DNA of 64,000 bases from NCBI RefSeq assembly GCF_010365305.1, contig NZ_CP048279.1:1612001-1676000 (forward strand), read 5' to 3'. The notes under the pieces were generated by a model. The model was not told where the DNA came from. It saw only the letters and a list, made by a program, of their open reading frames with translations, and made no database searches. A program made the translations under genes and the position numbers. Shown piece after piece: positions 1-64,000 of this stretch. The first letter of the stretch is position 1. The number at the start of each line of letters is the position of its first letter. The stretch is from Staphylococcus sp. MI 10-1553 (GTDB taxonomy: Bacteria > Bacillota > Bacilli > Staphylococcales > Staphylococcaceae).

Positions 1-1
1 A

Positions 2-214
2 TCCATTGGCATCGACATTCATACCAATGCATTTGGAACAGCACCGATATACAATTCCGAGACGTATGAAACGAACATTGAAAACTGTTATATCGCCGGA
101 GTTATTGCGGCTGGCAATGATGCGAACACTATTTTTATTGAAAACGGTAAATATCATGGTGAAGCTATTGCGCGTGATATATTGACTAAAAAGCAATCGC
201 CATTAGAATCATAA
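2..214 (+). CDS. ypdA: Bacillithiol disulfide reductase YpdA (C-terminal end only)
   Basis: The window opens inside this gene; the last 70 residues are readable and end at a TAA. The visible segment contains YIAGVIAAGNDANTIFIENG, which matches the conserved C-terminus of the staphylococcal YpdA flavoprotein. YpdA is an FAD/NADPH thioredoxin-reductase-like enzyme that reduces oxidised bacillithiol (BSSB) in the cytoplasm. The neighbouring ansA-cmk-rpsA order is the same as in S. aureus, which supports the call. Nothing can be said about the N-terminal FAD and NADPH motifs because they lie outside the window. The bacillithiol synthase bshA and a bacilliredoxin occur further along, so the pathway is present. 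Confidence 0.85.
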   Translation, partial: SIGIDIHTNAFGTAPIYNSETYETNIENCYIAGVIAAGNDANTIFIENGKYHGEAIARDILTKKQSPLES

Positions 215-247
215 TCCGTATTGTTGTCTACTCAAACTCTTATCATA

Positions 248-286
248 AAGCCTTTCGTCATTTATATAACTGATGAATGGCTTTTA
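248..286 (+). terminator. Probable terminator after ypdA
   Basis: An imperfect inverted repeat (AAGCC-TTCGTCAT against GATGAATGGCTT) is followed by a T-rich tract. It lies about 35 bases past the ypdA stop codon. Confidence 0.5.
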
Positions 287-718
287 ATTTTATGTTGCAT
301 GACGCATTGATTATAGTGTAATTTTTCAATGTCGTGTATATCGAGAGAAGTTCATGCATTTCATACATTTACAATTATCCGAATTTTCTAACTAATAGTC
401 CCCAAAAACTGCACATACACTTATAAACAATAGAATGATTTTACTTACCAAATGACTATAATTAATTCTAGAATGGAGCGATGACGATGACGCTTTTTAA
501 CTGTTAAAATCTCATTTCTTAATTAGGCCTTACTACTTACATTTCGCACACAAAAATAATAATGATTAAGGGATGCGTTACACACGATGCAAAAATTGAT
601 CTCTTGTGTGTACAAAATCCAAATTTATATTAGATATTGATTATGATAAATATAAAACAAGGCTGAACCATCAACTGTGATTTAAATATTAATTTTAAGA
701 AATGGTAAGTGAAACAAC

Positions 719-836
719 ATGAAAAAGTCATTCAAAATATTGTTATTAGCAGAAATCATGCCAGTAAAAAAACGTTTTTTGGCTAACTGTTATGTTGATT
801 GTGATTGAAGCAATTATCGGTTTTCATAGCAAGTAA
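719..836 (+). pseudogene. Possible remnant of a cation diffusion facilitator gene
   Basis: An ATG opens a 29-codon frame beginning MKKSFKILLLAE and reading MPVKKRF up to a run of six T residues. Dropping one T lets the frame continue as FWLTVMLIVIEAIIGFHSK before a stop. That string resembles the first membrane helix of CDF-family cation efflux proteins (typically RFWLTVMLN...E-IGG-LSGS), with the remainder of the gene missing. The reading is therefore a frameshifted and truncated 5' fragment. The match is short and the helix is low in complexity, so chance similarity is possible. Confidence 0.25.
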
Positions 837-871
837 ACAACTGGACACATAATGCTGTGAAAATGCACAAA

Positions 872-913
872 AAAATAGCCGTATTCCATTACACAAACAG
901 GAGCGGCTATTTT
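872..913 (-). terminator. Terminator of ansA
   Basis: A perfect 10-bp inverted repeat (AAAATAGCCG / CGGCTATTTT) with U-rich arms lies about 60 bases beyond the ansA stop codon. It can act in both directions. Confidence 0.8.
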
Positions 914-969
914 CATATGGCATCTCATTTTTGTATACAATCATATTCTAGAAGTTTCTATGTGTCGTT

Positions 970-1938
970 TTAAACATTAAAAAAATCTTGAATTTGATCA
1001 TGTTGAAAATCATTGCTTAATGCGACGAGTAACTTTAATCTCGCTTTTTGACCATTCAAACCATTTGAAAAGATCACGCCTTTATTATATAATTGATGGC
1101 CACCTCCTTCATAGGCATAAACTGCACTCACAATCCCATTAAATGATCTTGATACAAGGACGATTGGAATATTTTTGTCCAAACACGCATCGATACCTGG
1201 CATCGCAGTGAGAGGAAGATTACCTTGTCCGAGCGCTTCAATTACGAGACCATCCACATGACGATCCGCATAAAAATGTAACATTTCGCTTCCCATGCCC
1301 ATATGCGCTTTAATCAGGGCAATTTGAAGTGATGTATTGATATTTGGTAAAAATTGACGTTCATACGGTCTATGATGAAAATAGACACCCGCTTTAGTAA
1401 TCACACCAAGCGGCCCGTGGTTTGGACTTTGAAAAGTATTCGTATTTGAAGTATGTGTTTTCGTGACGTTGCGCGCTGTATGTATCTCATCATTAAATAC
1501 GACCATCACACCTTTACCCGTTGATTCTTCTTCAATCGCTACTCGAATCGCTGAAATAAAATTATACAAACCATCAGAACCAATCTCATTGGAAGAACGC
1601 ATGGCCCCTGTAATAACGACTGGTTTAGACGTCGAAATCGTTAAATCTAGTAAAAAAGCAGTCTCTTCTAATGTATCGGTTCCATGTGTAATCACATAAC
1701 CATCATAACGTGCTAAATGATCCGGATCTTCAATGATTTCTTTTAAAATTTTGACATTATCAATTGTCATATGTGGAGAGGGGACATTAAAAGGCATCTG
1801 TTCATCTATGTTAGCGTATTGTGCAATCACGTCTTGATGATGGGTAATCGGATTGTCATCATTCGTCATCACTTTATTCGTTTCATCTTCTGACATACTA
1901 ATCGTGCCACCTGTATGGATGACTAATAAATTTTTCAT
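970..1938 (-). CDS. ansA: Type I L-asparaginase
   Basis: A 322-residue cytoplasmic asparaginase that hydrolyses L-asparagine to aspartate and ammonia. Both family signatures are present: HTGGTIS at residues 8-14, carrying the nucleophilic threonine, and THGTDT at 84-89, carrying the second active-site threonine. There is no signal peptide, as expected for the type I cytoplasmic enzyme. The start is fixed by a strong GAGGAGG Shine-Dalgarno sequence just upstream. The gene is transcribed divergently from cmk across a 73-bp spacer and ends at its own hairpin. Length is normal for the family. Confidence 0.93.
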   Translation of the reverse strand: MKNLLVIHTGGTISMSEDETNKVMTNDDNPITHHQDVIAQYANIDEQMPFNVPSPHMTIDNVKILKEIIEDPDHLARYDGYVITHGTDTLEETAFLLDLTISTSKPVVITGAMRSSNEIGSDGLYNFISAIRVAIEEESTGKGVMVVFNDEIHTARNVTKTHTSNTNTFQSPNHGPLGVITKAGVYFHHRPYERQFLPNINTSLQIALIKAHMGMGSEMLHFYADRHVDGLVIEALGQGNLPLTAMPGIDACLDKNIPIVLVSRSFNGIVSAVYAYEGGGHQLYNKGVIFSNGLNGQKARLKLLVALSNDFQHDQIQDFFNV

Positions 1939-2008
1939 TTAGGTTCCTCCTCGTAAAATAGTCCATTATTATGATAAAATATTGTTAAACAAACGACAAG
2001 GAAGGTAA

Positions 2009-2671
<663 letters not shown>

Positions 2672-2762
2672 TTTATTTTATTCAAACTTATCTAAATTTC
2701 TTGACAATTCAAGACTTTTATAAGAAGTTATTATTATGTAGTAGTATAAGGAGGCAATCATG

Positions 2763-3944
2763 ATGACTGAAGAATTCAATGAATCAATGATTAATGACAT
2801 TAAAGAGGGCGATAAGATTACAGGAGAAGTACAACAAATTGAAGATAAGCACGTTGTTGTTCATGTCAATGGTGGTAAATACAACGGCATTATTCCAATT
2901 AGTCAACTTTCCACTTATCATGTTGAAAATGCAAACGAAGTGGTCAAAGTCGGCGACGAAATTGGCGCTTATGTGACTAAAATTGAAGTTGATGAAGAAA
3001 ACGAAACAGGTAGTTACATCCTTTCTAAACGTAAATTAGAAGAAGAGCAATCTTATGCTTATTTACAAGAGAAATTAGACAACAACGAAACGATTGAAGC
3101 TAAAGTGACTGAAGTCGTTAAAGGTGGTTTAGTTGTGGATGTAGGCCAAAGAGGTTTCATTCCTGCATCATTAATTTCAACTGATTACATTGAAGATTTC
3201 TCAGATTATGAAGGACGTGTGCTTGAACTCAAAGTTGAAGAGCTTGAACCTGAAAAAAATCGCGTCATCTTAAGCCGTAAAGCCGTAGAAGCAGAAGAAA
3301 ACGAAAAGAAAAAAGCAGCATTATTACAATCGATTAAAGCTGGCGACGTAATTGAAGGTAAAGTTGCGCGTTTAACTAACTTTGGCGCATTTATTGACCT
3401 TGGTGGCGTTGATGGTTTAGTCCATGTTTCTGAGTTATCTCACGAACATGTAAAATCACCAGAAGAGGTTGTTTCTATTGGCGATACTGTCAAAGTCAAA
3501 GTTCGTTCAGTTGAACAAGATTCTGAACGTGTGTCATTATCAATTAAAGATACATTACCAAGTCCATTTGAAACAATTCAAGAAAAATATAGTGAAGGCG
3601 ACATTGTTGAAGGTAAAGTGATGCGCTTAGCTTCATTTGGTGCATTTGTTGAAATTGGCAGTGGCTTACAAGGCCTTGTGCATATTTCAGAAATTAGCCA
3701 TAAACATATCGGTACACCTGGCGAAGTTCTTGAACCAGGTCAAATCGTTCAAGTTAAAATTTTAGGTATTAATCCTGAAGAAGAACGTATTTCACTATCA
3801 ATTAAAGCAGCAAACCCAGAAGAAGAAACTGAAGAAGCTTCTGAGGAAACCACACAACACTATACACAACCAACTGATGAAAACGAAAGCAACCCAACTT
3901 TAGGTGACGTTTTCGGTGATAAACTGAAAGACTTAAATTTATAA
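2763..3944 (+). CDS. rpsA: S1-domain protein, ribosomal protein S1 homologue
   Basis: A 393-residue protein with four S1 RNA-binding domains, roughly at residues 15-90, 105-170, 187-260 and 275-345, and an acidic Glu/Thr-rich tail. It is the short Firmicutes form of S1, which binds mRNA; whether it is a stable ribosome component in this group is less certain than in E. coli. Two ATGs are adjacent (2760 and 2763). The AAGGAGG at 2748-2754 sits 8 bases before the second one, and the orthologue starts MTEEF, so 2763 is preferred. A perfect terminator follows the stop. Confidence 0.93.
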   Translation: MTEEFNESMINDIKEGDKITGEVQQIEDKHVVVHVNGGKYNGIIPISQLSTYHVENANEVVKVGDEIGAYVTKIEVDEENETGSYILSKRKLEEEQSYAYLQEKLDNNETIEAKVTEVVKGGLVVDVGQRGFIPASLISTDYIEDFSDYEGRVLELKVEELEPEKNRVILSRKAVEAEENEKKKAALLQSIKAGDVIEGKVARLTNFGAFIDLGGVDGLVHVSELSHEHVKSPEEVVSIGDTVKVKVRSVEQDSERVSLSIKDTLPSPFETIQEKYSEGDIVEGKVMRLASFGAFVEIGSGLQGLVHISEISHKHIGTPGEVLEPGQIVQVKILGINPEEERISLSIKAANPEEETEEASEETTQHYTQPTDENESNPTLGDVFGDKLKDLNL

Positions 3945-3952
3945 TCCATTTC

Positions 3953-3989
3953 GAACTAAGGTTAAATCACATAACCTTAGTTCTTTTTT
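3953..3989 (+). terminator. Terminator of rpsA
   Basis: A perfect 12-bp stem (GAACTAAGGTTA / TAACCTTAGTTC) with a 7-base loop runs straight into a T-tract, 9 bases past the stop codon. Confidence 0.95.
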
Positions 3990-4323
3990 ATTTCTTTATT
4001 TAGCGAATCAAACTTTATTACAGCCTCATTGACACCACTTCTCAAACTTTTCATTCATAGCTATTCACGCATTAAATACCCTCATAACACTTGAATCACT
4101 ACATCACATTTTTAACTCAAATGCCAAAACCCATCATTGTATCAATATTAAAGCAAATAAAAATGTATTCCTAAACTTTGTAAGGAGATACTTTTCACCA
4201 ATTCTTTTGTTCGCTACACTTCACGTGATATAATAGCGGTGTTATGTATCGAACAATGCGAAATATACTTGCACAGACTGATATATTCAATATTTAAGTT
4301 ATTCATAGAGAGGAAGAACAAGC
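3990..4323. other. Non-coding spacer between rpsA and der
   Basis: This 334-bp AT-rich spacer contains only the der promoter at its right end. No open frame, repeat or RNA structure was recognised. Confidence 0.6.
4207..4234 (+). promoter_or_regulatory. Promoter of der (extended -10)
   Basis: TGATATAAT at 4226-4234 is a perfect extended -10. A weak TTGTTC -35 lies 16 bases upstream. The transcript would have a leader of about 80 bases before der. Confidence 0.7.
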
Positions 4324-5634
4324 ATGACGAAACCTGTAGTTGCTATCGTGGGGCGTCCTAACGTAGGAAAATCTACAATTTTTAACCGCATCGTCGGAGA
4401 ACGTGTATCCATTGTTGAAGATACACCCGGTGTGACGCGTGACCGTATTTATTCAAGCGGTGAATGGCTCACACATGAATTTAATGTGATTGATACAGGT
4501 GGTATCGAGATTGGTGACGCACCATTCCAAACTCAAATTCGCGCACAAGCTGAAATCGCGATTGACGAAGCTGATGTCATCATATTCATGGTCAATGTAC
4601 GTGAAGGGGTCACACAAAATGACGAACTTGTGGCTCAAATACTTTATAAATCTAAAAAACCGGTTGTGTTAGCTGTCAATAAAGTCGACAATCCAGACAT
4701 GCGCAATGATATTTATGACTTCTATTCACTCGGGTTTGGAGAACCTTTCCCACTTTCAGGTTCACACGGCCTAGGTTTAGGTGACTTATTAGAAGAGGTC
4801 TCAAAACACTTTAAAAAGGATTCTTCAGATCCATATGATGATGATACAATTCGTTTGTCATTAATCGGTCGACCTAATGTAGGGAAATCTAGCTTAATTA
4901 ATGCCATTCTCGGTGAAGAACGCGTTATCGTATCTAATATTGCCGGCACAACACGAGATGCCATCGATACGGTTTATAGCTATGACGGACAAAATTACGT
5001 ACTGATTGATACAGCGGGTATGCGTAAAAAGGGTAAAGTCTATGAGTCGACTGAAAAGTATTCGGTATTACGTGCGTTGAAAGCCATTGAGCGCTCAAAT
5101 GTGGTCCTCGTTGTATTAGATGCAGAACAAGGCATTATTGAACAAGATAAACGTGTTGCTGGATATGCCCATGAAGAAGGAAAAGCGATTGTAATTGTCG
5201 TTAACAAATGGGACACTTTAGAAAAAGATAGCAATACGATGAAAAAGTTTATGGATGAGGTACGTAAGAACTTCCAATTTTTAGATTATGCACAAATTGC
5301 TTTCGTATCAGCAAAAGAAAAAACGCGTTTACGTACACTTTTCCCATTAATTAACGAAGCAAGCGAAAATCATAAAAAACGTGTTCAAAGTTCAACGCTA
5401 AATGAAGTGATTACGGATGCTATTGCAATGAATCCGACGCCAACAGATAAAGGTCGTCGACTCAATATTTTTTATGCAACACAAGTGGCTATTGAACCGC
5501 CGACGTTTGTTGTATTTGTGAATGACGTCGAACTGATGCATTTCTCATACAAACGTTATCTTGAAAATCAAATTAGACAAGCATTTGGATTTGAAGGAAC
5601 ACCAGTACACATTATTGCACGTAAACGAAATTAG
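4324..5634 (+). CDS. der: Ribosome-assembly GTPase Der (EngA)
   Basis: A 436-residue GTPase with two tandem G domains and a KH-like C-terminal domain; it acts in 50S subunit maturation. The two P-loops are identical: GRPNVGKS at residues 10-17 and 182-189. The remaining switches are present as DTGG 57-60, NKVD 119-122, DTAG 229-232 and NKWD 294-297. The C-terminal 80 or so residues correspond to the KH-like domain. GAGAGGAAG precedes the ATG. gpsA follows 15 bases after the stop, so the two are probably co-transcribed. Confidence 0.96.
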
Positions 5635-5649
5635 ATGGAGGGGATAAAC

Positions 5650-6648
5650 ATGACGAACATTACAGTGTTTGGTACAGGAAGTTTTGGTACTGCATTGGCT
5701 AATGTGCTTTCAGACAATGGCCATAACACATTAATGTGGGGTAAAACATCAACAACTATAGACGAAATCAACCATGAACATACAAATCATAATTATTTAA
5801 AAGGGGTTACGCTTAATGCGACGATTCAAGCGACAACAGATATTCAAGCAGCGATTAATCACGCAGATATTTATTTAATCGCATTGCCAACAAAAGCGAT
5901 TAGAGAAGTCATGTCGCAAGTCAATCAATTGCTCACTTCAAAAAAATCTTTTATTCATGTTACTAAAGGGATTGAAAATGCAACATTTAAGCGTGTTTCA
6001 GAAATGTTAGAAGACTCCATTTCACCAGAATATAACGTTGGCATTGGTGTGCTTTCTGGTCCAAGTCATGCCGAAGAAGTGGTCATCAAACAACCGACAA
6101 CCGTATCAGCGGCTTCAAGTAATCCAGAATTGCGTAAATTGATACAAGATTTATTTATGACGGATTATTTACGTGTTTATACGAATGATGACCTTGTCGG
6201 CGTAGAACTCGGCGGTGCACTCAAAAATATTATTGCCATCGCGAGTGGCGTCCTTGCCGGCATGGGCTTTGGTGATAATGCAAAAGCAGCTTTAATGACG
6301 CGTGGTTTAGCAGAAATTACGCGTTTAGGTGTTACACTCGGCGCCGATCCGCTCACATTCCAAGGTTTAGGTGGCATTGGAGACTTAATTGTAACGTGTA
6401 CTTCAACACATTCAAGAAACTACTCTCTCGGTTACCAACTTGGTAAAGGGAAAAGTTTAGATGAAATCATGAATCATATGAACATGGTCGCTGAAGGGGT
6501 ATACACAACCGAATCGGTGTACAATCTTTCTAAAAAAGAAAATGTTGAAATGCCAATTACTGAAGCGTTATATCATGTTTTATTCGAAAATCAACCTGTT
6601 GAACAAGCTGTCAAAGCGTTAATGGGACGTACAAAAAAATCAGAATAA
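5650..6648 (+). CDS. gpsA: NAD(P)-dependent glycerol-3-phosphate dehydrogenase
   Basis: A 332-residue enzyme that reduces dihydroxyacetone phosphate to sn-glycerol-3-phosphate for phospholipid and teichoic acid synthesis. The Rossmann motif GTGSFG is at residues 8-13 and the conserved [10 protein letters not shown] and [15 protein letters not shown] segments are present. An in-frame ATG at 5635 overlaps the der stop region, but GGAGGGG sits 7 bases ahead of the ATG at 5650 and the protein then starts [10 protein letters not shown] like its orthologues, so 5650 is chosen. It lies between der and hup as in other staphylococci. Confidence 0.95.
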
Positions 6649-6771
6649 AGTTAGAAATTGACCATTTTCATGACAAAATTATAAAAAAATCAACAAAAAG
6701 CGATTAAATCAACGTTTTTCTTGTATAAATCGTTGCAGTCTTGCATTCGCTTGTGTTAAAGTCATACCATA

Positions 6772-6790
6772 ATGATAATTGAATTATCAT
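6772..6790. promoter_or_regulatory. 19-bp perfect palindrome upstream of hup
   Basis: ATGATAATTGAATTATCAT is a perfect palindrome about a single central base and lies 28 bases before the hup start. It contains TGATAAT and ATTATCA half-sites, the same half-sites as a Fur/PerR-type box, but with three central bases instead of the usual one. It could be an operator or a 5'-leader hairpin. Confidence 0.4.
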
Positions 6791-6818
6791 TACATAACCT
6801 TTGAGGAGGTGAATTGAC

Positions 6819-7091
6819 ATGAACAAAACTGACTTAATTAACGCTGTTGCAGAACAAGTTGATTTAACTAAAAAAGAAGCTGGTTTAGCTGTTGATGCTG
6901 TTTTTGAAGCAATTCAAACATCATTAGCTAAAGGTGAAAAAGTACAATTAATCGGTTTCGGTAACTTTGAGGTACGTGAGCGTGCCGCGCGTAAAGGTCG
7001 CAACCCTCAAACAGGTAAAGAAATTGACATCCCTGCAAGCAAAGTTCCAGCTTTCAAAGCAGGTAAAGCATTAAAAGATGCTGTGAAATAA
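6819..7091 (+). CDS. hup: DNA-binding protein HU
   Basis: A 90-residue histone-like HU protein that bends and compacts DNA as a dimer. The sequence is a canonical HU, with [13 protein letters not shown] at the N-terminus, [21 protein letters not shown] spanning the DNA-binding arm, and [22 protein letters not shown] at the end. GAGGAGGTGA stands ahead of the ATG. A perfect palindrome lies in its upstream region. The gene is monocistronic, closed by a GGCTGGGACA-type hairpin. Confidence 0.97.
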
Positions 7092-7101
7092 TTCAATTAT
7101 T

Positions 7102-7143
7102 AGGAAAGAGGCTGGGACACAATGGCGTTCTCCAGCCTTTCCT
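7102..7143 (+). terminator. Terminator hairpin after hup (GGCTGGGACA-type)
   Basis: The outer stem AGGAAAG / CTTTCCT and inner stem GGCTGG / CCAGCC are separated by a 16-base loop, 10 bases past the hup stop. No T-tract follows directly. The core GGCTGGGACA recurs in other hairpins of this window. Confidence 0.65.
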
Positions 7144-7568
7144 ATGATTAATACAACCATAACATTGTAATATCAAATCTGTTTAGACGATTTGAAATAA
7201 AATATTTACTTCTTTTTATTTCCATCTTTTCAAAATTTTATCCACTTTATCCCGATTTATAAACTTTTTTAAAAAAAGTAATCCTTCATTCTTTTTGTAT
7301 CATTCCACTTGGTATGTCCTATTATTGTGATCAATCTATCTCAATTGTTCTGCAAATAAATTTTTGTTCCATACTTTTTAAATAAAATTTATTCATTTCA
7401 GACAAAGAATGCCCAGTAACTCCTATTGGTCTTACTATTTTTCAACAACATCAAATAAAGCAACATTAAACTTCATTCACGGCTTTTATGACAAAAAAAG
7501 CAAATCAGATTTAATTTTTAGGTTGATAGTGTTAAGATAGAGAGTGATTAAAATTAGAGGTGTGTCAA
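7144..7568. other. Non-coding spacer between hup and hepS1
   Basis: This 425-bp AT-rich stretch has no supported open frame. It must contain the promoter of the hepS1-menG-hepT operon near its right end; I cannot name the boxes with confidence. Confidence 0.5.
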
Positions 7569-8138
7569 ATGGAGAATACTTTTGAATGTTTACAACAACA
7601 ACTTGATAAACGATTGAATCAACTCAATCGCCCCCAAAATATACATATTAATCGAACTTTAAGTCAATTGTTAGATCAACTTGATGTGCCTTTAAATGCA
7701 AAACTTGCTTGCCTCTCTATTGATACATCAATGAAACATCTTGATAGTATCAGCTATTATCATTATGAACGTGATGCCATACTCATAGGTGATTTACTGA
7801 GTGCACACTATTATCAATTAATTGCTGATTTGAAAGATGTTGAATTACAACTCCAAATGAGCCAAGCGATTGTAAAAATAAATGAATTAAAATCTTATAT
7901 TCAATATCAAAAGGATATATGCTCAAATGCAAATATAAAAGATATGATGATTACGATTGAAACATTGTTAATTCAAGTATTGTTGAAACATTACCGTATT
8001 GAACATTCTTTTGATGATATACGCCATCAACTGATTCAACAACTTGATGTGCAAAAACTGAGTTATTTAATTGATTGGCAGACAGATGAGATCAACGACA
8101 TGATTATTGCATTACAAAACTATACAAAAAGTAAATGA
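7569..8138 (+). CDS. hepS1: Heptaprenyl diphosphate synthase component I
   Basis: A 189-residue helical protein, the small non-catalytic subunit that with HepT makes the C35 side chain of menaquinone. It lacks the Asp-rich motifs, as component I does. The segment DAILIGDLLSAHYYQLIA is typical of the family. It begins the hepS1-menG-hepT operon, with genes 9 and 17 bases apart, which fixes the assignment. A GTG at 7560 is in frame, but AGAGG at 7556-7560 is properly spaced for the ATG at 7569. Confidence 0.85.
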   Translation: MENTFECLQQQLDKRLNQLNRPQNIHINRTLSQLLDQLDVPLNAKLACLSIDTSMKHLDSISYYHYERDAILIGDLLSAHYYQLIADLKDVELQLQMSQAIVKINELKSYIQYQKDICSNANIKDMMITIETLLIQVLLKHYRIEHSFDDIRHQLIQQLDVQKLSYLIDWQTDEINDMIIALQNYTKSK

Positions 8139-8147
8139 GGTTTCAAA

Positions 8148-8861
8148 ATGACTAAAAACAAGGCAAATAAAGCACAAGTCCATGAAGTGTTTCAAAATAT
8201 TTCTGGCAAATATGACCGTTTAAATAATATTATTAGCTTCGAACAACATAAAGTGTGGCGTAAAAAAGTAATGAAAGAAATGAATGTGCAAGCAGGGACT
8301 ATTGCTTTAGACGTATGTTGTGGGACTGCTGATTGGACGATTGCTTTAAGCCAAGCAGTAGGGCCAGAAGGTGAAGTCACTGGACTGGATTTCAGTGAAA
8401 ATATGCTTAAAGTGGGCGAAGAAAAAACGGCACATATGGATAATATCAGACTTGTTCAAGGTGACGCTATGGCATTGCCGTTTGATGACAATTCATTTGA
8501 TTATGTGACGATCGGGTTTGGTTTACGTAATATTCCAGATTATTCGAAAGCATTGTCAGAAATGTATCGCGTCCTTAAACCAGGTGGTATGGTCGTATGT
8601 TTAGAAACAAGTCAACCGACTATGCCTGTCTTCAAGCAAGGTTATCGTTTGTATTTTAAATTTGTGATGCCAATCTTCGGTAAAATTTTTGCGAAATCAA
8701 AACAAGAATATGAGTGGCTCCAACAGTCTGCATTCGATTTCCCAGATCGCGAAACTTTAAAGAAAATGTTTGAAGATGTCAACTTTGAAAATGTCAAAGT
8801 CCGTAGCTTCACAGGTGGCGTGGCTGCCATGCACTTAGCTTATAAACCCAAAACGAACTAA
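8148..8861 (+). CDS. menG: Demethylmenaquinone methyltransferase
   Basis: A 237-residue SAM-dependent methyltransferase of the UbiE/MenG family that catalyses the last step of menaquinone synthesis. The SAM-binding region reads [14 protein letters not shown], followed by GLDFSENML and the UbiE signature FGLRNIPD and MYRVLKPGG. It sits between the two heptaprenyl diphosphate synthase subunits. TGAGG precedes the ATG. Length and motifs are normal. Confidence 0.95.
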
Positions 8862-8878
8862 TTAAAAGGTGATTATGC

Positions 8879-9835
8879 ATGTCGAAATTAAATTTGAGTC
8901 AGGAAATTAAAAAAATTGAAAATACTTTGAAACAGTTGATTCAATCAGAGGATTCAACACTCCAAAGTGCTGCAGATCACCTTTTATCATCAGGAGGTAA
9001 GCGTGTTCGACCGTTATTCGTGATTTTGAGCAGTTACGTTGGTGAAAATCCTGCTAATGATGCGGCATACCGGGTTGCTACAGCATTAGAGTTGATTCAT
9101 ATGGCAACGCTCGTCCATGATGATGTAATTGATTTCAGTGATAAAAGACGTGGAAAGTTAACAATCGAAAAGAAGTGGGGCCAATCGACTGCAATTTTAA
9201 CCGGTAATTTTTTACTTGCACGTGCGCTAGAACATTTATCTTATATTCAAGACAGCCGTATCCATCAAACGCTGTCTCATGCGATTATCGAAGTGTGTCG
9301 TGGTGAACTCTTCCAATTCCAAGACCAATTCAGGGCAGAACAGTCGATTACGAACTATTTGCGTCGTATCAATCGTAAAACTGCACTATTAATGCAGCTC
9401 GCTACTGAAGTGGGTGCGATGAGTTCGCAGACTGACGACCAAACGATTCGAAAAATGCGTGATATCGGCCATCATATCGGCATGAGTTTCCAAATTGTTG
9501 ATGATGTTTTAGATTTTACAAGTACAGAAAAGAAACTCGGCAAGCCTGTCGGAAGTGACTTGCGCAATGGTCATATGACGCTCCCTGTACTATTAGCATT
9601 GAAGCATAACCCACAATTAAAGGAAAAAGTTGCAACATTAACGCCGGATTCACCAACTGAAGATTTTGACTGGTGCATTGAACAAATACGTCAATCTGAA
9701 GCGATTTCTCAATCTTTAAATGTGAGTCAAAAGTATCTCGATAAAGCTTCCACGCTACTTGAAACGTTACCTAAAAACGAGATTAAATCACATTTCAGAA
9801 AATTAATAAAAAGATTACAAAACAGAATGAATTAA
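8879..9835 (+). CDS. hepT: Heptaprenyl diphosphate synthase component II
   Basis: A 318-residue trans-prenyltransferase, the catalytic subunit that elongates farnesyl diphosphate to heptaprenyl diphosphate. The first Asp-rich motif is DDVID at residues 81-85 and the second DDVLD at 208-212, with GGKRVRP at 39-45 binding diphosphate. AAAGGTGATT precedes the ATG. It is the last gene of the operon with hepS1 and menG and supplies the menaquinone side chain for respiration. Confidence 0.94.
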   Translation: MSKLNLSQEIKKIENTLKQLIQSEDSTLQSAADHLLSSGGKRVRPLFVILSSYVGENPANDAAYRVATALELIHMATLVHDDVIDFSDKRRGKLTIEKKWGQSTAILTGNFLLARALEHLSYIQDSRIHQTLSHAIIEVCRGELFQFQDQFRAEQSITNYLRRINRKTALLMQLATEVGAMSSQTDDQTIRKMRDIGHHIGMSFQIVDDVLDFTSTEKKLGKPVGSDLRNGHMTLPVLLALKHNPQLKEKVATLTPDSPTEDFDWCIEQIRQSEAISQSLNVSQKYLDKASTLLETLPKNEIKSHFRKLIKRLQNRMN

Positions 9836-9847
9836 TCACCTTTCCTG

Positions 9848-9876
9848 TTGAAAGCGCTTTAAACAAATGATAGGAT
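9848..9876 (+). promoter_or_regulatory. ndk promoter overlapped by a cre box
   Basis: TTGAAA (9848-9853) is followed after 17 bases by TAGGAT with an extended TG (9868-9876). TTGAAAGCGCTTTAA at 9848-9862 matches the CcpA cre consensus WTGNAANCGNWNNCW at all but one position and covers the -35, which suggests repression by occlusion. Confidence 0.6.
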
Positions 9877-9916
9877 AATCTTGTAATACATAAAAACACA
9901 GGGGGCATTGCGCAAC

Positions 9917-10369
9917 ATGGAAAAAAGTTTTGTAATGATTAAACCGGACGCGGTACAACGTAAATTAATTGGTGAAATTGTTCAACGCATCGAACAAAAG
10001 GGATTAAAGCTTGTAGGGGCTAAGTTAATGACAGTACCTCAATCTTTAGCTGAAACACATTATGGTGAGCATGAAGGAAAACCGTTTTACGATTCACTCA
10101 TTTCTTTCATTACATCAGCACCCGTTTTTGCGATGGTTGTGGAAGGTGAAAACGCTGTGGCAGTTGCACGACATATTATCGGCAGTACGAATCCTTCTGA
10201 AGCGACACCTGGTTCTATTCGTGGTGATTTAGGTTTAACGGTTGGGCGTAATGTCATTCACGGTTCGGACTCAGTGGAATCTGCTGAACGTGAAATTTCA
10301 CTTTGGTTTAAAGACGAAGAAATTAGTTCATACAATACACCAGATGAAACATGGTTATATGAAGCGTAA
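9917..10369 (+). CDS. ndk: Nucleoside diphosphate kinase
   Basis: A 150-residue NDP kinase that equilibrates nucleoside di- and triphosphates through a phospho-histidine. The catalytic histidine is His115 in RNVIHGSDS, and the family's IKPDAVQR and [16 protein letters not shown] segments are present. A TTG at 9908 is in frame, but the GGGGG at 9901-9905 fits the ATG at 9917, and orthologues start MEKSF or MERTF. The gene has its own promoter with a cre-like box and its own terminator, between the menaquinone and aro operons. Confidence 0.96.
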
Positions 10370-10386
10370 TATTTAAACTCATTTTA

Positions 10387-10430
10387 TGGGGCTCGGACAT
10401 TCAGTTGTCTGGGCCCCTCGATTTGTTTCT
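10387..10430 (+). terminator. Terminator of ndk
   Basis: The near-perfect stem GGGGCTCGGACA / TGTCTGGGCCCC at 10388-10417 has a 6-base loop and is followed by a T-rich tail. It is another variant of the GGCTGGGACA hairpin family. Confidence 0.85.
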
Positions 10431-10598
10431 ACACATCAATCAGTCATCATTATTTTGTGAAGTATCATTGTATCCTCGCATTGATTAAAACGGTTGTCGC
10501 TATCTAGGCACTTATATGAACGGATCATATCGAACACACTTTACTAATTAAAAGCGGTGAATAACAAAAGTATTTTCTATTAATTTATTTTCCATTTT

Positions 10599-10608
10599 AT
10601 GCTATGAT
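10599..10608 (+). promoter_or_regulatory. Extended -10 of the aro operon
   Basis: TGCTATGAT (10600-10608) is an extended -10 about 40 bases ahead of aroC. The -35 region (TTAATT near 10580) is poor, as is common with extended -10 promoters. Confidence 0.5.
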
Positions 10609-10647
10609 ATGAAACATATGAACTAAAAGGTAGGGGGAGTGCTCATC

Positions 10648-11817
10648 ATGTTGAGATTTTTAACGTCTGGAGAATCACACGGTCCACAATTAACGGTCAT
10701 TATTGAAGGACTACCAGCAAATATGACCATAGATATTGATCAAATTAACGAAGAAATGTTTAAGCGTCAAGGTGGTTACGGAAGAGGCCGTCGTATGCAA
10801 ATTGAAAAGGATACGGTAGAAATCGTTTCAGGTGTACGCCATGGTTATACATTAGGCAGTCCTGTCACGATCGTCATTAAAAATGATGATTTTACACATT
10901 GGCGTAATATTATGGACGCTGCACCTATTTCAGAAGAAGAGAAAGAAAATATGAAACGTGTCATTACGAAACCAAGACCTGGTCATGCAGATTTAGTGGG
11001 TGGCATGAAATATAACCACCGTGATTTACGTAATGTACTTGAACGCTCATCTGCACGTGAAACAGCCGCGCGTGTTGCTGTTGGTGCGCTTTGTAAGCAA
11101 TTATTGAAACAATTAGGCATTGACGTTTATAGCCGTGTCGTTGAAATCGGAGGCATTAAAGACGAGGGCGTTTATGACATTGATACCATTATTGAAAATG
11201 TTGATAAAAATGATGTCCGTGTCATTGACGACAATATTGCACAAGCGATTCGCGATAAAATTGATAGTGCCAAAAAAGAAGGTGACTCTATCGGTGGTGT
11301 CGTACAAGTCATTGTTGACCATATGCCAGTCGGAATCGGTAGTTATGTCCACTATGACAGAAAACTTGATGGCCGTATTGCACAAAGTGTCGTCGGTATT
11401 AATGCATTTAAAGGTGTAAGTTTCGGTGAAGGTTTTAAAGCGGCAGAAAAATTAGGTAGTGAAATTCAAGATCCGATTTTATACTCAGAAGAACAAGGTT
11501 ACTACCGTGCATCTAACCATCTTGGCGGTTTAGAAGGTGGTATGTCAAACGGTATGCCGATTATCGTTAATGGTGTGATGAAACCTATTCCAACGTTGTA
11601 TAAACCACTTGCGTCCGTAGACATTGACTCTAAAGAACCATTCAAAGCGACGATTGAACGCTCAGACAGTTGTGCAGTACCTGCTGCAAGTATTGTTTGT
11701 GAACATGCTGTCTCATATGAAATTGCGAGAAGTATTTTAGAGGAGTTTGGTTCTCATGACTTTTCACGTCTCGCACAACAAGTCGCTGAAAGACGCGAGC
11801 TGAACCAAACATTTTAA
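10648..11817 (+). CDS. aroC: Chorismate synthase
   Basis: A 389-residue FMN-dependent enzyme that converts EPSP to chorismate, the last shikimate-pathway step. Signatures include [10 protein letters not shown] near the N-terminus, [19 protein letters not shown], and [13 protein letters not shown] in the middle. A GTG at 10639 is in frame, but GGGGGAG at 10633-10639 is spaced for the ATG at 10648, and orthologues begin M-R/[10 protein letters not shown]. It heads the aroC-aroB-aroA operon; aroB starts 16 bases after the stop. Confidence 0.96.
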
Positions 11818-11833
11818 TGATAGGTGATGAACA

Positions 11834-12907
11834 ATGCAATTAACAACGACATATCCGGACCACAATTATCCAATTATTATTGAAAATGCCGCATTCGACC
11901 AATTAGATGCATTGCTGTCTAATTATCAACATGTGTTTGTGTTTATCGATCAAAACGTCTATGCAGTATGGGAAAACAAAATTTCTCGGTTCGTTAATGA
12001 TCATTCATATACCACGTTTCAAATCCCTTCAGGTGAACAAGTTAAGTATATGGCACAATATGAACATTATATTGAGGCGCTACTTGCTCATCAACCTACT
12101 CGTAATACATGTCTAATCGCGATTGGTGGCGGTGCAACAGGCGATTTCGTTGGCTTTTTAGCAGCAACATTATTACGCGGTGTTGATTTTATTCAAGTAC
12201 CTACAACTATTCTTGCCCATGATTCTAGTATTGGCGGCAAAGTTGGTATCAATACGACACACGGTAAAAATCTTGTCGGTGCTTTCCATCGTCCAAAAGC
12301 GGTCATTTATGATTTAGAATTTCTCACTTCATTACCTTATTCAGAAATATTAAGTGGCTATGGTGAAGTGTATAAACATGCATTGTTGAATGATGCACAG
12401 TCAGTAGAAACACTTGAAAATGCTTATCCTGATAGCGCACATTTAAAAGTACTGCATGCGATTGAACAGTATTTAATTAACGGGATTCAAACGAAACTGC
12501 AAATTGTATTGAATGATGAAAAAGAACGCGGCCAACGTCAATTTTTAAACTTAGGTCATACGTTTGGTCATGCAATCGAGTATCAATATCAACTTCCACA
12601 TGGTCACGCTGTCATGATGGGGATCGTATATCAATTTATCGTTTCAAATCTATTATTGGACACACATTTTGATGTTCCGCATTACTTAAACTATTTGAAT
12701 GATTTAGGTTATCCGTTAGAAGTGATTCGCCAATTTGAATTCGAACCATTATTGAAACTTATGCTAAATGACAAGAAAAATGACGCAAATGGTGTGCGTA
12801 TGGTACTGTTACAAGCTATCGGCGACCCTATCGTTAAGCACGTCGAAACACCTATATTAGAGCAAGCACTTGAAACATTTAAACAACAATATCTTGAGGT
12901 GATATAG
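11834..12907 (+). CDS. aroB: 3-dehydroquinate synthase
   Basis: A 357-residue NAD- and metal-dependent cyclase that makes 3-dehydroquinate from DAHP. Recognisable segments are IGGGATGDFVGFLAATLLRGV (nucleotide binding), PTTILAHDSSIGGKVGIN, and the metal-binding GHTFGHAIE and PHGHAVMMGI. GGTGATGAAC precedes the start, and the stop abuts aroA with no gap, so translation is likely coupled. Confidence 0.95.
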   Translation: MQLTTTYPDHNYPIIIENAAFDQLDALLSNYQHVFVFIDQNVYAVWENKISRFVNDHSYTTFQIPSGEQVKYMAQYEHYIEALLAHQPTRNTCLIAIGGGATGDFVGFLAATLLRGVDFIQVPTTILAHDSSIGGKVGINTTHGKNLVGAFHRPKAVIYDLEFLTSLPYSEILSGYGEVYKHALLNDAQSVETLENAYPDSAHLKVLHAIEQYLINGIQTKLQIVLNDEKERGQRQFLNLGHTFGHAIEYQYQLPHGHAVMMGIVYQFIVSNLLLDTHFDVPHYLNYLNDLGYPLEVIRQFEFEPLLKLMLNDKKNDANGVRMVLLQAIGDPIVKHVETPILEQALETFKQQYLEVI

Positions 12908-14197
12908 ATGGAAAAAATTATGATTAACGGTCCACTGATTGGTGAAATAACGGTACCTGGCGATAAATCTATGACACATCGGGCTATTATGCTCGCTTCT
13001 TTAGCACAAGGTCACTCTGTCATACATCAACCTTTACTTGGTGAAGATTGTTTACGTACAGCGAAAATATTTGAAAAGTTAGGCGTTAAAATGGACATTA
13101 CAGATGAAACCATTACGATTGACTCACCTGGTTACGCTCATTTTCAAATCCCGCATCAAACGTTATACACTGGAAATTCAGGAACAACAACACGTTTGAT
13201 GGCTGGCTTACTTGGCGGACTAGGCATTCAAAGCGTCCTGTCCGGAGATGCGTCCATCGGCAATAGACCTATGGACCGCGTGCTTCAACCGCTTCACCAA
13301 ATGAATATCAACATTTCAGGTGTAGATGATAATTACACGCCGCTCATCATTGGTCCTAGTGAAGTAAAGGGGATTCATTATGATATGCCGGTCGCAAGTG
13401 CACAAGTGAAGAGTGCCATTTTATTTGCAAGCTTATTTGCTCAAAATACAACAACGATTCGTGAAATGGATATGTCACGTAACCATACTGAGACGATGTT
13501 TGCACATTATGGTATTCCTGTTCAAACACAGGATTTAACAGTGACATTACCAGGTGGGGGGATTCATCACATTCAACCGCGTGACTTCGAAGTGCCTGGA
13601 GATATTTCATCAGCTGTTTTTCTCATCGTAGCGGCATTAATTACACCAGGTAGCGACATTACACTTCATAACATCGGAATTAACCCAACCCGAGATGGTA
13701 TTATCGAAATCGTCGAACGAATGGGCGGGAATATTTCACTTTCAAATCAAACAGATGGGCCTGAACCAACTGCGACGATTCGTGTACAATATACGCCTGA
13801 CTTAAAAAGCATCGAAATCGGTGGTGGTCTCATTCCAAAATGTATTGATGAGCTGCCGACAATTGCGTTACTCTGTACACAAGCGAATGGTTCAAGTATC
13901 ATAAAAGATGCTGAAGAATTAAAAGTGAAAGAAACCAACCGTATTGACACAACAGCAAACGAACTCGGTAAGTTAGGTTTAAAACTGCAACCTACTGACG
14001 ACGGACTTATCATTGAACCGTCAACAATTAGTCAAATTCAACCTGTTGACAGTCATAACGACCATCGTATCGGTATGATGTTAGCAGTCGCTTCACTCAT
14101 GACATCAGAACCGATTGAAATTGCACAATTCGAAAGTGTCAATGTGTCATTCCCAGGGTTTTTACCACTACTCAAACAATTAGAAAATGAGGGATAG
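12908..14197 (+). CDS. aroA: EPSP synthase (3-phosphoshikimate 1-carboxyvinyltransferase)
   Basis: A 429-residue enzyme that transfers the enolpyruvyl group of PEP to shikimate-3-phosphate. The substrate-binding PGDKSMTHR is near residue 20, [15 protein letters not shown] near 90, and the C-terminal half carries [10 protein letters not shown] and [20 protein letters not shown] precedes the ATG, which directly follows the aroB stop. The TPR gene downstream is reached by a small overlap or gap depending on its start. Confidence 0.96.
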
Positions 14198-14198
14198 T

Positions 14199-15440
14199 AT
14201 GCAAGATATCTACAAATTAATTGACGATATCAACTTACAAAAATTAGATCAACTAGATTCTCGCGTTCAGGAAGCGTTGCAATCAGATAATGATGATGCA
14301 TTGTTTGTACTTGGTGAGACATTATATCAGTTTGGACTTACACCACAAGGTCTTGAAGTCTTTCGTACGCTTTACATGAAATATCCGGATGAAGATGAAA
14401 TTTTAATCTATTTTATTGATGGGCTTATTTCAGAAAACCAAACAGATGAAGCATTAGAATTTTTAAATGAAGTGCCACTCACACCTGAACGTTTAATGTT
14501 AGAAGCTGACTTATATCAACAAATTAATATGATAGATATTGCGATTGAAAAAATTGAACAAGCAATCGAATTACAACCTGCTGATCCAATTGTCCATTTC
14601 GCATTAGCCGAATTACTTTATTACGATGGCCAATATTTACGCGCATCAAGAGAGTATGACACTGTACTCGAGAGCGGGGAGTATGAAATCAATGGTGTCA
14701 ACTTATTCTCACGTTTAGCAGACAGCAGTCTTCAAAGTGGAAACTATACCGATGCGTTACGTTGGTTTGATGAAATAAATGACAATGAACTTACATCAGA
14801 AGACTATCTTAAAAAAGCGATTGCGTATGAAAAGAATGACATGACGCATGAAGCGATTAAGTTGGTGAAAACATTACTCCAAAAAGATCCAGACTTCATT
14901 CAAGGTTATTACTATTTACAGCAACTTTATGAAAACGAGAAAACATTTGCGGATGCGATTGAAATTGGTCAAGAGGGGTTACGTCTAAACCAGTTTTATA
15001 AAGAATTGATGTACAGTACTGGTGCATTGCAAATCGAACATGGGGATCAAGATAAAGGTGTGACATTATTAAAACAAGCACTTGAAGTGGATCCTGGTTA
15101 TCAAGAACCTTTACTTATGTTGGCTGACTTTTTACGTAATGAAGAAGATTATGAAGCATTAATTGAATTAGTTCAGTATGTCGATGAAGAAGACATGGAC
15201 CCTCAATTTATATGGCAACTCGCATATGCATTAGGACAAGAAGAACGTGATAAAGAGGCACAACATTTCTACGGGTTAGCATTTGAATCGATGCGTGACA
15301 ACATTGATTTCTTAAAAGATTACTACTATTATCTCATCGAAATCGGTCAAATTGAACAAACCAAATCCATTCTTCAACTACTGTTGCAAAAAGATAGTGG
15401 TAACCCTGAGTGGGATGCAGAACAAGGACGATTACTTTAA
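14199..15440 (+). CDS. Tetratricopeptide-repeat protein (YpiA-like)
   Basis: A 413-residue helical protein made largely of TPR-like repeats, for example around LEADLYQQINMIDIAIEK and ALAELLYYDGQYLRASREYD. It is a cytoplasmic protein of unknown function, conserved after aroA in staphylococci and bacilli. An in-frame ATG at 14187 lies inside aroA, but GAGGG at 14189-14193 points to the ATG at 14199, and orthologues start MQDIY. TPR proteins usually act as binding scaffolds; no partner is evident apart from the neighbouring YpiB-family gene. Confidence 0.85.
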   Translation: MQDIYKLIDDINLQKLDQLDSRVQEALQSDNDDALFVLGETLYQFGLTPQGLEVFRTLYMKYPDEDEILIYFIDGLISENQTDEALEFLNEVPLTPERLMLEADLYQQINMIDIAIEKIEQAIELQPADPIVHFALAELLYYDGQYLRASREYDTVLESGEYEINGVNLFSRLADSSLQSGNYTDALRWFDEINDNELTSEDYLKKAIAYEKNDMTHEAIKLVKTLLQKDPDFIQGYYYLQQLYENEKTFADAIEIGQEGLRLNQFYKELMYSTGALQIEHGDQDKGVTLLKQALEVDPGYQEPLLMLADFLRNEEDYEALIELVQYVDEEDMDPQFIWQLAYALGQEERDKEAQHFYGLAFESMRDNIDFLKDYYYYLIEIGQIEQTKSILQLLLQKDSGNPEWDAEQGRLL

Positions 15441-15451
15441 GGTGATAACAT

Positions 15452-16009
15452 ATGCTAGATACGCGTTTAAATTTTGAAAAACGTGACTTTATCGAGTATT
15501 TACTCTTTCACTATCAGTTTAAATCTCGTATCAGTGTATGGTTACTCAATTTCATTAAAACGAACCATGCACTGATTGAAAAAATTCATTTTGTCGACCA
15601 AATCGTAGCAGAACATCCTACTTTAGAAATGGCTGTGTCGGATGCTTCCGTCATAGCCATTCAATATCATGAGGGTGAGACTTTGTTGATGAACACCAAT
15701 GAAATATTTAACCAAGTGATTCATCATTCACAGCAACTGGATATTAAAATTCATTTTAATCATGAAGCTGATCGTGATTCACGCCTCGATCATTTATTAT
15801 TGCAACAACTGCTCGCAACTCAAAATGGCGATGCTTATTTAAATGATATGTATCATATCGAGTTATCTCATAGTACAGAGCAGCAATTAATTCACTTATT
15901 AAAATCGCATATTGACTTAAGTTTAAATTTGAAAGATATTCAATCATTTAATCACTATACAAAAATATTAAATCTCATTAAATTGAGGCACATTACTGAC
16001 GAAACTTAA
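15452..16009 (+). CDS. YpiB family (UPF0302) protein
   Basis: A 185-residue cytoplasmic protein whose N-terminus FEKRDFIEYLLFHYQFKSR, followed by VWLLNFIKTN, is the UPF0302/YpiB signature. The B. subtilis homologue lies beside ypiA and the qcr genes, and the function is not well defined. It starts 11 bases after the TPR gene, with AAGGTGATAAC ahead of the ATG, so the two are very likely one transcript. No catalytic motif is visible. Confidence 0.8.
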   Translation: MLDTRLNFEKRDFIEYLLFHYQFKSRISVWLLNFIKTNHALIEKIHFVDQIVAEHPTLEMAVSDASVIAIQYHEGETLLMNTNEIFNQVIHHSQQLDIKIHFNHEADRDSRLDHLLLQQLLATQNGDAYLNDMYHIELSHSTEQQLIHLLKSHIDLSLNLKDIQSFNHYTKILNLIKLRHITDET

Positions 16010-16037
16010 ATATTGATTGACGAAAGGTACCTAAATC

Positions 16038-16631
16038 ATGTGGACAGCTTTACAAAATATGTTGTTCTATCAACGCCCGATACTCATATTGATTATCATT
16101 AGTAATATTTTGGGGACGATTTATGGTTATATTTGGTATGCACCGCAACTTTTCAGATCAGCGTGGTATTTCGGGCCATTTATTCCAGATAGTCCAACTG
16201 CGACGTTATTTTTAGTCGTTAGCTTAATCTTACTTTTGTTTAATAAAAAGAATGCCATCATTGATACACTTGCTTTCGTCACATTATTGAAATATGGCGT
16301 TTGGGCAGTCATGATGAATTTCCTTTTATTTATAGAGGACGAGACGATTTACATTTTGGGTGTGATGTTAATTATTTCTCACGGTATTATGGCGATGCAA
16401 GCTTTATTGTTTTTACCACAATTCAAATTTACGTTATTGAGTTTAGTAGTCACTATCATTTGGGTTTTCCATAATGATGTGATAGATTACGTTTTTCATC
16501 AATATCCAGTCTACGGCGGACTCGGGCATTATGAAGCACAAATTGGTTACCTCGCATTTTGGTTATCAGTGCTGCCAATTTTGTTCGTGATTTATCGGCT
16601 CGGCATGGTTAAAAAGATTGACCAAGTTTGA
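16038..16631 (+). CDS. DUF1405 multi-pass membrane protein (YpjA-like)
   Basis: A 197-residue hydrophobic protein with about six predicted membrane helices and a short charged C-terminus. It matches the DUF1405/YpjA family in length, hydrophobic pattern and position between ypiB and a membrane protease gene. The function is unknown. CGAAAGGTACC precedes the ATG. Confidence 0.75.
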   Translation: MWTALQNMLFYQRPILILIIISNILGTIYGYIWYAPQLFRSAWYFGPFIPDSPTATLFLVVSLILLLFNKKNAIIDTLAFVTLLKYGVWAVMMNFLLFIEDETIYILGVMLIISHGIMAMQALLFLPQFKFTLLSLVVTIIWVFHNDVIDYVFHQYPVYGGLGHYEAQIGYLAFWLSVLPILFVIYRLGMVKKIDQV

Positions 16632-16669
16632 TGAAGCCAGTACAATAATATTATAAAGGAGTGAGCATA

Positions 16670-17368
16670 ATGTCGTTAATGTCTTTAATTATTTATTTTG
16701 TAATTATTATGATCCTCCCAATGTATGCACAACATCAAGTTAAATCTAACTACGAAAAATATGCTCAAGTTAGATCAACAAGTGGCAAGACGGGACGAGA
16801 AGTAGCATTAGAAATTTTACACGCAAATGGCATTTATGATGTCGAAGTGAAAGAAGGTCAAGGGTTTTTAACTGACCACTACGACCCTAAAAACAAAGTC
16901 GTAGTGTTGTCACCTTCAAACTACAACAAACCAAGTGTTGCTGGTACTGCAATTGCCGCTCACGAAGTTGGTCACGCAATTCAGCACTACGAAGGTTATT
17001 TCTTTTTACGTTTCCGTTCTGCGTTAGTACCAATTGCAAACATTGGTAGTTCAATGTCATATATTTTCATTATGGCTGGGATTATCATGACGGCTTTACA
17101 CATGGCAATCGGTTCAACTGCATTATGGATTGGTATTTTCTTAATGGCATTTGCTGTATTGTTCTCCATTGTCACGTTACCAGTCGAATTTGACGCAAGT
17201 AAACGTGCAATGAATCAAATACAACGCATGCATATCGTTAATGAAAAAGAATATAAGCATGCAGGTCGCGTATTAAGAGCAGCAGCAATGACCTATGTTG
17301 CAGCGACAGCCGTTGCAGTTGCTGAGCTCGTTCGTTTAATTTTAATCGCACGTTCAGCAGATCAATAA
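16670..17368 (+). CDS. Membrane zinc metallopeptidase (YugP-like)
   Basis: A 232-residue membrane protein of the neutral zinc metallopeptidase family. The zinc-binding HEVGH motif is at residues 98-102 within AAIAAHEVGHAIQH, flanked by an N-terminal helix (5-20) and further hydrophobic helices around 130-170 and 205-230. The GTG at 16661 is in frame, but AAAGGAG at 16655-16661 fits the ATG at 16670. Substrates are unknown. It ends at a clear terminator. Confidence 0.85.
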   Translation: MSLMSLIIYFVIIMILPMYAQHQVKSNYEKYAQVRSTSGKTGREVALEILHANGIYDVEVKEGQGFLTDHYDPKNKVVVLSPSNYNKPSVAGTAIAAHEVGHAIQHYEGYFFLRFRSALVPIANIGSSMSYIFIMAGIIMTALHMAIGSTALWIGIFLMAFAVLFSIVTLPVEFDASKRAMNQIQRMHIVNEKEYKHAGRVLRAAAMTYVAATAVAVAELVRLILIARSADQ

Positions 17369-17377
17369 TATAGCGTT

Positions 17378-17414
17378 AAAAGAGTTGGGGAATTGATACC
17401 TAGCTCTTTTTTTT
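17378..17414 (+). terminator. Terminator after the zinc metallopeptidase gene
   Basis: The stem AAAGAGTTGGG / CCTAGCTCTTT, with wobble pairs, is followed by a run of eight T. Confidence 0.88.
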
Positions 17415-17549
17415 GCTTTTGTAAAAATATGTTGATAATCCGATGCCATAAAAAATAGTGTATCACATATCAAAAAGGTGCATAGATTGCTCAACGCCAC
17501 ACATTTCATGTAAGATAAAGAAGAATGAAAACAGAAAGGATGTCATATC

Positions 17550-17873
17550 ATGAATCGATCACTCTCCGATATGCAAAAAGAAGTAGATACATACATATCA
17601 CAGTTTAAAACAGGTTATTTTTCTCCTCTTGCAAACCTTGCCCGCTTAACAGAAGAAGTTGGCGAACTGGCACGTGAAATCAACCATTATCACGGAGAGA
17701 AAAAGAAGAAAGCGAGTGAGGCAGAAAATACAATCGAAGCCGAATTAGGTGACAATCTTTTTGTCCTCCTCTGTCTTGCAAACTCGCTCGATATCGATAT
17801 GACAGAAAGCTTTAACCAAACTATGGAAAAATTCAACAAACGCGATAAAAATCGTTTTGAAAGAAAGACATAA
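17550..17873 (+). CDS. MazG-like nucleotide pyrophosphohydrolase
   Basis: A 107-residue all-helical protein with the MazG/EExxE motif: RLTEEVGELAREI and EAELGDNLFVLLCLAN supply the acidic metal ligands. It probably hydrolyses non-canonical or excess nucleoside triphosphates. It is the YpjD-type short MazG that precedes bshA in this lineage, 15 bases upstream of it. AAAGGATG precedes the ATG. Confidence 0.85.
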   Translation: MNRSLSDMQKEVDTYISQFKTGYFSPLANLARLTEEVGELAREINHYHGEKKKKASEAENTIEAELGDNLFVLLCLANSLDIDMTESFNQTMEKFNKRDKNRFERKT

Positions 17874-17888
17874 AGGAGTACGACCTAT

Positions 17889-19013
17889 ATGAAGATTGGC
17901 ATTACTTGTTATCCCTCAGTTGGTGGTTCAGGGATAATCGCAACAGAACTCGGAATTTTAATGGCTGAACGTGGGCATGAAGTTCATTTTATTACTTCAA
18001 ATATGCCATTTCGCTTAAACAAACCAGTACCTAACATTACTTTTCATCAAGTTGACGTAAATCAATATGCTGTATTCCAATATCCACCTTATGATATTTC
18101 GTTAAGTACGAAAATCGCAAACGTCATTAATGAGTATGACTTAGATGTACTGCACATGCATTATGCGATTCCACATGCGATTTGTGGGATTTTGGCAAGA
18201 CAAATGTCTGGTAAAGATATTAAAATTATGACGACTTTGCATGGTACAGATATTACAGTTCTAGGCTATGACCACTCGTTAAGAAATGCGATTAAATTCG
18301 GCATCGAACAAAGTGATATTGTAACGAGTGTCAGTGAATCTTTAAAAGCCGAAACGATTGAGATTATTGCACCTCAAAAAGAGATTGTGCCGATCTACAA
18401 TTTTGTAAGGGAATCCGAATTTCCGACGGGTTACAATACAGATTTAAAGGAAAGTTATGGCATTGCTCAAGACGAAAAGGTTTTTATCCATGTGTCGAAT
18501 TTCCGCAAAGTAAAACGAATTGATACGATTATTGATACATTTGCACGCGTTCGTGAACACGTTAAATCCAAATTGTTGCTCATTGGTGACGGTCCTGAAT
18601 TGCAAGAGATGCGAGTGAAAGTACGTGAAATGGGGCTTTCTGAAGATGTACTCTTTTTAGGTAAGCAAGATTGTATGAGTAATTTTTACCAAATGTCAGA
18701 TATTGTGTTATTAATGAGCGAAAAGGAAAGCTTCGGTCTTACATTGTTAGAAGCGATGAAAACAGGGGTCGTTCCTATTGGTACACGTGCGGGTGGAATT
18801 CAAGAAGTCATTCAACATCGTGAAACAGGCTTCTTAGTGGATATCGACGACAGCCAAACGGCAGCTGAATATGCGTTAAAATTACTGACAGATGATGCAT
18901 TGTATCAATTATTGCGTGAAAATATGTTAAAAGATATTGCAAAAAGGTTCGATTCACAAATTATCGCAGACCAGTATGAGCATTATTATAAAAAGATGAT
19001 AGGGGATTTGTAA
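17889..19013 (+). CDS. bshA: N-acetyl-alpha-D-glucosaminyl L-malate synthase
   Basis: A 374-residue GT4 glycosyltransferase that joins UDP-GlcNAc to L-malate, the first step of bacillithiol synthesis. Family segments include YPSVGGSGIIATELG near the N-terminus, HMHYAIPHA, and the C-terminal ESFGLTLLEAM and GVVPIGTRAGGIQEV sugar-nucleotide site. AAAGGAG precedes the ATG. cca begins 3 bases after the stop, so the MazG-bshA-cca-birA group is probably one transcript. ypdA and a bacilliredoxin elsewhere in the window belong to the same thiol system. Confidence 0.94.
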   Translation: MKIGITCYPSVGGSGIIATELGILMAERGHEVHFITSNMPFRLNKPVPNITFHQVDVNQYAVFQYPPYDISLSTKIANVINEYDLDVLHMHYAIPHAICGILARQMSGKDIKIMTTLHGTDITVLGYDHSLRNAIKFGIEQSDIVTSVSESLKAETIEIIAPQKEIVPIYNFVRESEFPTGYNTDLKESYGIAQDEKVFIHVSNFRKVKRIDTIIDTFARVREHVKSKLLLIGDGPELQEMRVKVREMGLSEDVLFLGKQDCMSNFYQMSDIVLLMSEKESFGLTLLEAMKTGVVPIGTRAGGIQEVIQHRETGFLVDIDDSQTAAEYALKLLTDDALYQLLRENMLKDIAKRFDSQIIADQYEHYYKKMIGDL

Positions 19014-19016
19014 TTC

Positions 19017-20219
19017 ATGAATCAATCTCAATTTGAATTAGCTAAACCTATTTTAGAACGTTTGATTCAACATGGATATGAAGCTTATTTTGTCGGTGGC
19101 TCAGTGCGAGATTTTATTATGAATCGTACTATCCATGATGTGGACATTACGACAAATGCGACACCTGATGAAATCGAGGCGCTCTTTGAACATACGATTC
19201 CAATCGGTAAAGAACATGGCACCATCAATGTCGTATGGGAACACGAAAATTATGAAGTGACGACTTTCCGCGCTGAAGCAGAATATGCGGACCATCGTCG
19301 GCCGACAGAAGTTTATTTTGTAAGAGATTTGTATCAAGATGTGGAACGTCGAGATTTTACGATGAATGCCATTGCGATGGATATCAACTATGAACGTATT
19401 GACCATTTTGAAGGTGAGCGCGATATTGAACAACGTGTTATTCGTACGGTGGGTGATGCAAAGACACGCTTTGACGAAGACGCACTAAGAGTATTGCGAG
19501 GTTTACGTTTTAAATCACAGCTCGGATTTACAATTGAAGAGGCAACATTTGAAGCAATGGTACACCAAATGGCGGATTTAGAATATTTATCCATTGAACG
19601 CATTATGAATGAACTGACGTTATTAGTTAAAGGGACCTTTGTTGCAGACACCTTTCCAATACTCGAACCATTGCAATTGTGGCGTTACATCCCTTACTTC
19701 AAAGATGTCGATGTCGCAGCGATAAAATTGAATGCACCGATTGATATTGAATCGTTTTTAGCCATTCTCAGCTATCGTACAGACCATCAAGCGTTCAAAC
19801 CTTTGAAACTCAGCAATGCACAAGTACGAACAATTCAAACGTTAATATCGGCCATTCAAAGTGCGCAAACAATAGATACTAAAGTTCGCCTCCAGCAATT
19901 TGTGTACGATTTTGGCATTGAGGTTGCACTGAAAATCAATGAACTGCGACCGATATTAGAAGATAACCAAATTGATTTACCATCACCGATTATCTTTAAC
20001 GCAGCAAGTATCCAAACTGTGTGGGAAGATTTACCAATTCAATCACGAGAAGATTTAGCAATAGATGGTAAATGGTTAATGCAAGCGTTTCAATTAAAAG
20101 GTGGACCGTGGATAAAGGACGTATTACGTCAAGTCGAATGTGCTGTGATTCAACGTCAAGTCAACAATCAAACAGAAGCTATCATTGAATGGGTGAGAAC
20201 ACATGTCAAAATATCTTGA
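19017..20219 (+). CDS. cca: CCA tRNA nucleotidyltransferase
   Basis: A 400-residue class II nucleotidyltransferase that adds or repairs the 3' CCA of tRNAs. The nucleotidyltransferase signature is GGSVRD at residues 27-32 with the catalytic aspartates in DVDITT at 41-46. The template-arm region RRDFTMNAIAMD and LRVLRGLRFKSQLGF is also present. The ribosome-binding site is weak (GGGGAT about 10 bases upstream), consistent with coupling to bshA. The 3' end overlaps birA by 17 bases. Confidence 0.95.
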   Translation: MNQSQFELAKPILERLIQHGYEAYFVGGSVRDFIMNRTIHDVDITTNATPDEIEALFEHTIPIGKEHGTINVVWEHENYEVTTFRAEAEYADHRRPTEVYFVRDLYQDVERRDFTMNAIAMDINYERIDHFEGERDIEQRVIRTVGDAKTRFDEDALRVLRGLRFKSQLGFTIEEATFEAMVHQMADLEYLSIERIMNELTLLVKGTFVADTFPILEPLQLWRYIPYFKDVDVAAIKLNAPIDIESFLAILSYRTDHQAFKPLKLSNAQVRTIQTLISAIQSAQTIDTKVRLQQFVYDFGIEVALKINELRPILEDNQIDLPSPIIFNAASIQTVWEDLPIQSREDLAIDGKWLMQAFQLKGGPWIKDVLRQVECAVIQRQVNNQTEAIIEWVRTHVKIS

Positions 20220-21174
20220 TCAAATATTAGAATTATTAACAGATGCAAGACCCGACTATATTTCGGGGCAAACGATTGCAGAAAAACTAAATATTTCACG
20301 GATGACGGTCAAAAAAACAGTTGATCAACTAAAAGCAGAGGGATTTTCAATCGATTCAATTCACAATAAAGGGCATCAATTGAAAGCTTTGCCACAATCA
20401 TGGCATAAAGGGGTATTGACCTCAATTTTCAAACATCAATCCTTTATCGATCAATTTCAAACATATCCATCCGTAGACTCTACACAACAAGTCGCTAAAA
20501 AGGCAATTTTGAACGATGACCGTACAATGCTCATTTTAAGTGATGAACAAACGGCAGGAAAAGGACGCTTCAAACGTGTTTGGCAATCATCAAAAGGAAA
20601 AGGTTTATGGATGTCGCTCGTTTTAAGACCAGACATTCCTTTTTCAATGCTGACTACGTTTAATTTATTTATGTCATTAGCGATTAGTGAAGCGATTCAG
20701 TCATTTAGCCCATCAAAGGTTGAAATTAAATGGCCAAATGATATTTACATAGAAGGTCAAAAAGTATGCGGGTTTCTTACGGAAATGGTAGCGAATGCAG
20801 ATGGGATTGAGGCTGTCATTTGTGGTATTGGCATTAATTTAAATCATGACGTTGAAGATTTTGATGAAGCACTACAACAAACTGCAACAAGTGTCAAATT
20901 GCATTATGGTAAAAACGTCAATCGCTATGACTTTTTAGAACAATTAATGCAACGTATTGAAGTGCGCTATCAACAATTTTTGACTGAACCTTTTATGACC
21001 ATTAAAGAGGAATACATTCAGCGTTCAAATATTTGGAATAAGCAATTACGTTTTACAGAAGGCAAACAACAATTTTATGGTAAAGTAATGGAAATTGATG
21101 ACCAAGGGTTTTTACTTGTCGTTGATCGTAATGGTGATTTCCACCGTTTAATGAGTGCAGATATTGAATTTTAA
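20203..21174 (+). CDS. birA: Bifunctional biotin ligase / biotin operon repressor
   Basis: A 323-residue group II BirA. An N-terminal winged helix (residues 1-60, ISGQTIAEKLNISRMTVKKTVDQL) is joined to the biotin protein ligase domain, in which AGKGRFKRVWQSSKGKGLW is the biotinyl-AMP loop and VEIKWPNDI binds substrate. It biotinylates acetyl-CoA and pyruvate carboxylase and represses biotin genes. The start lies inside cca, with GGGTGAG ahead of it, which indicates coupled translation. Confidence 0.94.
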   Translation: MSKYLDQILELLTDARPDYISGQTIAEKLNISRMTVKKTVDQLKAEGFSIDSIHNKGHQLKALPQSWHKGVLTSIFKHQSFIDQFQTYPSVDSTQQVAKKAILNDDRTMLILSDEQTAGKGRFKRVWQSSKGKGLWMSLVLRPDIPFSMLTTFNLFMSLAISEAIQSFSPSKVEIKWPNDIYIEGQKVCGFLTEMVANADGIEAVICGIGINLNHDVEDFDEALQQTATSVKLHYGKNVNRYDFLEQLMQRIEVRYQQFLTEPFMTIKEEYIQRSNIWNKQLRFTEGKQQFYGKVMEIDDQGFLLVVDRNGDFHRLMSADIEF

Positions 21175-21201
21175 TCCATTAAGAGAGAAAGGAGGGGGCA
21201 T

Positions 21202-23904
21202 ATGGCGCATCAGCCCTGTTATGCTGTTGTCGATCTTGAAACGACAGGCAACCAAGCAGATTATGATGAGATTATTCAAATTGGGATTACTTTTGTTCGT
21301 GACAATCAAATTATTGACCATTATCACTCAATGATTAAAACTGATTTGACAATTCCGACTTTTATTCAAGCATTGACTTCCATTGAAGAAGAAATGTTAA
21401 ATCAAGCGCCTTATTTTAAAGAAGTCGCAGATGAAATTTATACGAAAATTAAAGATTGTATTTTCGTCGCACATAATGTGAATTTCGATCTTAACTTTTT
21501 AAAACGTTCATTCAAAAAATGTCATATTCATTACCAGCCGAAAAAAGTCATTGATACATTGGAACTATTTAAAATTGCGTTTCCAACAGAGAAAAGCTAT
21601 CAACTGATGGAGCTTGCCGAATCGTTAGGTATTCCGCTTACCCAAGCACACCGCGCAGATGAAGACGCGTATACAACAGCTCGAATCATGATTTTGGCGT
21701 TTGAAAAGTTTAAGGTTTTACCGATTAACACGAAGAAGCAACTCTATTATTTAAGCAAACAATTAAAATATCAACTGGACGACTATTTTTTCGAACAAGT
21801 ACGTTTACATGATGTTGCAAAAGAAATGACTGGATTGAATCAGTTTGAACAAATTTATTATCAAGTCCCACCTGATTTTGAAGTCAGTCACGTTCAGTTT
21901 GACGGTGATTTGACAGCTTTGTATCAAACGATAGTTGACGCTTGTCATTACCAATATCGTGAAGAACAACTTTATATGACACAAATTGTGTTTGACCAGT
22001 TAATGCATAACGAAAAAGCACTGATTGAAGCTGATACTGGCAGTGGAAAATCATTAGCCTATCTTGTCGCTTCATTAATGTATTATATCGAAACAGGCGA
22101 ACACGTCATGATTTCAACGAATACAAAAATGTTACAAAATCAATTGTTATTACAAGATATTCCGAAAATTAATGAAGCACTTAATGTATCAATCAATGCG
22201 ACGTTGATCAAAAGTAAACAAGACTATATTTCGTTAGGTCTCATCAGCCAAGTGTTAAAAGATGAAACGACCAATTATGATGTCAATTTATTAAAAATGC
22301 AATTACTCATCTGGATATTAGAAACACGCACAGGTGATATTCAAGAACTGAATTTACGTGGTGGCCAAAAAATGTATTTTGAGCAAAAAATCGAAACGTA
22401 TGTCCCTGTACGTAAAGATTTTCATTATTACAACCATATTCGTACGAATGCATCCAAAATTCAAATAGGGATTACAAACCATGCACATTTGTTATATTCA
22501 TCACCTGATCATACACTGTATCAAATGTTTAATCATTGCATTATTGATGAAGCACATCGATTGCCAGATTATGCGATTGACTGTGCCATTCGTGCGTTCG
22601 GTTATGCAGATATTAAGTATCAATTAGGATTAATCGGTAAAACAGAAAATGAAAAACTGTTAAAACAAATCGATCAACTCGAACAACAACGTATTTTACA
22701 AAAATTAGATATTCCACCGATTGATGTTTTTAGTATTAAACAGGACATTATTGAAATTCATGACATGAATGAACACTTTTTTGACCATATTTTCTATCAA
22801 GTGCATGAAGGACAGTTGTATGATGATGAAGCATCAAAATTACATTATGCCTATGATATGGAACGTGATCAGTTAATTCCTTTGTTACATCAATACATTT
22901 CAAAAATTAATGTCACACTTGAGCATTTCAATAATATGAAACATAAAGTGGTTAAAACGTTGCGTAAACATTTATTGTATATTGTGGATCAATTGCGAGA
23001 AATCGAAACGGGACTGAAAGCAGGGCATTTGTTTTATATTACGTTAAAAAATGTCCAACAAAAGTCGACGATTAAAATTCATCTTAAAGATGCATCGATT
23101 AAAGAACTATTAACAGAGAAAATTTTAAAGCAGTTCAAATCAATTTCGTTCGTTTCAGGCACACTGACGTTTAATGGCTCCTTTAAAAATTATCAAAAGT
23201 GGTTTGAAGAGGATGTCCATTTCCAAACGTACAAGATTACGTCAGAACATACGCATAACGCCAATGCACACATCTTTGTGCCGAATGATATTAAACGTTA
23301 CAATTATCAAAATCAAGAGGAATATATCCAAACGATTGTGGAATATATTGCACGTTATGTCACGACTGTGGACAGTAAGTGTCTCGTTCTCTTCACGAGC
23401 TATAAAATGTTATACAATGTGATGGATTATTTAAATCAAATGGCTGAATTTGACGATTATGTCATTTTATCGCAGCAACAAAGCCAAAATTATAAAATCG
23501 TGCAACAGTTCAATCATTTTGATAAGGCGATATTATTAGGAACAAGTACATTTTTTGAAGGGTTTGATTATCAAGCACATGGTATTAAATGTGTCATGAT
23601 TGCAAAATTACCATTTATGAATCATCATGCCGTCAAACCGATGTTACTTGCCAATGAGTTTGACAATGTCTTTAAAGATTATGTCTTACCTGAAGCTGTA
23701 CTACGATTTAGACAAGGACTAGGGCGTCTATTGAGAAATGAAAGTGATCAAGGGATTGTCGTTTCTTTTGATAATCGCTTAATGCACAGTCAATATCGTC
23801 ACTTTTTCCAAAATACGTTCACACATTTCCAACAACATCAAGGCAACATACAAAAATTTGGACAATTACTCCATAAAATGCAATCTCAGCTGGATCACAC
23901 ATGA
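21202..23904 (+). CDS. dinG: DinG-family protein with N-terminal 3'-5' exonuclease
   Basis: A 900-residue fusion. Residues 1-170 form a DEDDh exonuclease (VDLETTG at 10-16, HNVNFD at 91-96, H150 in QAHRADEDA). The rest is an XPD/DinG-like helicase core with Walker A ADTGSGKS at 277-284 and DEAH at 449-452. There is no cysteine between the Walker A motif and C446 just before DEAH, so the iron-sulfur cluster of E. coli DinG cannot form. In S. aureus the equivalent protein has been reported to act as a nuclease rather than a helicase. AAGGAGGGGG precedes the ATG. Confidence 0.92.
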
Positions 23905-23971
23905 TGTGGTAGAAGTTCGGCAATAGTTTTGTTAAAATAATAACAGTATTAAAACATATAGGAGAATGGTT

Positions 23972-25264
23972 ATGAAAACAACGATTAAAGAAGCAAAGAA
24001 TAAAATTGGCCAAGAAGTCACGATTGGTGCTTGGCTAGCGAATAAACGTTCAAGTGGTAAAATCGCATTCTTACAATTGCGTGACGGTACAGGATTTATG
24101 CAAGGTGTTGTCGTTAAAGCGGATGTTGACGAGGACATTTTCCAACGTGCGAAATCATTAACACAAGAAACATCATTGTATGTAACTGGTGAAATTACTG
24201 AAGACAACCGCTCAGACTTAGGTTATGAGATGCAAGTCAAACATATTGAAGTGATTCAAGAAGCACACGACTATCCAATTACACCTAAGAATCACGGTAC
24301 TGAATTTTTAATGGACCATCGCCATTTATGGTTGCGTTCTAAAAAACAACATGCTGTGATGAAAATTCGTAACGAAATCATCCGCGCAACATATGAGTTC
24401 TTTAATGAAAATGGCTTCACAAAAATTGATCCACCTATTTTAACAGCAAGTGCACCAGAAGGCACAAGTGAATTGTTCCATACGAAATACTTTGATGAAG
24501 ATGCATTTTTATCACAAAGTGGACAACTTTACATGGAAGCTGCTGCAATGGCATACGGTAAAGTATTTTCATTCGGCCCAACATTCCGTGCTGAAAAATC
24601 AAAAACACGTCGTCATTTAATCGAGTTCTGGATGATTGAACCTGAAATGGCATTTACAACACATGAAGAAAGTTTAGAAGTACAAGAGGCTTATGTCTCA
24701 TATGTCGTACAATCTGTGCTTAAAAACTGTCAAATCGAACTTAAATTATTAGAACGCGACACATCAAAATTAGAAAAAGTACAAGCGCCATTTCCACGTG
24801 TTACTTATGATGATGCGATTAAATTTTTACATGAAGCAGGTTTTGACGATATTGAATGGGGCGATGATTTCGGTGCACCACACGAAACAGCTATTGCCAA
24901 CCATTATGATTTACCTGTATTCATTGTTAACTATCCAACAAAAATTAAACCATTCTACATGCAACCAAATCCAGAAAATGAAGACACAGTGCTTTGTGCG
25001 GATTTAATTGCACCTGAAGGCTATGGCGAAATTATCGGTGGCTCTGAGCGTATTAACGACCTCGAGTTATTAGAACAACGTATCGATGAACATCAACTTG
25101 ATACAGAAAGCTATCAATATTACTTAGATTTACGTAAATATGGTAGTGTGCCGCACAGTGGTTTCGGTTTAGGCTTAGAACGTACTGTCGCATGGATTGC
25201 TGGTGTTGAACACGTGCGCGAAACATCACCATTCCCACGCTTGTTAAATCGTTTGTATCCATAA
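23972..25264 (+). CDS. asnS: Asparaginyl-tRNA synthetase
   Basis: A 430-residue class IIb synthetase that charges tRNA-Asn. The N-terminal OB fold covers roughly residues 1-110. The class II catalytic core includes [15 protein letters not shown] (motif 2) and [12 protein letters not shown] (motif 3). An in-frame ATG at 23966 exists, but GGAG at 23961-23964 is better spaced for 23972, and orthologues start MKTTIK. The 67-bp space after dinG leaves no room for a T-box leader. Confidence 0.96.
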
Positions 25265-25290
25265 TAGATACCGATGCAATGATGTTGAGT

Positions 25291-25324
25291 GATGTTGATG
25301 GGCTTAACGTCGGCACATCTTTTA
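25291..25324 (+). terminator. Weak terminator after asnS
   Basis: A short stem GATGT / ACATC with an irregular interior is followed by TTTTA. It is weak, and read-through towards dnaD is possible. Confidence 0.4.
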
Positions 25325-25449
25325 CGGGGGTGAGAGGATGAAATTCTTTGACAATAGGGATTTCACACTCACTCTCTTTTTATTCTAACTATAACGGTGC
25401 GTCGAGAATACATTGTTGTTACATGACTGGCGAAATAGGAGGGGAATAA

Positions 25450-26142
25450 ATGAACCAACGAGAACTGCAAACACGGCCTGTCGTGATTCGCTATGAATTG
25501 CTTGAGCATTATCAAGAATTAGGCCTTAACGAAAATGATTTAGTGATTTTAATTAAAATTTTATATGCTTATGAAGCTTCTAACGAGCAGCCTTCTATTG
25601 ATATGTTAAAAAAGGGGACAACGATGCAATCATCAGAAGTGACCGCGATTATACAAAAATTGATTCAACTCGGTTTATTAGCGATGCGCGTCGAAAAAAA
25701 TAATGAGGGTAAATTCACTGAATATATTAATCTTGATGGCTTTTACGAACAATTTGCTTCTGTATTTAAACAAATCGAACAATCCAATGAAACGATGTCT
25801 GAAGAAGAAGCGTTTAAAATTGTGTTCAAAAAAATCGAGACTGCATTTGGACGTGCATTATCACCGTTAGAAATTGAACATTTAAACCAATGGATTGATG
25901 TCGACCATTATGCCATTGAACTGATTGATGCTGCGATTGATGAAGCACTGGCACATCAAAAAACATCACTCAAATATATCGATCGCATTTTACTCAATTG
26001 GCAAAAAAATAATGTCACAACAGTTAAAGACGCACAACCGATACGGGCAAAATTTAAAAAACAACCTCAACAACCTTCTCAAAAAACAAAACACATTCCG
26101 AAATTTAATTGGCTGAAAGGAGAGAATCCTTTTGATAAGTAA
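25450..26142 (+). CDS. dnaD: DNA replication protein DnaD
   Basis: A 230-residue primosomal protein that acts with DnaB and DnaI to load the replicative helicase in Firmicutes. The N-terminal winged-helix domain spans about residues 1-100. The conserved DnaD/DnaB2 domain follows at about 115-190 (ETAFGRALSPLEIEHLNQWI, then YIDRILLNWQ). The tail is basic. GGAGGGG precedes the ATG. It overlaps nth by 11 bases, the standard dnaD-nth-ypoC arrangement. Confidence 0.94.
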   Translation: MNQRELQTRPVVIRYELLEHYQELGLNENDLVILIKILYAYEASNEQPSIDMLKKGTTMQSSEVTAIIQKLIQLGLLAMRVEKNNEGKFTEYINLDGFYEQFASVFKQIEQSNETMSEEEAFKIVFKKIETAFGRALSPLEIEHLNQWIDVDHYAIELIDAAIDEALAHQKTSLKYIDRILLNWQKNNVTTVKDAQPIRAKFKKQPQQPSQKTKHIPKFNWLKGENPFDK

Positions 26143-26806
26143 AAAGAAAGCACTTGAAATGATTGATGTCATTGATCAAATGTTTCCGGATGCACAATGC
26201 GAACTTGTACACCAAAATCCATTCGAATTAACCATAGCTGTATTACTCTCAGCACAATGTACCGACAATACAGTGAATCGTGTGACAAAAGACTTATTTC
26301 AGAAATATCATACGCCTGAAGACTATTTAGCTGTAGATTTAGAAGAGTTACAACAAGATATTCGTTCAATCGGGCTCTACCGTAATAAAGCAAAAAATAT
26401 TCAAAAATTATCGCAATCCTTACTCGATCAATATGATGGAACAGTGCCGCATACCCATGAACAACTTGAGGGTTTAGCTGGCGTAGGGCGAAAAACGGCC
26501 AATGTCGTCATGAGTGTAGCATTTGGGGAACCTGCACTCGCGGTCGATACGCATGTCGAACGTGTGTCGAAACGTTTAGGTATTTGTCGTTGGAAAGATA
26601 GTGTGACAGAAGTAGAACGTCGACTCACTTCAATCATACCGAGAGAACGTTGGACGAAAAGTCATCATCAATTGATCTTTTTCGGTCGTTATCACTGTTT
26701 AGCGAAAAAACCAAAGTGCGGTGTCTGTCCATTATTTGAGGATTGTCGTGAAGGGCAAAAACGTTATCGCGCATCATTGAAAAAAGCGGCAGGTGCATCA
26801 TCATGA
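26132..26806 (+). CDS. nth: Endonuclease III
   Basis: A 224-residue bifunctional DNA glycosylase/AP lyase that removes oxidised pyrimidines. The helix-hairpin-helix is LAGVGRKTANVV, with the catalytic lysine in SVAF-EPALAVDTHVERVSKRLG. The [4Fe-4S] ligands are Cys-X6-Cys-X2-Cys-X5-Cys in HCLAKKPKCGVCPLFEDC. The start codon is TTG at 26132, 9 bases after AAAGGAG; the encoded MISKKKALEMIDVI matches orthologues. As an iron-sulfur enzyme it belongs to the general class that an iron-sparing RNA may target. Confidence 0.94.
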   Translation: MISKKKALEMIDVIDQMFPDAQCELVHQNPFELTIAVLLSAQCTDNTVNRVTKDLFQKYHTPEDYLAVDLEELQQDIRSIGLYRNKAKNIQKLSQSLLDQYDGTVPHTHEQLEGLAGVGRKTANVVMSVAFGEPALAVDTHVERVSKRLGICRWKDSVTEVERRLTSIIPRERWTKSHHQLIFFGRYHCLAKKPKCGVCPLFEDCREGQKRYRASLKKAAGASS

Positions 26807-27138
26807 ATCATCAAGAAATCATTGCAAATATGTCAAAATTAGAAGAAGCATTAGATGAATACGCAAAACAGCGCAAAATAGGTCGTGACGCATCGATAGC
26901 TCTGTTGGATAATTATTATGAGTCGTTGTTTCGTTACTTTAATATAATTAATGAAGTGAATGATTATCGTCTCGTGAATCAGGAGGCTTTACGTATTGTT
27001 CCGTTCAATATTGATGAACGTTTTGCATATATTGAAACACGTAAGCATCATTATATGGGATATCAGCAAATGAAGACGTTGAAATCTGAATTAGTGAAGA
27101 TGTATGCGGCATATCGTGCGCGTCATCGCTTAAAGTAA
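26803..27138 (+). CDS. YpoC-like conserved protein
   Basis: A 111-residue helical protein of unknown function that starts in a 4-base ATGA overlap with nth. Position after dnaD-nth and size match B. subtilis YpoC; sequence similarity was not testable here. It is rich in Tyr, Lys and Arg at the C-terminus, with no catalytic motif and no membrane segment. Confidence 0.7.
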   Translation: MNHQEIIANMSKLEEALDEYAKQRKIGRDASIALLDNYYESLFRYFNIINEVNDYRLVNQEALRIVPFNIDERFAYIETRKHHYMGYQQMKTLKSELVKMYAAYRARHRLK

Positions 27139-27202
27139 GTTTTTCATTATTTGCTTGCTTTATAGGTTTTATATTCATTTGTAAAAGAGAAGAGATAAAT
27201 AT

Positions 27203-27244
27203 AAAAAAGGAGCGGGGCGCTAATACTTTCCCTGCTCCTTTTTG
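27203..27244. terminator. Bidirectional terminator between ypoC-like gene and pbp2
   Basis: The strong stem AAAAAGGAGCGGGG / CCCTGCTCCTTTTT has an A-run on one side and a T-run on the other. It therefore serves the converging genes on both strands. Confidence 0.92.
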
Positions 27245-27253
27245 TATGGCATT

Positions 27254-29479
27254 TTAACGACCAAATAAGTTGCCGAAAATACCGTTACCATTATTATTGC
27301 TGTTATTGTTGTTGTTACCTTGTTGTGAATTGTTATTGCCATTGCTCAAATTCTGACCATTGTTGCCATTTCTGTTGTTGTTAGAACTTGAACCACTGTT
27401 TGTACCATTGCTTGATTCTGTAAAGTTACTTGTTGTATTACCATCAGGTGACTTCGCAACGTATAAGCTCTTACCACTGCCTGCAACAGAGTCTGGACGT
27501 GTAAAGTCTGAACCGTCACGTGGACTAATATCACTCATCACATCTTTAAAGAGTAATTGAGGATATTTTTGTTCATTACTGCCGACAAATGAGTTTTGAC
27601 CGTATTGTTTCACTTCACTAAAGCCCATCCATACAGACATTGTATATTTCGGTGTAAAGCCTGAAATCCATACGTCTTTAGCAGCTGAATCAGGTAAATT
27701 ATACTGTTGATATGTTTCTGCACCATAAGTACCTGTACCTGTTTTAGCAGCCATGTTCACTCCGTCGACTTTGTTTCCATAAGCAGAACCGTAAGCTTCA
27801 AATGTACCTTTTAAAATCTCAGTAATCATGTAAGCAGTGTAATCATTCATTGCTTTATGGCTCGTAAAATCAAATTCAATCGTATTACCATTCGCTTCTA
27901 CAACTTTTTTGATTGAATGTGCTTTGTTGTACGTACCACCATTCGCAAATGATGCATATGCTGAAGCAAGCTGAGTAGGTGAGAATTCAGAAGATGAACC
28001 ACCTAATACTTCTGAAGGTCCAATATCTGTATTTTCATACTCTAAACCCACTTTTTTCGCAAAATCAGTCGGTGCATTGTTACCCGCTTGAGATTTGACT
28101 TGTTGCCATGTTTTCAATGCTGGAATGTTAAAACTTTGACGTAATGCATCATAAATTGATACGGTACCGTGACTTTGTTGGTCATAGTTTCTAAATATTG
28201 CACCATCAATATTGTACGCTGATTCGTCTTGGATAGAGTGGTTTGTTGCCCATTGCATATTGTCAATTGCAGGACCATACGCTAAGAATGGCTTCAATGT
28301 TGAACCTGTTGGATGTGCGTCAGTCGCTTGGTTACGCTCAACGACATCTTTATAGTTACGACCACCTGAAATGGCAACTAATGCACCAGTTTGGCTGTCT
28401 ACGATTGTTGAACCAACCATCTGATCTTCATTTTTGTAATAACCACCATTATCAATACGGTTTTGTAAACTGTTTTGAGCATCTTTATCCATGTAAGTGT
28501 AAATTTTAATACCACTGTTAAGAATGTCAGATAAATTTTGTCCTTTAAATTCAGGATTGTTCATCAACTCTTGTTTCACAAAGTTCACATAAGAATTGTA
28601 TTGCTCTGAATCATCATCTGGTTTAATTTGTCTATCTTCCGCTGAACGTTGCACGAGATTTTCAGTGATTGGCGTATCTTGCGCTTCTTTTTTCTCTTTT
28701 TCAGAAATGCGATGATGATATGCCATCAAGTACAATACTGTATCTTTACGTTTTTCTGCTTCTTCTGGATGGTCATAAATGTTATATGTGTTAGGGACTT
28801 GCGGCAGACCTGCGAGATAAGCCGATTCAGCTAAGTTCAGATCTTTTAAATCTTTATCAAAGTAGTATCTTGCTGCAGCCTTAATACCATACACACCATC
28901 AGAGTAGTAAATTTTGTTGAGATACATTTGGAAAATTTCATCTTTAGAATATTCCTGTTCTAAACGATAAGATAGGTAGGCTTCTTGTGCTTTACGTTCA
29001 ATCGACTTTTGGTCTGTTAAAAACGTACGTTTAACCACTTGTTGTGTTAACGTAGAAGCACCTTGTGAACCAAAGCCACCCGTAATATTTTTCAATACGG
29101 CACCGAATAAACGTTTGTAATCGAGTGCACCGTGATCATAAAAACGGTTGTCTTCAGTTGCAAGCACTGCATCTTTCATCGTATCTGGAACATCTTTTAA
29201 ATCCACATGTTCTCGTCTTGCACCATTATCAAGCGTCTTGACTAATTCATCATCTTTATCATAAATTTTTGCTGGACTGGGATCTTGGAGTTTAGACTCG
29301 TTAAATGCAGGTGCTTTCCAGGCATAATATGCGAAAAGCAATACAGATAAGAGTGCTAAGATGACAAATGCTAATACTAAAAAGCTCAACACTTTAATGA
29401 TCGTACGCTTGATGTTCTTATTCTTTTTTTGACCGGACTTCTTTTTCGTTTGCTTAGAAGTCCCTTTCTTTTCCGTCAT
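27254..29479 (-). CDS. pbp2: Bifunctional penicillin-binding protein 2
   Basis: A 741-residue class A PBP that polymerises and cross-links peptidoglycan at the division site. A Lys-rich cytoplasmic tail leads to a membrane anchor at residues 25-52. The GT51 glycosyltransferase carries EDNRFYDHG with catalytic Glu109, and QGASTLTQQ at 139-147. The transpeptidase has Ser393 in STLK, SFN at 449-451 and KTG at 579-581. The tail after about residue 690 is low-complexity Asn/Gly/Ser and differs from S. aureus PBP2. recU lies directly upstream and overlaps it by 4 bases. Confidence 0.95.
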
Positions 29480-30102
29480 AAGCGGTCCTCACTTTCATCT
29501 AATATCAACTTATCAACTGCACTGAGGTAATCTAATCTTGGTTGATACTGATAAGGAATATAGTAACCATTTTCTTGAATTTCTTCAACCTTAATTGATT
29601 TTTTTCCATTTTTTAAGTAGCGCTCCCAAAACGGAAAAAATCGCTTAAATGATAAGAGATAAACTTCATTGATTCCTTTAAAGCGGAGTAGAAAAAAGAC
29701 AATTCCTCCATGAGCCACTGCTTGTTTCATATGTTCAACTTGATGTGCACGGATGTTTTGTAACGGAAAAGATGTTTTATTTTTCGTTTCCTTTGCCTCA
29801 AAATCAATGTAATAGCCCTTATAAACACCATTATAGTCAGTAGTTGAAGGCGTTCGAAAATAAGCCTCTTTAATTACAGCTTGACTGCGTTTTGGATAAT
29901 CCACATGGACAATTTGCACAGGTGTTGGTTTCTTATGAATTACAGCGCGTTCTGTCTTCAAATAATATTGGTTGGAGCTTTCAATATCATTTTCCAATGT
30001 CATGCCGCGCCCACCGTATTTAATTTTACTCGATTTGTTTGTCCTCGTACTTCCGTCTTGAGTCTGACTCGGCTTAAAAGGCTTACCGTTTGGATAATTC
30101 AT
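29476..30102 (-). CDS. recU: Holliday junction resolvase RecU
   Basis: A 208-residue structure-specific nuclease that cleaves four-way junctions in recombination and chromosome segregation. The nuclease core is visible in [33 protein letters not shown], with the metal ligands in D-Y...D-F-E-A-K. A GTG at 30111 is in frame, but AGGTGAG fits the ATG at 30102, and orthologues begin MNYPNGKP. The recU-pbp2 pairing on one transcript is conserved in staphylococci and bacilli. Confidence 0.94.
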
Positions 30103-30296
30103 TTGTCTCACCTACAATCCATGTTTTTTGTCCTATAAACATGATAGGATAGGCGTTTTATAAATCGAAAGGATTCATAAACTGACATTATTGTAACATA
30201 CATAGTCGTTTAACGTGACCTAAAATCAATTCCAGTTAAAATATTTCAACACATTATGATAAAATTAATTTAGTTTAATGAAAGGTGTTTAGATTC

Positions 30297-30629
30297 ATGC
30301 AAATTGTCATACAACAATTGATTCACGATTTAGCAACCATTTCACAACGTTATGAAGCAGCTCGAGCAGGGAGACCATATGATTTTTATAAAGAAGTGCA
30401 GCCGTTCTTCCAACAAGTTGATGAACACTTGCAATCATTACAACGCTATCAACACACCATTTCAAAACAAAAATATTTCAATGCACGAAAATTACAACGC
30501 ATGTCATCTTTAATGGCAGAGCTCGCCGTCGCATGCCATCAATCCACAACGAGTAAAAAATTGTTTTTAGATCAATTTAAAGCAGTACAACACGATCTGA
30601 ACTACTTATCACAAATGGAGCGTAACTAA
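30297..30629 (+). CDS. DUF1798 (YppE-like) protein
   Basis: A 110-residue helical protein whose sequence ([20 protein letters not shown]) and position between recU and ypsA match the DUF1798/YppE family, of unknown function. An in-frame GTG at 30285 lies within AAAGGTG, which is more likely the ribosome-binding site of the ATG at 30297. It is followed after one base by the ypsA start. Confidence 0.75.
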
Positions 30630-30630
30630 C

Positions 30631-31188
30631 ATGTTTAAGACAATGTATTTGACGGGTTACAAGTCTTACGAGCTACAAATATTCAATGATAATGCACCTG
30701 AAGTGACCTATTTAAAAAAATTTATAACGCAAAAATTAATTCAGTATATAGAGGAAGGTTTAGAATGGGTGTTAATTCAAGGTCAATTGGGTATTGAATT
30801 ATGGGGTGCCGAATGTGTGATTGCATTGAAAGAAGATTATCCTGAGCTAAAATTAGGCGTCATCACACCATTTTTAGAACATACATCTAAATGGAATGAA
30901 CAAAATCAGCTCAAATATCAACAGGTGATCGAAAAAAGTGATTATGTCAATAGTGTGCATCAACTTACATACAAAGGTCCGTTTCAGTTTCAACAAGCTG
31001 ATCAATTTATGTTGGACCATACGGATATCACAGTATTAATCTATGATGATGAACAACCCGCAAGCCCACAATTTTTCAAAAAGAAGTTAGTTGATTTTGT
31101 TGAAAAAACAAACTATACTTGTGATATTGTGACGTTTGACGAAATTACGAACTTTATCAATGATTTACAATGGTCCGAAGAAATTTAA
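30631..31188 (+). CDS. ypsA: YpsA family (DUF1273, SLOG-like) protein
   Basis: A 185-residue cytoplasmic protein of the YpsA family, a Rossmann-like SLOG fold thought to bind a nucleotide-type ligand. Recognisable parts are [33 protein letters not shown] and [12 protein letters not shown]. In B. subtilis and S. aureus YpsA has been linked to cell division together with GpsB, and gpsB is the next gene here, 19 bases away. Molecular activity is not established. Confidence 0.85.
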
Positions 31189-31207
31189 ATCAAATGAGGT
31201 GGAACAA

Positions 31208-31543
31208 ATGTCAGATGTTTCGTTAAAATTATCAGCAAAAGACATTTACGAAAAAGACTTTGAAAAGACAATGGTTCGTGGCTATCGTCCTCAAGAAGTG
31301 GATGCTTTTTTAGACGATATTATTGCGGATTATCAAAAAATGTCAGACCTAAATAATGAAGTCATCAAATTATCAGAAGAAAATCACAAATTAAAAAAAG
31401 AAATTGAAGATTTACGTATTCGTGTTGCCTCTAGTCGACCACAAGATAATAAGAGTTTCGCAAATCAAAGTTCAAACCAAAATAATAATGTAGATATTTT
31501 AAAACGAATTTCTAACCTTGAAAAAGCAGTCTTTGGAAAATAG
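31208..31543 (+). CDS. gpsB: Cell division protein GpsB
   Basis: A 111-residue DivIVA-family coiled-coil protein that coordinates septal wall synthesis and, in S. aureus, FtsZ. The DivIVA lipid/partner-binding region is [27 protein letters not shown], followed by a heptad-rich coiled coil and a short C-terminal trimer motif after a Ser/Asn-rich linker. ATGAGGTGG precedes the ATG. An open frame extends upstream into ypsA, but no suitable start lies there. pbp2, encoded nearby, is a plausible functional partner. Confidence 0.93.
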
Positions 31544-31546
31544 GGA

Positions 31547-31574
31547 TTGTTTTTTAATTGAAAAATGCTATAAT
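31547..31574 (+). promoter_or_regulatory. Promoter of rnpB
   Basis: TTGTTT (31547-31552), a 16-base spacer and TGCTATAAT (31566-31574), a perfect extended -10, place the start of transcription near 31580, exactly where the P1 helix of RNase P RNA begins. Confidence 0.85.
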
Positions 31575-31579
31575 TTTTT

Positions 31580-31990
31580 GAGGATATTTCGTGTAATCGC
31601 TATATGTTATGACATATAGAGGAAAGTCCATGCTCACACAGTCTGAGATGACTGTAGTGTTCGTGCTTGATGAAACAATAAGTCAAGGCAATATTCGATA
31701 TTGACGGCAACGACCTAACCTAAGTCTTTCGATAGGGTTACATTAGTTTGAAAGTGCCACAGTGACGTAGCTTTATTAGAAATAATAAAGGTGGAACGCG
31801 GTAAACCCCTCGAGTGAGCAATCCAAATTTGGTAGGAGCACTTGTCTAACGGAATTCAACGTATAGACGAGGAAAAGTTCAGCATACTTTTCAGACAGAT
31901 GATTACAACTGAAGTACCAGTGTAACTAGTGCACGTAACGAGTACATCAGTACAGAACATGGCTTACAGAAATATCTCAGACTAGTCACC
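31580..31990 (+). ncRNA. rnpB: RNase P RNA (bacterial class B)
   Basis: This is the catalytic RNA that matures the 5' ends of tRNAs. Universally conserved blocks are present in order: GAGGAAAGTCCATGCTC near 31618, GAAAGTGCCACAGTGACG near 31750, GTGGAACGCGGTAAACCCC near 31790, TTAACGGAATTCAACG near 31845, and ACATGGCTTACAGAA near 31957. The ends pair as helix P1 (GAGGATATTTC with GAAATATCTC). The layout follows the B. subtilis type. It is transcribed from its own promoter after gpsB and ends at the hairpin at 31994. Confidence 0.97.
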
Positions 31991-31993
31991 TTA

Positions 31994-32022
31994 GGGCTGG
32001 AACAAGACGTTCCAGCCCTTTA
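31994..32022 (+). terminator. Terminator of rnpB
   Basis: The perfect 10-bp stem GGGCTGGAAC / GTTCCAGCCC with a 5-base loop is followed by TTTAATTTGT. Confidence 0.93.
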
Positions 32023-32510
32023 ATTTGTCTTGACATCTCATGAAATAAGAATCAGTATCAATATAGAAGTAGTATGTTTGATATAGAAACATAGTGACAG
32101 TTTGAGTAGAAGACTGTAGAACGGTTCTTTCGACTTGTAGTTAGAACTGAATTGTAAGATTGCAAGACAAGGCGAGACTCTTGAGTCATAGAGTTAAAAG
32201 CAAAATGACCCCTTTAAACTTTGATAGTGGCTACTGTTTGACGCAGTAGCTGTCTGACTTGCGGGGGGCAGTACTGCGAAATCTTTGTTGTACATGAGAT
32301 TTCTGTACTACTCCCCAAATGCACCAACGCTACTACAAATGTAATAGCCCAATCAAAGCGTTGGTTAGTTGAGACAAGACTCCTAGGAAACGCGAGTTCG
32401 AGGTGTCAATCAATAAAGACAAGAAACTATTATGAAAGAAAAAATCGCTACAATCTAAAAACAAATATAAAAAGATATACATAAACTGATATTCAAAAGG
32501 AGGAATTTTC
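32023..32510. other. Non-coding region between rnpB and the methyltransferase gene
   Basis: This 488-bp region has no open frame. Its centre (32153-32392) is copy A of a structured dispersed repeat. The left part (32030-32150) is AT-rich with short inverted repeats, and the right end has the AAAGGAGG ribosome-binding site of the next gene. Confidence 0.7.
32153..32392 (+). repeat. Structured dispersed repeat, copy A
   Basis: Homologous to the region at 60700-60972 read on the minus strand. Shared blocks in order are AGATTGCAAGA, CGAGACTCTTGAG, a segment containing CGCAGTAGCTGTCTGACTT, GCGAAATCTTTGTTG with GATTTCTG forming a hairpin, and a closing TTGAG-CAAG-CTCCTA. Internal stems include GCTACTG / CAGTAGC, GAAATCT / AGATTTC, and ACCAACGCT / AGCGTTGGT. 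The last stem has a different sequence but is also perfectly paired in copy B, which indicates selection for structure. The function is unknown; it may be a mobile structured repeat or a small RNA. Confidence 0.75.
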
Positions 32511-33638
32511 GTGTATCAACTATTAGCAGTTTGTCCGATGGGGCTTGAATCTATTGTCGCAAAAGAAGTCCAAGACCTGGGCTACGACACACGCGTAGAA
32601 AATGGACGTATTTATTTTGAGGGAGACGCATCTGCCATCGTTAAAGCAAATTTATGGTTGCGTACTGCAGACCGTGTCAAACTTATCGTAGGGCAATTTG
32701 AAGCCATAACATTTGATTCATTATTCAAACAAACGAAAAATTTACCTTGGGAACAATTCATTCCAGTAAATGGTCAATTTCCAGTGCAAGGGCGTAGTTT
32801 AAAATCAAAGTTATTTAGTGTTCCTGATGTTCAAGCGATCACTAAAAAAGCGATTGTCGAGCGGTTGAAAAATGCACATCAAGTGTCAGGTTGGCTTGAT
32901 GAATCAGGCGCAAAATATCCTGTTGAAGTCGCTATTTTAAAAGATAAAGTCTTGTTAACGATTGATACATCAGGCTCCGGTTTGAACAAACGTGGTTACC
33001 GTCTCGCGCAAGGTGAGGCGCCGATTAAAGAGACACTCGCTGCAAGTTTAGTCAAGTTAGCCAATTGGACAGGTGATACACCGCTTATCGATCCATTTTG
33101 TGGTTCTGGGACAATTGCGATTGAAGCTTGTTTAATTGCGCAAAATATTGCACCTGGTTTTAATCGCTCATTTATTTCAGAACAATGGGATATCATTCCG
33201 GAAGGGCTATATGACCAAAAACGTGCAGAAGCTGATGAACTAGCCGATTATGATAAAGAAATCGAAATTTATGCTTCTGATATTGATCCTGAAATGGTCG
33301 AAATTGCAAAACGCAATGCAGATGAAGTCGGTGTAGGTGATATTATCCGCTTCGAAGTCAAAGATGTGAACACACTTACCATTGATCACGACGGTCCTAT
33401 CGGTTTAATAGGTAACCCGCCGTATGGTGAACGTATCGGTGACCGTGCAGAAGTTGAAGAAATGTACCGTAATCTCGGCATCCTCATGCAAGATCACCCG
33501 AATTTATCACTTTACATTATGACAAGTAACAAAGAATTTGAATATCTTGCGAATCGTAAAGCTACGAAGCGTCGTAAGTTATTTAACGGATATATTGAAA
33601 CGACTTATTACCAATACTGGGCAAATAAAAAATATTAA
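32511..33638 (+). CDS. THUMP-domain class I SAM-dependent RNA methyltransferase (RlmL/YpsC-like)
   Basis: A 375-residue methyltransferase with an N-terminal THUMP RNA-binding domain (about residues 45-155) and a Rossmann methyltransferase domain. Motif I is DPFCGSG at 194-200 and the N-modifying motif IV is NPPY at 302-305 in GNPPYGERIG, which together indicate N2-guanine methylation of 23S rRNA, by analogy with RlmL. The start codon is GTG at 32511, 7 bases after AAAGGAGG. The same gene follows rnpB and gpsB in S. aureus. Confidence 0.9.
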   Translation: MYQLLAVCPMGLESIVAKEVQDLGYDTRVENGRIYFEGDASAIVKANLWLRTADRVKLIVGQFEAITFDSLFKQTKNLPWEQFIPVNGQFPVQGRSLKSKLFSVPDVQAITKKAIVERLKNAHQVSGWLDESGAKYPVEVAILKDKVLLTIDTSGSGLNKRGYRLAQGEAPIKETLAASLVKLANWTGDTPLIDPFCGSGTIAIEACLIAQNIAPGFNRSFISEQWDIIPEGLYDQKRAEADELADYDKEIEIYASDIDPEMVEIAKRNADEVGVGDIIRFEVKDVNTLTIDHDGPIGLIGNPPYGERIGDRAEVEEMYRNLGILMQDHPNLSLYIMTSNKEFEYLANRKATKRRKLFNGYIETTYYQYWANKKY

Positions 33639-33671
33639 GCCAGTTTAATTTTTACGAAAAGAGGGAGTACG

Positions 33672-34589
33672 TTGTATCAAGATAAAGAATTTAAAAAAGG
33701 CATTCTTTTCGCTTTATTGGCTTATGTGATGTGGGGCACGTTACCGTTATATTGGTCACTCATTCACGATGTCGATCCTATTGAAACACTCATGTACCGT
33801 ATCATTTTATCGCTCATTTTTATGCTGATCCTTTTACCAATCATTGGGCGATGGCAGCGATTTGCTCAAGATATGGCGCAACTGATAGCGAAACCGTTCA
33901 AACTGTTGATTATCATTTTAGCGGGCTATATCGTGACAGTGAACTGGGGAACGTTTATTTATGCGATTGATGCTGGTTTTGTATTACAAACAAGTTTAGG
34001 TTATTATATCAATCCACTCGTAAGTATTTTATTATCCATGATATTTTTTAAAGAACGTTTCAATCGTCTAGAATGGGTGGCGATACTCTTTGCTGTACTT
34101 GGCGTCGTTTATATGACTTTTAAAGTGGGAGAATTTCCATACATTTCGTTAATTTTAGCTTTTTCATTTGGCATTTACGGTTTATTGAAAAAACTCGTTC
34201 CTATGCCAGCATTGAGTAGCATTACAATTGAGTCACTTGCGACGGCACCCATGGCGATCATTTATTTAATTATCGTCGAACAAACAGCTAATTTAAGTAT
34301 CGGATGGAATATGTCGACGTTCTGGTTGCTCTTCTCAGGTGCTGTCACTGCATTACCGTTACTCTCATTTTCAGAAGGGGCTATCCGTATTCCGCTATCA
34401 TTAATGGGTTTTATTCAATATGTAGGGCCGACACTTATCTTTATACTCGGTATTTTTGTGTTTAAAGAACCATTTAATGTCGACCAATTTATCACATTTT
34501 GCTTTATTTGGGTCGGTATAGTGATTTATGTTATTTCTCAAATCATCAAAATTAAAAAACGCTCACAACCATTCCAATATCAAAATTAA
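33672..34589 (+). CDS. rarD: EamA/RarD family transporter
   Basis: A 305-residue integral membrane protein with about ten helices arranged as two EamA repeats. Segments such as LFALLAYVMWGTLPLYW, GYYINPLVSILLSMIFF and FIQYVGPTLIFILGIFVFKEPF are typical of RarD. The start codon is TTG at 33672, preceded by GAGGGAG. The transported substrate is unknown. It is followed by a clear terminator. Confidence 0.88.
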   Translation: MYQDKEFKKGILFALLAYVMWGTLPLYWSLIHDVDPIETLMYRIILSLIFMLILLPIIGRWQRFAQDMAQLIAKPFKLLIIILAGYIVTVNWGTFIYAIDAGFVLQTSLGYYINPLVSILLSMIFFKERFNRLEWVAILFAVLGVVYMTFKVGEFPYISLILAFSFGIYGLLKKLVPMPALSSITIESLATAPMAIIYLIIVEQTANLSIGWNMSTFWLLFSGAVTALPLLSFSEGAIRIPLSLMGFIQYVGPTLIFILGIFVFKEPFNVDQFITFCFIWVGIVIYVISQIIKIKKRSQPFQYQN

Positions 34590-34603
34590 TCAAAATATAA
34601 GCT

Positions 34604-34636
34604 AACATCGTACGTTGACTGTGCGGTGTTTTTTTA
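34604..34636 (+). terminator. Terminator of rarD
   Basis: The stem AACATCGTAC / GTGCGGTGTT, with two G-U pairs, is followed by a run of T. Confidence 0.85.
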
Positions 34637-34750
34637 CTTTCAATTCCATATTATAAATGCCATTATTTTAATCACTGCAATAGCATTTATCGCCATAAAC
34701 TCATATAATATTTAAATATAGACGCTTAAAACAAGGGGAATCAAATATCT

Positions 34751-37700
34751 ATGCAGAACCAAGAACAACTGGATATTTTATATAAACTAAAAAAAGAAGT
34801 GGAAAAATCTGATCATTCCGCTTTTATACATACCATTAACCAAATGATTAAAAAAGTGTATTTAAACCACTACACAATGACCTTTGTCGGCCATTTTTCA
34901 GCAGGTAAATCGACGGTCATTAATCGTCTCATCGGCCAAGACATTTTACCGAGTTCACCCGTTCCGACAACAAGTAATACCGCATTAGTAACGATTGCAG
35001 ATACGCCAGGAATTACAGCGAACATCGAAGGTCAAAAGTATACACAATTGAACTCTTATGATGACGTTAAACAAATGAACCGCGAAAATTTCCAAGTTGA
35101 GTCCATCGATATTCGTGTTCAAAGTGATGTGTTTCATAACGGCTTTACATTCCAAGATACACCTGGTGTCGATTCCAATGTACAATCACACAGTATGCAA
35201 ACAGAGCAATTTCTTTATACGAGTAATATCGTTTTCTATACTGTCGATTATAACCATGTTCAATCCGCGCTGAACTTTCAATTTATGAAGCGTTTGAATC
35301 GTGCAGGCATTCCTGTTGTTTTCGTAATTAACCAAATTGATAAACATGACGAGAACGAGCTCACATTTCAAACATTTCAAGAGCGTGTGGTACAATCAGT
35401 TAATGAATGGGATATTGATTTACTCGCCACATTTTATATTACAAAGTTTGAACATCCACAAAACCAATTCGATGAGTTGCGTGCTTTTATTATAGAACAA
35501 GACCAGCACCGTGAAGCTGTTGAAGACTATGTCGCACGTATGAAACAATTTATTCATCAACATCAATTGGACTATTTACAACATGAAATGGATGGAATTT
35601 TAGAACAACTTAACATTGAAGCGACACAATTCGATCAAGCGTATCAATCACATCAGCAAAATGAAATGATCAGCGAGGAAGCGCAATTGTTGAATGATGC
35701 GACAGCGTTGAAACATTATTTGAAAGATAAACGTCGCTCCATTATTGATAATGCTTATATTATGACTCATGAGATGCGCGAAACGATTCGTTATTATTTG
35801 GAAAGTATGACGAAAGATTTTAAAGCGGGTGGGTTGTTTAATAAAAAGAAAAAAACAGAAGAAGAACGTCAAACACGCCTTAATCAGTTAATGACAGACC
35901 TTCAAAGTAAAGTCGATCACCAAATTATTAAACCGATGCAAGAGGATTTGTCATTTCTCACACGTTTTATTAATGACACCGATTTGAATCAGCGTATTTT
36001 AAACCAAAAATTGACATTACCGACATCCATTGTAACTGACCTGTATCAGACACAAATTCAAATTACGAATCAATATGTGTTAACTTTCTCAAATGATATC
36101 ATGAAAGCAATCAAGCAATATATTTTAAAAGAACTCGAACCGCTCGATGATACAATTATTGACAATGTACACGCAGAAGAACACTTAGTCGATGAGTCAA
36201 ATGATAGTTCGTCGTATACACGTTATATTGAACTACGCAACTTGTCTCAGTCGTTAAAGACGGAAAATTATCGTCATTATTATATTCATATGGAAGATTC
36301 GCTCGACCGTTTAATTGATCGCACAGAAATTCAATATCAAGTGAAATCAGATGGAGATAATGAAAAAGACGCGAAACAACAAGAGGTCGCTGTAACTGCT
36401 CATAAAGCGACAATTAACGACGCACAAATTGCTCAATCATTAGAAATTGTCAAAAATATACCATTGTTTAAATCGAGTGTGAAAAACATCGAGGAAACGC
36501 GGGAAAGAATGCAACATCAAATCGTTAAAATAGGTGTTTTTGGTACATTCAGTGCTGGTAAAAGTAGCTTGATTAATGCGTTGTTAGGCGACAGTTATTT
36601 GACGAGCTCACCTAACCCAACGACTGCCGCAACAACTGAAATTGGCTATGGTGACACGCATCACATTACGTTTAAAACACCTGATATGTTACTCCAAGAA
36701 ATTAATGATGTATTCGAACTCGAAGGCCAACAATTTGATCGTATCGAAGCCTTTTTAGAAGCAAATACGGATAAATTAAAAGGGCGTATCGACAAAAGCC
36801 GTTTGGCATTTATTCATGCGATTGAAAAAAATTATGCGCTGTATCAATCCTATATCGCAGAAGGGTTAAAACATGAAATCCAAGCTGTTGACGTACAAAA
36901 ATGGAGTGCTGAAGATGAATATGCGACATTCGTCCAAACGGTGCATTTAAGATTGCCGCTGGATTGGTTAAAAGACAAAATTATCGTGGACTCATTAGGA
37001 TTACATTCGAATAACCAGCGTCATACGAACGAAACAGAAAAAATACTGACAACTTCGGATTTAATTTTATATGTGAGCTACTTTAATCACGCTTTTACCG
37101 ATAATGATAAAGCATTTATCGAACATATGAAAAATATGAACCAGTTAAAAGAACATCAAGCTTTCAAAATGGTCATTAATGCAACTGACTTAGCTGAAAA
37201 TGAAGCTGACAAACGTGCTGTGCGTGACTATGTGGCTGATGCATTAATACAAGTACAAATGCAACCTGAAATTTTTGCTGTGTCGAGTCGTGCTGCTTTA
37301 ACTGGAGGGGACAACGGTGTGCAACAATTGAAAGCAAGCATTTCACAGTTTTCAGAAGTAGAATCCAAACATATTTTAGAGACCAAAATGTATGACCAGT
37401 TGCGTTACATTGGGCAGTCTTACACACAGATGATTGAAGACCATACTTCAAATGCTGAAAAAATGCAGCATGTTAAACAACAATTACAACACATGCGACA
37501 AAAAACGATTTTTAATTCGCAAGGCCTAAATGCCATTCGTCAAAAACTGATTAACGAAATAGAAGATCAAATGTATCACTTGAATGAGCGTTTAAAAATT
37601 CAATTATTAGATAACGTTAAAGCCATTTATAATACACAAATGACGAATACAACACGTTTCAATGAGGAGAAACGTCTATCGACAAAAGCGTATTTGAATC

Positions 37701-38206
37701 AAATCCATCAAAAGTTATATTTAGAACAAACTTTGATGATTGAACGTATTAAATTTTTCTTTAATCAAGCGTTACAACAAGAAATGGCACCGAAAATTAA
37801 ATCGTTCCATCAATATCACATACTTTTGCCAGATATTGAAACGCTTGAAGTTGCGCCTATAGACCAATCATTTTTAACGATTTCTTTAGATGCCATGGTC
37901 AACGCACTTCCTAAACAATTGACGAAGAAAAATATTATGCAGCCACAAGTGCAAAAACAAATACAAGCTGACATTAAAGATGAAACGGTGACATTACTCC
38001 AACCCCGATTAGCCGATTTACGACAAGCGCTTGAAAGTATGCTCGACACATTAACAGCAAAAGCACAACAAGCACTTGAACAGATTGAGTCACAAGCACA
38101 ACGTGAAATCGATACTGCGTTAGCTGTCGATGTTGATGATGCACTGATTGCTCAACTACAAGCAGAAACACCAAAATTATTTACAATACTGAATTCAAAG
38201 GACTGA
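34751..38206 (+). CDS. Tandem dynamin-family GTPase (DynA-like)
   Basis: A 1151-residue protein with two complete dynamin-like GTPase modules in one chain. The P-loops are GHFSAGKST at residues 47-55 and GTFSAGKSS from residue 598. Each is followed by a long helical stalk with coiled-coil character; the first stalk has a Lys-rich loop (FNKKKKTEEERQ) that could contact membrane. This matches B. subtilis DynA (YpbR), a tandem dynamin involved in membrane fusion and protection. The downstream 5'-3' exonuclease gene starts 4 bases after the stop, as ypcP follows ypbR in Bacillus. Confidence 0.92.
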   Translation: MQNQEQLDILYKLKKEVEKSDHSAFIHTINQMIKKVYLNHYTMTFVGHFSAGKSTVINRLIGQDILPSSPVPTTSNTALVTIADTPGITANIEGQKYTQLNSYDDVKQMNRENFQVESIDIRVQSDVFHNGFTFQDTPGVDSNVQSHSMQTEQFLYTSNIVFYTVDYNHVQSALNFQFMKRLNRAGIPVVFVINQIDKHDENELTFQTFQERVVQSVNEWDIDLLATFYITKFEHPQNQFDELRAFIIEQDQHREAVEDYVARMKQFIHQHQLDYLQHEMDGILEQLNIEATQFDQAYQSHQQNEMISEEAQLLNDATALKHYLKDKRRSIIDNAYIMTHEMRETIRYYLESMTKDFKAGGLFNKKKKTEEERQTRLNQLMTDLQSKVDHQIIKPMQEDLSFLTRFINDTDLNQRILNQKLTLPTSIVTDLYQTQIQITNQYVLTFSNDIMKAIKQYILKELEPLDDTIIDNVHAEEHLVDESNDSSSYTRYIELRNLSQSLKTENYRHYYIHMEDSLDRLIDRTEIQYQVKSDGDNEKDAKQQEVAVTAHKATINDAQIAQSLEIVKNIPLFKSSVKNIEETRERMQHQIVKIGVFGTFSAGKSSLINALLGDSYLTSSPNPTTAATTEIGYGDTHHITFKTPDMLLQEINDVFELEGQQFDRIEAFLEANTDKLKGRIDKSRLAFIHAIEKNYALYQSYIAEGLKHEIQAVDVQKWSAEDEYATFVQTVHLRLPLDWLKDKIIVDSLGLHSNNQRHTNETEKILTTSDLILYVSYFNHAFTDNDKAFIEHMKNMNQLKEHQAFKMVINATDLAENEADKRAVRDYVADALIQVQMQPEIFAVSSRAALTGGDNGVQQLKASISQFSEVESKHILETKMYDQLRYIGQSYTQMIEDHTSNAEKMQHVKQQLQHMRQKTIFNSQGLNAIRQKLINEIEDQMYHLNERLKIQLLDNVKAIYNTQMTNTTRFNEEKRLSTKAYLNQIHQKLYLEQTLMIERIKFFFNQALQQEMAPKIKSFHQYHILLPDIETLEVAPIDQSFLTISLDAMVNALPKQLTKKNIMQPQVQKQIQADIKDETVTLLQPRLADLRQALESMLDTLTAKAQQALEQIESQAQREIDTALAVDVDDALIAQLQAETPKLFTILNSKD

Positions 38207-38210
38207 AAAC

Positions 38211-39092
38211 ATGACACACAAACTTTTATTAATTGATGGCATGGCGTTATTATTTCGTCATTTTTATGCAACGAGTGTACACAAAAATTTTATGCGCAAT
38301 ACGAACGGCACACCGACAAACGGCACGCAAGGCTTTGTGAGACATGTTTACAGTGCAATTCGAGATGTTGAACCGACGCACGTTGCAGTATGTTGGGATA
38401 TGGGGAAAGCCACCTTCCGTAATGACATGTTTGACGGTTATAAACAAAATCGGCCTGCACCACCTGAAGAACTTATCCCGCAATTCGACCATGTCCAACA
38501 TATATCTGAATCGCTAGGCTTTTTAAATATTGGTGTTGAAAACTATGAGGCTGATGATGTCATAGGGACATTGACACATGCATATGCAGAATCACCTGAT
38601 CATGAAGTGTATGTGATTACAGGGGATCGCGATTTATTACAATGTGTAAGTGACAACGTTTTTGTGTGGCTGATCAAAAAAGGCTTTACAGAATATAGTA
38701 AGTATGACAGAGCACGATTCGAATCTGAATATCAGTTAGAGCCGCCGCAACTCATTGATGTCAAAGCGTTTATGGGGGACACAGCAGATGGTTACCCAGG
38801 TGTAAAAGGCATAGGAGAGAAAACTGCGATCAAACTCATTCAACAATATGGTTCTGTTGAAAAAGTCATTGCGAACATGTCACAGCTCACGCCTGGGCAA
38901 CAGAAAAAGATAGTGCAGGACATGCACAATTTACGTTTGTCAAAACAACTAGCAGCGATTGAATTGAATGTCCCTTTATCCATTGACACTTTATTTGAGG
39001 AAATGGCCCATCATGTCGAGTTAAATCACGTGTTGGCAGTATTAGATCAGCATGAATTGTTTGTTTCAAAACGTTTTGTACAAAATTTGTAA
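38211..39092 (+). CDS. 5'-3' exonuclease (YpcP-like, PolI N-terminal domain type)
   Basis: A 293-residue FEN-family nuclease resembling the 5' nuclease domain of DNA polymerase I without the polymerase. Conserved acidic segments are LLIDGMALLFRHFYA, YEADDVIGTL and TGDRDLLQ, with the helix-hairpin-helix GYPGVKGIGEKTAIKLI. It probably removes RNA primers or flaps. It is encoded 4 bases after the tandem dynamin gene, so the two are likely co-expressed. Confidence 0.9.
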   Translation: MTHKLLLIDGMALLFRHFYATSVHKNFMRNTNGTPTNGTQGFVRHVYSAIRDVEPTHVAVCWDMGKATFRNDMFDGYKQNRPAPPEELIPQFDHVQHISESLGFLNIGVENYEADDVIGTLTHAYAESPDHEVYVITGDRDLLQCVSDNVFVWLIKKGFTEYSKYDRARFESEYQLEPPQLIDVKAFMGDTADGYPGVKGIGEKTAIKLIQQYGSVEKVIANMSQLTPGQQKKIVQDMHNLRLSKQLAAIELNVPLSIDTLFEEMAHHVELNHVLAVLDQHELFVSKRFVQNL

Positions 39093-39163
39093 TTTAAACA
39101 AAAAAATAATAGGAAAAGTCGGAAGTGGCAATACCAACAATCGTTTATTTCCATATCTAAACA

Positions 39164-39217
39164 AAAATGTCGAAGTGAGTGGCATGTGTGAGCATGTGCA
39201 TAACACTTCGACATTTT
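39164..39217. terminator. Bidirectional terminator
   Basis: The perfect 14-bp stem AAAATGTCGAAGTG / CACTTCGACATTTT lies between the converging exonuclease and RNase HI-like genes and serves both. Confidence 0.93.
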
Positions 39218-39231
39218 GTATATTTTTAACA

Positions 39232-39636
39232 CTACGAACGACCTAACGCTTGATACAATGCATCTTGTGCTAATTGATTCGCAGCTTTATTCTGTGCCCG
39301 TGGAACCCATTTGACAAATGCCAATTCAAAGTCATTCGTCATTTGTAAATAACGCTCCAAATAAGGTTTAAAACGTCCATTTTTCACAAACTCACGATTC
39401 ACTGCGTCTTCAATTAACTGTGAATCCGTCAAAACTAAGGCATTCGCAACTGCTAATGTTTTCGCTTGCTCTAACGCAAACAGTAACGCTTCCCATTCAG
39501 CACTATGATTGTCTAACTCATCTAGCACTTTTGTAAATGTATAGCGTTCATTTTCTGTTACGATAACGACACCACATGCACTTAATCCGGGATTGCCTTT
39601 CGTTGCTGCATCAAAATATATTTTAGCCAACTTCAC
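39232..39636 (-). CDS. RNase HI-like protein lacking the fourth acidic residue
   Basis: A 134-residue RNase H fold protein. Three catalytic carboxylates are in place: Asp9 (FDAATKGNPG), Glu47 (HSAEWEA) and Asp71 (LVLTDSQ). The C-terminal position that is Asp in classical RNase HI is Asn120 (QNKAANQLA), and no basic hybrid-binding protrusion is obvious. Staphylococcal orthologues also have EANQLA, so this is a family trait of the YpeP-like group rather than damage here. Activity on RNA-DNA hybrids is plausible but not certain. Confidence 0.82.
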   Translation of the reverse strand: MKLAKIYFDAATKGNPGLSACGVVIVTENERYTFTKVLDELDNHSAEWEALLFALEQAKTLAVANALVLTDSQLIEDAVNREFVKNGRFKPYLERYLQMTNDFELAFVKWVPRAQNKAANQLAQDALYQALGRS

Positions 39637-39685
39637 GACACCACACTTGAATGTATTTTCGTATTTAAGCTTAACATATCATGCG

Positions 39686-40384
39686 TTATAGCATATCGTC
39701 TTTAATTTTGTTGCGACGATAAAGTGACTTTGCCCAATAACCGAATGGGACGTTCAGTACAGTCGTTAATAATTTTAATAAATATGTCGAGATGAAAATT
39801 TCTAGCACGACACCGTTTGGTAAACTACCATAAAAAGCAATCAGTACGAAAAGCGCTGTATCCACAATCGAACTTAACGTCGTACTCCCATAAGCGCGAA
39901 TGAAAAAAGTACGATCTGAACGAAATACTTTTTTAATCATGTTAAAGACGAGTACATCAATATGTTGCCCGATAATGTAGGCGATAATTGATGCGAAAGC
40001 GATACGTGGTACGACATCAAAAATTACTTTCATTGCATCTTGCGCCATGTCGACTTGACTCGGTTGAAACGCGAGCGAAACTTGCATGACAATAATCATA
40101 ATAAAAGTAGACGAGAAGCCGAGCCAAACCGCTTTTTTCGCGACTTTACGTCCATAAATATCATTCAAAATGTCTGTTGCAAGATAAATCGATGCGAACA
40201 TCACATTGCCTAATGTTGCAGAAATCGTAAATATATCTACTGTTTTAAGCACTTGGATGTTGGCGATAATCGTGCCTATCGCAACCCAAGCATACAAACC
40301 TGATTTACCAAAAAGTCGAAACATCACTACCATGAGTACGAAAGTAACGATAAATGACCCTAAACCTAACCATTCATTATACAA
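39686..40384 (-). CDS. Queuosine precursor transporter (YhhQ / VUT family)
   Basis: A 232-residue membrane protein with about six helices. NVMFASIYLATDILNDIYGRKVAKKAVW is the signature of the YhhQ family, which imports queuosine precursors for tRNA modification. The start codon is TTG at 40384, with AGGAGGT 7 bases upstream. The leader contains a preQ1-I riboswitch that overlaps this Shine-Dalgarno, which independently supports the substrate. No queuosine synthesis gene is visible in the window, so salvage is the likely mode. Confidence 0.9.
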   Translation of the reverse strand: MYNEWLGLGSFIVTFVLMVVMFRLFGKSGLYAWVAIGTIIANIQVLKTVDIFTISATLGNVMFASIYLATDILNDIYGRKVAKKAVWLGFSSTFIMIIVMQVSLAFQPSQVDMAQDAMKVIFDVVPRIAFASIIAYIIGQHIDVLVFNMIKKVFRSDRTFFIRAYGSTTLSSIVDTALFVLIAFYGSLPNGVVLEIFISTYLLKLLTTVLNVPFGYWAKSLYRRNKIKDDML

Positions 40385-40392
40385 TTGAATTA

Positions 40393-40432
40393 CCTCCTAA
40401 ATTTTGTTGCAGCGGGTGTTTAGAAACCGCTA
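40393..40432 (-). promoter_or_regulatory. preQ1-I riboswitch
   Basis: Read on the minus strand, AGCGG pairs with CCGCT (stem P1) around a TTTCTAAACAC loop. An A-rich strand follows, and then TTTAG, which pairs with CTAAA in the loop to form the H-type pseudoknot. This TTTAG runs directly into the GGAGGT Shine-Dalgarno, so ligand binding should hide the ribosome-binding site. It lies about 10 bases after the transcription start predicted from the promoter at 40450-40478. Confidence 0.88.
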
Positions 40433-40449
40433 TTCACGATAACTTTTCC

Positions 40450-40478
40450 ATTATAATCAACAGCTTTATATTTTTCAA
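40450..40478 (-). promoter_or_regulatory. Promoter of the queuosine-precursor transporter gene
   Basis: On the minus strand TTGAAA (40478-40473), a 17-base spacer and a perfect TATAAT (40455-40450) precede the riboswitch. Confidence 0.85.
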
Positions 40479-40609
40479 TAGCCATTCGTTATCATTTACA
40501 AGCGTGACATTTTTCTTGATGTCGCTGAAGATTAAACACTTCAATGTCCATAAAAATCATGTTACGATAGTGAATATTGTACGCACTATATTTAAAAGAG
40601 GTGACTGTC

Positions 40610-40795
40610 GTGCTAACAGACTCTGAGAAGAAGGCCATTGCTTCAATCGATCAATTGTCTCAACAATATTGTGAACACTGCTTGGTTAAAGCACACCTTC
40701 GAAAAACAAAAGGGAAAACGCAAGCACATCACTTCTGTATCAATGCGTGTTCAATCGGCAAACAAATTCAACAATTAGGCAATGAGCTACAATGA
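40610..40795 (+). CDS. Small zinc-finger protein (YpeQ-like)
   Basis: A 61-residue protein with a Cys4/His arrangement: CEHC near residue 20, then HHFC and CSIG about 20 residues later, which suggests one bound zinc. [12 protein letters not shown] is the conserved core of this small Firmicutes family, of unknown function. The start codon is GTG at 40610, 6 bases after AGAGGTG; an upstream TTG at 40577 lacks a ribosome-binding site. cvfC follows 31 bases later. Confidence 0.78.
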
Positions 40796-40826
40796 GGGCT
40801 GTAGTACATTGACGAGGAGGTTTAAC

Positions 40827-41945
40827 ATGGAAATCATTAAGGTCGAACCTACGCCTAGTCCGAATACAATGAAAATTATTTTATCCGAAAAAAGACAAGA
40901 CAATCATTCAAAAACTTATACGGAAGTCACAGACGGTCAACCACACTTTATCAACGCCATATTACAAGTTGAAGGTGTGAAATCTGTCTTTCATGTATTA
41001 GATTTTATTGCCGTTGATAAAACACCTAAAGCAGACTGGGAGACTGTGTTACCTCTCGTTACGGCGTCACTCAATCAAGACCAACAACAAAGCGACACGA
41101 CGCAACCTGAACCGGATACACATTTTGGTGAGGTCAACGCCGAGGTACTTAAGTTTAAAAATATTCCTTACCAAGTGAAATTGACGACACCTAAAGAAGA
41201 AAAGCGTCAACAATTGAACGACATGTTCGTCAATGCAATGCTCGAAACACAAGAACCGCATGATAATGTTGTCTTTTTACGTAAATGGGAAACATTAGGT
41301 GTCCGATATGGCGATTTAGACGATGTCATGCAAAGTGTTGTAGAAGAAGTTAATGCGCTTTATCCTGAACACGTTTTAAATCAACTCGTAGAAGAGGCGA
41401 AAAATACTGATGTGACAGTGCCACAAAAACAATATGTGCATGTGACATTAGAAACATATCAACAAGAATCTGATTGGAAAGCACGTTTACGTATGTTGAA
41501 ATCTTTTCCAACACCTACAACCGATGACTTTCCATTACTTGATTATGCGTTGAATGAGGATAAAGTACCATTACGCCGTGAAGCAGTTGTATTGCTCAGC
41601 ATGATTGAAGATCGAGAAACTTTGCCATACTTATATAAAGGACTACACGATAAAAGTCCTGCAGTGAGACGAACAGCTGGTGATAGTTTAAGTGATTTAG
41701 GCTTTAAAGAGGCTTTACCTGAAATGGAAAAAGCATTGAATGATCCACAAAAAATTGTGCGATGGCGTGCAGCAATGTTTCTTTTTGATGAAGGCGGACC
41801 AGGACAACTGGCAACACTGAAAGCACATCAAAATGACCCAGCTTATGAAGTGAAGTTGCAAATTGAAATGGCCATTACACGTATCGAAAACGGGGAAGAA
41901 GCACTTGGATCAGTGTGGAAACAGATCGCAAATCGTAATCAATAA
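40827..41945 (+). CDS. cvfC: Conserved virulence factor C
   Basis: A 372-residue protein matching staphylococcal CvfC. The N-terminus (about 1-75) resembles the scaffold-type Nfu/NifU N-domain ([28 protein letters not shown]). The C-terminal half consists of HEAT-like helical repeats ([34 protein letters not shown]). In S. aureus it was named for its effect on virulence-gene expression; the molecular function is not settled. GAGGAGG precedes the ATG at 40827. The bacilliredoxin gene follows 24 bases later. Confidence 0.88.
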
Positions 41946-41969
41946 ATCAATGTAAGGGAGCGCTATAAC

Positions 41970-42410
41970 ATGAACGCATATGATGCATATATGAAAGAAC
42001 TCGCTGCTCAAATGAGAAGCGAATTGACACAAAATGGTTTTGAAAGTTTAGAAAGTGAAGATTCCGTTTCACAATATATGGACAATGTAAAAGATAAAGA
42101 TACGACATTTGTTGTCATTAATTCAACATGTGGCTGTGCAGCTGGTTTAGCACGTCCAGCAGCTGTCGCCGTAGCAGAACAAAATGAAAATAAACCAACG
42201 AATAAAGTCACTGTTTTTGCAGGTCAAGATAAAGAAGCGACTGCCAAAATGCGTGAATACATTCAACAAGTGCCTTCAAGTCCTTCGTTCGCATTATTCA
42301 AAGGGTCTGAGTTAGTTCACTTTATGCCACGTGAACATATCGAGGGCCGTGATATAAATGATATCGCAATGGACATTAAAGACGCATTCGATACACATTG
42401 TCGTGCATAA
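41970..42410 (+). CDS. Bacilliredoxin (BrxA/BrxB, YphP/YqiW family)
   Basis: A 146-residue thioredoxin-fold protein with the CGC active site at residues 54-56 in [15 protein letters not shown]. It removes bacillithiol from S-bacillithiolated proteins and so works with ypdA and bshA, both in this window. AAGGGAGCGC precedes the ATG. Sequence alone does not separate BrxA from BrxB. It ends at a strong hairpin. Confidence 0.9.
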
Positions 42411-42412
42411 TC

Positions 42413-42455
42413 AAAAAGCTGGAACATGCTATGAAGTCATTGTTCCGGCTTTTTT
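42413..42455 (+). terminator. Terminator of the bacilliredoxin gene
   Basis: The stem AAAAAGCTGGAACA / TGTTCCGGCTTTTTT has a 13-base loop and ends in a T-run. Its inner core is again the GCTGGAACA type. Confidence 0.92.
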
Positions 42456-42648
42456 ACGTTTCCAAATCAATAGGTAGTGCTTTACGCAAAATGTAGCTGT
42501 TCGTATCATTTTCAATATTTAAACGATGGAGACACTGAATACATTCCGGTTACTCACCCATACATAAATGGCTATGAAAACGTTGATATCGTTTTGAAAA
42601 TGGCGCAAAATCGTCTATTATAGATACTAAGAGAAAGAGGTGAATGTC

Positions 42649-43602
42649 ATGAATCCGTTTGATGCAGCTTATCATGATTTATGTAAAGAAGTATTAGAAA
42701 TTGGCAATCAACGTGATGACCGAACAGCTACGGGAACAATTTCAAAATTTGGACATCAGTTGCGTTTTGACCTTTCAAAAGGCTTCCCATTGTTAACAAC
42801 AAAAAAAGTCTCTTTTAAACTTGTTGCAACTGAATTGATTTGGTTTATTCGTGGCGATACTAATTTAAGATATTTATTACAATATAATAACAATATTTGG
42901 AACGAATGGGCCTTTGAAAAATATGTACAAAGCGAGGATTATAACGGTCCTGATATGACTGACTTTGGTCATAGAGCACAAAGTGACGCAGCATTTGCTG
43001 AAACTTATCGTGAGGAAATGGCAAAGTTTAAACAACAGATTTTAACTGATGATGATTTTATGAAAAAACACGGTGATTTAGGCAATGTCTATGGTAAGCA
43101 ATGGCGTAACTGGGTCAGTGCAGAGGGTCAACAATATGATCAATTGAAAACGTTAATTGAACAAATTAAAACGAATCCTAACTCGCGTCGTCATATCATT
43201 AGTGCTTGGAATCCTACAGAAATTGAGACAATGGCGTTACCTCCTTGTCATACACTCTTTCAATTTTATGTACAAGACAATAAGCTGAGCTGTCAACTCT
43301 ATCAACGGAGTGCCGACATTTTCTTAGGTGTCCCGTTTAATATTGCAAGCTATAGCTTATTAACACATTTAATTGCGAAAGAATGTGGCCTTAAAGTAGG
43401 CGAATTTGTGCACACATTTGGCGATGCACATATTTACAGTAACCATTTAGACGCTGTAAAAACACAATTGGCACGTTCAAGTTTCGCACCGCCTGAATTA
43501 AAAATCAATACAGATCGTTCCATTTTCGACATTGAATATGAAGATTTAGAGATTGTAAATTATGAATCTCATCCAGCAATTAAAGCGCCTATCGCGGTAT
43601 AA
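42649..43602 (+). CDS. thyA: Thymidylate synthase
   Basis: A 317-residue ThyA that methylates dUMP to dTMP with methylene-tetrahydrofolate. The catalytic cysteine is Cys200 in [33 protein letters not shown] and [12 protein letters not shown] bind nucleotide. A GTG at 42640 is in frame, but AAAGAGG fits the ATG at 42649, and the orthologue begins similarly. folA follows 18 bases after the stop, the usual coupling that regenerates folate. Confidence 0.96.
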
Positions 43603-44100
<498 letters not shown>

Positions 44101-44118
44101 TTATTGGAGGTTAGCATT

Positions 44119-44973
44119 ATGCAACAACGTATTATTGTTACAGATTCTACATCTGACCTAGATCACGCTTTTCTGAAGCAACACAATGTCCATATTGTTC
44201 CGTTGAGTGTTACAATTAACGGAGAATCTTATGAGGATCAAAAGGACATTTCATCTGAGTCTTTTTCACAATATTTAGGAGACAGTAGCTATGATTTTAA
44301 AACGAGCCAACCTCCAATTGGAAGATTTGTAGAAACATATGAAAAGCTAGGTCAAACCGGCGCTGAAATTATCAGTATTCATCTTTCATCGGGTTTAAGT
44401 GGCACGTATCAAACCGCTGTACAAGCGAGTGAAATGGTTGACGCTAAAGTGACAGTCATTGATTCTAAATCGATTTCTTTCGGCTTAGGCTATCAACTTC
44501 AAAATGCGATTCGCTGGGTTGAAGAAGGCGTTCCAACAGAGGAAATTGTCTCAAAACTTCAAAACTTACAAAAAAACATTAAGCTTTACGTTATTATCGG
44601 TCAATTAGATCAGCTCATCAAAGGTGGCCGTATTAGTAAAGCAAAAGGTTTAATTGGTAACCTCATGAAAATCAAGCCAATAGGTTTATTGATTGACGGC
44701 AAACTAGAAATGATTCATAATGCGCGTACACAAAACGCTTGTATTAAATATGTACTCAAAGATTTAAAACCGTTTGTTGGTGATACATCCATTAAATCTA
44801 TTGGTATTTCACACGCAAAAGCAAAAGATTTCATGGATAAATTTAAGGAAAAATTAGATGAAACTTTTACTGTTCAAAATTTTGATTTCGGACATACCAC
44901 ACCAGTGATTTCGACGCATACAGGTGCGGGTGCCATTGGTTTAGTTGTCCTTAAACATTCATCTGATTCATAA
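44119..44973 (+). CDS. DegV family fatty-acid-binding protein (FakB-like)
   Basis: A 284-residue EDD-fold DegV protein. TDSTSDLD near the N-terminus, [11 protein letters not shown] around the fatty-acid carboxylate site, and [21 protein letters not shown] are typical. In S. aureus, DegV proteins FakB1 and FakB2 present fatty acids to the kinase FakA; which one this resembles cannot be settled by eye. TGGAGG at 44105-44110 is spaced for the ATG at 44119. Confidence 0.88.
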
Positions 44974-44990
44974 CAATGGAGGTGTCAAGC

Positions 44991-45509
44991 ATGGCTTTAG
45001 CAACTTTAGCAGGAGGATGTTTTTGGTGTCTCGTTAAACCTTTTGATACATTTGACGGTGTTGAACGTGTCACATCAGGTTATAGCGGTGGGACAGTAGT
45101 AAATCCAACCTATGAACAGGTTTGTACAAATACAACAGGCCATGTAGAGGCTGTACAAATTGAATACGATGACAATGTTATCAGTTATGATGATATTTTA
45201 GATATATATTTTAAAACGTTTGATCCAACAGATAAAAACGGTCAATTTTTTGATAGAGGCGACAGTTATAGACCTGTCATTTTTTATCACAATGAAGCGC
45301 AACAACAAGCCGCTCTGAATAAAATTGATGCGTTAAATCAATCCCAAATTTTTAGTAATCCTGTTGTGACGCCTGTCGAAGCATATCGCAATTTTTATCC
45401 AGCAGAAGAAGCACATCAAGATTATTATAAAAAACATCCGCTTCACTACGCACAATATCAACGCGGATCAGGACGTAAAGCGTTTATTGAAAAACATTGG
45501 GGGGATTAA
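44991..45509 (+). CDS. msrA: Peptide methionine-S-sulfoxide reductase MsrA
   Basis: A 172-residue MsrA with the catalytic Cys10 in AGGCFWC, which reduces the S epimer of methionine sulfoxide. An in-frame ATG at 44976 overlaps the GGAGGTG ribosome-binding site, so the ATG at 44991 is chosen; the active-site cysteine then falls at its usual place near the N-terminus. msrB follows after 2 bases, giving complementary stereospecificity. Several staphylococci carry more than one msrA, so the paralogue number is not assigned. Confidence 0.92.
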
Positions 45510-45511
45510 GC

Positions 45512-45940
45512 ATGATTAAAAAAGATAAAAAAGATTTAACAGACTTGGAGTACCTCGTCACACAACAAGACGGCACAGAACCACCATTTCAAAATGAATA
45601 TTGGAACCACTTTGAAAAGGGTGTCTATGTGGACAAACTTTCGGGCAAACCGTTATTTACGTCAGATGATAAATTTGAATCTGACTGTGGCTGGCCAAGT
45701 TTTTCAAAAGCTATCGACGACCAAGACATTATTGAATTGGTAGACAAATCGTTTGGCATGTTGAGAACAGAAGTCCGCTCTGAAGGAAGCAATAGTCATT
45801 TAGGACATGTGTTCAACGACGGCCCGAAAGAGCGTGGTGGCTTGCGCTATTGTATCAATTCTGCTGCAATCCAATTCATACCGTATGAAAAGCTCGAATC
45901 GTTAGGCTATGGTGATTTAGTCAAACTTTTCGACCAATAA
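45512..45940 (+). CDS. msrB: Peptide methionine-R-sulfoxide reductase MsrB
   Basis: A 142-residue MsrB. The catalytic cysteine is Cys114 in [11 protein letters not shown], with CGWPSF at 59-64 and [11 protein letters not shown]. The two zinc-binding CXXC pairs found in many MsrB proteins are absent, as in the S. aureus enzyme. An in-frame TTG at 45497 begins in the GGGGGG ribosome-binding region, so the ATG at 45512 is preferred. It forms an operon with msrA, crr and a YozE-like gene. Confidence 0.93.
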
Positions 45941-45953
45941 AGGAGCGAGTTTT

Positions 45954-46454
45954 ATGTTTAAGAAATTATTCGGAAAAAGTGAAGAAGCAAATAAGGAAAT
46001 TCAGGTTTATGCACCAATGACTGGAGAATATGTCAAAATTGAAGACATTCCAGACCCTGTTTTTGCTCAAAAAATGATGGGTGACGGTTTTGGCATACGT
46101 CCAACTGAAGGTAAAGTCGTTTCTCCAATTGATGGTGTGGTCGACAATGTTTTCCCAACCAAACATGCGATTGGTTTAAAAGCAGACAATGGTTTAGAGG
46201 TCCTTGTTCATATCGGTTTAGACACTGTTCAATTAAATGGTGACGGTTTTGAAACATTAGTCAATAGTGGGGATACGGTAAAAGTAGGCGACGCACTCGT
46301 TACATTTGACGTTGATTATATTGACCAACACGCAAAATCTATCGTATCACCTGTTATCATTACAAATACAGATCAAACAGCAGCCATTGATATTCAACAA
46401 GCAGCGCAACTGAACAAAGGCGAGACATCAGTGATTGAAGTGACAATGAAATAA
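45954..46454 (+). CDS. crr: PTS glucose-type IIA component
   Basis: A 166-residue EIIA-Glc domain that passes phosphate from HPr to a sugar permease. The phosphorylated histidine is His86 in [10 protein letters not shown] and its partner His71 is in KHAIGL. It stands alone, without IIB or IIC domains, so it must serve permeases encoded elsewhere. AAAGGAGCGAG precedes the ATG. The stop codon overlaps the next start by one base (TAATG). Confidence 0.92.
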
Positions 46455-46675
46455 TGAAAGATGTCTCATTCTATCAATTTGCATTAACTGTTCGTGGTCG
46501 TAAGGATGATGCAGGACAACTAGCAGAGCAAATTTTCCAAGATTTATCCTTTCCAAAATACGATAAAGATTTCGATGCGTTATCTGAATACATTGAGACA
46601 GAAGGCAATTTCACATTACCGATGTCTGTTTTTGATGACTTGTATGAAGAATATCAGGAATGGCTTCAATTTTAA
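46454..46675 (+). CDS. YozE family (UPF0346) protein
   Basis: A 73-residue acidic helical protein of the YozE/SAM-like family: [24 protein letters not shown] and [16 protein letters not shown] are the family pattern. The function is unknown. It begins on the last base of the crr stop codon, which implies translational coupling, and is followed by a terminator. Confidence 0.88.
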
Positions 46676-46708
46676 GTGATTGCTGAAGATTTGACACGCA
46701 TAAATTTT

Positions 46709-46742
46709 GAGGGTGCTGGCAGAAGATGTCTCACCCTTTTTC
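46709..46742 (+). terminator. Terminator after the yozE-like gene
   Basis: The short stem AGGGTG / CACCCT with a 16-base loop is followed by a TTTTTC run. Confidence 0.7.
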
Positions 46743-46827
46743 TTCATGCCACACCGTTAAATCGACTGTTGTCTATGGGCACGATCTTAAAGCAAATATT
46801 GATTAAACGAGAAGGGCGGAAAACGGA

Positions 46828-48255
46828 TTGAAAGATTCACCAAATCAAAGAAAAACACCTAGATATGTCTCATTAAAAACATTTATTTTAAGTATCATCC
46901 TTACAATATTGTTGACAGGATTGATTGTTTTTGGCTTCAATCACTATTTCCATCAATATAGTAAAGATCAAAAAATTAGCGAAAATGCTCAAAAATTAAG
47001 TGAAGTTTATGAAATTTTGGCATCAGATTTTTATCAAAAGCAAGATAAAGATCAATTGCTGGACGAAGCCATTCATGGGATGACCAAAAGTTTGAAAGAC
47101 CCCTATACAGAATATTTATCAAAAGAACAAACAGCTTCTTTTCATGAAGATGTTTCCGGAGATTTCGTCGGTATCGGTGCGGAACTACAACAAAAAGGAA
47201 AGCAAATTATCATTACGAGTCCCATGCAAGATTCACCCGCTGAAAAAGCAGGTTTGAAACCGCGTGATGAACTCATTGCAATCGATGGTAAGTCGGTCAA
47301 AGGACAAGCGCTTGATGCAATTATTCCTAAAGTCCGTGGTAAAAAAGGGACTGAAGTGAAATTAACGGTTAAACGTAACGGTGAAGAAAAGGAACTCACT
47401 GTGACACGAGATAAAATTCATGTCAAAAGTGTGAAATATGAGAAGCATGGCGATGTCGGTGTGTTTAAAATTAATAAATTCCAAGAAGGCACAGCGGGAG
47501 AGTTAAAATCAGCAATACAGCAAGCACAAAAGTCAGGTATTAAAAATATCGTCCTTGATTTACGCAACAATCCGGGTGGTCTCCTTGATGAAGCTGTAAA
47601 AATGGCGAATATTTTCCTTGATAAAGATGAAACGGTCGTTAAATTAGAAAAAGGCGATCAAAAAGAATCGATTAATACATCAAATGAACCTTTAGAAGGT
47701 GTGAAAGATTTAAAAGTATCGATTTTACTAAATGAAGGTTCAGCAAGTGCTTCCGAAGTCTTTTCTGGAGCATTACATGATCATAAAGTAGCCAAAATTT
47801 ATGGTGAAAAATCATTCGGTAAAGGGATTGTACAGACAACGCGTGAATTTGAAGACGGTTCATTATTAAAATTCACTGAAATGAAATGGCTCACACCAAA
47901 TGACCATTACATTCACGGTAAAGGGATTCAACCCGATGTTCTTGTTAAAGGTGCGGATTATGAAAACATCTCTATGATTCCTTCTAAAACAACATATCAA
48001 CTCGGTCAACAGGACAAACATATTAAATCGATTAAAATCGGTCTTAAAGCACTCGGCTATGACGTCGGTACCATTGATGAACATTATGACGAACAATTGA
48101 CTGCCGCAGTGAAACAGTTCCAACAAAAAAATGATTTAACGGCAAATGGTATGTTTAACAAAGAGACAAATGGTGTATTTACAGAAAGACTTGTCGAGAA
48201 AGCATCGTCTGAAGATCCGATGTTAGAACAAACATTGAAAAAAGTAGAGGAGTGA
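46828..48255 (+). CDS. ctpA: C-terminal processing peptidase (S41 family)
   Basis: A 475-residue exported, membrane-anchored serine protease. The single helix is at residues 18-38, the PDZ domain at about 105-195, and the S41 core carries GSASAS at 304-309 (nucleophilic serine) and Lys332 in SFGKG. A peptidoglycan-binding domain sits at about 395-455. In S. aureus CtpA is at the cell wall and degrades or trims envelope proteins. The start codon is TTG at 46828, with GGGCGG 8 bases ahead. The N-terminal tail is shorter than in S. aureus. Confidence 0.9.
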   Translation: MKDSPNQRKTPRYVSLKTFILSIILTILLTGLIVFGFNHYFHQYSKDQKISENAQKLSEVYEILASDFYQKQDKDQLLDEAIHGMTKSLKDPYTEYLSKEQTASFHEDVSGDFVGIGAELQQKGKQIIITSPMQDSPAEKAGLKPRDELIAIDGKSVKGQALDAIIPKVRGKKGTEVKLTVKRNGEEKELTVTRDKIHVKSVKYEKHGDVGVFKINKFQEGTAGELKSAIQQAQKSGIKNIVLDLRNNPGGLLDEAVKMANIFLDKDETVVKLEKGDQKESINTSNEPLEGVKDLKVSILLNEGSASASEVFSGALHDHKVAKIYGEKSFGKGIVQTTREFEDGSLLKFTEMKWLTPNDHYIHGKGIQPDVLVKGADYENISMIPSKTTYQLGQQDKHIKSIKIGLKALGYDVGTIDEHYDEQLTAAVKQFQQKNDLTANGMFNKETNGVFTERLVEKASSEDPMLEQTLKKVEE

Positions 48256-48260
48256 TGGCC

Positions 48261-48767
48261 TTGTTAAGAAAAGCAACATTGCAAGATCTCGATACGATTG
48301 AACAATTGACTGAAGAAGCAAAAACACTCATGATTAAAGATGACAACCCACAATGGGACCATCGCTATCCTTTAAAGACACATTTTAAAACGGATATTGA
48401 ATCAGGTAGCCTTTTTGTCTATGATGATGATGTGATTCAAGGCTTTATCGTGATTGATCAACAAGCACCAGATTGGTACGATACACTCGAATGGCCGGTC
48501 GACAAATCACAAGCATACGTGATTCATCGCCTTGTAGCCTCGCCACAATATCGTGGAACAGCTCAAGCGTTGATGACCTTTGCGATTGCATTAGCAAAAG
48601 AGCACGACATTGATATTCTATTAACGGATACTTTTTCACAAAATCAACGTGCACAACGATTATTTGATAAATATGGCTTCATTAAAATCGGTGAAATGAC
48701 AAGTACAGAATTCCCTTTTGATAAAGGCAAACCATTTTACGCATACTATAAAAAATTAACAGAATAG
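48261..48767 (+). CDS. GNAT family N-acetyltransferase
   Basis: A 168-residue GNAT acetyltransferase; the acetyl-CoA-binding region is VIHRLVASPQYRGTAQALMTFA, followed by TDTFSQNQRAQRLFDKYGF. The substrate is unknown. Possible starts are GTG 48252, ATG 48255 and TTG 48261; AGAGGAG at 48246-48252 is correctly spaced only for the TTG. It overlaps no essential element and sits between ctpA and murG. Confidence 0.82.
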   Translation: MLRKATLQDLDTIEQLTEEAKTLMIKDDNPQWDHRYPLKTHFKTDIESGSLFVYDDDVIQGFIVIDQQAPDWYDTLEWPVDKSQAYVIHRLVASPQYRGTAQALMTFAIALAKEHDIDILLTDTFSQNQRAQRLFDKYGFIKIGEMTSTEFPFDKGKPFYAYYKKLTE

Positions 48768-48776
48768 AGGGTTATT

Positions 48777-49847
48777 ATGGTAAAAATTGCATTTACAGGT
48801 GGCGGTACAGTTGGGCATGTATCCGTGAATTTAAGTTTGATACCTACTGCGCTCGAAAAGGGGCACGAAGCATTTTATATTGGTTCAAAACAAGGGATCG
48901 AACGAGAAATGATTACATCTCAACTCTCTGAAACGACTTATTACCCGATTTCAAGTGGTAAATTACGTCGCTACTTATCTGTTGAAAATTTGAAAGATAT
49001 CTTTAAAGTCGTAAAAGGTATTGGAGATGCACGTAAAGTATTAAAACGCGAACGACCTGATATCGTATTTTCAAAAGGCGGCTTCGTATCAGTTCCTGTC
49101 ATACTCGCAGCGAAGTCACTGAACATCCCAACCATCGTTCATGAATCAGATGTCACACCAGGACTTGCCAACAAGATTGCAATTAAATTTGCGAAACGAC
49201 TCTATACAACTTTTGAAGATACTCTAAAATATGTGCCACGCGAAAAATCAGATTTCGTCGGCGCAACGATTCGTGAAGATTTAAAACACGGTAATCAACA
49301 AAATGGTTATGCATTGACAGGCTTTACACCTAATAAAAAGACATTACTCGTGATGGGGGGCAGTATGGGAAGTTTGAAAATTAATGAAGCCATTCGTCGT
49401 CATTTAGATGAATTACTTCAAACTTATCAAATTATTCATCTAACAGGGAAAGGTCTAGTCGCTTCAAATATTGATCAAGAAGGCTATGTGCAATATGAGT
49501 TCGTTAAAGAAGAATTAACAGACTTATTAGCAATTACAGATACCGTCGTGTCAAGAGCGGGTGCAAATGCGATCTATGAATTTTTAACATTACGCCTTCC
49601 AATGTTACTCATCCCACTTGGTCTCGACCAATCACGTGGTGACCAAATCGACAATGCGAAATACTTTGAAAAGCAAGGATACGCGACGATGTTAGATGAG
49701 TCGGAATTATCGAGTGAAACGTTATTACCTGCATTAGCAGAACTTGAAAAAAATCGACATCAGTACATTCAAAATATGGAAAGTTTTACAGAAAGCTATA
49801 CGCGTCATGATTTACTAGACAAAATCATTCAAGACGCACTTCAATAG
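48777..49847 (+). CDS. murG: UDP-GlcNAc transferase MurG
   Basis: A 356-residue membrane-associated GT28 glycosyltransferase that converts lipid I to lipid II. The N-terminal glycine-rich loop is TGGGTVGHVSVNLSLIP, the second is VMGGSMGSLKIN, and the UDP-GlcNAc site includes SRAGANAIYEFLTL and PLGLDQSRGDQ. AGAGGG precedes the ATG. Downstream, a PAP2 phosphatase gene begins after 11 bases. Confidence 0.96.
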   Translation: MVKIAFTGGGTVGHVSVNLSLIPTALEKGHEAFYIGSKQGIEREMITSQLSETTYYPISSGKLRRYLSVENLKDIFKVVKGIGDARKVLKRERPDIVFSKGGFVSVPVILAAKSLNIPTIVHESDVTPGLANKIAIKFAKRLYTTFEDTLKYVPREKSDFVGATIREDLKHGNQQNGYALTGFTPNKKTLLVMGGSMGSLKINEAIRRHLDELLQTYQIIHLTGKGLVASNIDQEGYVQYEFVKEELTDLLAITDTVVSRAGANAIYEFLTLRLPMLLIPLGLDQSRGDQIDNAKYFEKQGYATMLDESELSSETLLPALAELEKNRHQYIQNMESFTESYTRHDLLDKIIQDALQ

Positions 49848-49858
49848 GAGGTTGGCGC

Positions 49859-50482
49859 ATGACACATTGGAAAAAAATTTCTTTGTTAATCGTCTTCACA
49901 TTAATATTTTCAATGATTGCGATGTTTCATGAATCGCGTCTCGGTAAATGGATTGATAATGAAGTATACAATTTGATTTATGCGTCAGAAAGCTTTATTT
50001 CAACGTCAATCTTTTTCGGTGCCACTCAAATTGGTGAAGTGTGGGCTATGATTGCATTATCACTCGTTATGGTTGCATTATTGATGCTCTACCGCTATAA
50101 ATTGGAGGCACTCTTTTTCGCATTAACGATGCTGTTATCGGGCGTGTCGAACCCAATTTTGAAAAATATTTTTGACAGAGAGCGTCCAACTTTATTACGT
50201 TTAATTGATATTTCAGGGTTCAGCTTTCCAAGTGGTCATGCGATGGGATCAACTGCCTTTTTCGGTAGTGTGATTTACGTCGCACACCGCATCCTAAAAG
50301 GAAAAGCAAAAAGTGTGGCTAAGACATTAAGTGTATTGATGATCGTTCTCATCTCGAGTTCACGTGTCTATCTTGGGGTACATTACCCAACAGATATTAT
50401 GGCTGGTATTGTCGGAGGACTTTTCTGTATCGTATTGACACAACTCATCCTACGACATCCATTAGAGCAAACTAAAACTTAA
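49859..50482 (+). CDS. PAP2-family membrane phosphatase
   Basis: A 207-residue multi-pass protein with the three PAP2 motifs: KNIFDRERP, PSGHAMGS and SRVYLGVHYPTD. Such enzymes dephosphorylate undecaprenyl diphosphate or phosphatidylglycerol phosphate. AGGAGGTTG precedes the ATG. In S. aureus a PAP2 gene and arlR flank isrR; here two insertion sequences have separated it from isrR and arlR. Confidence 0.88.
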   Translation: MTHWKKISLLIVFTLIFSMIAMFHESRLGKWIDNEVYNLIYASESFISTSIFFGATQIGEVWAMIALSLVMVALLMLYRYKLEALFFALTMLLSGVSNPILKNIFDRERPTLLRLIDISGFSFPSGHAMGSTAFFGSVIYVAHRILKGKAKSVAKTLSVLMIVLISSSRVYLGVHYPTDIMAGIVGGLFCIVLTQLILRHPLEQTKT

Positions 50483-50487
50483 TGAAT

Positions 50488-50525
50488 AAAGAACTGTCTT
50501 TCATGAGGAGAGGCAGTTCTTTTTA
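50488..50525 (+). terminator. Terminator of the PAP2 gene
   Basis: The stem AAAGAACTGTCT / AGGCAGTTCTTT with a T-run begins about 6 bases past the stop. Confidence 0.88.
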
Positions 50526-50750
50526 TATGCGAAAATTACATTGATGTCACAGCCTCTTATTTCTTTCATTTCATACGCTAAATTTCACTCTTTAAAGCAA
50601 TATCATTAGATTGCTGACAAAAATATGACTGTCTTCATGTATTGTTCGTTTGCATTATCTTTCTCTTCAAAACAAGGATACCTATGTGTACAAAAGGGAT
50701 GATACGACATCACCATTTTTTCTCTCGTTCTACTTAAATTTTGCATCCTC

Positions 50751-52445
50751 TTATTCAAACACGCACAATAGAAGGGGCTGGGCCATAGACTTCAGCTCCT
50801 TTAAGAAAAAGACGTCAAAATTCATTTTTTTAGAATTTGACGGCTTTTTTCTTATTAACGAACGAAAACGAACACTTATTTTAGCTAGTTTTCGTATATT
50901 CACTGCCATGAGTGCGATGCCAAGTTCACACTCAACCTTTGATTTTGTGCGAACCGATAATCTTTGGAAACCCAAATTAGCCTTCAGATTTCCAAAAGTT
51001 GATTCAACATCTATCTTTCTCTTTTGATAAATGTGTTTCGTCTTTGGATCTGAAAGCTGTTGATTTGTGAAGGCTTTAAAATAGTCCCAAGTTAAATTTT
51101 TAAATAAGCGTTTATTTGTGTTGGGGTTCGTACTTTGCTTCATACATTGACTTCGTAATGGACAGCCCACACACGCTTCACATGCATATAATTTAAAATC
51201 TCTTTGAATACCGTATCCGTCTCTTTTCTTTCTGTAACTTTGGAAATGTAATTCCTTTTTGTTAGGACATATATAGTAATCATCTATCTCACGGTATTCC
51301 CAGTTAGCAGTAATCAATGGATTGTTTTTATATTTGCGCTGCTTCTCTTTGAGATACATACTATAAGTGATTAAAGGTGTTTTCTCAAATTCATCGAGTA
51401 TCATGGTATAGTTGTATTCACTTCCGTAACCCGCATCTGCCACAATATACTCTGGAATGTCACCATATAAATTGTGGATGGATTTTAAAAATGGTTCGAG
51501 CGTTCTTGTATCACCTGGATAACTGTAAACACCAAAAGCTAAAACGAATTGATTATGGGTTGCGATTTGTAGGTTATAACCCGGTTTCAATTGGCCGTTT
51601 CTCATATGATCATCTTTCATTCTCATGAAGGTCGCATCGTGGTCGGTCTTTGAATAACTTTTTCTGTCACCATAAATTTCCATTTGCTTGTCATATTTGA
51701 TTTTACGGTCTTTAAAATCTTGGATGGCTTTCTTACTTTGTCTCACCTTACTTCTTTCTTTTCTAAGGGTTTTTCTTGTCTCTACATCTTGAGTCGTTTC
51801 AATTTCAGACGTGAGCGCATCATTTTTATGACCTAAATGCGTCTCTATTTGATTCAGTTCTTCACTTGTTAATTCATGCCCAGATTCACGTTTGATTTCA
51901 GGAATAATCTCTTCAGAAACGAGTTGCTCATATAAAGCCGTTGATTTTTCAATGACAGACTGACTAAAACGCTTCGTATTAGCCAGCCACTGGAATGTGT
52001 ACTTATTCGCATTTGCTTCTATTTTTGTGCCATCAATATAAATGACATCCTCTGTAATGAGTTTATCTTCTAATAATTGGGCTCTTAAACCGACAAATAA
52101 AATATGTAGAAATTCCATCATGTGGGGATTCACTCTAAAGCGATTGATGGTTCTATAAGTTGGCGTTTGACCTTGCGCAAGCCACATCATTCGACAACTA
52201 TCTTTTAACAGATGCTCGATTCTTCGTCCTGAAAAAACAGAATGGGCATAACTATACAGTATGATTTTTAACATCATTTTTGGGTGATAAGATGAAGGAC
52301 CTCTTTGGCTATAATATGGATTAAAAGCTTCTTGGGGAACAGATTCTACAAGTTTGTTAATAATGAATACAATATCATTTTCAGGAAAAGACATCTCAGT
52401 TTCTATTGGAAGTGTAAGTTGAAACATGTTATAATTTTTATACAT
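50751..52445 (-). CDS. IS1182-family transposase
   Basis: A 564-residue intact DDE transposase. The N-terminal DUF772-type region reads FNPYYSQRGPSSYHPKMMLKIILYSYAHSVFSGRRIE and TYRTINRFR. The catalytic core includes VIYIDGTKIEANANKYTF, VADAGYGSEYNY, and the C-terminal KRKIDVESTFGNLKANLGFQRL with the final glutamate. GGAGG lies 8 bases ahead of the ATG. The last codons read through the left double hairpin into sequence that may be outside the element, so the C-terminus SMAQPLL... may depend on the insertion site. Confidence 0.9.
   Translation of the reverse strand: MYKNYNMFQLTLPIETEMSFPENDIVFIINKLVESVPQEAFNPYYSQRGPSSYHPKMMLKIILYSYAHSVFSGRRIEHLLKDSCRMMWLAQGQTPTYRTINRFRVNPHMMEFLHILFVGLRAQLLEDKLITEDVIYIDGTKIEANANKYTFQWLANTKRFSQSVIEKSTALYEQLVSEEIIPEIKRESGHELTSEELNQIETHLGHKNDALTSEIETTQDVETRKTLRKERSKVRQSKKAIQDFKDRKIKYDKQMEIYGDRKSYSKTDHDATFMRMKDDHMRNGQLKPGYNLQIATHNQFVLAFGVYSYPGDTRTLEPFLKSIHNLYGDIPEYIVADAGYGSEYNYTMILDEFEKTPLITYSMYLKEKQRKYKNNPLITANWEYREIDDYYICPNKKELHFQSYRKKRDGYGIQRDFKLYACEACVGCPLRSQCMKQSTNPNTNKRLFKNLTWDYFKAFTNQQLSDPKTKHIYQKRKIDVESTFGNLKANLGFQRLSVRTKSKVECELGIALMAVNIRKLAKISVRFRSLIRKKPSNSKKMNFDVFFLKELKSMAQPLLLCVFE
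50772..50850. repeat. Left double hairpin at the IS1182 edge
   Basis: Hairpin 1 is AAGGGGCTG / CAGCTCCTT (50772-50801) and hairpin 2 is AAAAAGACGTCAAAATTC / GAATTTGACGGCTTTTTT (50806-50850). The same two-hairpin order occurs in inverse orientation at 52525-52600. The left copy lies inside the 3' end of the transposase gene. Confidence 0.65.
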
Positions 52446-52524
52446 ATAAAGTTCCTCCGTATTTATGTTTGTGGTTATTCAATATTATACGCGAGGACTT
52501 TATTTTTTTTAAATAATATCTAAA

Positions 52525-52600
52525 AAAGAATCGATTAAGTAAATGATTTCTTACTTAGTCGATTCTTTATTTGAGCCGGGATTTATGTCCCAGCCCCTTT
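52525..52600. repeat. Right double hairpin at the IS1182 edge
   Basis: AAAGAATCGATTAAGTAA pairs with TTACTTAGTCGATTCTTT (17 of 18 positions, 52525-52568). GAGCCGGGA / TCCCAGCCC (52573-52597) contains the staphylococcal GGGCTGGGACATAAATCC repeat in reverse. Confidence 0.7.
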
Positions 52601-52710
52601 CCTACGATTTGTCAAGGGTTCAATAAGTGAAATTGACATTACTGAACTAGACCGTCCAATTTTTACTTTTTTGAATAAGGTGTTATGATGTATATGATTA
52701 TGTGGTTTCG

Positions 52711-53919
52711 TTAGTGTGGTGCTTTCTGATAATCATATAATTTATCATTGACTATCAAGTAGTGAATGGTCTTTAATAAGCGATTGATACTCGCTATTAC
52801 GGCAGTCTTGTGGGGTTTCCCATGAGGCTGCTCTCTTAATTTATAATAATAATCCACAATATGGCTTTGATAATGATTTCTTCCCCTAAGAATGTTCATA
52901 GTGATTAAATACAATAAACGCCTTGCTTTTTTATTTCCTCTTTTATTAATCGTATCTCGACTCTTTGAAGTTCCTGATTGGTAACGTTTAATATCAATGC
53001 CTACAAATGCATTCAGTTGTTTATTTGTTTTGAATTCTCTAATATCTCCAAGTTCCCCAATAAGCAATGTAGCTGTGAGTTCTCCGATGCCAGGAATTGA
53101 AATAATATTTTCAAACTCAGTTGTATTTTTAGCTAAATCAATCATTTCCTGATTAAATGCTTTCATTTCTTCTATCCCAATAAGCAGTTTGTCGCATAAG
53201 TATTGGACTTTTTGTAGGAGGAAAGAAGACTTGCGCACATTCGGAAAACTATTATTCTTTATTTCAATTAATTTTTTGGCATACTTGTGCGCTTTTTTAA
53301 TTGAAATGCCTTTATCAGTTGAATGAAGTACTTTTTCCACCAATTCATCATGAGTCAAAATACTTACATAATCAGGATGAGGAAATGCTTTAGCTATATT
53401 TAATGCGATTTTTGAATATCTGTTAGTAAATAACTTTTCTAACCCTGGAAATGTTTGATGTAGTGTTTCGACTAACTCAACTTTGAGACAATTTTGGTTG
53501 ATCTCCATTTCTAAGTGAAAGCGCGCACGTTCTCTCAGTTCAAAGTAGATCTCTTCAGGATGACGTTGTACCTTTGAATCTTTCATTCTAAAGGCAAGAA
53601 GTGCGAGTTTATGTGCGTCTGACTTATCTGTTTTCCATGATCTTAACGAATTTGTTTTAAACTTGGCTTCTAGGGGGTTCATTTCTAAGTAATTTATTTT
53701 GTGAATTTCACAAAAGTGTTTCATACCTCTTGAATAAACACCTGTTGATTCAAAGAGGATAAACAGGGAATCAAGATGCTTGATATAATTTTTAAGATAA
53801 CGATAGCCATTTTGATTATTTTGAATGACCAATTCTTTAACGAAAACTTCATCCTTATAATGTGCGACCACACTTTCTGACTTACTGATATCAATACCAA
53901 AACAGTTAATAAAAATCAT
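52711..53919 (-). CDS. IS110-family transposase (DEDD, Transposase_20)
   Basis: A 402-residue recombinase that appears intact. The RuvC-like DEDD residues are Asp10 (FGIDISK), Glu57 (FESTGVY), Asp98 and Asp101 (KTDKSDAHKLALL). The C-terminal Transposase_20 domain has the helix-hairpin-helix IPGIGELTATLLIGELGDI and the serine-containing SGTSKS at 315-320. The start has a poorly spaced AGAAAGG, so expression is probably low. IS110 recombinases use a structured bridge RNA from the element's non-coding end. Confidence 0.92.
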   Translation of the reverse strand: MIFINCFGIDISKSESVVAHYKDEVFVKELVIQNNQNGYRYLKNYIKHLDSLFILFESTGVYSRGMKHFCEIHKINYLEMNPLEAKFKTNSLRSWKTDKSDAHKLALLAFRMKDSKVQRHPEEIYFELRERARFHLEMEINQNCLKVELVETLHQTFPGLEKLFTNRYSKIALNIAKAFPHPDYVSILTHDELVEKVLHSTDKGISIKKAHKYAKKLIEIKNNSFPNVRKSSFLLQKVQYLCDKLLIGIEEMKAFNQEMIDLAKNTTEFENIISIPGIGELTATLLIGELGDIREFKTNKQLNAFVGIDIKRYQSGTSKSRDTINKRGNKKARRLLYLITMNILRGRNHYQSHIVDYYYKLREQPHGKPHKTAVIASINRLLKTIHYLIVNDKLYDYQKAPH

Positions 53920-53924
53920 ACCTT

Positions 53925-54100
53925 TCTCTATTGAATTGAGAAGATTTTAACTTTACTTAGCCTTTTTCATTTCATTTTCCTATACACGGTTTCTAAAACC
54001 CAACATACTTCAATCGAATTTCAAAAGGAGAGTAAAGCTGATCAGTTTACATTACGGATTCAAAGATCCAAGGGACTGCGCGATCTACTTCTCTCTACAA
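53925..54100 (-). ncRNA. Candidate IS110 bridge RNA region
   Basis: The stretch just upstream of the recombinase gene has no open frame and contains several inverted repeats. These are GTAAAGCTGATCAGTTTAC at 54032-54050, a GGAT / ATCC hairpin near 54055-54070, and GAGAG / CTCTC enclosing both. Length and position match known bridge RNAs of the IS110 group. The target- and donor-binding loops could not be assigned by eye. Confidence 0.35.
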
Positions 54101-54103
54101 CTA

Positions 54104-54286
54104 TAAAAAATAGCTGTGAAGAAATCTATCGTCATAAATTTCTTCACAGCTAATCTTAGTATGTTTTATTAAACGTTTAATATCAACGAATTTTTATACG
54201 GGCATATAAAAGGGGATATTATTGAAAATGACTCAATCATAAGAACGAATTGTAGTGGGGGGTCGTTGGGATTGATAATCATTTTC
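54104..54286 (-). ncRNA. isrR: Fur-regulated small RNA IsrR
   Basis: A roughly 183-nt RNA is bounded by a consensus promoter (54293-54320) between two Fur boxes and by a strong terminator (54105-54152). Its 5' part forms a long stem (UGAAAAUGA..UCAAU with AUUGA..UCAUUUUCA) that displays CGACCCCCCACUA in the loop. Two further C-rich segments, UCCCC and GCCCG, lie in the following linker. S. aureus IsrR has the same features: location next to arlR, two Fur boxes and C-rich regions that block Shine-Dalgarno sequences of mRNAs for iron-containing enzymes. IsrR is made when iron is scarce. Confidence 0.87.
54105..54152 (-). terminator. Terminator of isrR
   Basis: The perfect stem TAGCTGTGAAGAAAT / ATTTCTTCACAGCTA is followed on the minus strand by a run of six T. 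Confidence 0.93.
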
Positions 54287-54320
54287 AATTACATTATAAC
54301 GCATTGAGAATCATTGTCAA
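54273..54320 (-). promoter_or_regulatory. isrR promoter with two Fur boxes
   Basis: On the minus strand TTGACA (54320-54315), 16 bases, then TATAAT (54298-54293): both hexamers are perfect. TGAGAATCATTGTCA (54305-54319) covers the -35 and matches the 7-1-7 Fur box at 13 of 15 positions. TGATAATCATTTTCA (54273-54287) covers the start site and matches at 14 of 15. Confidence 0.9.
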
Positions 54321-54395
54321 TTAAAAATACAAAATTTTTAAAAAAACTTTCGTGTTCTTTATTTTTAGCATATGATTAGGGGAGAGGTGGCTAAT

Positions 54396-55073
54396 ATGAA
54401 AAAAGTACTTATTATTGAAGACGAGCAAAATTTAGCACGTTTTATTGAACTTGAATTTAAACATGAAAATTATGAAGTAGAAGTAAAATATGACGGCGTA
54501 TCTGGTTTAAACCGTGCATTACAACATGACTTTGATTTAATACTCTTAGATTTGATGTTACCAGAAATGGACGGCTTAGAAGTCTGTAAAAGATTAAGGA
54601 CACAAAAAGATACACCTATTATTATGATTACTGCGAAAGGTGAAATATACGATAAAGTCACTGGATTGGATATCGGTGCAGATGATTACATCGTTAAACC
54701 ATTTGAAATTGAAGAACTGTTAGCTAGAAGTCGCGCGCTCATCCGTCGTTACTCAGACGAAAACGTGTCCGATACAAATGTGGTTGAAATTGATGGCATA
54801 AAAATTGATAAGAGTGCTTTCCATGTCACTTATCAAAGCGAAAAACTAGAATTAACGAAAACGGAATTCGATTTATTATTACTACTCGCTGAAAATAAAA
54901 ATCGCGTCCTTCATCGTGAACAAATTTTAGATCACGTCTGGGGATATGAATCTGAAGTCGAAACAAATGTGGTAGATGTGTATATTCGATATTTAAGAAA
55001 TAAGTTAAAGGGCATTGATAAGCAAAAATTGATTGAAACTGTGCGTGGTGTCGGCTATGTGATTCGTCAATGA
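54396..55073 (+). CDS. arlR: Response regulator ArlR
   Basis: A 225-residue OmpR/PhoB-type regulator. The receiver domain has the acidic pocket EDE at 8-10, phosphoacceptor Asp52 in LLDLMLP, and the KPF lysine. The C-terminal winged helix is visible in [27 protein letters not shown] and [12 protein letters not shown]. ArlR controls adhesion, autolysis and virulence genes, largely through MgrA. An upstream in-frame ATG at 54372 is less likely; GAGAGGTGG fits the ATG at 54396. arlS overlaps by 4 bases. Confidence 0.95.
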
Positions 55074-56437
55074 AACAATCAACACTCAAGACAAAGTGGA
55101 CTTTTGTAACGACACTCATTACATTTCTTATTATTTTCATCTTTTGTTTACTCATCATTTATGCGATTAGCAGCTTGTTGAAACAAAATGAATTTGATAA
55201 AGCAGAAAGAAGCGCTGATGATCTATACAATTTGCTTGAAACGAAACCAGTGAAAAACATTACTGCATTAGAATTCAGCTCCGTACTTGATAACTATCAA
55301 AAAGTCATCTTATACGATAAACGGGGCAAAAAAATATTTGAAAATATCAGTACAACAAATGTGAAGTTCACACCACCGTTTCAAGCTTATGATACACGTA
55401 ATATTAAAATTTTACGCACAGATAAGGGCTCATTCATCATCGTATCGACACCGATAAATACGCCTTATTTTAAAGGACACGCAACAATTGTCCATTCACT
55501 AGAGGAATACGATGATTTATTGAACTTTATAACGTATCTCGCCCTGACATTTGGACTTATTGCATTATTTGTGACCGCATCACTCAGTTATTTCTTTTCA
55601 TCTCAAATTACCCAACCGATTAATATTATTACTGAAAAGATGACGCAAATTCGACGTAATGGGTTCCAAGAAAAACTTGAAGTCCCGACCAATTATGAAG
55701 AAACAGATGCACTCATAGATACTTTTAACAGTATGATGATGAAACTGGAAAGCTCATTTAACCAACAACGTCAATTTGTTGAAGATGCTTCACACGAGTT
55801 GCGCACACCGCTTCAAATTATCCAAGGGCACTTAAATTTAATTCAGCGCTGGGGCAAAAAAGATCCTGACATTTTAGAAGAGTCTCTGAATATCTCAATC
55901 GAGGAAATGAATCGGATCACGAAACTCATTGAAGAATTATTGCTACTCACTAAAGATGATACGAGAACAACTGAAAATCAAACTGAAAAAGTCGATGTGA
56001 ATAATGAAATTAGAGGTCGACTTCATGCACTACAACAAATTCATCCAGATTATCAACTCGACTTTCATACGAGTCAAGACTTTATATACTTAGACATTAA
56101 CTCTTTCCACTTAGAACAAATTTTACTTATTTTTCTAGATAACGCGATTAAATATGATACACAAAATAAGCATATTTCTATTGAAACGAAACTCATTAGC
56201 AATCAAGTCGTGATTAAAATTACGGACCGTGGTTTAGGTATCCCTCAAGCAGACCAAGAGCACATTTTTGACCGGTTTTATCGTGTAGACAAATCCCGTT
56301 CCCGTCAACAAGGAGGAAACGGTTTAGGACTCTCCATTGCCCATAAAATGGTGACGTTATATCATGGCCGAATTTCAGTCGAGAGTGAAGTAGGCTATTT
56401 TACAACGTTTACCATAAGTTTTGATTCGTACGGATAA
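55070..56437 (+). CDS. arlS: Sensor histidine kinase ArlS
   Basis: A 455-residue membrane kinase. Two membrane helices (about 11-34 and 152-176) enclose an extracellular sensor domain, followed by a HAMP linker. The H-box has His242 in [13 protein letters not shown], and the catalytic domain has the N-box DNAIKYD and glycine boxes DRGLGIP and [14 protein letters not shown]. It phosphorylates ArlR. Translation is coupled through the 4-base overlap with arlR. Confidence 0.95.
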
Positions 56438-56460
56438 GTACAATTATCTGGCTTTTTGCC

Positions 56461-56508
56461 TTTAAATGTTCACATTTTAATGCTATTATTGACCTGTAAG
56501 CGTTTTTA
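56461..56508 (+). promoter_or_regulatory. odhAB promoter with cre box
   Basis: TGCTATTAT (56481-56489) is an extended -10 with a weak TTTAAA -35 17 bases upstream. TGTAAGCGTTTTTA (56495-56508) matches the CcpA cre consensus at all but one position and lies at the predicted transcription start, where binding would block initiation. Confidence 0.6.
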
Positions 56509-56531
56509 TTTTTTTCTGTGGAGGGTGGATT

Positions 56532-59318
56532 ATGAAGAACGATAAACAGGTGACAGAGGCACCTGTAAACTTCGGCACAAATTTAGGACTCATTTTAGAG
56601 TTATACGATCAATTTTTAGAAGATCCAAGTTCAGTGACTGAAGATTTACAAGTTCTCTTTAGTACAATTAAAGATGGTGAAGCGACAACATCATCAACAA
56701 CCGAATCAAGCTCAGGAGATAGTACGATCAAGCGTGTGATGCGTTTAATCGATAATATTAGACAATACGGTCATTTAGAAGCTGATATTTATCCAGTGAA
56801 CGCACCAGAGCGTACAAATATTCCTAAATTAAATCCAGAAGACTTTAACTTAGATCAAGCAACATTAGAAAACATTTCAGCTGAGATCGTTTCTGATCAT
56901 TTTAAAGATATTTACGATAATGCCTATGAAGCTATTGAACGTATGGAAAAACGTTATAAGGGGCCAATTGCTTTTGAATATACACATATTAACAATAATA
57001 AAGAACGTGTATGGCTAAAACGTCGTATTGAAACACCATATAAAGCAAGCCTTAATAAAGAAGAAAAAATCAATCTTTTCAAACTTCTGGCACACGTTGA
57101 AGGCTTTGAGAAATACCTTCACAAGAACTTTGTAGGTGCAAAAAGATTTTCAATCCAAGGCGTCAATACCCTCGTACCTATGATCACTCAAACAATTAAA
57201 CGTGCTGCTGAAGAAGAAATTGCTCATATTCAAATTGGTATGGCACACCGTGGACGTTTAAATGTTTTAACGCACGTTCTGCAAAAGCCATATGAGATGA
57301 TGCTTTCAGAATTTATGCATACGGATCCGATGAAATTTTTACCAGAAGATGGTAGCTTATCTATCACTTCAGGTTGGACAGGTGACGTTAAATATCACTT
57401 AGGTGGGGTTAAAACGATTAATGACCATGGTATTGAACAAAAAATCACTTTAGCCAATAACCCAAGTCATCTTGAAGTTGTTGCACCCGTAGTGACAGGT
57501 CGTACTAGAGCTGCACAAGACCAAACGGATTATGCAGGTAAAGTGCAAACTGATTTTTCAAATGCGATGCCGATTATTGTACATGGTGATGCTGCTTATC
57601 CTGGTCAAGGTGTGAACTTTGAAACAATGAACCTTGGTAATTTAGACGGGTTCTCAACTGGTGGTACATTGCACATTATTACGAATAACCGTATCGGATT
57701 CACAACAGATCCAGAAGACGGACGTTCAACAACGTATGCAACAGATGTGGCTAAAGGATATGATGTGCCGATTATGCATGTGAATGCTGATAATGTTGAA
57801 GCGACAATTGAAGCGATTGATATTGCAATGGAATTTAGAAAAGCATTCAATAAAGATGTCGTGATTGACTTAGTCGGTTACCGTCGTTTCGGTCATAATG
57901 AAATGGACGAGCCAACATTAACGAACCCACTACCATATAAACAGATTCAAAAGCACGATACGTCTGAAGTGATTTATGGTAAACAACTTGTAGATGAAGG
58001 CATCATTAGCCAAGACGAAATGGACGAAGTAATGGAAAACGTTCAAAAAGAAATGCGTACAGCGCATGACAAAATCGATAAAAACGACAAAAATGATAAT
58101 ATAGATATGAGCATTCCTGATAGCATCGCTCAACCTTTAAAAAGCAATGAGTCTGAACTTTCATATGACCGCTTAAAAGAGATTAACGATGCGATGTTTA
58201 ACTATCCAGAAGGTTTCAACATTTTCAAAAAGTTAAATCGTATTCTTGAACAACGTAAGCAACCATTTGAAAGTGAAGATGGCTTAGTGGATTGGGCACA
58301 TGCGGAACAACTTGCATTTGCGACAGTCATGCAAGAAGGAACTCCAATTCGTATGACAGGTCAAGATTCAGAACGTGGTACATTTAGCCATCGTCACGCA
58401 GTGTTACATGACCAAGAAAATGGCAACACATTTACACCGTTACAACATGTGCCAGATCAAAAAGCGACGTTTGACATTCATAACTCTCCATTATCAGAAG
58501 CTGCAGTTGTAGGCTTTGAATATGGCTATAATGTTCAAAATCCGTCATCATTTAACATTTGGGAAGCACAGTTTGGTGACTTCGCGAACATGGCGCAAAT
58601 GTATTTTGACAACTTCATTTTCTCTGGTAATGCAAAATGGGGCGAATCTTCAGGTTTAACTTTCTTATTACCACATTCATTTGAAGGACAAGGACCTGAA
58701 CATTCATCAGCACGTCTAGAGCGTTTCTTACAATTGGCAGCCGAAAACAATATGACCATTTGTAACTTATCCAGTTCAGCCAACTACTTCCACTTATTAC
58801 GTGCCCAAGCAGCAAGCCTAGGAACTGACGCAATGAGACCATTAGTTGTAATGTCTCCAAAAGGTTTATTACGTAATAAAACAGTAGCACAACCGCTTAG
58901 TGCGTTTACATCTGGTGGATTTGAATCGATTCTCCCAGAAGCACACGAAGCAAAAAATGTTAAAAAAGTCATTCTCGCATCAGGCAAAATGTTTATCGAC
59001 TTGAAAGAAAAATTAGCTGAATCACCAAACGAAGCGATTTTACTTGTAGCTGTTGAACGACTCTATCCTTTCCCAGAAGAAGAAATTCAATCAGTTCTCG
59101 AAACACTTCCAAACCTTAAAACAGTCGCATGGGTTCAAGAAGAGCCGCAAAACCAAGGAGCATGGCACTATGCTTATCCGATCTTGAGAGACATCGTTGG
59201 AGATCAATACGAATTGACTTATCACGGTAGAAAACATAGAGCTGCACCTGCCGAGGGTGATGGTGAAATTCATAAACTTGTTCAAAATAAAATTATTGAA
59301 AATAGTTTAAATATTTAG
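56532..59318 (+). CDS. odhA: 2-oxoglutarate dehydrogenase E1 component
   Basis: A 928-residue thiamine-diphosphate enzyme that decarboxylates 2-oxoglutarate and transfers succinyl to the E2 lipoyl group. Conserved parts are [17 protein letters not shown] (near residue 235), [32 protein letters not shown] and [18 protein letters not shown] for ThDP and magnesium. GTGGAGGGTGG precedes the ATG. It is the first gene of odhAB; the E3 subunit is encoded elsewhere and shared with pyruvate dehydrogenase. A cre box lies at its promoter. Confidence 0.96.
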
Positions 59319-59332
59319 GGGGCATATGAAAA

Positions 59333-60610
59333 ATGGCAGAGGTAAAAGTTCCAGAATTAGCAGAATCGATTACGGAAGGTACCATTGCAGAATGGTTAAA
59401 ACAAGTAGGTGACACTGTTGAAAAAGGTGAAGCTATCCTTGAATTAGAAACAGACAAAGTTAATGTCGAAGTTGTTTCAGAAGAAGAAGGCACAATTCAA
59501 GAATTACTTGCTGAAGAAGGCGACACGGTAGAAGTCGGCCAAGCGATTGCTGTAGTGGGTGAAGGTGACGCTTCTAAACCTTCAAGTGATGATTCAAAAG
59601 CTGACTCAAAAGACGTTTCAGACAAATCAGAACAAAAAGAGTCAGACAAACAAGAGAAAAAAGAAGAAAAATCATCTTCTGACAAAGAAAGCCAAAGCAC
59701 TTCTTCAAACGAACGCATTAACGCAACACCTTCAGCACGTCGCGCGGCACGTGAAAAAGGAATTAGCTTAAGCGAACTTAGTGGCAAAGCAAATGATGTC
59801 GTACGTAAAGAAGATGTTGAACGCGGCTCACAACAAAAATCAACGGGTACTACTCAATCTAAAGAAAAAGAAGCAGCTGCACCACAAGCACCTAAAACAC
59901 CATCAAAACCAGTGATTCGTGAAAAAATGAGTCGTAGAAAACAAACTGCAGCTAAAAAATTATTAGAAGTAAGCAATAACACTGCAATGTTAACGACATT
60001 CAACGAAGTAGACATGACAAACGTGATGGCGCTCCGTAAACGTAAAAAAGACAAGTTTATGGAAGATCATGATGGTACTAAACTTGGCTTCATGTCATTC
60101 TTCACCAAAGCAGCGGTTGCCGCATTGAAACGTTATCCTGAAGTGAACGCTGAAATCGATGGCGAGTACATGGTAACAAAACAATACTACGATATCGGTA
60201 TTGCAGTATCGACACCAGGCGGTTTATTAGTACCGAACGTAAGAGATTGTGATAAGAAAAACTTTGCAGAAATCGAGCAAGAAATTGCAAACTTAGCGAC
60301 AAAAGCACGTGATAATAAATTGACACTTGATGACATGATGAACGGATCATTCACAATCACAAATGGTGGTATTTTCGGTTCAATGATGTCTACACCGATT
60401 ATCAATGGTAGTCAAGCTGCAATTTTAGGTATGCACTCTATTATTACGAGACCGGTTGCGATTGATCAAGATACGATTGAAAACCGTCCAATGATGTATA
60501 TTGCATTAAGTTATGACCATAGAATTATCGATGGAAAAGAAGCCGTAAGTTTCTTGAAGATGATTAAAGAGTTAATTGAAAACCCAGAAGATTTATTATT
60601 GGAGTCTTAA
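59333..60610 (+). CDS. odhB: Dihydrolipoyl succinyltransferase, E2 of 2-oxoglutarate dehydrogenase
   Basis: A 425-residue E2 core. The N-terminal lipoyl domain carries the lipoylated Lys42 in [10 protein letters not shown] Ser/Lys/Asp/Glu-rich linker (about 85-125) leads to the E1/E3-binding domain (about 128-165, [16 protein letters not shown]). The catalytic domain ends with SYDHRIIDG, containing His396 and Asp400. It starts 15 bases after odhA with GGGGGC upstream. The strongly charged linker is normal for the family. Confidence 0.96.
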
Positions 60611-60626
60611 TTGTTTGGGTTTTATG

Positions 60627-60659
60627 GAGAGAAATCTGTGATGGGTTTCTCTCTTTTTT
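60627..60659 (+). terminator. Terminator of odhAB
   Basis: The stem GAGAGAAATC / GGGTTTCTCTC with a short loop is followed by a T-run, 16 bases past the odhB stop. Confidence 0.92.
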
Positions 60660-61190
60660 GATTGACAAATTTTATAGATTGCTGAAACCATTCTACACTT
60701 TCTTAGGAGACTTGCCTCAACTCAATTCGGCTAGATTGAGGTGTACACGGGATGGAGGCCGAATTGGATTTTCGGGAGCAGTGCAGAAATCGGATGTTCA
60801 ACAAAGATTTCGTCATACTGCCTCCCAAGGCTGACTAGGCTTCTTAACAGTGGAAGCATTGGAAAGTCAGACAGCTACTGCGTTAAACAGTGACCACTAT
60901 TAAACTGAAAAGATGTTTACTTGGGCTGTATCCATTACCTCAAGAGTCTCGAATGGTTCTTGCAATCTATCATTCATTCACTAAATTTTAAACAGATCGA
61001 ATCAGATTTCTTCTCCTTTTCCTTATACTCTATTAAGTCATCTTGGTTTTGTGTGGAGATGATTTGTTTTGCTTACTGAGTGAGCTAAAAATATAGGAAA
61101 TATTTAAAATGTATAGCACCTCATGTCAATTGAGGTGAATTTGTATTAAAATAAATAAAACATAACATTTTATCGAAAGAAGTGAATTTG
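60660..61190. other. Non-coding region between odhB and a small membrane-protein gene
   Basis: This 530-bp region is dominated by copy B of the structured repeat (60700-60972). The remainder is AT-rich and contains one perfect small hairpin, CACCTCA / TGAGGTG, at 61117-61137. No open frame was found. Confidence 0.7.
60700..60972 (-). repeat. Structured dispersed repeat, copy B (inverted relative to copy A)
   Basis: Read on the minus strand it carries the same ordered blocks as 32153-32392: AGATTGCAAGA, CGAGACTCTTGAG, CGCAGTAGCTGTCTGACTT, GACGAAATCTTTGTTG with GATTTCTG, and GAGGCAAGTCTCCTAAG. Its variable stem reads CAATTCGGC / GCCGAATTG, perfectly paired although the bases differ from ACCAACGCT / AGCGTTGGT in copy A. 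The outer GAGACT / AGTCTC can close the whole unit. Confidence 0.75.
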
Positions 61191-61430
61191 ATGAGTCGAA
61201 ATTTCATATACATATTAATTGTGATTGGTATTGCGAATATTATCGCGCAATTGGGCTTTATCATCGCAAGTTTGTTCGGTTTCATTCATTATTATCCATT
61301 TTTCCAGTTAATCGGGAGCTGTTTGTTAGTTCTTTTCGCGATAGATACTTTGAAGTTCAATCGCTCTAAAACGATATATTTAATTGCTGGATTGGCGTTT
61401 GTTGTAGCAGGCGTACTTTTAAAGTTATAA
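61191..61430 (+). CDS. Small membrane protein of unknown function
   Basis: A 79-residue hydrophobic protein with two to three predicted helices (about 5-30, 35-52, 60-79). I do not recognise the family. The ATG at 61191 has a weak AAAGAAG 8 bases upstream; a GTG at 61182 is an alternative. It is monocistronic, judging by flanking spacers. Confidence 0.6.
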   Translation: MSRNFIYILIVIGIANIIAQLGFIIASLFGFIHYYPFFQLIGSCLLVLFAIDTLKFNRSKTIYLIAGLAFVVAGVLLKL

Positions 61431-61494
61431 AGGCATCAACTCTGATTCGATTGTTCATTTACGTTATAATAAATGTGAAAAGGAGTGAGATGAT

Positions 61495-62319
61495 ATGGCG
61501 CAATTTCGTAGTGTGACATTAGGCACTAAAAGTATAGACAAAACGATTGATTTATTTCATAATATGTTAGGTATGGCGTACGAAAGAAAGGGCAATCGTG
61601 TTCAATTTGGAGATGCGCAACTCAGCCCTGGTACACGCCTTCAATTTGTTGAAATAGCAGAAACCATTGAGCCTGCACATCAACATTTTGTAAGTGTTGC
61701 ATTACGTACACCGAGTAACGATGGTGTTGATGAATATATGGCCATTTTACAAGAACAGCAACATTCATTTGAAGGGCCTGCACATTTGGATGGTCATCAA
61801 TTGATACATTTTTCCGATGCCAATGACCAACAATTCAACATTTTTTCAGACGAAGCGAATGTAGGCATTGGATTGGGAATGCCTAATGAAGAGAGTTCTG
61901 TCAGTCCGCTACATCAAGTACAAGGACTCGGCCCAGTGATGTTGCGCACACATGAACCGGCTGTGACGATGACGTTACTAAGCGATTTATTTGGTTTTAA
62001 ACCTATTGCTGAATACACTTCACCTAAAGCAAATCAACGTGTCATAGTTATGGAAGGTGAGGGCGGTGGTTTAGGTGCTGAAGTGCATATTTATAAATCA
62101 GACACAGTACAGATTCCACCTTATGGCATCGTTGAACAACTCGAATTTACGGCACAACACGAAGACGAATTTAATTATGCGTTGAATCAACTGACACATC
62201 ACGATATCCCTTTTCAACAACTTAAAAATGATCAACATGAGACGCGTTCTATTCGTGTCAATGATATTAGTGGTTTAGCATTGATTTTAACATTAGCGCA
62301 TGCAACGAAAGGAAGTTAA
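61495..62319 (+). CDS. VOC-superfamily protein (glyoxalase / ring-cleavage dioxygenase-like)
   Basis: A 274-residue protein with two paired beta-alpha-beta VOC modules, at roughly residues 1-120 and 140-270. The first opens with RSVTLGTKSIDKTIDLFHNMLGM and the second with LGPVMLRTHEPAVTMTLLSDLFGF. Such proteins are metal-dependent lyases or dioxygenases; the substrate is unknown. AAAAGGAGTGAG precedes the ATG. A DUF6501 gene follows after 3 bases. Confidence 0.82.
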   Translation: MAQFRSVTLGTKSIDKTIDLFHNMLGMAYERKGNRVQFGDAQLSPGTRLQFVEIAETIEPAHQHFVSVALRTPSNDGVDEYMAILQEQQHSFEGPAHLDGHQLIHFSDANDQQFNIFSDEANVGIGLGMPNEESSVSPLHQVQGLGPVMLRTHEPAVTMTLLSDLFGFKPIAEYTSPKANQRVIVMEGEGGGLGAEVHIYKSDTVQIPPYGIVEQLEFTAQHEDEFNYALNQLTHHDIPFQQLKNDQHETRSIRVNDISGLALILTLAHATKGS

Positions 62320-62322
62320 ACT

Positions 62323-62526
62323 ATGTTACATGAAACTTGGAAAACGCGTACACCACTTAAAAAAGTGAAAGTCGTTCATACAGATGCAAAGAAATTTACT
62401 GTCAGCGATATGTTAACTGTTGGCGAAACATATGATGTCGTTAACGAGACTGAAGAATACTATCAAATTATTGATAATTCAGGACACGTAGGCGGTTATT
62501 ACAAAACTTATTTTGAAGAAGTATAA
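62323..62526 (+). CDS. DUF6501 family protein
   Basis: A 67-residue small beta-rich protein beginning [22 protein letters not shown]; the pattern [22 protein letters not shown] with a GGYYKTYF end is typical of this small staphylococcal and bacillar family. The function is unknown. GGAAG lies ahead of the ATG, and it is very likely co-transcribed with the VOC gene. Confidence 0.75.
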
Positions 62527-62626
62527 GCACTTCTTTCGTTATAACGATTTAAAATTTCAAAAAGCGGGGGTATCTCGTCGATACTCACGTCTTTTTTCAT
62601 GCACTTTAACAGAAAGGGAAATGACA

Positions 62627-63424
62627 ATGGTTAAAGAATTTACTGGTTATATTAACTCCGATGAAACTGTTCTTGGAGATGCAATCAAGCTGTTCGAATT
62701 GAATAAAAATATTTTGTTAAAAGGGCCAACTGGTTCAGGAAAAACAAGATTAGCTGAAACTTTAAGCGAAATCACTGAATTACCGATGCATCAAATTAAC
62801 TGTTCTGTTGATTTAGATGCAGAAAGTTTACTCGGCTTTAAAACGATTAAAACATCAGATGAAGGCCATCAAGAAATTGTATTTATCGATGGGCCAGTCA
62901 TTCGGGCGATGCGTGAAGGTCACATTTTATACATCGACGAAATCAATATGGCGAAACCTGAAACGTTACCAATTTTAAATGGTGTGTTGGACTATCGTCG
63001 TCAACTGACAAACCCATTTACAGGTGAAGTCATCAAAGCCGCACCTGACTTCAAAGTCATTGCAGCCATTAATGAAGGCTATGTCGGGACACTACCGATG
63101 AATGAGGCGTTAAAAAACCGTTTCGTCGTCGTCAATGTAGATTATATTGACGGGCAAACTTTACATGATGTCATAAAAGCGCAAAGTTTATTGCAAGACG
63201 ATCCATTAATTGACCAAATTATTAAATTCAATGCTGATTTACGTACGATGACACAACAAGGGCAATTGTCTGAAGAGGCAGCAAGTATTCGTGCTTTAAT
63301 CGATATGAGTGATTTAGCGACTGTGATGCCGATTGAACGAGCAATTCAGCGTAGTATCATTGATAAATTAGAAGATGAACGTGAACAACAAGCGATAATG
63401 AATGCGGTAGAACTTAACTTTTAG
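62627..63424 (+). CDS. MoxR-type AAA+ ATPase
   Basis: A 265-residue AAA+ ATPase with Walker A GPTGSGKT at residues 33-40 and Walker B LYIDEIN at 101-107. MoxR proteins act as chaperones with a VWA-domain partner to insert metals or assemble complexes. Several in-frame starts exist; GAAAGGGA is spaced for the ATG at 62627, and an open frame running back to 62513 overlaps the DUF6501 gene. The downstream gene fits the VWA partner (YojN-YojO-like pair). Confidence 0.88.
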
Positions 63425-63435
63425 AAGGTGATATT

Positions 63436-64000
63436 ATGAGCGATCGCTTTATCATGTTTAACGACGAACAACTTGATGCCATGAAAATGATGATGTTACA
63501 AGATTTGGCACGCTTGTTGTTGAAAAATCCAAATACACAAGTGAAAGTCCACAAATTTCCGTATTATGATGCAATCAATGATGAGTTAATTTGTAGTTCT
63601 TTTTGGGCTCATCGACCTGAACATATTGAACATATCGGACTGAAGACAGACGTTTTACTTGCGACTTATAGTTATTTTGATATGGAACCACAAATTGTCA
63701 GTGAAGTCGTGGCGAATGAAGAAGGATTCAATCATCCGAAACTATATCGTCAACTTTTTAAGATGATGGAAGAGATGCGTATTTTAAATTTAATAGAACG
63801 CGAACGCCCACGTACACAAAAAATGATTCAACTTCGCAAGCAAATACGGCAACAATATAGTGCGTCACAAATTAATGTGTATCAAACAAAAACATTATTT
63901 ACAGATTTGTTCTTTTTAAATTTAGAATATTCATTTTTACGAGATGATTTTTATACAATTCCGCATATTCATCCTGATTTTCAGCCGACATTAGAATTTA
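63436..64000 (+). CDS. Probable VWA-domain protein (YojO-like), cut by the window end
   Basis: The first 188 residues are open to the end of the window, beginning MSDRFIMFNDEQLDAM after AAGGTGATATT. The visible part is a helical, charged N-terminal region without a recognised motif. It starts 11 bases after a MoxR ATPase gene, and such genes are regularly followed by a VWA-domain protein, so the C-terminal VWA domain is an expectation from context, not something seen here. Confidence 0.65.
   Translation, partial: MSDRFIMFNDEQLDAMKMMMLQDLARLLLKNPNTQVKVHKFPYYDAINDELICSSFWAHRPEHIEHIGLKTDVLLATYSYFDMEPQIVSEVVANEEGFNHPKLYRQLFKMMEEMRILNLIERERPRTQKMIQLRKQIRQQYSASQINVYQTKTLFTDLFFLNLEYSFLRDDFYTIPHIHPDFQPTLEF

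Follow-up and report, generated by a model that had tools for sequence, protein, structure and literature searches.

A predicted isrR small RNA with a 3' end of IS110 sequence in Staphylococcus sp. MI 10-1553, and its homologues beyond the genus

The window analyzed here, a stretch of 64,000 nucleotides from the genome of Staphylococcus sp. MI 10-1553, carries on its minus strand (54288-54104) a segment that, judged by its sequence, is isrR (Rfam tsr25, RF02578), the gene for a known staphylococcal small RNA (sRNA) of iron starvation. It is flanked by arlR and by a gene of the PAP2 family, with two insertion sequences in between. The features of the locus are the following.

54372-55073, plus strand: arlR, frame as listed, the true start being probably 54397.
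54293-54320, minus strand: promoter TTGACA-16-TATAAT, with 12/12 consensus matches.
54305-54319, minus strand: Fur box 1, across the -35 region, with 2 mismatches.
54273-54287, minus strand: Fur box 2, at the start site, doubling as the 5' arm of H1, with 1 mismatch.
54167-54288, minus strand: host-derived part of isrR (H1, linker and H2), from near-identity to loci L001-L003, RF02578 and the covariance models R1 and R2.
54257-54262, minus strand: CRR1, CCCCCC in the loop of H1, from sequence and predicted fold.
54212-54216, minus strand: CRR2, UCCCC between H1 and H2, mostly unpaired, from sequence and predicted fold.
54199-54203, minus strand: CRR3, GCCCG in the loop of H2, from sequence and predicted fold.
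54104-54166, minus strand: 3' part of the predicted RNA, an IS110 end, common to the IS110 copies and absent from L001-L003.
54105-54152, minus strand: terminator-like hairpin (54111-54152) and T6 (54105-54110) of the IS110 end, -25.7 kcal/mol.
52600-54166, minus strand: IS110-family element (NF033542, PF01548, PF02371), with 11 copies, edges taken from the copies.
52711-53919, minus strand: IS110 transposase (PF01548, PF02371), a DEDD transposase with a Transposase_20 domain.
50772-52599, edges approximate, minus strand: IS1182-family element, at the site of the relatives' native isrR terminator, from NF033551, its copies and the missing hairpin.
49859-50482, plus strand: PAP2-family gene (PF01569), the pgpB of the isrR neighbourhood.

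The promoter postulated in the initial annotation was found as described on the minus strand (54320-54293), and it was the only one of the nine promoter-like sites between 53600 and 54900 (shuffles mean 5.8) to match the consensus at 12 of 12 positions; the same promoter is present in loci L001-L008. Scored against a 7-1-7 consensus, the two Fur boxes that had been assigned to the -35 region and to the start site held up as well, with two and one mismatches, respectively, and a spacing of 32 bp. They represent two of the four Fur-like sites with at most two mismatches in the whole 64 kb, and a pair of such sites 15-45 bp apart appeared in none of 300 shuffles; at three mismatches, the 20 sites found were unexceptional (shuffle mean 13.7, with 6 of 100 shuffles equalling this count). 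By analogy with its relatives, the isrR of the window would be expressed in an iron- and Fur-dependent manner.

The assignment of the RNA to IsrR was borne out by the family model, the close relatives, the synteny and the genome-wide search. In a permissive scan of 53900-54450, RF02578 aligned over its full model length and scored 58.3 bits at 54296-54111 (E 1.1e-11 in a search of 551 bases); the proposed covariance check thus retrieved the family, at a score under the Rfam gathering score of 63 bits. In agreement with this, RNase P and S414 were the only entries found at the gathering cut-off in the whole window. Loci with native terminators scored above 63 bits (67.5 for S. pseudintermedius LMG 22219, L001, and 69.7 for a congener, L119), and the sub-threshold score in the window is likely due to the foreign 3' end described below. 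The 5' 122 nt are near-identical to those of S. pseudintermedius LMG 22219, S. intermedius and S. coagulans (L001-L003), which share with the window the promoter, the Fur boxes and the RNA body ahead of arlR; ArlR itself is 100% identical between the window and LMG 22219 across residues 4-233. Model R1, made of nine sequences with the window among them, so that its own-genome match includes a training sequence, matched once in the whole genome (150 of 703 first-look candidates scored), and the better isrR match elsewhere that the initial annotation had allowed for did not turn up. According to the accessible part of PMC9410917, Tsr25 is the RNA that was renamed IsrR, and that work already included the IsrR of S. 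pseudintermedius HKU10-03 and ED99. The S. aureus RNA described there (IsrR/S596/Tsr25; RF02578) likewise lies between arlR and pgpB, with two Fur boxes, three C-rich regions, the hairpins H1 and H2, and predicted pairing with citB, fdhA, miaB and narG. It differs in its length (174 nt, versus about 185 nt predicted here) and in its native hairpin, in contrast to the IS110-sequence terminator of the window isrR. The S414 entry (RF02895, 89 bits) lies at 49305-49479 on the minus strand, just upstream of the PAP2 gene, and was also found in 19 of the 40 loci scanned with Rfam beyond the window.

The predicted RNA (54288-54104, 185 nt) has a computed folding energy of -50.4 kcal/mol, whereas its shuffles average -19.1 (z -10). 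In this fold, the three C-rich regions sit in unpaired parts of H1, the linker and H2, matching the definition of IsrR in the available text of PMC9410917, and the folds of H1 and H2 are alike whether the tail is the native one or that of IS110. CCCCCC had been placed in the loop of a long 5' stem, which is where the predicted fold puts it (54257-54262), while UCCCC and GCCCG had both been placed in the linker; the former is indeed mostly unpaired between the stems, whereas the latter falls in the loop of the second stem. The statement that the transcript lacks an open frame was nearly right, but a 39-aa frame with a TTG start (54288-54169) is present. A coding role for this frame is disfavoured by its start at the very first transcribed bases and by the varying length of the C-run (6 to 8 among the loci read).

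The 3'-terminal 63 nt of the predicted RNA, which has 185 nt in all, derive from IS110. The segment 54104-54166 is the end of a multicopy IS110-family element (NF033542, 177.3 bits, cut-off 140), and isrR therefore overlaps this element instead of lying between it and arlR, as had been proposed. In the 2.9-Mb genome, this end is found in 12 places with at least 63 bases, the window's own included, plus a diverged thirteenth, and the body of the element in 11 copies. Ten of these copies, including that of the window, are uninterrupted in the stretches examined and have a common edge and hairpin; in the eleventh (L095), a group II intron recognized by Rfam (positions 869-2736; RF02001, RF01998) splits the hairpin from the body, starting one base after the T-run. 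One class of group II introns inserts behind terminators, and the position of this intron, adjoining the T-run, supports the terminator-like nature of the IS110 hairpin. The initial annotation had given isrR a 15-bp terminator followed by six U; the T6 is present, the stem of the hairpin (54152-54111) has 19 counted pairs, and the whole structure belongs to IS110. Its stability (-25.7 kcal/mol) compares with -24.4 kcal/mol for the native hairpin of L001. In 8 of 11 other loci (L089, L091-L094, L096, L097 and L099), the longest listed frame beside the hairpin, from mechanical frames of at least 60 aa, points towards it, as isrR does. The transposase, on the same strand as isrR, starts 185 nt past the T-run.

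Several further observations concern this element. In L095, mobile elements are nested at terminator-like hairpins, and L099 contains (791-855) a solitary 65-nt IS110 end, with hairpin and T-run and without the body, into which the 3' end of an open frame runs. IS110 copies insert beside the AAGGGGCTG arm, and the non-coding end of the element in the window (53920-54166) includes AAGGGACTG (54070-54078), which differs by a single transition from the AAGGGGCTG of this target arm. With about 0.2 such matches expected by chance, by a rough hand estimate, AAGGGACTG as a possible IS110 target guide is only a lead.

In S. pseudintermedius LMG 22219, S. intermedius and S. coagulans, a GC-rich hairpin, the native isrR terminator, directly follows AATAAAA, and the window diverges at exactly that point. 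As an exact pattern, the native terminator occurs nowhere in the window, and its core GCCGTCGC is found within the window only at 30525 and 34239. The isrR of the window is thus without an intrinsic terminator of its own, and a plain insertion of IS110 beside an intact isrR is ruled out by this absence. An own terminator was not taken as defining IsrR, because its sequence is poorly conserved in the family, as stated in the accessible part of PMC9410917. Beyond IS110, and still enclosed by the two native flanks, the window has an IS1182-family element (NF033551, 381.4 bits, cut-off 270; terminal inverted repeats GGGGCTGGG/CCCAGCCCC), one of 10 full or nearly full copies in the genome, whose transposase frame (50751-52445) ends outside the element. 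Past it, the sequence is again that of the native intergenic region from the distal side of the lost hairpin onwards, with 79% identity to L001 across 89 bp, in a comparison that involves a non-isogenic strain and a second element now at the junction.

An insertion of this kind has a precedent in IS1272, also of the IS1182 family, which, according to the consulted parts of PMC4923244 and PMC5678879, replaces stem-loops, including terminators, without target duplication, and whose transposase gene has no stop codon inside the element. The element of the window resembles it in its transposase family, in the probable replacement of a terminator hairpin and in the missing stop; it is nevertheless another element, and its replacement event is deduced from one site, compared with a different strain, and not from an isogenic pair. 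The IS1182-family element probably replaced the native isrR terminator, as described for IS1272. Removal of the terminator by IS110 alone is less likely, because the lost stretch coincides with a hairpin, the reported target of the IS1182 relative. In the simplest history, IS1182 would have entered the isrR terminator and IS110 would then have inserted at the IS1182 edge adjoining isrR. For seven of the 11 IS110 copies, an IS1182 match is no more than 60 bp away, and the left edge of the ten uninterrupted copies is CCCAGCCCC in seven and a variant in three (CCCATCCCC, CCCAATCCC, CCCAGTCCTC). Elements with a DEDD transposase that settle at the terminal repeats of other elements are represented by IS4321/IS5075 (IS1111 type; cited in the accessible text of PMC11187229), whereas the sites used here are IS1182 ends and similar palindrome arms. 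The IS1182 end beside isrR (52520-52570) has a hairpin of its own with a T-rich tail (-17.3 kcal/mol), which could have served as the isrR terminator before the arrival of IS110.

The regulatory capacity of the 5' half was evaluated by locating citB, miaB, fdhA and narG in the same genome and scoring their leaders against the CRR2-CRR3 linker. The computed energies were -25.7 (citB), -25.1 (miaB), -24.7 (fdhA) and -21.3 (narG) kcal/mol. None of 49 control leaders, all from the window and with starts picked by script, reached the energy of citB, miaB or fdhA, and two reached that of narG. The summed energy was attained by none of 1000 dinucleotide-shuffled linkers, and that of the single targets by 9 (citB), 3 (miaB), 27 (fdhA) and 42 (narG) of 1000. 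CRR1 alone did not set the targets apart from the controls, 4 to 21 of the 49 being equally good. In S. aureus, according to the available text of PMC9410917, CRR2 was required for all four targets tested.

Within the family, R1 matched 84 of 108 genomes, that is, 83 of the 84 in the genus and 1 of the 24 others, and a broader model, R2, found a match in all 84 Staphylococcus genomes. At 80 of the 84 R1 loci read, the sequence fitted the anchor of the script (the exceptions being L157, L180, L184 and L202). Each of these 80 loci carries a C-run of 6 to 8. A pair of Fur-like boxes (at most 4 mismatches) spaced by 32-33 bp is present at 79 of them, the lone exception, L166, beginning near a contig end; in L184 and L202, boxes and C-runs were present on reading. 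IS110 or IS1182 DNA was found at isrR in one of 134 loci, that of the window itself, most of the loci extending just 0.6 to 1.5 kb from the RNA.

R2 comprises 12 sequences and was trained with the window and one outside genome (G014). It matched 133 of the 157 genomes of the order and 107 of the 108 of the family; of the 24 family genomes outside the genus, 23 were recovered with it, compared with the one found by R1. In the other genera of the family, matches were obtained in 9/9 (g2), 5/6 (g3), 8/8 (g4) and 1/1 (g5) genomes, and in the other families in 1/1 (f2), 0/15 (f3) and 25/33 (f4), the denominator of f4 including four unlisted matchless genomes assigned by their handle numbers. A class-wide control gave matches at E up to 0.05 in 40 of 398 genomes, 39 of them in the same order, and the lone match outside it had an E of 0.033. 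Individually, the R2 matches beyond the genus score weakly (34 to 63 bits, E up to 0.048), and synteny was checked for this reason. PAP2 and ArlR genes were present at 37 of 50 loci. Of these, 24 belong to the family, one being a diverged congener and 23 coming from other genera; 12 belong to f4 genus g14 and one to f2. The two genes were absent at the other 13, all from f4 genera g10 and g11. Rfam tsr25 at its cut-off recognized none of the 40 loci scanned among these 50 (39 outside the genus and one diverged congener).

Syntenic homologues outside Staphylococcus: L241-L249, L251-L268, L272, L273, L276, L278, L283-L285, L288, L289.
Relocated isrR-like loci, f4 genera g10 and g11: L269-L271, L274, L275, L277, L279-L282, L286, L287, L290.

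On sequence and synteny, isrR is not confined to Staphylococcus, and syntenic homologues appear in all five family genera sampled. In the other genera of the family, the linker CCCC...TATGCCC or a similar one is largely retained (27 matches printed), while f4 and f2 lack it and keep the 5' hairpin, together with a C-run in f4 and only a vestige of one (CCACCC) in f2; these two further families thus appear to hold reduced syntenic homologues, the gene lying on opposite strands in different lineages. By script, it shares the strand of arlR in 27 genomes (g2, g3, g5 and g14), as it does by coordinates in f2, and it lies on the opposite strand in 85 genomes (77 Staphylococcus and 8 g4), in a survey of 134 loci that counted one genome twice, with 17 loci showing no ArlR and 4 unmatched by motif. 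This difference would reflect an inversion in place. The isrR-like RNA of g10 and g11 has a promoter, a start-site Fur box, a C-run and a terminator at another locus; in L269 and L286 it lies downstream of a glyoxalase-like gene and beside a divergent HxlR-like gene, both named from their reading frames without a search. One g4 genome has two tandem isrR-like matches on the same strand (L264:1501-1747; 38.0 and 31.7 bits).

As a guess, g2, g3 and g5 are Macrococcus-like, and g4 is Mammaliicoccus-like. S. stepanovicii is now placed in Mammaliicoccus. The g4 homologues may therefore not be new, as S. stepanovicii is listed in the accessible part of PMC9410917. Among the matches listed, the IsrR literature made no mention of Mammaliicoccus, and a literature search with most subscription journals outside its reach returned no paper pairing IsrR with Macrococcus or with Salinicoccus.

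Taken together, these data make it very probable that the window carries a working isrR gene whose 3' end was rebuilt by mobile DNA. In the proposed mechanism, Fur bound to the two boxes over the promoter would block isrR transcription in the presence of iron. In its absence the RNA would be made, and the 5' half, in which H1 carries CRR1, the linker CRR2 and H2 CRR3, would cover the Shine-Dalgarno sequences of iron-enzyme mRNAs, citB, fdhA and miaB among them, blocking their translation. Following the two insertions, transcription would now stop at the IS110-end hairpin and its T-run, and the RNA would have grown from about 150 to about 185 nt. A working IsrR is the most likely reading because the 5' half is unchanged and because the linker pairs with the citB, miaB and fdhA leaders beyond the controls. 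There is a slim chance that the insertions crippled the gene, the chimeric RNA being unstable or running into IS110, with a weaker iron-sparing response as a result: the gene has lost its native terminator, foreign sequence makes up 63 of the 185 predicted nt and the allele, as the sole IS carrier among the 134 loci, may be recent and unselected. However, the promoter, the Fur boxes and the 5' half are intact, H1 and H2 keep their fold, and the new hairpin is as stable as the native one and is followed by six T.

Comparably improbable is the proposal that read-through from the isrR promoter expresses the guide-RNA region and the transposase of IS110, so that iron starvation drives this copy. 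The shared strand and the transposase start 185 nt past the T-run speak for it, but a strong hairpin with T6 stands between both genes. The same low expectation applies to a mutual arrangement, in which terminator-seeking elements created a chimeric RNA, Fur-controlled read-through driving IS110 while the IS supplies the terminator of the sRNA. Hardly credible, by comparison, is that no sRNA exists, the Fur boxes regulating arlR and the hairpin being merely the end of IS110. The boxes do lie upstream of arlR, and the hairpin is indeed that of IS110; nevertheless, the RNA body is matched by the model in 84 of 84 genomes of the genus, and the boxes follow the RNA, not arlR: they keep their place when the RNA is on the other strand, when a gene intervenes before arlR (L251) and when it is at a different locus. 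The locus is best regarded as a genuine isrR, probably a working one, whose terminator has been exchanged.

RyhB and other iron-sparing sRNAs, as presented in the accessible parts of PMC9410917 and PMC13343841, are also iron-repressed sRNAs that repress iron-using proteins, although RyhB-type sRNAs are not orthologous to IsrR (PMC9410917, same parts). What is new in the present case is the mobile-element 3' end, together with the order-wide, partly inverted and partly relocated distribution of isrR; the same literature search, with most subscription journals outside, found no report of an IS-borne isrR terminator. These observations suggest that a conserved regulatory RNA can swap its 3' end for the terminator of a mobile element while its regulatory half stays intact, and the isrR of the window is a case of a gene with an exchanged terminator dropping below the Rfam cut-off. 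The survey also bears on the statement, in the available portion of a 2026 review (PMC13343841), that IsrR is conserved across Staphylococcus and has no homology to the iron-regulated sRNAs of other species. The syntenic homologues in four more genera of the family and, in reduced form, in two further families would provide a graded series in which the gain or loss of C-rich regions and of targets may be followed.
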